A stretch of DNA of 21,139 nucleotides. Source: an uncultured bacterium. GTDB taxonomy: Bacteria; Bdellovibrionota_C; UBA2361; CAKMMH01. A program made the translations under genes and the position numbers. Shown here one piece after another: positions 1-21,139 of this stretch. The stretch is from the NCBI GenBank assembly GCA_927798255.1, contig CAKMMH010000007.1:1-21139 (forward strand), in the 5' to 3' direction. Numbering within the stretch: position 1 is the stretch's first letter; each line of letters starts with the position of its first letter. Below the pieces are notes generated by a model. The model saw only the letters and a program-made list of their open reading frames with translations. It was not told the origin of the DNA and ran no database searches.

Positions 1-1
1 T

Positions 2-313
2 ATCTCTAAGACTTTAGATAAATTGGCTATGAACTTAGCTGGTATTTACAACATGAAAAGAACTCCAGATTTAATTTTCATTATTGATGTTACAAAAGAA
101 GATATCGCTGTTAAAGAAGCTAAAAATTTAAATGTTCCTGTAATTGCTCTTGTTGATACAAATTGCGATCCAACAGACATTACTTATCCAATCCCATCAA
201 ATGATGATGCATTAAGAACAATTTCACTTTTTTGTAATGCTGTGGCTGATGCAGTTTGTGAAGGAAAGAAAAATTTTCAAGCTAAATTTAATAGAACTGA
301 AAATATGCAATAA
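2..313 (+). CDS. rpsB: 30S ribosomal protein S2, C-terminal part
   Basis: This is the 3' end of a gene cut by the window edge. The open frame runs from base 2 with no need for the internal ATG at 23. It encodes about 103 residues typical of the S2 C-terminal half, with the blocks PDLIFIIDV, NVPVIALVDTNCDP and YPIPSNDDALR. S2 binds the head and platform side of the 30S subunit. The next gene is tsf, the conserved rpsB-tsf order. I see no lesion in the visible part. Confidence 0.96.
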   Translation: MSKTLDKLAMNLAGIYNMKRTPDLIFIIDVTKEDIAVKEAKNLNVPVIALVDTNCDPTDITYPIPSNDDALRTISLFCNAVADAVCEGKKNFQAKFNRTENMQ

Positions 314-338
314 TTGATATTTTTGATTGATATCTTTT

Positions 339-370
339 AAAGTGGGAAAATAATAAATTTTTCCACTTTT
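339..370 (+). terminator. hairpin between rpsB and tsf (attenuator-like)
   Basis: A 12-bp stem pairs 339-350 with 358-369, with one G-U pair and a 7-base loop. The 3' arm ends in CACTTTT, so there is only a short U run. The weak tail and its position suggest partial termination or mRNA processing rather than a full stop, letting rpsB and tsf be made in different amounts. The regulatory role is inference. Confidence 0.5.
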
Positions 371-416
371 GATAAAAAGATTTTAGGAAAAAAGTTATTT
401 TAGGAGATTTTTAAAA

Positions 417-1061
417 ATGGCAGAAATTACAGCTAGTATCGTTAAAGATTTAAGAGAAAAAACAGGCGCTGGAATGATGGATTGTAAAAAAGCTTTAGTA
501 GAAGCTGATGGCGATGAAACAAAAGCAATTGAAATCTTAAGAAAGAAAGGATTAAAAAGCGTTGATAAAAGAGCTGGAAAAGTTGCAGCTGAAGGAACAA
601 TCGGTTGTTATGTTCACGCTGGAGCTCAAATTGTAGCAATTGTTGAATTAAATTCTGAAACAGATTTTGTTGCAAGAGGAGAAGAGTTTAAAACTTTAGC
701 AAATGATATTGCAATGCAAGTTGCTGCAATGAATCCAAAATATAATACTGTTGAAGATATTCCAGAAGATGTTTTAAATAAAGAAAAAGAAATCTTAATG
801 GAACAATTAAATGATAAGCAAAAAGAAAAAGCTGATATGATCATCCCAGGAAAACTTGAGAAGTTTTATTCAGAGAATGTTCTTGCTAAACAAGCTTTCA
901 TTAAAGATGACAGCAAAACTATTACTCAATTAGTTCAAGATTTAAGTGCTAAAATCGGTGAAAAAATTGTTATTAGACGTTTTGCTCGTTTTGAAGTTGG
1001 CGAAGGAATTGAGAAGAAACAAGAAGATTTTGCTGCTGAAGTTGCTGCGGCTATGCAATAA
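417..1061 (+). CDS. tsf: translation elongation factor Ts
   Basis: EF-Ts is the cytoplasmic guanine-nucleotide exchange factor that regenerates EF-Tu-GTP. The protein has 214 residues. The N-terminal UBA-like region carries [16 protein letters not shown] (residues 12-27), and the EF-Tu-contacting motif TDFVAR is at 82-87. The length fits the short single-core EF-Ts forms. AGGAGA at 402-407 supports the ATG at 417. The C-terminal tail, with RFARF, GEGIEKK and DFAAEVAA, resembles cyanobacterial-type EF-Ts and is my main hint to lineage. The gene follows rpsB and ends just before a strong terminator. Confidence 0.98.
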
Positions 1062-1080
1062 TTTAATGCTTGCTCTATAA

Positions 1081-1133
1081 AGAAGATTGCAATATAAAAG
1101 TATTTAGGTATTTTTATGTTGCAGTCTTTTTTT
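1081..1133 (+). terminator. strong intrinsic terminator after tsf
   Basis: A 17-bp stem pairs 1083-1099 with 1112-1128, with two G-U pairs and a 12-base loop. A run of seven T (1127-1133) follows directly. It lies 20 bases after the tsf stop and should end the rpsB-tsf transcript, implying a separate promoter for pyrH. Confidence 0.88.
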
Positions 1134-1178
1134 ATATATAAAGACAAGTTTTAAAAAATTTTTTAAGGTAAATAAATT

Positions 1179-1895
1179 ATGTCCAATTTGAAATATAAAA
1201 GAGTACTTTTAAAGTTAAGTGGTGAAGTGTTAGCTGGAGATTTAGGTTTTGGACATGATGTAAAAATTTTTAAATTTATTTTAGAAGAAATAAAAAAAAT
1301 TAAAGAGCTAGGGGCAGAAGTTTCACTAGTAATAGGAGCTGGGAATATTTTTAGAGGTAGGCAAGCAAAGGATTTAGAAATTGAAGAAACAAACGCACAT
1401 TATATGGGAATGCTTGCAACTGCGATTAATGCAATAGCGTTAGAAAGTTATTTAAATAAAAACGGCATAAAAGCAAAAGCGCTTTCTATGCTTTATCTTG
1501 ATAATCTAATTGAAAAGTTTTCAAAAGAAAAAGCTCTTAACGAGTTAGAAAATGGTAAAGTTTTAATTTTTGCTTGTGGTACAGGAAATCCTTACTTTAC
1601 AACAGATACTGGAGCTAGCTTAAAGGCTATAGAAATAAAAGCTGATCTTTTAATTAAAGGAACAAGCGTAAATGGAGTCTATGATAAGGACCCTAAGAAG
1701 TTTGAAGATGCTAAATTCTTTGAAAGAATTACATGCGATGAAGTGCTAGCAAAAAATTTAAAAGTAATTGACGCTACGGCAATTTCTATGTGTAGAGATA
1801 ATAAAATGCCTCTTGCTGTTTATAATATGAAAGAAGAGGGGGCATTAGTTAAGCTTTTACAAGGAGAAAATGTAGGAACAATTGTAGAGGCGTAA
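1179..1895 (+). CDS. pyrH: uridylate kinase (UMP kinase)
   Basis: PyrH phosphorylates UMP to UDP with ATP in the cytoplasm, a step of pyrimidine nucleotide synthesis. The protein has 238 residues, normal for the bacterial amino-acid-kinase-fold enzyme. Visible motifs are KLSGE (12-16), the glycine loop GAGNIFRGR (53-61), GTGNPYFTTDT (134-144) and NGVYDKDPK (165-173). AAGG at 1165-1168 supports the ATG at 1179. It is followed by frr, the usual partner in the tsf-pyrH-frr-uppS cluster. Confidence 0.97.
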   Translation: MSNLKYKRVLLKLSGEVLAGDLGFGHDVKIFKFILEEIKKIKELGAEVSLVIGAGNIFRGRQAKDLEIEETNAHYMGMLATAINAIALESYLNKNGIKAKALSMLYLDNLIEKFSKEKALNELENGKVLIFACGTGNPYFTTDTGASLKAIEIKADLLIKGTSVNGVYDKDPKKFEDAKFFERITCDEVLAKNLKVIDATAISMCRDNKMPLAVYNMKEEGALVKLLQGENVGTIVEA

Positions 1896-1954
1896 TTTTG
1901 TAAGTTTTAATTTTTAGTTTAATTTTTTTGATTTAATATTAGGAAAATAATTTT

Positions 1955-2509
1955 ATGAAAGAACAAATAGATATTTTTGCTGATAATTGTGAAAAAACCA
2001 TTGCTCATTTTAAATCTGAGCTTGGAAAAATAAGAGGTGCAAGGGCTAATGGTGCTATCTTAGAAAATATTCAAGTTGATTACTATGGTTCAAAAGTTCC
2101 TTTAATTCAGATGGGATTAATAAACACACCAGAGCCAAGACTTATTACAGTGCAAGTTTATGATGCAAGTTCAATTGATAGTGTTGAAAAAGCTATAAGA
2201 AATTCTGATTTAAATTTAAATCCTGCAAGAGAGGGGAATTTAATTAGGTTAAATGTCCCTGCATTAACAGAGGATAGAAGAAAGGAGCTTTCAAAAAGAC
2301 TAGGAAAGCTTGGGGAAGATGAAAAAGTAGTAATAAGAAATCACAGAAAAGACGCCATTGATGCTCTTAAGAAAATGGAAAAGGAAAAAGAGATTTCTGA
2401 AGATGAACTTAAGAAAGGGCAAGCAGAAGTTCAGGGAGTTACTGATAAATATATTGCTAAAATTGATGAGATGTTTAAGCAAAAAGAAGCTGAAATAATG
2501 GAAGTATAA
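1955..2509 (+). CDS. frr: ribosome recycling factor
   Basis: RRF works with EF-G to split post-termination ribosomes. The protein has 184 residues, the standard size. It has the three-helix-bundle blocks with the conserved stretches KIRGARAN, LIRLNVPALTEDRRKEL and VVIRNHRKDA. AGGAAA lies 9-14 bases before the ATG. It sits 59 bases after pyrH and 36 bases before uppS with no terminator between, so these genes are probably one transcript. Confidence 0.97.
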   Translation: MKEQIDIFADNCEKTIAHFKSELGKIRGARANGAILENIQVDYYGSKVPLIQMGLINTPEPRLITVQVYDASSIDSVEKAIRNSDLNLNPAREGNLIRLNVPALTEDRRKELSKRLGKLGEDEKVVIRNHRKDAIDALKKMEKEKEISEDELKKGQAEVQGVTDKYIAKIDEMFKQKEAEIMEV

Positions 2510-2545
2510 TTTAGTTTAATTTTTTGTTGTTTTTAAAAGTTTAAT

Positions 2546-3295
2546 ATGGAAAGCAATATTCCAAATAATATTCCACAGCATGTAGCAATTATAATGGATG
2601 GAAATGGTAGGTGGGCGAGAGCTCGCATGATGCCAAGAGTTGAAGGGCATAGGCAAGGTGCAAAAGCACTAAAAAGAATTGTAAAAGCTTCAAGGGAGTT
2701 AGGGATTCGATATTTAACAGTTTATGCCTTTTCCACTGAAAACTGGAAAAGGCCAGAAGCGGAAGTTTCTTCGCTTATGAAGCTTTTTATTTCGGCTCTT
2801 AATGATGAAACGCCAGAGTTAAAGAAAAATAATGTAAGATTAAGAGCAATGGGGGCTTTAGATATGCTTCCCAAAGATGTTCAAGAGAAACTTTATGAAG
2901 CAATGGATATGACAAAAGATTGTGATGCTCTTGATTTAATTATTGCAGTTTCTTATGGTGGGCGATATGAAATTTGTGATGCTTGTAAGAAATTATTAAA
3001 AGATTTCGAAGATAAGAAAATAAGCATTGATGAAGTTAATGAAAATACATTTAGAAACTATTTATATTTACCAGATGTTCCAGATCCTGATTTTTTAATT
3101 CGCACCTCTAAAGAGCTTCGTGTTTCAAATTTTCTACTTTGGCAAATCGCTTACTCTGAGTTAGTAGTTAGCGAGAAGTATTGGCCAGAGTTTGATTTTT
3201 CTGAGCTAAAGCGATGTATCGATGAATTTAATAAGAGAAGTCGTAGGTTTGGTAAAACGGGAGATCAAATAAAGGCTGAAAGCGAAGAAAAATAG
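2546..3295 (+). CDS. uppS: undecaprenyl pyrophosphate synthase (isoprenyl transferase)
   Basis: UppS is the cis-prenyltransferase that makes the C55 lipid carrier for peptidoglycan and other envelope polymers. The protein has 249 residues. It has IIMDGNGRWA with the catalytic Asp near 18, HRQG at 35-38, YAFSTENWKRP, GGRYEI and FLIRTSKELRVSNFLLWQ. In this last motif the common RTGGE is RTSKE. No good Shine-Dalgarno precedes the ATG at 2546, but the N-terminus has the usual length, so I keep this start. It lies upstream of cdsA, as in most bacteria. Confidence 0.96.
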   Translation: MESNIPNNIPQHVAIIMDGNGRWARARMMPRVEGHRQGAKALKRIVKASRELGIRYLTVYAFSTENWKRPEAEVSSLMKLFISALNDETPELKKNNVRLRAMGALDMLPKDVQEKLYEAMDMTKDCDALDLIIAVSYGGRYEICDACKKLLKDFEDKKISIDEVNENTFRNYLYLPDVPDPDFLIRTSKELRVSNFLLWQIAYSELVVSEKYWPEFDFSELKRCIDEFNKRSRRFGKTGDQIKAESEEK

Positions 3296-3335
3296 AACGG
3301 AGGGGATGCGTAGCGCAAGCGAAGCAGCCGCCGTT
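3296..3335. repeat. GC-rich imperfect palindrome after uppS
   Basis: Directly after the uppS stop is a GC-rich patch unlike its surroundings. AACGG-x-GG (3296-3303) pairs with CC-x-CCGTT (3328-3335). An inner TGC/GCA pair encloses GC-GCAA-GC, which can form a GNRA-type tetraloop. There is no U tract, so it is not a classical terminator. It shares the strings GAGGGGA and CGCAAGC with the reverse complement of the 17944-18067 element, perhaps as members of one dispersed family. Confidence 0.45.
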
Positions 3336-3368
3336 TAAGCATTAGGAAAAGTTGAATAATGTTTTAAT

Positions 3369-3401
3369 ATATCCCTTCAGGATATTGGCATTATAAAATG
3401 C
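3369..3401. other. two small hairpins before cdsA
   Basis: ATATCC (3369-3374) pairs with GGATAT (3380-3385) around a 5-base loop. GCATT (3388-3392) pairs with AATGC (3397-3401) around a 4-base loop. Both lie in the 145-base uppS-cdsA gap. They could shape the cdsA leader RNA; no function is demonstrable. Confidence 0.3.
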
Positions 3402-3440
3402 AAATGTTGTATGCTTTTAATAATATTATAAGGGAAACTT

Positions 3441-4268
3441 ATGAACAATCTTACAAAAAGAATTATTACTGCAACAATTTTATTATTGGTTATTATTTTT
3501 GTGTTGCTTCAAGAGAGTGCTCAGCTTACTTCATGTTTTATAGGTTTAATTTTAACATTTTGTTTTTATGAATTTGTAAAAATGTTAAAACTTCAAAACA
3601 AAAAACAAAGTGTTCTTATGTTTTTTGCTTTTGTAATTGCTCCTATAATTTTTGCAGTCACAGGAAGAACATTTGCGTTCTATTCAATTTTTGGATTTAT
3701 TTATGTTTTAACCGTTGGTTTCTTTTTTTATGAACCAAATAATGAAGTGTTAAAAGCAGAATTTGAAGGGAGAGAGTTAGAGGCAGTTCAAAAAAAGACT
3801 TTTTTATATCTTTTATATTTTATACTAATTGGACTTGGGGGGTTTTCTCTTACTAAAATTGCTTGTCACAGTGAGAGTGCAAAAGTTTTCTTTTGGCTTA
3901 TTTCAGTAGTTTCTTTTAATGATATTTTTGCCTACGCTGGAGGGCGCTTGATAGGGGGAGCTAAATTTAATAAATTTATATCTCCAAATAAAACAATAAG
4001 CGGTTCAGTTTGTGGAATGATTGGGGCAATTATTGTTTCATATTTAATGATTCATTTTTTAGGAATATCTAATTTAAGATATGGACTTTTAGTTCCAACA
4101 ATTTTTACTGTGTGGTGTGCACAAATTGGAGATTTAATAGAATCATTTATAAAAAGAATTGTAGGGGTTAAAGATAGCTCAAATCTTTTACCAGGGCATG
4201 GTGGAGTGCTTGATAGAGTCGATGCGATTTTTGGTGCTGCTCCACTTACTCTTATTTGCTTTTTTTAA
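3441..4268 (+). CDS. cdsA: phosphatidate cytidylyltransferase (CDP-diacylglycerol synthase)
   Basis: CdsA converts phosphatidic acid and CTP to CDP-diacylglycerol, the precursor of the major phospholipids, in the inner membrane. The protein has 275 residues and several hydrophobic segments (about 8-25, 31-48, 57-97, 121-135, 145-165, 187-207). The family signature is complete near 235-259: SFIKR, then KDSSNLLPGHGGVLDR. AGGGAA 9 to 4 bases before the ATG supports the start. It lies between uppS and rseP. The dxr gene often found between cdsA and rseP is absent here. Confidence 0.96.
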   Translation: MNNLTKRIITATILLLVIIFVLLQESAQLTSCFIGLILTFCFYEFVKMLKLQNKKQSVLMFFAFVIAPIIFAVTGRTFAFYSIFGFIYVLTVGFFFYEPNNEVLKAEFEGRELEAVQKKTFLYLLYFILIGLGGFSLTKIACHSESAKVFFWLISVVSFNDIFAYAGGRLIGGAKFNKFISPNKTISGSVCGMIGAIIVSYLMIHFLGISNLRYGLLVPTIFTVWCAQIGDLIESFIKRIVGVKDSSNLLPGHGGVLDRVDAIFGAAPLTLICFF

Positions 4269-4313
4269 TGTAAGTTTTTTAGAGTAATTTATTTTTAAGG
4301 ATTATTTTTAATA

Positions 4314-5489
4314 ATGGGAATTATAACAGCAGTTATAGTATTAGGTATTTTAGTTATTGTACATGAATTTGGACATTTTATTGTTGCTAAAATGTTTAAA
4401 GTTGGTGTCCTTGAATATTCAATAGGATTTGGTAAAAAAATTTGGCAAAAGAAAAAAGGTGAAACTTGGTATTCTTTAAGGGCAATACCACTAGGTGGCT
4501 ATGTAAGTATGGCAGGAGAAGATCCACATACTGTTTATGGAGAAGAAGAAATTAATAGTAAGGAAGATAATAAAGAAGATAATGCACCAAAATATCCTAA
4601 ATTTTATGATGAGGAATCTATAAAACTTTCAAAAAATGAATCAAGATGGTTTTTAAATAAACCTGTGTGGCAAAAATTTTTAATAGTTTTTGCGGGTCCA
4701 TTTTTTAATATATTATTTGCATTTTTAGTTGGGATAGCTATCGTGTGTTTTTGGGGAGTAGATGTTCCTTTAAATAAGCCGATAGTAGGTGATGTGGTAC
4801 CAGATTATCCAGCAGCAAAAGCAGGAATAAAAGCAGATGATAGAATTGTATCAATTAATGGTGTTAAGCCAAAGACCTGGAGTGATGTCGCAAGGTTCAT
4901 TGCAAAATCTCAAGATGGAAAAGTTAATGTTGCTATAAGAAGAAAAGTTGATGATAGATTTATAACTAAAAATGTATCTCTTGTGGCAACTGAAGATTCA
5001 GCAGAGATGAAGGCTATTTCAAATAGCAATAATAAAAGTAGTGAAAGATTAAAAATAGGAATAGTTGCTGCATCTCAAACAAAAAAAGTTCCATTAATTC
5101 ATGCTCCGCTATATTCACTTTCAAAACTTATAGGAATCACTGTTTTAACTTATAGAGGTTTTAAAGGAATAATAAATGGTGCAATTTCAGCAAAACATAT
5201 TGGAGGCCCTATAGAAATAGTAAATGTTACTTCAAAAGTTTCTAAGAAGGGATTTAATAAGCTTCTAGATTTAATGATTTTTATAAGTATGTCACTTGCT
5301 ATTATGAATCTTTTACCAATACCAATTTTAGATGGCGGACATCTTATGTTTTTTACAATTGAATTTTTAATAAGGCGTCCTGTGCCTTTAAAAGTGCAAG
5401 CACTTGCTGGGCAACTAGGTATGTTTATTCTTTTTTCTCTTATGATTTTTGCAACAGGAAATGATTTGTTTAGATTGTTTCACAATTAA
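4314..5489 (+). CDS. rseP: RIP zinc metalloprotease RseP / site-2 protease
   Basis: This intramembrane M50B protease cleaves membrane-bound anti-sigma factors or signal-peptide remnants. The 391-residue protein has the zinc motif HEFGH at 17-21 in the first membrane segment. A second membrane segment is at about 122-148, and a PDZ-type domain with PAAKAGIKADDRIVSINGV spans about 155-225. The third zinc ligand region is LDGGH at 339-343 in a C-terminal membrane segment. Residues 70-112 form an acidic linker rich in E, D, K and N. AAGGA precedes the ATG. tsaB follows after 16 bases. Confidence 0.95.
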   Translation: MGIITAVIVLGILVIVHEFGHFIVAKMFKVGVLEYSIGFGKKIWQKKKGETWYSLRAIPLGGYVSMAGEDPHTVYGEEEINSKEDNKEDNAPKYPKFYDEESIKLSKNESRWFLNKPVWQKFLIVFAGPFFNILFAFLVGIAIVCFWGVDVPLNKPIVGDVVPDYPAAKAGIKADDRIVSINGVKPKTWSDVARFIAKSQDGKVNVAIRRKVDDRFITKNVSLVATEDSAEMKAISNSNNKSSERLKIGIVAASQTKKVPLIHAPLYSLSKLIGITVLTYRGFKGIINGAISAKHIGGPIEIVNVTSKVSKKGFNKLLDLMIFISMSLAIMNLLPIPILDGGHLMFFTIEFLIRRPVPLKVQALAGQLGMFILFSLMIFATGNDLFRLFHN

Positions 5490-5505
5490 TTGATGTATTT
5501 ATTAT

Positions 5506-6168
5506 ATGAATAGTAAAAATAATATAATTGCAATAGATAGTGCAGGAAGCATCTTAAATATTTCTCTTTATAAAGACGGTGAAATTACAAGTATAAAAGG
5601 TGAAGGGGAAAGTAGTAATAACGAGGAGCTTGCAAGTTTACTAAAAAAAATCTTAGATGACAATTTTCTTAGTATTAATGATGTAAATACTATTCTTATA
5701 AATAAAGGTCCAGGATCTTTTACAGGGCTTCGTATAGGTTATGCCTTTTTAGAAGGTATAATGATGAGTGTAAGTATTAATGTTGCAGAAATTACACTTT
5801 TAGAAGCTTTAAGGCATATTTATAGTGATGCAATAAATGAAAGTGATCTTATTTGCCAACATATAAGAAAAAGTAGTTATTTTGTTTATAATGTAAAAGA
5901 AAATAAACTTGAATTTATAGAAAGTGAAAGCATTAAAGAGTATTTAAAAGAAAAAAATTCTAAAGCTTTTGTCATAAATAAAATAGAAGATGAGTATAAA
6001 AGTTTTGATTATGAATTATTAGATTTATCAGATTCAAATTTACCATCAAAAATTCTAATAGAATATTATATAAATCACGATGTGCAAAATGTATCAAATA
6101 TTACAGATTTAGAGCCAAATTATATTCAAAAAATATCAGCAAAAAAGATTAGTGAAAGAATAAAGTAA
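5506..6168 (+). CDS. tsaB: tRNA t6A37 threonylcarbamoyl transfer complex subunit TsaB
   Basis: TsaB is the ASKHA-fold partner of TsaD in making N6-threonylcarbamoyladenosine at position 37 of ANN-decoding tRNAs. The 220-residue protein has an N-terminal IIAIDSAGS strand-turn and the diagnostic GPGSFTGLRIG at 68-78. The C-terminal half is poorly conserved, which is normal for the family. No clear Shine-Dalgarno is seen, and the start lies 16 bases after the rseP stop, so it probably shares that transcript. It is the last ordinary housekeeping gene before the accessory island. Confidence 0.93.
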   Translation: MNSKNNIIAIDSAGSILNISLYKDGEITSIKGEGESSNNEELASLLKKILDDNFLSINDVNTILINKGPGSFTGLRIGYAFLEGIMMSVSINVAEITLLEALRHIYSDAINESDLICQHIRKSSYFVYNVKENKLEFIESESIKEYLKEKNSKAFVINKIEDEYKSFDYELLDLSDSNLPSKILIEYYINHDVQNVSNITDLEPNYIQKISAKKISERIK

Positions 6169-6183
6169 AATATATAAAAACAA

Positions 6184-6201
6184 TATTTTAGTTTTAAAAT
6201 A
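6184..6201. other. short perfect hairpin after tsaB
   Basis: TATTTTA (6184-6190) pairs with TAAAATA (6195-6201) around a 4-base loop. It is all A/T with no U tract, so at best a weak 3' end or stability element for the housekeeping transcript. Confidence 0.25.
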
Positions 6202-6217
6202 AATTAATTATATTTAG

Positions 6218-6245
6218 CAACTTTTATTTTTAATATTTGATATTT
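6218..6245 (+). repeat. 28-bp element, copy A (before radical SAM remnant)
   Basis: This is one of three related 28-bp stretches (6218-6245, 7772-7799, 10352-10379). Each starts with CA and has the core TTAAT(A/T)TT(C/T)GATA. Copy A matches copy B at 22 of 28 positions by eye, and both are preceded by TTTAG. It abuts the deletion junction of the copy-1 radical SAM remnant. It may be a promoter region or a recombination scar. Confidence 0.5.
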
Positions 6246-6635
6246 ATTTTAGGAAAAGGTAGCTTTCAGAAGTCAGTCGGTGGACTTGATCCGCTTTCTG
6301 AGGTATCTTCGAAAGATATTTCTCTTGAGTTATATAGTAAAAACAAAGTTAAGATAAAATATATGGAAGAAATTCCTAATGATTACTATCTTGATTTTGA
6401 AGGAGTGGTAACTCGAGAGGAAGACTTTGGTGCTGTAATACTAGGTAAAAATGGTAGGTCGCTATTTGTAAATGTTGATGGTTACAACTTAGTAGAACAG
6501 TGTGTGCAAAAAGTATTAGTGTCTACTAATGCTCAGGTAATTACTGAAAATAAGGAGTTCTTCTTAAGGCTTCTTAACAGTAATATAGTTTCATTAACCC
6601 CTAATCATAAAGAACAACGTTATGATTGTACTTAA
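6246..6635 (+). pseudogene. remnant of radical SAM/SPASM-RRE enzyme, cassette copy 1
   Basis: The open frame from 6237 (TTG) is the tail of a larger gene. It aligns with cassette copy 2 in two blocks. KGSFQKSV matches KGSFKKAV, which lies mid-gene in copy 2. GGLDPLSEVSSKD then matches DGLDPLCDVLSKD at the end of the SPASM region, so the part between is deleted and the whole CxxxCxxC domain is missing. The last 85 residues are well preserved: EIPND.YLDF, TREEDFGAVILGKNGR, NVDGYNLVEQC, FFLRLLNSNIVSLT. Their shape resembles PqqD/RRE peptide-recognition domains, which bind RiPP leader peptides. No start codon or ribosome site fits. The RRE call is by pattern only. The fragment overlaps the start of the small peptide ORF at 6622. 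Confidence 0.7.
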
Positions 6636-6684
6636 CTCTTGCGTTATTGATGTTTTTGATGATAGCTTTAAAGCTAGTAATTAG
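6622..6684 (+). pseudogene. truncated precursor-like peptide, cassette copy 1
   Basis: The frame ATG...TAG encodes 20 residues, MIVLNSCVIDVFDDSFKASN. It aligns with the start of the intact 74-residue peptide at 11475, which begins MIALDPHVLDIFDDDFNASS. The TAG at 6682-6684 cuts off the region matching the Cys-rich core. Just downstream another frame reads YGCNCYRHICH, then stop, then VCYY, which looks like a decayed Cys-rich core. I infer a precursor gene lost through a nonsense or frameshift event. It overlaps the radical SAM remnant by 14 bases. Confidence 0.6.
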
Positions 6685-6791
6685 AATTTCATAATGCATT
6701 TTACTATGGTTGTAATTGCTACCGGCATATCTGTCACTGAGTTTGCTATTACAATGGTGATGTTAATCGTTCTAACATAAGGAGTGCTAAG

Positions 6792-6878
6792 ATGAAAGAA
6801 AGCAATCCGCAAGTTTTGAGTATTGTTGATCGCGAGATCCTTGTGGGCCGTGATTTTGAATACTTTGAACTTTGCTAA
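6792..6878 (+). CDS. small ORF, possible second peptide of cassette 1
   Basis: A 28-residue ORF starts at ATG 6792, with AAGGAG at 6779-6784 at good spacing. Its product begins MKESNPQVLS and ends GRDFEYFELC before TAA. After the stop the same frame stays open for 15 more codons (RICVDGEPQCNSVTP), adding two Cys. The TAA could therefore be a nonsense mutation in a roughly 44-residue Cys-containing peptide. It lies between the truncated precursor and the cassette terminator. No family is recognised; it may be non-functional. Confidence 0.4.
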   Translation: MKESNPQVLSIVDREILVGRDFEYFELC

Positions 6879-6938
6879 AGAATTTGTGTTGATGGTGAGC
6901 CTCAATGCAATAGTGTTACACCTTAAGAGGCTTAAACC

Positions 6939-6995
6939 GTGAATAAGGTTTTTGTCGTTGTTAAAGGCAGAGTAAATTTTCTAGAAATTTGCTAA
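6939..6995 (+). CDS. very short GTG ORF before cassette-1 terminator
   Basis: An 18-residue ORF starts at GTG, with AAGAGG (6925-6930) eight bases upstream. It ends NFLEIC then stop, echoing the FELC end of the ORF at 6792. It is too short to be sure it is translated; it may be a fragment of a decayed gene. Confidence 0.2.
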   Translation: MNKVFVVVKGRVNFLEIC

Positions 6996-7005
6996 CAGCT
7001 TGCTT

Positions 7006-7039
7006 GAGCAGGGATGATTTTTTGTCCCTGCTCTTTTTT
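7006..7039 (+). terminator. intrinsic terminator just upstream of peptidase 1
   Basis: GAGCAGGGA (7006-7014) pairs perfectly with TCCCTGCTC (7025-7033) around a 10-base loop. Six T follow (7034-7039). The peptidase start at 7053 is only 13 bases beyond, leaving no room for a promoter. The peptidase is therefore probably reached by read-through. The same layout occurs in cassette 2 (11790-11826). Confidence 0.88.
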
Positions 7040-7052
7040 AATGAGAGATAGT

Positions 7053-7679
7053 ATGCTTTATAATATTTTTCCAAATAATGATATAGAACTTAATAAATGT
7101 ATAGAAGAAGCATCTAAAGAATATTCAGGTTTTTTTAATATTCCTAATGATGAATTTAGTGTTTGCGTTTTTTCAATGAAAAAAGAAATATTTGATGAAT
7201 TTAAAAGTATTAAGGAAGATTATGTCGTAGCGTTTGCTTGCCCTCGTTCTAATATTATTTTTATCTGTAATCATGATGATATAAAAAATATATATAACGA
7301 TATCGAATATAAAAAATTAATTAAACATGAAATAGTACATGTATATGCGTATATGTATGTTAATTTTAATAAGTACGTTCCAAATTGGTTGCATGAAGGA
7401 CTAGCAAGATATTTATCAGGACAGATGATAAGTGGCGAAGTTTGTAAAGATTTGGAAACATTATTTAATGATAATATTTTACCAAATGTAATTTATTCAG
7501 GTGGGGGAATCTTTGTAAAACATCTTATAGAAACTTATGGTAATAAAAAATTTTTAGAATTTTTCAATGAGTTAAGAAATCTTAAGAGTAGCAATGAAGT
7601 AAGTATTATATTTATGAAACATTACAATAAAGATATTAAAGAAGTTTTAAATGAAATATTAGGCGAAAATAATAAGTAA
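7053..7679 (+). CDS. cytoplasmic HExxH peptidase (gluzincin-like), cassette copy 1
   Basis: The protein is a putative zinc endopeptidase. From M at 7053 it has about 208 residues. It contains HEIVH at 92-96 and, 19 residues after the second His, the Glu of NWLHEGLARYLSG (115), the HExxH...E arrangement of gluzincins such as the peptidase MA-like group. Zn ligands would be His92, His96 and Glu115, with Glu93 catalytic. The open frame reaches ATG 7014, but that codon lies inside the terminator stem. I prefer 7053, which matches the paralogue's MIFHVSND start; 7041 is another option. There is no signal peptide or membrane segment. In context it may trim the leader of the cassette peptide, which is inference. 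It is the only intact gene of cassette 1. Confidence 0.75.
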   Translation: MLYNIFPNNDIELNKCIEEASKEYSGFFNIPNDEFSVCVFSMKKEIFDEFKSIKEDYVVAFACPRSNIIFICNHDDIKNIYNDIEYKKLIKHEIVHVYAYMYVNFNKYVPNWLHEGLARYLSGQMISGEVCKDLETLFNDNILPNVIYSGGGIFVKHLIETYGNKKFLEFFNELRNLKSSNEVSIIFMKHYNKDIKEVLNEILGENNK

Positions 7680-7771
7680 AATTAAAAAGTCATCAGCCAT
7701 GTAATTTTCTTTATCATTTTTTAATAAAATATCTTTAAATATCAATTTTTGAGAATTTTTATTGATTTTAG

Positions 7772-7799
7772 CAACTTTTAAAATTAATATTCGATACAT
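7772..7799 (+). repeat. 28-bp element, copy B (before racemase-like gene)
   Basis: This is the second copy of the island repeat, ending ATTCGATACAT. It matches copy C at 22 of 28 positions, with the last eight bases identical. It lies 46 bases before the racemase-like start codon. A 6-bp hairpin (TTTCTT/AAGAAA) and an AAAGGAGG ribosome site follow in the leader. A promoter role is inferred from its position. Confidence 0.5.
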
Positions 7800-7845
7800 C
7801 CTATAGAAGATCATATTTCTTGTAAAAGAAAGGAGGTTTTTTGTT

Positions 7846-8697
7846 ATGACTACGTACAGCTTTTATAAAATGAACCCTAGTGGAAACACGACGGTTCTCA
7901 TTAAAAATAAAGATTCAATGGATGCTAGATACCGTGCCTTGATTTCAAATAAGATTCTAGACCCATTGCATCTTGGTGGAGAGCAGGTCGGAGTCGTAAG
8001 TTATCTTGAAGATGGTACTCCAAGACTTGATATGATGGGTGGAGAGTTTTGTGGAAATGCTACAAGAAGTGTCTTGGCGCTTTTACTCTTTGAAGATTCT
8101 AAATCATTAAAGTCTATTGGTGAAAATCATTGGGAATGCCATTTGTCTGTTTCTGGGGTTAATGAAAAAGTTAAAGGTGAATGTTTTAGGGACGGGAGTA
8201 AAATAAATACTAAAGTTTATCTTTCAACTAAAAATCATGTTGAAGAAAAGCTTTTAGATGGCTACAAAGTTTTTGTTGCGTATCTTAGTGGTATTACTCA
8301 CGTTATTTTGAATGAACCACACTTTAAGTTCAGAAAAGATAATTATGTCGAATTCTCAAAACATGTGAGAGATAGCTTGGAATTACAAAATGAAAGTGCA
8401 GTAGGATTAATATTTGTACAAAAAAATGATAATGGGGTTTTTATTAATCCTGTCGTTTGGGTACGAGATACCGATAGTACATATTATGAAACAGCATGCG
8501 GTTCAGGAACCGCAGCATTTGGTATAGTAAGCGCGTTGAATAACAAGAGAGATTTTAAGGAACGGATATATCAACCGTCTAAGAAATCAATCGAGTTAGA
8601 AGTTAGGTTATCTTCTGATGCTTTGTATGTTGAAAGTGTCTCAATTGGAGGCATCGTAGATGTGATAGCTAAAGGAGAATTGTTCTTAGATGATTAG
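7846..8697 (+). CDS. DapF-fold amino acid racemase, CntK/histidine-racemase-like
   Basis: This is a PLP-independent two-cysteine racemase of the diaminopimelate-epimerase fold, 283 residues. It has MNPSGNTTVLI (9-19), EQVG (46-49), GGEFCGNATRS (65-75) with Cys69, and ETACGSGTAA (215-224) with Cys218; these cysteines would be the acid-base pair. The wording NPSGN, EFCGNAT and CGSGTA is closer to my memory of CntK, the histidine racemase of staphylopine synthesis, than to housekeeping DapF. I therefore expect racemisation of histidine or a similar free L-amino acid in the cytoplasm. AAAGGAGG gives a strong start. No metallophore synthase lies in the window, so the pathway is open. Its neighbours are a GNAT and a VanX-like dipeptidase. 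Confidence 0.75.
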   Translation: MTTYSFYKMNPSGNTTVLIKNKDSMDARYRALISNKILDPLHLGGEQVGVVSYLEDGTPRLDMMGGEFCGNATRSVLALLLFEDSKSLKSIGENHWECHLSVSGVNEKVKGECFRDGSKINTKVYLSTKNHVEEKLLDGYKVFVAYLSGITHVILNEPHFKFRKDNYVEFSKHVRDSLELQNESAVGLIFVQKNDNGVFINPVVWVRDTDSTYYETACGSGTAAFGIVSALNNKRDFKERIYQPSKKSIELEVRLSSDALYVESVSIGGIVDVIAKGELFLDD

Positions 8698-8750
8698 AAA
8701 GTTTTAAAGGGAAAAGTGTTCTTTTGATTTTCTAGTCGTTAACTTCCATT

Positions 8751-8771
8751 ATAAAACATATGAGGTTTTAT
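8751..8771. other. small hairpin before the GNAT gene
   Basis: ATAAAAC (8751-8757) pairs perfectly with GTTTTAT (8765-8771) around a 7-base loop. It has no U tract, so it is unlikely to terminate the racemase transcript. It sits 22 bases before the GNAT start and may affect its translation. Confidence 0.25.
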
Positions 8772-8793
8772 CATGAAATGACAAACCAAAAAA

Positions 8794-9366
8794 ATGTCGT
8801 GCTTGGATTGGGAGGCCGTGAAAATCGTCAAGATTTCTGAGGCCATTTTCGGTGATTCGTCATCGCAGTATACCTCCCTGTATGTTCTTTGTTTTGGTGC
8901 GCCACCTTACCAAGAAAAGTTTACTCATGACGATGTCATGAAACTTGCAAAGGAAAAGTGGTTCACCCCTAATTCTTCGATCTTTGCTCTTGTTGATGTG
9001 TCCACTGGGCAAGTTTATAGCTATTTGGTGGCATACAACCTGGAACATGAAGAGAAGGTTTTTAAGGCGATTAAAGATAATATTGATGAGCCTCAAAATT
9101 ATCTTTATGTCGCAGAAATCCTTACTGCTCCCGAGTGGCGTGGTAATGGGTTCGCTGCTTGTCTTGTTAACAAGCTTAAGGAAGAGTATCCCGATACGAA
9201 CATGATCGTTCGTACGACAGAAAAAAATGTCGCATCGAAAAACCTGTTCCTCAAATCTGGATTCTCGTTCCTTGACGGGACGAAAGAATACGTCAGTCAG
9301 CGAAGACTTGGCGATGCTCCCGTAAAAGACAAGCGGATTTTCATGGTTCGGAGGTCTCTTCACTAA
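8794..9366 (+). CDS. GNAT-family N-acetyltransferase
   Basis: The protein would transfer an acetyl group from acetyl-CoA to an amine; the substrate is unknown. It has 190 residues, with the GNAT core at about 105-160. AEILTAPEWRGNGFAACLVNKL includes the acetyl-CoA loop RGNGFA at 116-121. VRTTEKNVASKNLFLKSGF (139-157) is the typical last helix and strand. Base composition and codon use (GCC, GTC, CGT, CTC, ATC) are visibly richer in GC than neighbours, suggesting recent transfer. The start is uncertain. ATG 8794 has no Shine-Dalgarno, and GTG 8818 has GGAGG only two bases away. A terminator follows at 9424-9465. Confidence 0.8.
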   Translation: MSCLDWEAVKIVKISEAIFGDSSSQYTSLYVLCFGAPPYQEKFTHDDVMKLAKEKWFTPNSSIFALVDVSTGQVYSYLVAYNLEHEEKVFKAIKDNIDEPQNYLYVAEILTAPEWRGNGFAACLVNKLKEEYPDTNMIVRTTEKNVASKNLFLKSGFSFLDGTKEYVSQRRLGDAPVKDKRIFMVRRSLH

Positions 9367-9423
9367 GAGATCTTCTCTAAATGTTGTATCTTCTGCTTTA
9401 TTGGTAGAAATCGTGACATATGA

Positions 9424-9465
9424 AAGCCATTAAATTATACTATCCTAGTGGCTTGCATTTTTTTT
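9424..9465 (+). terminator. intrinsic terminator after the GNAT gene
   Basis: AAGCCATTA (9424-9432) pairs with TAGTGGCTT (9446-9454) with one G-U pair. After GCA comes a run of eight T (9458-9465). This separates the GNAT gene from the VanX-like gene, which then needs its own promoter. Confidence 0.75.
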
Positions 9466-9483
9466 ATCTAATTTTTATAAACT

Positions 9484-10206
9484 ATGAATAATAAATTAAA
9501 TATACTGGATTCTGTTTTAAATGATTTTGAAACACTTTGTTTAGTTTCTGAACTAGTAAAAGTTAACATTAAAGAATGTAATCAAGAGCTAATATATTTA
9601 CCAGATGTCCTAAAAAATAATGTTGAATTTAGATTTCCAAAATATTTGTCAAAAAACGATGATAATAATTCTCTTAAAAATACATGTTTTTTCGGCCGTA
9701 AGGAAGTTGCAGAAAAATTAGATGAAATAAGCAAAGAACTACTAAATATAAATAAAGATGCTTCATTAGTGGTTTCAAATGTGTATAGACATCCAAAAAT
9801 ACAGGAAGTGAATTTTAAAAAAGTTTTTGATGATATAAAAGCAAAGTTTCCTTTGTTATCTCAAGATGAACAAATTGAAAAAACTCATCTAATGATTGCT
9901 TATCCAAAAGTTGCGGGGCATACAACAGGCGGGGCTATCGATTTAACTATAAAAATTGGCGACACATTATTAGATATGGGATGTGAAATTGGTGATTTTG
10001 ATAAAGAAGAATATTTACCTGTAAAAAATTCCTATATTACAAAAGAACAATTTGAAAATAGATTGATGCTAAGAAAGCTTATGATTCGTCATGAATTTGC
10101 TCCATTTAATGGAGAGTGGTGGCACTTTAGCTTTGGAGATAGGGAATGGGCTAAAATTTATAATAAAGAGTACGCAATATATGATGTGGTAAATAACATT
10201 GATTGA
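9484..10206 (+). CDS. VanX/DdpX-like D-alanyl-D-alanine dipeptidase (M15D)
   Basis: M15D enzymes hydrolyse D-Ala-D-Ala to D-Ala in the cytoplasm. Some confer glycopeptide resistance (VanX), while others scavenge cell-wall D-Ala. The 240-residue protein has the conserved Arg102 in SNVYRHPK, AGHTTGGAIDLTI with Zn ligands His146 and Asp153, DMGCEIGDFD (164-173), and EWWHFSFGDREW with Glu211 and His214. All expected catalytic positions are present. There is no signal peptide. No vanH or vanA genes are nearby, so resistance is unlikely. Nearness to the racemase-like gene hints at D-amino-acid metabolism, which is inference. ATG 9484 lacks a clear ribosome site. Confidence 0.85.
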   Translation: MNNKLNILDSVLNDFETLCLVSELVKVNIKECNQELIYLPDVLKNNVEFRFPKYLSKNDDNNSLKNTCFFGRKEVAEKLDEISKELLNINKDASLVVSNVYRHPKIQEVNFKKVFDDIKAKFPLLSQDEQIEKTHLMIAYPKVAGHTTGGAIDLTIKIGDTLLDMGCEIGDFDKEEYLPVKNSYITKEQFENRLMLRKLMIRHEFAPFNGEWWHFSFGDREWAKIYNKEYAIYDVVNNID

Positions 10207-10351
10207 CGTAAATCTTTAGTTAGATTTTATCCAAAATGTCACTTGAATTTTTTACAAGTTGTTTCTGTAGAAGATTTTGAATTAAGATGCTATAAACTCC
10301 AAGAGAAAATATTTATAAAAATAAATTTAAAATTTTTTACCAAAATAAAAA

Positions 10352-10379
10352 CATTTTTTTTAATTAATTTTCGATACAT
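10352..10379 (+). repeat. 28-bp element, copy C (before cassette 2)
   Basis: This is the third copy, ending TTTTCGATACAT. It lies in the 10207-10484 gap, about 105 bases before the first possible radical SAM start. The rest of that gap is AT-rich, with short hairpins such as AAATCT/AGATTT near 10213 and no gene that I can support. Confidence 0.5.
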
Positions 10380-10484
10380 ATATTAGAGAGAGTGTGATTT
10401 TAAAGAAATATAAAATTTAGTTTTTTCATTCAGCCCCTTTCTATGCGTAGAAATATTTCTCGCTTATAAATGGTTACAAAAAAT

Positions 10485-11470
10485 ATGAGTAGATGTTTTC
10501 TTATCCTTACCTTTAATTAATAAAAGGGTTAATAAGATATATAAATCATTAAGTGTACCCCTTAGTATTCAATTGGAAGTTACTGGTTTTTGTAATATTA
10601 AATGCAAACATTGTTACAACTTTTGGCGTGGAGATTGGCTTGATAAGGATTATTCAGATAATGTTCACTCAAGTCATATGACTTTAGATACTGCTAATAA
10701 GCTTTTTAGTGAAATCAAAAAGCATAAAATTAAAAGTATCGTGATTACTGGTGGTGAGCCGCTTCTTAATTACAAAATTGTGAAGCACCTTTTGATTCTT
10801 GCAAAAGAAAATCATATTAATATGTCGATGAATTCAAATTTGACATATATTAATGATCAGATTGCAAGAGAACTTAAAGAACTTGGCTTAAGGAGAATCT
10901 TAACATCGTTTATGGTTCATGCGAGGAAGTGTACGAATTGGTAAGCGGTGTGAAAGGTAGTTTCAAAAAGGCAGTTGACGGGATTAAATGTGCATTAAAT
11001 AATGGTTTTGATGTTACATGCAATATGGTAATGACGAAACTTAATGTACATGATATTTTTAATACTGCAAGCTCTTTGTAAATTGTAGGGGAGGGTGTCG
11101 ATATCGGGGAGAGGATAATACAGGATTAATTGATGGTCTTGATCCTCTGTGTGATGTCTTATCAAAAGATTTGGCTTTCGAGTTGTTTAAGGAATATGTG
11201 AAGATAACAATTCAAAAAGAAGAAATTCCTAATGATTGTTTTCTTGATTTTCAAAAGGTAATAACTCGAAAGGAAGATTTCGGAGCGGTAATGCTAAGCG
11301 AAAATGCTGGTTGGCTTTTTTTAGATGTTGACGGATACAAATTAGTTGAAAGTTGCATTGAAAAAAAGTTAGTATCTACTAACGACTTAACTGTTACCCA
11401 ATATAAGAAGTTCTTTTTAAGACTTCTTAATAGTAATGTTGTTTCATTAACCTCTACTAATAAGGAATAG
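10485..11470 (+). pseudogene. broken radical SAM/SPASM enzyme with C-terminal RRE-like domain, cassette copy 2
   Basis: Three pieces in three frames make up one gene. Piece 1 (open from 10489, no good in-frame start; ATG 10485 is in another frame) has SIQLEVTGFCNIKCKHCYNF with the CxxxCxxC [4Fe-4S]-SAM motif, then VITGGEPLLNY. After the TTT at 10909-10911 the protein continues one frame away as YGSCEEVYELVSG...GFDVTCNMVMTKLNVHDIFNTA, ending at TAA 11079. A third frame (from 11063) gives CKLFVNCRGGCRYRG...GLDPLC, a SPASM Cys pattern, then the RRE-like tail EIPND.FLDF...EDFGAVML...DVDGYKLVESC...FFLRLLNSN. Much of the barrel between pieces 2 and 3 is deleted. Such enzymes install thioether or C-C links in peptides. 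A frameshift alone might be a sequencing error, but the deletion is real. Confidence 0.8.
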
Positions 11471-11474
11471 TGCT

Positions 11475-11699
11475 ATGATTGCGCTCGATCCTCATGTGTT
11501 GGACATCTTTGATGATGACTTTAATGCTAGTAGCAAAAGTTTATCTTTTGAGAGTTCCAACCAATGCGTCGATGATGGTTGTGATGTCGAATTTTCCGCT
11601 AACAATCACTCTCAGACGAGTAATTGCGTTTGTCACGGTCTTTGTGAAGAATGTTGTTACGTTTGTCATAAGCCGCCTTGCGACAGTTGCATGGATTAA
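11475..11699 (+). CDS. Cys-rich small peptide, candidate RiPP precursor
   Basis: The 74-residue peptide is intact. An acidic N-terminal region starts MIALDPHVLDIFDDDF and could serve as a leader. Cys31 and Cys36 sit in the middle. The last 24 residues hold eight of the ten Cys (51, 53, 57, 60, 61, 64, 69, 72), with motifs CVCHGLCEECC and CHKPPCDSC. AAGGA at 11462-11466 gives a good start, four bases after the radical SAM/RRE stop. A Cys-rich tail beside a SPASM/RRE enzyme fits a thioether-type precursor. A metal-binding mini-protein is the alternative. A truncated paralogue lies at 6622. The frame at 11479 is a shadow. Confidence 0.7.
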   Translation: MIALDPHVLDIFDDDFNASSKSLSFESSNQCVDDGCDVEFSANNHSQTSNCVCHGLCEECCYVCHKPPCDSCMD

Positions 11700-11789
11700 T
11701 AAGGATAGCTAAAACTAAGTTGTAATCCATTAAGGTTTTGCTTTCTTTCCTTTATGATGGAAGCAGTAGGAGTATGTTATCCTAATAGG

Positions 11790-11826
11790 GCATATGTAAG
11801 AATTTTATTCTTATGTGTGCCTTTTT
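11790..11826 (+). terminator. intrinsic terminator just upstream of peptidase 2
   Basis: A 14-bp stem pairs 11790-11803 with 11807-11820, with three G-U pairs and a TTT loop. A five-T run follows (11822-11826). The peptidase ribosome site (AAGGAG, 11833-11838) and ATG (11850) come immediately after, the same arrangement as in cassette 1. Confidence 0.75.
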
Positions 11827-11849
11827 CTATACAAGGAGATATAATAAGG

Positions 11850-13054
11850 ATGATTTTTCACGTATCTAATGATGTAAATTTAGATGGCATTATAGCCAAA
11901 ATTATCGATGAATATAATGATTTTTTTCGAGTTAAAATAACAGATAATATGATATTTATTCACATATTGGATAAAAACTCATTTTATAGATTGAATAATG
12001 GATTAAGTAATTTTGCTGTAGGGCTAACAGATAATAATAATGTCTATATTTGTAGTTATGAAAGTATAGCAAATGAATATAATGAAAAAGAATACATAAA
12101 CTTTTAAAACATGAAATTGCACATGCGTTTTTAAATTGTTATACAGATTTAAATCATTTTATACCTAAGTGGCTTTGCGAAGGATTATCAGTATATTTAT
12201 CTAATCAAGTTGAAAATTGTAATATATCAATAAATATGTTTAAGCTTTTTGAAAAGAATCCGGATATTAGACTTTATTATGATGGTGCAGGAATATTTAT
12301 TAAATATTTAATTGAACAGTATAGTAAAGATAATTTTCTACAATTTTTAGATTTATTAAGTAAAATAAAATCTCAAAATGAAACTAATAAATGCTGTATT
12401 AAAATTTATGGTAAATCTTTGAGAGATATACTAAAAGAACTTTTGAAAAGTAATGAAGTAATAATAAACGGGAAAAATAATTTAATAAATTCTTTTAAAT
12501 CAGAAGTTTATAAAAGAGTTAATGAATGTAAAGAATTACTAGAAGAGTTTTTTGAGTACGATTTCAGTAATAATAAAGTTTTAATAGAGGGATACTTAGA
12601 GGAACTTTCAGCAAATAACAATTATTCTGAAATGCAATCTTCACTTTATTTGTTTAATCCAAGAAAGAGCTACTATAAATTGGATAATTACTTTAAATAT
12701 GTTACGACATTTGCTACTAAAAATTTAATAATACAATATTTCAAAAATAATAATTTAGTCGATTCTTGGGTAGTACATGGAATCGTTACATACCTAACTG
12801 GCGGATTAACAGGTATGGATTATAACGAAAAAATTTTGAATTTATTGGATAACAGTGCGAGTGTTACTATTAAAAAAAGCGGTGGTGTGTTTTTAATAAA
12901 AGATATAATAGAAAATTATCCAAAGAGAAAGTTGCTAGAGTTTTTTAGAAGTTTAAAAGATGTTAAAACTAAATATGATATAGACGTTAAATTTAATGAA
13001 ATATACAAAAATAATTTAAGTGAAGTGTTAAATGATATGTTAAAGAAAAAATAA
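11850..13054 (+). pseudogene. frameshifted double-domain HExxH peptidase, cassette copy 2
   Basis: The start ATG 11850 has AAGGAG at 11833-11838; the open frame reaches back to 11754 without support. The first frame runs to TAA near 12107, aligning with the N-terminal half of the 7053 peptidase. A shift near 12094-12097 moves to the frame reading KLLKHEIAHAF, so the zinc motif sits just past the break. FIPKWLCEGLSVYLS follows with the third-ligand Glu. From about 12465 a second degenerate copy of the domain follows. FATKNLIIQYF replaces the HExxH segment, SWVVHGIVTYLTGG replaces NWLHEGLARYLSG, and GGVFLIKDIIENY matches GGIFVKHLIETY. The second domain therefore lacks catalytic residues and could be structural or substrate-binding. 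With the shift the protein is probably inactive unless the break is a sequencing error. Confidence 0.72.
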
Positions 13055-13086
13055 AAATTTTAATGAAAAATTCAATATAATTCAAA

Positions 13087-13102
13087 CACTATTTCGTTAG
13101 TG
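13087..13102 (+). other. small hairpin after peptidase 2
   Basis: CACTA (13087-13091) pairs with TAGTG (13098-13102) around a 6-base loop, followed by AATTTT. It is a weak possible end for the cassette-2 transcript. Confidence 0.25.
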
Positions 13103-13126
13103 AATTTTAAAATAAAATACACGTAC

Positions 13127-13191
13127 TAGCTTGTAAGCATAAGAAGGAATTTGGCGCGTTTCCTTAGCTATCTTGACGGATCGTGGGGGGG
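13127..13191. other. GC-rich structured patch in the 13055-13394 gap
   Basis: The 340-base gap before hydC contains no ORF that I can support. Its middle is unusually GC-rich. TAGC (13127-13130) and GCTA (13167-13170) flank AAGGAA (13144-13149) pairing with TTCCTT (13160-13165) around a GGCGCG-containing loop. A run of seven G follows (13185-13191). It could be a leader RNA structure or a relic of inserted DNA. The rest of the gap, 13200-13380, is AT-rich and should hold the hydrogenase promoter, though no clear -35/-10 pair stands out. Confidence 0.3.
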
Positions 13192-13394
13192 CTGTTAAAA
13201 TTCTTAGAGTTTAAAATTGTTGGTAATTTCTTTTAATTTTCTTTTTAAATTTTTTTATAAAATTTGAAATAGGATATTTTTACGTTTCAATTTTTTATTT
13301 TTTAAAAACTAGAGTCTTAAAAGATTTTACTAAGGTTTTTCGTTAATAAATTTAAATATTTTAGTACATTAACATATATATCGGAGAAAGAATC

Positions 13395-13913
13395 ATGACT
13401 GATGGAACTCAGACTGGGGAAGTATTAACCCGTACTCAACAATTTGAGAGTATCTGTAAAATATTAGAGGAATTCGAATATAGAGAAGAAAAATTGATCC
13501 CAATTTTACAGAGAATACAAGACGTTTATCATTATCTTCCTAAGGAAATAATAGAGTTTGTTGCAAATTCAATAAAAATACCAGCTTCTCGTATTTACGG
13601 TGTTGCAACATTTTATTCACATTTCACACTAGAACCAAAAGGAAAACATTTAATTCGTTGTTGTAATGGAACTGCATGTCATGTGAAGCAATCAATTCCT
13701 ATTATTAATGCAATAAGAAAAAAATTAAATATGCAAGAAGGGAAGAATACATCAGATGATTTATTATTTTCTATTGAAATAGTTTCTTGTTTAGGTGCAT
13801 GTGGACTTGCACCTGTTGTTGTTATTGATGGAGAAGTTCATGGTCAAATGTCTCCTGCTAAAGTAGAAGCACTTCTAGATAAAATTCTTAAAAAGGAGGC
13901 AGGAAATGAGTAA
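13395..13913 (+). CDS. hydC: bifurcating [FeFe]-hydrogenase subunit HydC (NuoE-like)
   Basis: This is the thioredoxin-like [2Fe-2S] subunit of an NAD(H)-linked hydrogenase, related to NuoE and HndA. The 172-residue protein has an N-terminal helical region and then the Cys pattern CNGTAC (C90, C95) and CLGAC (C132, C136), the four [2Fe-2S] ligands. It carries electrons within the cytoplasmic HydABC complex. GGAG 9-12 bases before the ATG supports the start. Its stop overlaps the next start (ATGAGTAATG), so HydC and HydB are translationally coupled. Confidence 0.93.
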   Translation: MTDGTQTGEVLTRTQQFESICKILEEFEYREEKLIPILQRIQDVYHYLPKEIIEFVANSIKIPASRIYGVATFYSHFTLEPKGKHLIRCCNGTACHVKQSIPIINAIRKKLNMQEGKNTSDDLLFSIEIVSCLGACGLAPVVVIDGEVHGQMSPAKVEALLDKILKKEAGNE

Positions 13914-15825
13914 TGAATGTATTAATGCTGCAAAATTAGCAGAAATTAAAGACAATTTTATTAAAGCTCAGCAAAATGTAAAACGCAGAATCATACTTTG
14001 TGCAGGTACTGGTTGTATGGCTGGTGGCTCAATGAAAGTTTATGATGAAGTTTGTAAAGAATTAAAAGCAAATGGACTTGATATTGTTGTAGAGCTTCAA
14101 AAAGAAAAAGAGTTAAATGAAAAAGGCGTATGGATGTCAAAAAGTGGTTGCCAAGGATTCTGTCAAATGGGACCTCTTTTATCTATTGAGCCTGATGGAA
14201 TTTTATATGTAAAAGTTAAACCAGAAGATGCAAAAGAAATAGTTGAAAAAACTATTCTTCATGGTGAAGTTATAGAAAGACTTTTGTATGTTGACCATAA
14301 TACAGGAAAACATTGTAAAGGAAAAAAAGAAATAGATTTCTATTCAAAGCAACATCGTGTTGCATTAAATGAATGCGGAAGTTTAGACCCAGAGAATGTT
14401 GAAGAATATATTTCTCACGGTGGTTACGCTGCAGCTGCCAAAGCTTATTTAGATATGGAACCAGAGGCAGTTTGTAAAATGATTCTTGACTCTGGATTAA
14501 GAGGTAGAGGAGGAGCTGGCTTCCCAACTGGTAAAAAATGGGATTTAACAAGAGTTGTTCAAGCTGACCTTAAATATATCGTATGTAATGCAGATGAGGG
14601 AGACCCAGGTGCTTTCATGGATAGAAGTGTTATGGAAGGAAATCCTCATGCAGTTATCGAAGGTATGATGATTGCAGCTCGTGCAATAGGGGCTAGCGAA
14701 GGGTATTTTTATGTTCGTGCTGAATATCCACTTGCAGTTAAACGTATTACTCGTGCTGTACAAGATGCAGAAAAAGAAGGTATCTTAGGTGATAATGTTT
14801 TTGGTACAGGCTTAAAATTACATCTTCACGTAATGGAAGGAGCAGGTGCGTTTGTTTGTGGTGAAGAAACTGCACTTATGGCATCAGTTGAAGGACATCG
14901 TGGTATGCCACGCCCCAAACCACCATTTCCAGCACAATCTGGACTTTGGAAAGCTCCTACTACAATTAACAATGTAGAAACTTTAGCAACAGTTCCATTT
15001 ATCGTAAGAAACGGTGTAGAAGAATTTAGAAAAATGGGAACAGAAACTTCTCCAGGTACTAAGACTTTTGCACTAACAGGACACGTTGTTAACACAGGTC
15101 TTATTGAAGTTCCAATGGGAACAACACTTAGAAAAATTATTTTTGATATTGGTGGTGGTGTTATTGATGATAACGGCAACCCTTGGCCAGATGGATTTAA
15201 GACTGTTCAAATTGGTGGTCCTTCAGGAGGTTGTTTGACAGAAGAACACTTAGATATGCCATTAGACTTTGACTCACTTCCAAAAGTTGGTGCAATGGTA
15301 GGATCTGGTGGACTTGTTGTAATGAACAAGAATACTTGTATGGTAAGTGTTGCAAGATTCTTTATGCAATTTATTCAAAATGAATCTTGTGGAAAATGTA
15401 TTCCTTGTAGAGAAGGTACAAAGCAGATGCTAAATCTTTTAGATGAAATTATTGATGGTACTGCAACAGCAGAAACTATCGAAACATTAGAAGAACTTGC
15501 AAAATCTGTAAGAATAAGCTCGCTTTGTGGATTAGGAAAGACAGCTCCAAACCCAGTGCTTGCTACACTTCGTTATTTTAGAGATGAAGTAAATGAGCAC
15601 GTGTTTAATAAGCGTTGTCCAACTAATCGTTGCCCTAAACTTTCAACACCTGTAATTGACAAAGAGAAATGCAAAGGATGCACAGCGTGTGCTAAACAGT
15701 GCCCAGTAGGTGCAATTTCTGGCACAATTAAACAGCCACACTCTATCGATAAAGATAAGTGTATTCGCTGTGGCTCTTGTGTAAGAACTTGTAAGTTTGG
15801 TGCAATTTCAGGTGTATCAGCTTAA
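13906..15825 (+). CDS. hydB: bifurcating [FeFe]-hydrogenase subunit HydB (NuoF-like)
   Basis: This is the flavin subunit that exchanges electrons with NAD(P)H, related to NuoF and HndC, 639 residues. Domains in order are: a thioredoxin-like [2Fe-2S] domain (C32, C37, C82, C86); the 51-kDa FMN/NADH domain with GRGGAGFPTGKKW (200-212) and NADEGDPGAFMDR (228-240); an SLBB-type region; a [4Fe-4S] site SCGKCIPC with C495, C498, C501 and C541; and a C-terminal two-cluster ferredoxin (C589, 592, 595, 599 and C619, 622, 625, 629). This is the domain set of HydB in electron-bifurcating complexes, where NADH and reduced ferredoxin together drive H2 formation. AGGAGG precedes the ATG, which overlaps hydC. 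Confidence 0.95.
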   Translation: MSNECINAAKLAEIKDNFIKAQQNVKRRIILCAGTGCMAGGSMKVYDEVCKELKANGLDIVVELQKEKELNEKGVWMSKSGCQGFCQMGPLLSIEPDGILYVKVKPEDAKEIVEKTILHGEVIERLLYVDHNTGKHCKGKKEIDFYSKQHRVALNECGSLDPENVEEYISHGGYAAAAKAYLDMEPEAVCKMILDSGLRGRGGAGFPTGKKWDLTRVVQADLKYIVCNADEGDPGAFMDRSVMEGNPHAVIEGMMIAARAIGASEGYFYVRAEYPLAVKRITRAVQDAEKEGILGDNVFGTGLKLHLHVMEGAGAFVCGEETALMASVEGHRGMPRPKPPFPAQSGLWKAPTTINNVETLATVPFIVRNGVEEFRKMGTETSPGTKTFALTGHVVNTGLIEVPMGTTLRKIIFDIGGGVIDDNGNPWPDGFKTVQIGGPSGGCLTEEHLDMPLDFDSLPKVGAMVGSGGLVVMNKNTCMVSVARFFMQFIQNESCGKCIPCREGTKQMLNLLDEIIDGTATAETIETLEELAKSVRISSLCGLGKTAPNPVLATLRYFRDEVNEHVFNKRCPTNRCPKLSTPVIDKEKCKGCTACAKQCPVGAISGTIKQPHSIDKDKCIRCGSCVRTCKFGAISGVSA

Positions 15826-15870
15826 AAAGTATCTGCTTAAAAGGTAAAAAGTTTTAAGTAAGCTTAAAAA

Positions 15871-15915
15871 TATCATTATAAAGATTATAAGAAGTATTTA
15901 ATCTTTATAATGATA
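15871..15915. other. perfect 17-bp hairpin between hydB and hydA
   Basis: Bases 15871-15887 pair perfectly with 15899-15915 around an 11-base loop. A-rich tracts flank both sides, so on the + strand there is no U tract and transcription should pass. It probably protects or processes the hydCBA mRNA. On the - strand it would be followed by TTTTT and could stop antisense transcription. A smaller stem, CTTAAAA/TTTTAAG, lies just before it near 15833. Confidence 0.6.
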
Positions 15916-15955
15916 AAAAAATATAAAAAGAAAAAAAGAACAAGGAGATTTTTAA

Positions 15956-17941
15956 ATGAGTGATGGAATAATTACAATAAATGGCAAACAGATTCCTATT
16001 AATGGTGAGCGTAGTATATTAGAGCTTGCAAAAAAAGCAGGAATTGATATTCCTACATTTTGTAATCATGCAGATTTAAGCGTATATGGAGCGTGTCGTT
16101 TATGTCTTGTTGATATTGACGGACGTATTGTTACAAGTTGTACAACAAAGCCACAAGATGGTATGAAAGTTTTAACAAACACAGATGAAATTAGAAAGCT
16201 AAGAAAGGTTGCTTTAGAGTTAATACTTGCAGACCACAATAAGTCTTGTCCAACATGCGATAAGAATAACACTTGCGAGCTTCAAAAATTAACTAGAGTA
16301 ATAGGTGTTGAAAATGTAAGATTTAAACCAACAAGAAAACCAAGACCTATTGATAATTCATCTGATTCTTTGACAAGAGACCCAAGTAAATGTGTACTTT
16401 GCGGAAACTGCGTTAGAGCTTGTAATGAAGTGCAAGGAATTGGCGTTTTAGATTTTGCAAAAAGAGGATCAAATGCGTATGTAACACCATGTCTTGATAA
16501 GCCACTATCAGAAGTTGATTGTGTGCTTTGCGGTCGTTGTGCTGCAGTTTGTCCAACAGGTGCAATCTTACCTAAGAATGAAATTGAAAAAGTAATGGCT
16601 GCATTAAATGATCCTACTAAAAAGACAGTAGTTCATATGGCGCCAGCTGTTAGAGTATCTCTAGGGGAAGCATTTGGCGAGGAACCTGGGGAGGTTTTAA
16701 CAAATAAGATTGCTGCTTGTTTAAGAATGCTAGGGTTTGATTTAGTGTTTGACACATCATTTAGTGCAGATTTAACAATAGTAGAAGAAGCAACAGAGTT
16801 TGTTAATCGTGTAATTAAGGGAGAGAAACTTCCTCAATTTACATCATGTTGCCCAGCGTGGGTTCGTTATGTTGAGCTTTTCTATCCTGATTTAAAGGAT
16901 AATTTATCATCTTGTCGTTCCCCTATGCAAATGTTTGGTGGCGTAATTAAGGATGCGCTTCCAGGAGAGCTTGGAGTAGATAAGAAAGACATATTTAATG
17001 TTGCAATTATGCCATGTACTGCAAAGAAACACGAAGCAGCATTAGAGCGTTTTACTCATGATGGAATTCGTGACACAGATGTAGTTTTAACAACTCAAGA
17101 ACTTGCTCAAATGATTGAGGGCGCGGGGATTAATTTTAAGAAAGTAGCGCCTGATAAATTTGATAAGCCATTTGGTGATTTCTCAGGTGGTGGTGTGATT
17201 TTTGGTGTAACAGGTGGTGTTACAGAAGCAGCACTTAGGTTTGCAGTAGAGAAATTAACAGGTGAGAAACTTCAAAATAGTGACTTTGTAGAAGTTAGAG
17301 GACAAGAGGGAATTAGGACTGCACAGTATACTGTTGCAGGAAAGACAATTCGCTTAGCTCTGGTTAGTGGCCTTGCAAATGCTAAGAAAGTTTGCGATGA
17401 AATTCGTGCTGGGAAATGTAACTATGACTTAATTGAAGTTATGGCATGTCCTGGAGGTTGCATAAATGGTGCAGGACAAATTAGAAACACAGACTTTGAT
17501 TATAGACAAAAAAGAAGTGCTGGAATTTATAATAATGATAAGAGTATGGAATTAAGAAACTCTCAAGATAACCCTGATATTAAGGCTTGTTATGAGAAGT
17601 TCTTAGGCGAGATTGGTGGAGAAAAAGCTCATCATTTACTTCACACTTATTATCATTCTCAGCCTACAAGCACGAGCTCTGTAGATATCTTTAACACAGG
17701 AAAGAAAGAGGGAAAAGTTTCAGTTAAAGTTTCTCTTGCAGGTAGAACAAAAGAAGAAACAAACTTACTTTCTGAGGTTCTAAACTTTATTGATTCAGAA
17801 AAATTACAAGATAAAGTTTATGTTGAAGGTACATTCTTCCTTCCTAAATGGGAAGAGGGCGTTAATGCTGAAGTTAATGGAATCACATTAAGTAAAGCTG
17901 ATATTAACGCAGTTAAAGATGCTATAAAGAAGGCTATCTAG
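15956..17941 (+). CDS. hydA: [FeFe]-hydrogenase catalytic subunit HydA
   Basis: This subunit makes or oxidises H2 at the H-cluster, 661 residues. Domains are: N-terminal [2Fe-2S] (C36, C47, C50, C62); His-Cys [4Fe-4S] (H94, C98, C101, C107); two [4Fe-4S] (C146, 149, 152, 156 and C189, 192, 195, 199); H-cluster motifs L1 TSCCPAW (296-302), L2 MPCTAKKHE (352-360) and L3 EVMACPGGC (494-502); and a small-subunit-like segment to about 568. Residues 586-650 resemble a thioredoxin-like [2Fe-2S] domain whose Cys are gone: GTFFLPKWEEGV stands where related domains have a G-x-F-C-x-x-x-C pattern. L3 continues INGAGQI rather than the usual GGGQP. With hydC and hydB this is an electron-bifurcating group A3 type set. 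AAGGAG precedes the ATG. Confidence 0.96.
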   Translation: MSDGIITINGKQIPINGERSILELAKKAGIDIPTFCNHADLSVYGACRLCLVDIDGRIVTSCTTKPQDGMKVLTNTDEIRKLRKVALELILADHNKSCPTCDKNNTCELQKLTRVIGVENVRFKPTRKPRPIDNSSDSLTRDPSKCVLCGNCVRACNEVQGIGVLDFAKRGSNAYVTPCLDKPLSEVDCVLCGRCAAVCPTGAILPKNEIEKVMAALNDPTKKTVVHMAPAVRVSLGEAFGEEPGEVLTNKIAACLRMLGFDLVFDTSFSADLTIVEEATEFVNRVIKGEKLPQFTSCCPAWVRYVELFYPDLKDNLSSCRSPMQMFGGVIKDALPGELGVDKKDIFNVAIMPCTAKKHEAALERFTHDGIRDTDVVLTTQELAQMIEGAGINFKKVAPDKFDKPFGDFSGGGVIFGVTGGVTEAALRFAVEKLTGEKLQNSDFVEVRGQEGIRTAQYTVAGKTIRLALVSGLANAKKVCDEIRAGKCNYDLIEVMACPGGCINGAGQIRNTDFDYRQKRSAGIYNNDKSMELRNSQDNPDIKACYEKFLGEIGGEKAHHLLHTYYHSQPTSTSSVDIFNTGKKEGKVSVKVSLAGRTKEETNLLSEVLNFIDSEKLQDKVYVEGTFFLPKWEEGVNAEVNGITLSKADINAVKDAIKKAI

Positions 17942-17943
17942 TA

Positions 17944-18067
17944 AAATAAACGATGCATCGAAAAGATGCTTCGCTATGTGAGGGAGCGTTATCCTCGCTG
18001 TGCTTTAGTGCAGCTTGCGGTGATGCTCCCCTCAAATGCTTTACTATTTCTTAAGCCTCGTTTATTT
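17944..18067. repeat. nested inverted-repeat element between hydA and the ATPase gene
   Basis: A perfect 10-bp inverted repeat, AAATAAACGA (17944-17953) and TCGTTTATTT (18058-18067), encloses a GC-rich core. Inside, GAGGGAGC (17980-17987) pairs with GCTCCCCTC (18025-18033, one bulge). At the centre GCTGTGC (17997-18003) pairs with GTGCAGC (18008-18014) around TTTA. A 10-bp palindrome, CGATGCATCG, lies at 17951-17960. It separates convergent genes and its right end touches the ATPase stop codon. It could be a bidirectional terminator-like structure or a miniature mobile element. Confidence 0.55.
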
Positions 18068-19326
18068 CACGCTAAATCAAGACTATTCTTGTTTAACAAA
18101 AAATCTTTAAGACCTAAAATTGTAATCCCGTTTTCTTGGTGCCTTGGAATAATATCTTCGTTTACAATAATTATCTTTTTAAATGAATTATCAATATGTA
18201 GTAATGATTTTTCTTCTTGTTGTTGCTTTTCTAATGTTGGCATCATATAAGCAGATTGGATATAGTATTGTTTACTTCCTGCATTTACAACAAAATCCAC
18301 TTCAAGTTGTTTCTTAGAATATGATTTGTCTTGGTTTTGTTCTCTAATTTCAATATTTCCAACATCAACTTGATATCCCATTATGCAAAGTTCATTATAT
18401 ATGACATTTTCTATTAAGTGTGTAGGTTCAAATTGTCTGAAGTTTAATCTTGCATTGCGAAGTCCTGTGTCTATAAAGTAGCATTTAAATGGAGTGTTTA
18501 AATATTTTTTCCCTTTTATATCGTATCGTAAAACTTTATTTATAAGAAAAGCATTTGAAAGATATGATAAGTAAAGTTTTATAGTTGGTTCTGAAATGGT
18601 TTTGTTATTTTGTACACTAGAAAAAGTATCAGAGAGTTTTTTAGGGTTAGTAAGTGTTCCAATATTTGATGCGAGGACATCTAAAAGTTCACTAAACTCG
18701 ATTTCATTCTTTATTTTATTTCTCTCTACTAAATCTTTAATGTAAGTTTCATAAAATAATCTTTTTAAATATTCTTCTTTTTCGGTATGTGTATCATATG
18801 AAAATAAGGCTGGCATTCCGCCATAGGTTAAATATTCATCAAGAGCTTTGTTCCAGCTACCATTTACAGCACTATAATATTCTGAAAAACTAAGAGGATG
18901 GATTTTAATTTCATCGCCTCTTCCTCTAAATTCAGTTACTATATCGGTAGTTAAAAACTTAGAGTTACTGCCAGTAACATAGACATCAAGGTTTTTAATA
19001 TAAAGGCAACCATTTAAAACACTTTCAAAATTATTCATAAGTTGTACTTCATCTATAAAAAGATAATACATATCATTATCTTTAATATTTGATTCTATGT
19101 ATTCATAACAAAGATCGGGATCTTGAAGCTTAATGTACTTTCTGTTATCTAATGCAATCGAAATTATATGATCATTTTTAATGCCTGATTCTAATAAGTG
19201 TTCTTTGAATAATTCAAAAAGTAAAAATGACTTTCCTGAGCGCCTAACGCCACTAATGATTTTTATGAATCCATTATGCTTGTGTTTTATTAATTTATTT
19301 AAGTATAAATCTCTTTTGATTCGCAT
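18067..19326 (-). CDS. AAA_14/DUF4143 family ATPase
   Basis: This is a P-loop ATPase of the common but poorly understood AAA_14 + DUF4143 type, 419 residues. It has Walker A GVRRSGKS (26-33), Walker B YYLFIDEVQ (87-95) and the sensor-like VTGSNSKFL (117-125). RGRGDEIKIHPLSFSEY (134-150) is typical of the family. The C-terminal DUF4143 region ends with QLEVDFVV and YYIQSAYM, recalling a PD-(D/E)xK nuclease-like fold. It is cytoplasmic, with no membrane segment. AAGAGG lies just upstream of the ATG on the minus strand. Such genes are often mobile-element-associated accessory genes, and here repeats flank it on both sides. The cellular role is unknown. Confidence 0.92.
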   Translation of the reverse strand: MRIKRDLYLNKLIKHKHNGFIKIISGVRRSGKSFLLFELFKEHLLESGIKNDHIISIALDNRKYIKLQDPDLCYEYIESNIKDNDMYYLFIDEVQLMNNFESVLNGCLYIKNLDVYVTGSNSKFLTTDIVTEFRGRGDEIKIHPLSFSEYYSAVNGSWNKALDEYLTYGGMPALFSYDTHTEKEEYLKRLFYETYIKDLVERNKIKNEIEFSELLDVLASNIGTLTNPKKLSDTFSSVQNNKTISEPTIKLYLSYLSNAFLINKVLRYDIKGKKYLNTPFKCYFIDTGLRNARLNFRQFEPTHLIENVIYNELCIMGYQVDVGNIEIREQNQDKSYSKKQLEVDFVVNAGSKQYYIQSAYMMPTLEKQQQEEKSLLHIDNSFKKIIIVNEDIIPRHQENGITILGLKDFLLNKNSLDLA

Positions 19327-19418
19327 AATAACCTCTTTTTGTTATTAATAAAATTTATTTGATTGAAAAGTTGATTTTAAAGCCAAATATGACATAAACA
19401 ATTAAATATGGCAATATT

Positions 19419-19460
19419 CTATTTTATATTTACGCCTATTTGGGCGTAAATATAAAATAG
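19419..19460. repeat. 42-bp palindrome, copy 1
   Basis: Bases 19419-19436 pair perfectly with 19443-19460 (18 bp) around a 6-base loop. The stem reads inward from CTATTTTATATTTACGCC. It lies in the 338-base gap between the divergent ATPase and NIF3 genes, which holds no ORF that I support. The rest of the gap is AT-rich, with a TATAAT at 19603-19608 that may belong to a NIF3 promoter. Confidence 0.7.
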
Positions 19461-19490
19461 AGCCTAAAAATATTTAATAAAAATCAGTTT

Positions 19491-19532
19491 CTATTTTATA
19501 TTTTCGCCCACATAGGCGTAAAAATAAAATAG
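19491..19532. repeat. 42-bp palindrome, copy 2 (inverted orientation)
   Basis: Bases 19491-19508 pair with 19515-19532, with two mismatches and a 6-base loop. The reverse complement of this copy matches copy 1 at 39 of 42 positions, including the loop (TATGTG against TATTTG). The two copies are therefore inverted relative to each other, 30 bases apart, giving a 114-bp inverted-repeat unit. Confidence 0.7.
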
Positions 19533-19664
19533 GATATTGTTTAAAATATATAACTAGTTAATAATATTAAATAATAGTTTTATTTAAAAATATTTCATTG
19601 TATATAATAACATATCTTATATATTTAAGTTTATATTGGAATTGGTGTTTACAAGGAATTTAAT

Positions 19665-20417
19665 ATGAAAACTGCAAAAAGAGATGATATCGTAAACTTT
19701 TGTAAAAAATATTTAAATGTTTCTAGCTTTGATGACCACTGCGAAAATGGACTTCAAATAGAAGGTGCTGATAAAGTAAGTAAAATTATTTTAGGCGTTT
19801 CTTGGTCGCAAAAACTTATTGATTATGCAATTTCTAAAAAAGCAGAGATGATTCTTGTTCATCATGGCATTTTCCCTAAAATGATAGGCAACCCTCCTAA
19901 AATTGATGGCTATATGAAAGGAAGATTAAAAAGCATGCTTTCAAATGATATCTCACTTGTTGGCTTTCATCTTCCACTTGATGCACATCCAAAAATTGGA
20001 AACAATATATCTCTTTGTAAACTTTTAGGCGTTAAGAATTTAAAACCTTACGATATTGGCTTTATAGGAAATTTAGAAAAGGCATGCTCATTAAATGATT
20101 TTGTAAATACTATTAATAAAAAATTAAATACCAAATCAGTCGTTACAAATAATGATAATAGAAAAATTAAAAAGATTGCTATTGTTTCTGGTGGTGCTGC
20201 AAGTTGGTATCAGGGAGCTCAAAAATTAGGAGCAGATGTGTTTGTAACAGGGGAGCTTTATGAAGGAGTTGTGCGTTCTTCTGAAGAAGAAAATATTTCA
20301 GTAATAGGTGCTGGGCACTATAACACTGAAAAACTTGGAGTGCAAAATTTAGGAAAATTACTTGAAAAAGAGTTTGGGATAAAATCAGAATTTGTTGATA
20401 TCCCTTGCGAAGTATAA
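19665..20417 (+). CDS. NIF3/YbgI family dinuclear metal protein
   Basis: NIF3 proteins form toroidal hexamers with a two-metal site. Many are annotated as GTP cyclohydrolase 1 type 2-like, but the true role is uncertain. The 250-residue protein has LVHHGIF with His66 and His67, FHLPLDAHP with Asp106, GELYEG with Glu197, and GHYNTEKLG with His218 and Glu222; these would be the metal ligands. The length matches the single-domain YbgI form. The ATG at 19665 has AAGGA 14-10 bases upstream. A strong hairpin follows its stop. Confidence 0.92.
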   Translation: MKTAKRDDIVNFCKKYLNVSSFDDHCENGLQIEGADKVSKIILGVSWSQKLIDYAISKKAEMILVHHGIFPKMIGNPPKIDGYMKGRLKSMLSNDISLVGFHLPLDAHPKIGNNISLCKLLGVKNLKPYDIGFIGNLEKACSLNDFVNTINKKLNTKSVVTNNDNRKIKKIAIVSGGAASWYQGAQKLGADVFVTGELYEGVVRSSEEENISVIGAGHYNTEKLGVQNLGKLLEKEFGIKSEFVDIPCEV

Positions 20418-20429
20418 AGTCAAAGAGTG

Positions 20430-20482
20430 CTGATTAATGAAAAGTACATTCAATGAGTAAATTTTCATTAATCAGTGTTTTC
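20430..20482 (+). terminator. hairpin after NIF3 gene
   Basis: A perfect 14-bp stem pairs 20430-20443 with 20462-20475 around an 18-base loop. GTTTTC follows, a short U run. It probably ends the NIF3 transcript. The stem also covers the possible ATG at 20453 of the next ORF, so the two may interact. Confidence 0.65.
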
Positions 20483-20861
20483 TTGAAAGTTTCTATTGCA
20501 GGAAAAGATGGAGAGAGTTACCCATATGATGCTATGATAGACACACGACATAATAACTTGCAAATTTGTGAGTTTTTTGAAAGTCGATCTTGATCTTTTT
20601 GAGGTTAAAGTTTGTTCGTTAGAAACTTTAGCTAAAGGAAGCTATCTATATGATAAGTTTTCCGAAAAGCAGGGGAAAGAGTCAGATGTAATGTTTCTTG
20701 ACTTTGATGACCCGTTTCATGGAAAGGTATGGATGCCTGATTCGGAATCAAATTTAGGGATAGTCGAAGTTGCGCATCCTTACGGTATAAGTGAGATGTT
20801 CTTTTCACATATTACACCAGATGGTATTGCGTATACAGACGGCGAGTTTTCTCATTTCTAA
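20453..20861 (+). pseudogene. frameshifted small gene of unknown function
   Basis: A frame from ATG 20453 reads through LKVSIAGKDGESYPYDAMID and RHNNLQICEFF, then stops at 20591-20593. A second frame, open through GTG 20568 to 20861, reads FLKVDLDLFEVKVCSLE...VMFLDFDDPFHGKVWMPD...GELSHF-like and ends GEFSHF. Removing one T from the T6 run at 20573-20578 joins them into about 135 residues (CEF-LKVDLDLF). I infer one gene with a homopolymer indel, either real, from sequencing, or slippage-tolerated. The C-terminal part is acidic and aromatic, with no Cys cluster, signal or family that I recognise. If the first part is spurious, 20568-20861 alone would be a 97-residue hypothetical protein. Confidence 0.5.
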
Positions 20862-20885
20862 AAAAGGTTTTCATGTTAAAAGGGG

Positions 20886-20912
20886 AGGTGCCTTTAATCT
20901 TTCAAGACACCT
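20886..20912 (-). terminator. terminator of the minus-strand small membrane protein gene
   Basis: On the minus strand AGGTGTCTT pairs with AAGGCACCT (nine pairs, one G-U) around a 9-base loop, followed by CCCCTTTT. On the + strand the same stem has one C-A mismatch, so it fits the minus-strand gene better but may serve both converging genes. Confidence 0.6.
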
Positions 20913-20916
20913 TCTC

Positions 20917-21087
20917 TTATCTTTTCTTTAACCAAAAAATCTTAATTAAACTCATTGAAAATGTAGATAAAGTAAATCCTAAAGTTAGAATAATTGCATT
21001 TATTAGTAGTTCTTCCATTTTTAACGTATTCATTACAAGTACCATTACAAGATAAGTTAAAATGATAATTGAAACTTTACGAGTCAT
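20917..21087 (-). CDS. small two-segment membrane protein
   Basis: A 56-residue minus-strand ORF begins MTRKVSIIILTYLVMVLVMN. Two hydrophobic stretches are visible, about 5-19 and 27-50, separated by the short TLKMEELL turn, with a basic end FWLKKR. This suggests a small inner-membrane hairpin protein. No clear Shine-Dalgarno is seen. A well-placed terminator (20886-20912) right after the stop supports it. The overlapping + strand ORF at 20873-21055 is likely its shadow. No family is recognised. Confidence 0.55.
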   Translation of the reverse strand: MTRKVSIIILTYLVMVLVMNTLKMEELLINAIILTLGFTLSTFSMSLIKIFWLKKR

Positions 21088-21139
21088 GCTTGTTTCTAAG
21101 CTTTGTCTAGCTCTACTCTTTTGTTTCTTTCTTTTATTT

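Follow-up and report, generated by a model that had tools for sequence, protein, structure and literature searches.

The window (the whole 21,139-nucleotide stretch of DNA that was analysed) contains two paralogous and decayed gene sets, at 6327-7679 (copy 1) and 10534-13054 (copy 2), which share the same gene order, as had been proposed from the letters alone (henceforth the sequence-only reading). In each, remnants of a radical SAM (rSAM) enzyme whose tail is PqqD-like are accompanied by a small peptide gene, a hairpin and a gene for an HExxH protein. We consider it likely that they are the paralogous remains of a RiPP cassette with three parts, acting in the manner outlined in the closing paragraphs, and the best reading is an unnamed radical-SAM RiPP group, which probably makes a modified peptide. 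The features recovered from the window are:

6327..6614, + strand: copy 1, C-terminal rSAM remnant with RRE-like tail; the rest of the enzyme is missing; aligns with intact tails
6622..6681, + strand: copy 1, remnant of a candidate precursor gene, 20 codons followed by an in-frame stop; paralogue of 11475-11699
6792..6926, + strand: copy 1, second candidate precursor gene, 44 codons, interrupted by one in-frame stop after codon 28
7006..7033, + strand: copy 1, terminator-like hairpin in the peptide-peptidase gap (z -3.8)
7014..7679, + strand: copy 1, intact ORF of an HExxH (gluzincin-like) peptidase, probably starting at 7053 (PF13485, E 9.7e-8)
10534..10914, + strand: copy 2, N-terminal rSAM piece with CxxxCxxC (HCYNFWR) (PF04055, E 7e-19)
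10908..11078, + strand: copy 2, middle rSAM piece in a different frame; a stop and an internal deletion lie behind it
11066..11470, + strand: copy 2, SPASM end (CKLFVNCRGGC) and RRE-like tail in the third frame (AF2 model of 11183-11467, pLDDT 89.1)
11475..11699, + strand: copy 2, intact candidate precursor gene, 74 aa with 10 Cys, leader PHVLDIFDD, Cys-rich C-terminus
11754..12107, + strand: copy 2, N-terminal peptidase piece ending at a frameshift (E 3.9e-9)
11787..11823, + strand: copy 2, terminator-like hairpin in the peptide-peptidase gap (z -5.2)
12086..13054, + strand: copy 2, remaining part of the peptidase, in a different frame from its start; HEIAH domain, then a second domain without HExxH

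The rSAM tails of the two copies (6327-6614 and 11171-11467) share 62% amino acid identity (57% when compared ungapped over 96 codons), and at the DNA level the copies are related by two repeats, one of 164 nt (76%) and one of 139 nt (75%), that continue into the first part of the peptide gene. Substitutions between the tails number 27, 19 and 39 at the first, second and third positions of the 96 codons, with a dN/dS of about 0.3-0.4, and this pattern points to past selection at the protein level on the duplicated tails. The copy 1 enzyme keeps just its last ~95 residues; that of copy 2 survives as three pieces, each in its own frame, lacks approximately residues 180-310 and, as judged by eye, has no usual start codon where its relatives begin. 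Given that the maturase genes are broken in both, neither copy can, from its sequence, be functional alone. The surviving parts are complementary, with an intact peptidase ORF in copy 1 and an intact peptide gene in copy 2, so that each copy keeps what the other has lost, just as the sequence-only reading stated; the copy 2 peptidase is frameshifted near 12,100. The 20-codon precursor remnant of copy 1 is identical to the gene at 11475-11699 at 40 of 60 nucleotides. The second interrupted precursor, at 6792-6926, is an addition to the earlier account, and it is similar to the intact peptide on contig C26 of the same genome in its leader (NPQVLSIV) and in its C-terminal Cys residues.

It is scarcely credible that these lesions are assembly errors and that both window copies are functional. 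The window does come from a fragmented assembly (240 contigs), but both rSAM copies have lost long stretches in addition to single-base changes; moreover, the database variants P0022 and P0023, on other contigs, are the same peptide as that of 11475-11699 in frameshifted form, and a similarly shortened rSAM occurs in G037, a relative from the same class (L093:7134-7684). The hairpin that had been described between peptide and peptidase is seen in both copies. A first fold of 11712-11770 gave no signal (z -0.4), this region missing the hairpin at 11787-11823. A scan for promoters revealed no excess (42 observed against 40.8 expected), and no relatives were found among the 88 stretches of the viral collection.

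An intact rSAM-peptide-HExxH set, of the kind that the sequence-only reading suggested looking for, is present on contig C26 of the window's own genome, and seven further sets were detected in G037, in each of which a small ORF lies behind the rSAM gene and is followed by an HExxH gene. The G037 enzymes are full length in five of these sets, cut by the contig end in one (C21) and missing the N-terminus in another (C45). The genes are thus adjacent in the same genome, in G037 and repeatedly elsewhere, and the case that would have spoken against a common system, namely genes that are never neighbours, did not occur. A wider genome scan with the exact motif HCYNYWR recovered 47 rSAM loci, 17 of them titled as Patescibacteria groups; because a single exact motif was used, this count misses members such as C26 (HCYNYWK). 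Directly behind the rSAM gene a Cys-rich small ORF was found at 26 of 48 loci (the 47 and C26), as against 16 of 512 control ORFs (Fisher p 6e-21). The 22 loci failing this test include several with truncated or distant rSAMs, and small Cys-containing peptides that fail it are encoded at C26, L027, L030 and L032.

The third component was likewise recurrent. HExxH proteins of two types, A and B, were located within 2 kb at 30 of 49 loci (C26 and the window included) and were absent from that range at the other 19 (for example, L038, L055, L031 and L025). Of 24 type-A proteins, 22 lie within 2 kb of an rSAM, compared to 155 of 334 ORFs of that size; with the seven seeds picked beside cassettes removed, the count is 16 of 17 (p 4e-5), and the type B seeds were likewise picked beside rSAMs. 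A survey of other neighbours covered ORFs of 100-700 aa with a stop codon within 3.5 kb of 31 hand-chosen loci out of the 47, with type-A proteins excluded, as were any further HExxH ORFs shorter than 310 aa; at these 31 loci no ABC signature was encountered, even with the 700-aa limit lifted.

The small peptides possess the typical features of RiPP precursors, in the form of short ORFs beside a maturase with a conserved leader and a variable core. A leader motif, which in the window's class takes the form P-x-h-L-S-h-h, is common to otherwise different peptides and scored 237.4 against 197.3 +- 6.1 in shuffles given equal restarts, with none of 40 shuffles as high; the same held (0 of 40) with close relatives left out and with the window left out. 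A weak peptide match was also observed on contig C74 (E 0.08). We think it distinctly improbable that the small Cys-rich ORFs encode independent proteins for metal binding or regulation, with the rSAM modifying something else. The great variation of the core sequences would suit such proteins, and the modification of these ORFs is itself proposed on sequence grounds; however, the placement of a Cys-rich ORF directly behind the rSAM at 26 of 48 loci, the RRE-like tail of the enzyme and the leader shared by otherwise different peptides all argue for a substrate.

The enzyme shows the hallmarks of radical SAM/SPASM maturases, namely PF04055 with its CxxxCxxC motif and the SPASM cysteines. PF04055 was matched by the window piece and by two full-length relatives (L012 and L027); in the profile check that had been proposed for the SPASM domain, PF13186 was above cut-off in one of these two (L027) and not listed for the other (L012). 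Across 15 aligned rSAM proteins C258, G271, C276, C311, C314, C320 and C324 are invariant, and no conserved cysteine was apparent at the last SPASM position. The solved structures matched by the rSAM profile include SkfB, PqqE, 8vpo, 5v1q and 5wgg, as well as the sulfatase-maturating enzyme, MoaA and cytosylglucuronate decarboxylase. None of the 10 rSAM proteins scanned reached an NCBIfam cut-off.

The tail of the enzyme is supported, though not proven, as an RRE domain of the PqqD/MftB type. This assignment draws on a set of 35 tails, of which 3 match the MftB model with E-values no higher than 0.001 (the best being 2.6e-8) and 10 do so when the limit is raised to 10, and on the topology of the AlphaFold model of 11183-11467, which fits a PqqD-like fold. 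The part of the sequence-only reading that saw a PqqD-like shape is supported to this extent; the tail from the window itself gave no match to any RRE model, MftB included even with E-values of up to 10 allowed. A comparison of profiles with five PqqD proteins was weak (probability 5.7%); RRE-Finder requires an HHpred probability of 80% (PMC7470986). PF05402 did not appear among the 25 Pfam families, out of 35, that were shown for the 35 tails, and the weak hits of the tails include many generic winged helices. We also considered whether tail and peptide belong to unrelated families, and rejected this, as the tail aligns with intact tails and intact sets exist.

The type-A HExxH proteins display the features of gluzincins, with matches above the PF13485 (Peptidase_MA_2) gathering cut-off in some members and an HExxH motif accompanied by a Glu ligand. 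The window ORF scores 32.5 bits against a cut-off of 32.4, and L027 and L033 score 37.8 and 35.8 bits; L012, L016 and L043 fall below it and L049 has no match. H105, E106, H109, E128 and G129 (HExxH and EG) are invariant in 22 aligned type-A proteins, the AF2 model of the copy 1 peptidase has a pLDDT of 86.7, and most of the solved structures related to the type-A profile are of M1-type proteins. A hydrolase reading of type B is less secure, because L019 and L024 have no Pfam match.

None of 10 HExxH proteins matched the NCBIfam model for HEXXH hydroxylases (presumably TIGR04267) at E up to 1, and an alpha-ketoglutarate-dependent hydroxylase was rejected as the main reading on this account. 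That the protein is such a second modifying enzyme, comparable to ChlBH, BpmH and PflC, is to be given very little weight. In RiPP clusters described in PMC12636437, HEXXH proteins that had been annotated as peptidases proved to be hydroxylases; such proteins lie beside an rSAM or are fused to one. In the present case, however, the protein is unfused, and among solved structures those closest to type A are M1-type peptidases, with the EG motif kept. A further alternative, which we regard as unlikely, is that the HExxH protein confers immunity or resistance by destroying the mature peptide. This would be in keeping with the change of HExxH family between cassettes (types A and B, and two more by eye in G037) beside a constant rSAM, with the presence of two HExxH proteins at some loci (L018, L027, L032 and L033), with the lack of an ABC signature nearby and with copy 1 having kept no intact gene but the peptidase. 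Yet a changing family is equally expected of a leader protease that follows changing leaders, and the window ORF has, by eye, no signal peptide.

Among known systems, mycofactocin consists of the precursor MftA, the RRE protein MftB, the rSAM/SPASM enzyme MftC and the peptidase MftE. The cassette resembles it in combining a short precursor, an rSAM/SPASM enzyme, an RRE-like domain (3 of 35 tails match MftB at E up to 0.001) and a presumed dedicated protease. It differs in that the RRE-like tail is fused to the rSAM C-terminus, the core is Cys-rich rather than ending in Val-Tyr, and the protease is of the HExxH rather than the creatininase-like kind; L012, L038 and L019 gained 103, 86.6 and 83.4 of the 265 bits of the MftC cut-off, and the other seven of 10 rSAMs were not listed at E up to 1e-20. 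Ranthipeptide enzymes (PapB, CteB/SCIFF) are, as the enzyme here would be, rSAM/SPASM proteins acting on Cys-rich peptides with leader recognition, and the Clostridia members L043 and L049 score best with PapB (NF047865) among NCBIfam models, at 77 and 85 of the 340 bits of its cut-off, 85 being the best of 10 proteins. However, the RRE domain is N-terminal in CteB/SuiB types and the RRE-like domain C-terminal here, with an adjacent HExxH gene. Of the sactipeptide enzymes (SkfB, AlbA, RumMC, StsB), SkfB (6efn) provides the best solved match to the rSAM profile (E 2.2e-28), but no listed sactipeptide model reaches its cut-off and the C-terminal RRE-like domain again sets the cassette apart. The HExxH protein is gluzincin-like, as are the M1 leader proteases such as AplP, and M1 proteases are counted among leader-removing metalloproteases in PMC10885120; in contrast to these, it is a single domain of ~210-260 aa near PF13485, encoded with an rSAM maturase. 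A named class for the cassette was found neither in NCBIfam nor in the opening lines of open-licence abstracts, in agreement with the sequence-only reading, which had recognised none.

Adjacency in the intact form, recurrence and the sequence evidence for the enzyme parts support the RiPP interpretation that was originally offered. We propose that in intact copies the C-terminal PqqD/MftB-like domain of the rSAM/SPASM enzyme would bind the hydrophobic leader motif of the short precursor. The small peptide being the presumed substrate, the enzyme would link residues of the Cys-rich C-terminal core by radical chemistry, most likely through Cys thioethers, and the neighbouring cytoplasmic HExxH protease would cut off the leader.

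On balance, we lean towards viewing these cassettes as an unnamed RiPP group, so far encountered mainly in Patescibacteria and a few gut bacteria, in which the rSAM/SPASM enzyme carries its own RRE at the C-terminus, the precursor is dense in Cys, the HExxH protease is interchangeable and no exporter is recognised, and which multiplies and decays in genomes like a rapidly turning-over weapon or signal. This points to a peptide-modifying system of Patescibacteria for which the accessible parts of the open-licence literature offered no description. As a compact unit of three genes, of which the window's own genome has an intact example, it lends itself to testing, and its unusual pairing of a C-terminal RRE-like domain with an HExxH partner that changes family raises the question of how leader recognition and leader removal co-evolve.

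The window spans all 21 kb of contig C7, one of 240 contigs in a metagenome-assembled genome that totals 1.77 Mb at 88.55% completeness. Two of its stretches, flanked by housekeeping genes, each carry a radical SAM (rSAM) tail, a small peptide, a hairpin and an HExxH protein, in that order. This bears out the repeated gene order proposed in the sequence-only reading: the two tails (6327-6614 and 11171-11467) are 62% identical, and the repeat extends at the DNA level into the peptide gene. Over 96 codons the tails differ at 27 first, 19 second and 39 third positions, with a dN of 0.28-0.30 and a dS of 0.77-0.95, a pattern pointing to past selection on the protein. Terminator-like sites number 5 across the whole region against 2.6 expected. 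Further elements of the two copies are as follows:

6792-6926, second precursor gene of copy 1, with one in-frame stop
7006-7033, hairpin of copy 1 (z -3.8)
10534-10914, 10908-11078 and 11066-11449, rSAM pieces of copy 2, in different frames
11787-11823, hairpin of copy 2 (z -5.2)

The proposal that copy 1 keeps the peptidase and copy 2 the peptide likewise held. In copy 1 everything of the enzyme but the tail is gone and the peptide gene meets a stop after 20 codons, while the peptidase gene is unbroken; a database protein, P0028, fuses the start of this peptidase to another protein (PF01795). The copy-2 rSAM lacks about residues 180-310, and its peptidase, which breaks at about 12,100, carries a second domain devoid of HExxH; the 74-aa peptide is whole. 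We noted a 97%-identical cluster for this peptide (P0021, 50 member sequences) alongside two frameshifted forms found elsewhere (P0022 and P0023), which suggests that the gene is decaying within the population.

A search for an intact operon, which the earlier reading had recommended, recovered one on another contig of the same genome (C26), where a 441-aa rSAM, a 48-aa peptide with the C-terminal end NCLCLAHPPKCNR and a 254-aa HExxH protein follow one another on one strand. Its peptide leader, SPQILSIV, is resembled by NPQVLSIV of the second copy-1 precursor. The tree groups the C26 rSAM with proteins of G037 (Pcl387_bin54), a relative in the same class (support 96/92). At E up to 1e-40 the rSAM profile matches 4 of 45 genomes of the class, the window's own included, and eight of these matches lie in G037. 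Seven G037 loci show the order rSAM, small peptide ORF, HExxH gene; the rSAM is full length in five, ends at the contig end in one (C21) and lacks its N-terminus in another (C45). Their HExxH genes are M3/PepF-like in three loci, of an HExxHLGIEE family in two (both counts by eye; the Pfam tally of neighbouring ORFs holds two Peptidase_M3 members) and of type A in two. Domain-wide, a 1e-60 threshold retrieves only 2 of 382 relatives, the own genome and G037; among them the family is thus rare and patchily distributed.

Remnants are also seen in both genomes. One in the window's own genome (C10) comprises a 56-aa rSAM N-terminus, a motif-less HExxH-like protein and then one with the motif; this tandem (15408-16754) resembles copy 2, and its motif-less member is possibly a paired inactive partner. 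In G037, a shortened rSAM with N-terminus and RRE-like tail (L093, 7134-7684) adjoins an intact type-A peptidase, a pattern of decay that the window also shows.

Scanning assembled genome contigs for HCYNYWR gave 61 stretches, 47 of them relatives. Seventeen of these 47 records bear Patescibacteria-group titles (Kaiserbacteria, Nomurabacteria, Yonathbacteria, WWE3, Shapirobacteria and others), the rest including Caldisericia, Clostridia, Synergistales and unnamed bacteria. An ORF rich in Cys (at least 4 within its last 30 aa) immediately follows the rSAM in 26 of 48 loci, against 16 of 512 control ORFs, 4 of which look by appearance like peptides of further cassettes. In a Clostridia cassette, a 782-aa ORF with an rSAM-like start, ITNICNFKCVHCYL, directly follows the Cys-rich peptide (L038, 2026-4371).

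The precursors share a 9-residue leader motif scoring 237.4 against 197.3 for shuffles (sd 6.1, maximum 218.1; 40 shuffles, equal restarts), and it still beat 40/40 shuffles after removal of close relatives and of the window. In a first run, which placed some rows, such as L015, elsewhere, PHVLDIFDD of the window peptide aligned with PHFLSLWEE of locus L014.

The tail is modelled by AF2 (pLDDT 89.1) as strands and then helices, which we take to be the PqqD order. With a threshold of E 0.001, 3 of 35 tails match MftB, the strongest at 2.6e-8, and 10 do so at E up to 10; the window's own tail gave no MftB match even at E up to 10. Against the PDB the tail profile gave weak matches (5v1q, E 0.32), many of them winged helices. 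The best solved matches of the rSAM profile were SkfB, PqqE, 8vpo and 5v1q, followed by cytosylglucuronate decarboxylase, a sulfatase-maturating enzyme, 5wgg and MoaA. None of ten full rSAMs reached an NCBIfam cut-off (models at E up to 1e-20).

The window peptidase (AF2 pLDDT 86.7) hits PF13485 barely above cut-off. HExxH and EG are invariant across 22 aligned type-A proteins, whose nearest solved relatives are mostly M1-type aminopeptidases and leukotriene hydrolases, along with a collagenase. Type B had no Pfam match in the two proteins scanned (L019, L024), and profile comparison (E 5e-5, probability 67%) suggests that the two types are at best distantly related. One or other lies within 2 kb in 30 of 49 loci (union counted by hand, including the window's broken copy), both profiles having been seeded from beside rSAMs; once the seven type-A seeds are excluded, this distance holds for 16 of 17 type-A proteins (p 4e-5).

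A 24-bp motif, TTTTNNAATTAATNTTCGATACAT, occurs in the window at 7776-7799, before a racemase-like gene, and at 10356-10379, before the copy-2 rSAM; these are the only two sites genome-wide at up to 2 mismatches, with zero in the reversed control. A looser form lies at 6214-6242, and a shorter form was not beyond chance in the window (10 of 100 shuffles). The motif is possibly a shared promoter. Between the cassettes, 7846-8697 encodes a protein with a DapF fold, closest to histidine racemases (NF052224, E 7e-37, 127 of 400 bits), and 9484-10206 an M15 D-Ala-D-Ala dipeptidase-like protein (PF01427, E 8e-15), adjoined by a GNAT at 8794-9366.

Co-location, domain make-up and decay are observed features of the cassettes, and all their parts belong to known kinds. 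The cassette would be a variant of radical SAM RiPP systems; we found no description of its rSAM family in the open-licence literature searched, and an atlas of radical SAM RiPPs to which PMC10885120 refers may include it within an unlabelled cluster.

The tail would bind the precursor leader, the enzyme would cross-link the Cys core, and the HExxH protein would cut the precursor. Among 142 neighbouring ORFs at 31 loci, Radical_SAM (8) and NUDIX (5) were the commonest Pfam families, with no ABC transporter among the best 25 of 151; no LSGG-type signature occurs within 3.5 kb at these loci. This lack of an exporter signature suggests that the product is released by other means or has an intracellular role. 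That cassettes have been gained and lost repeatedly fits a putative fast-evolving weapon or signal.
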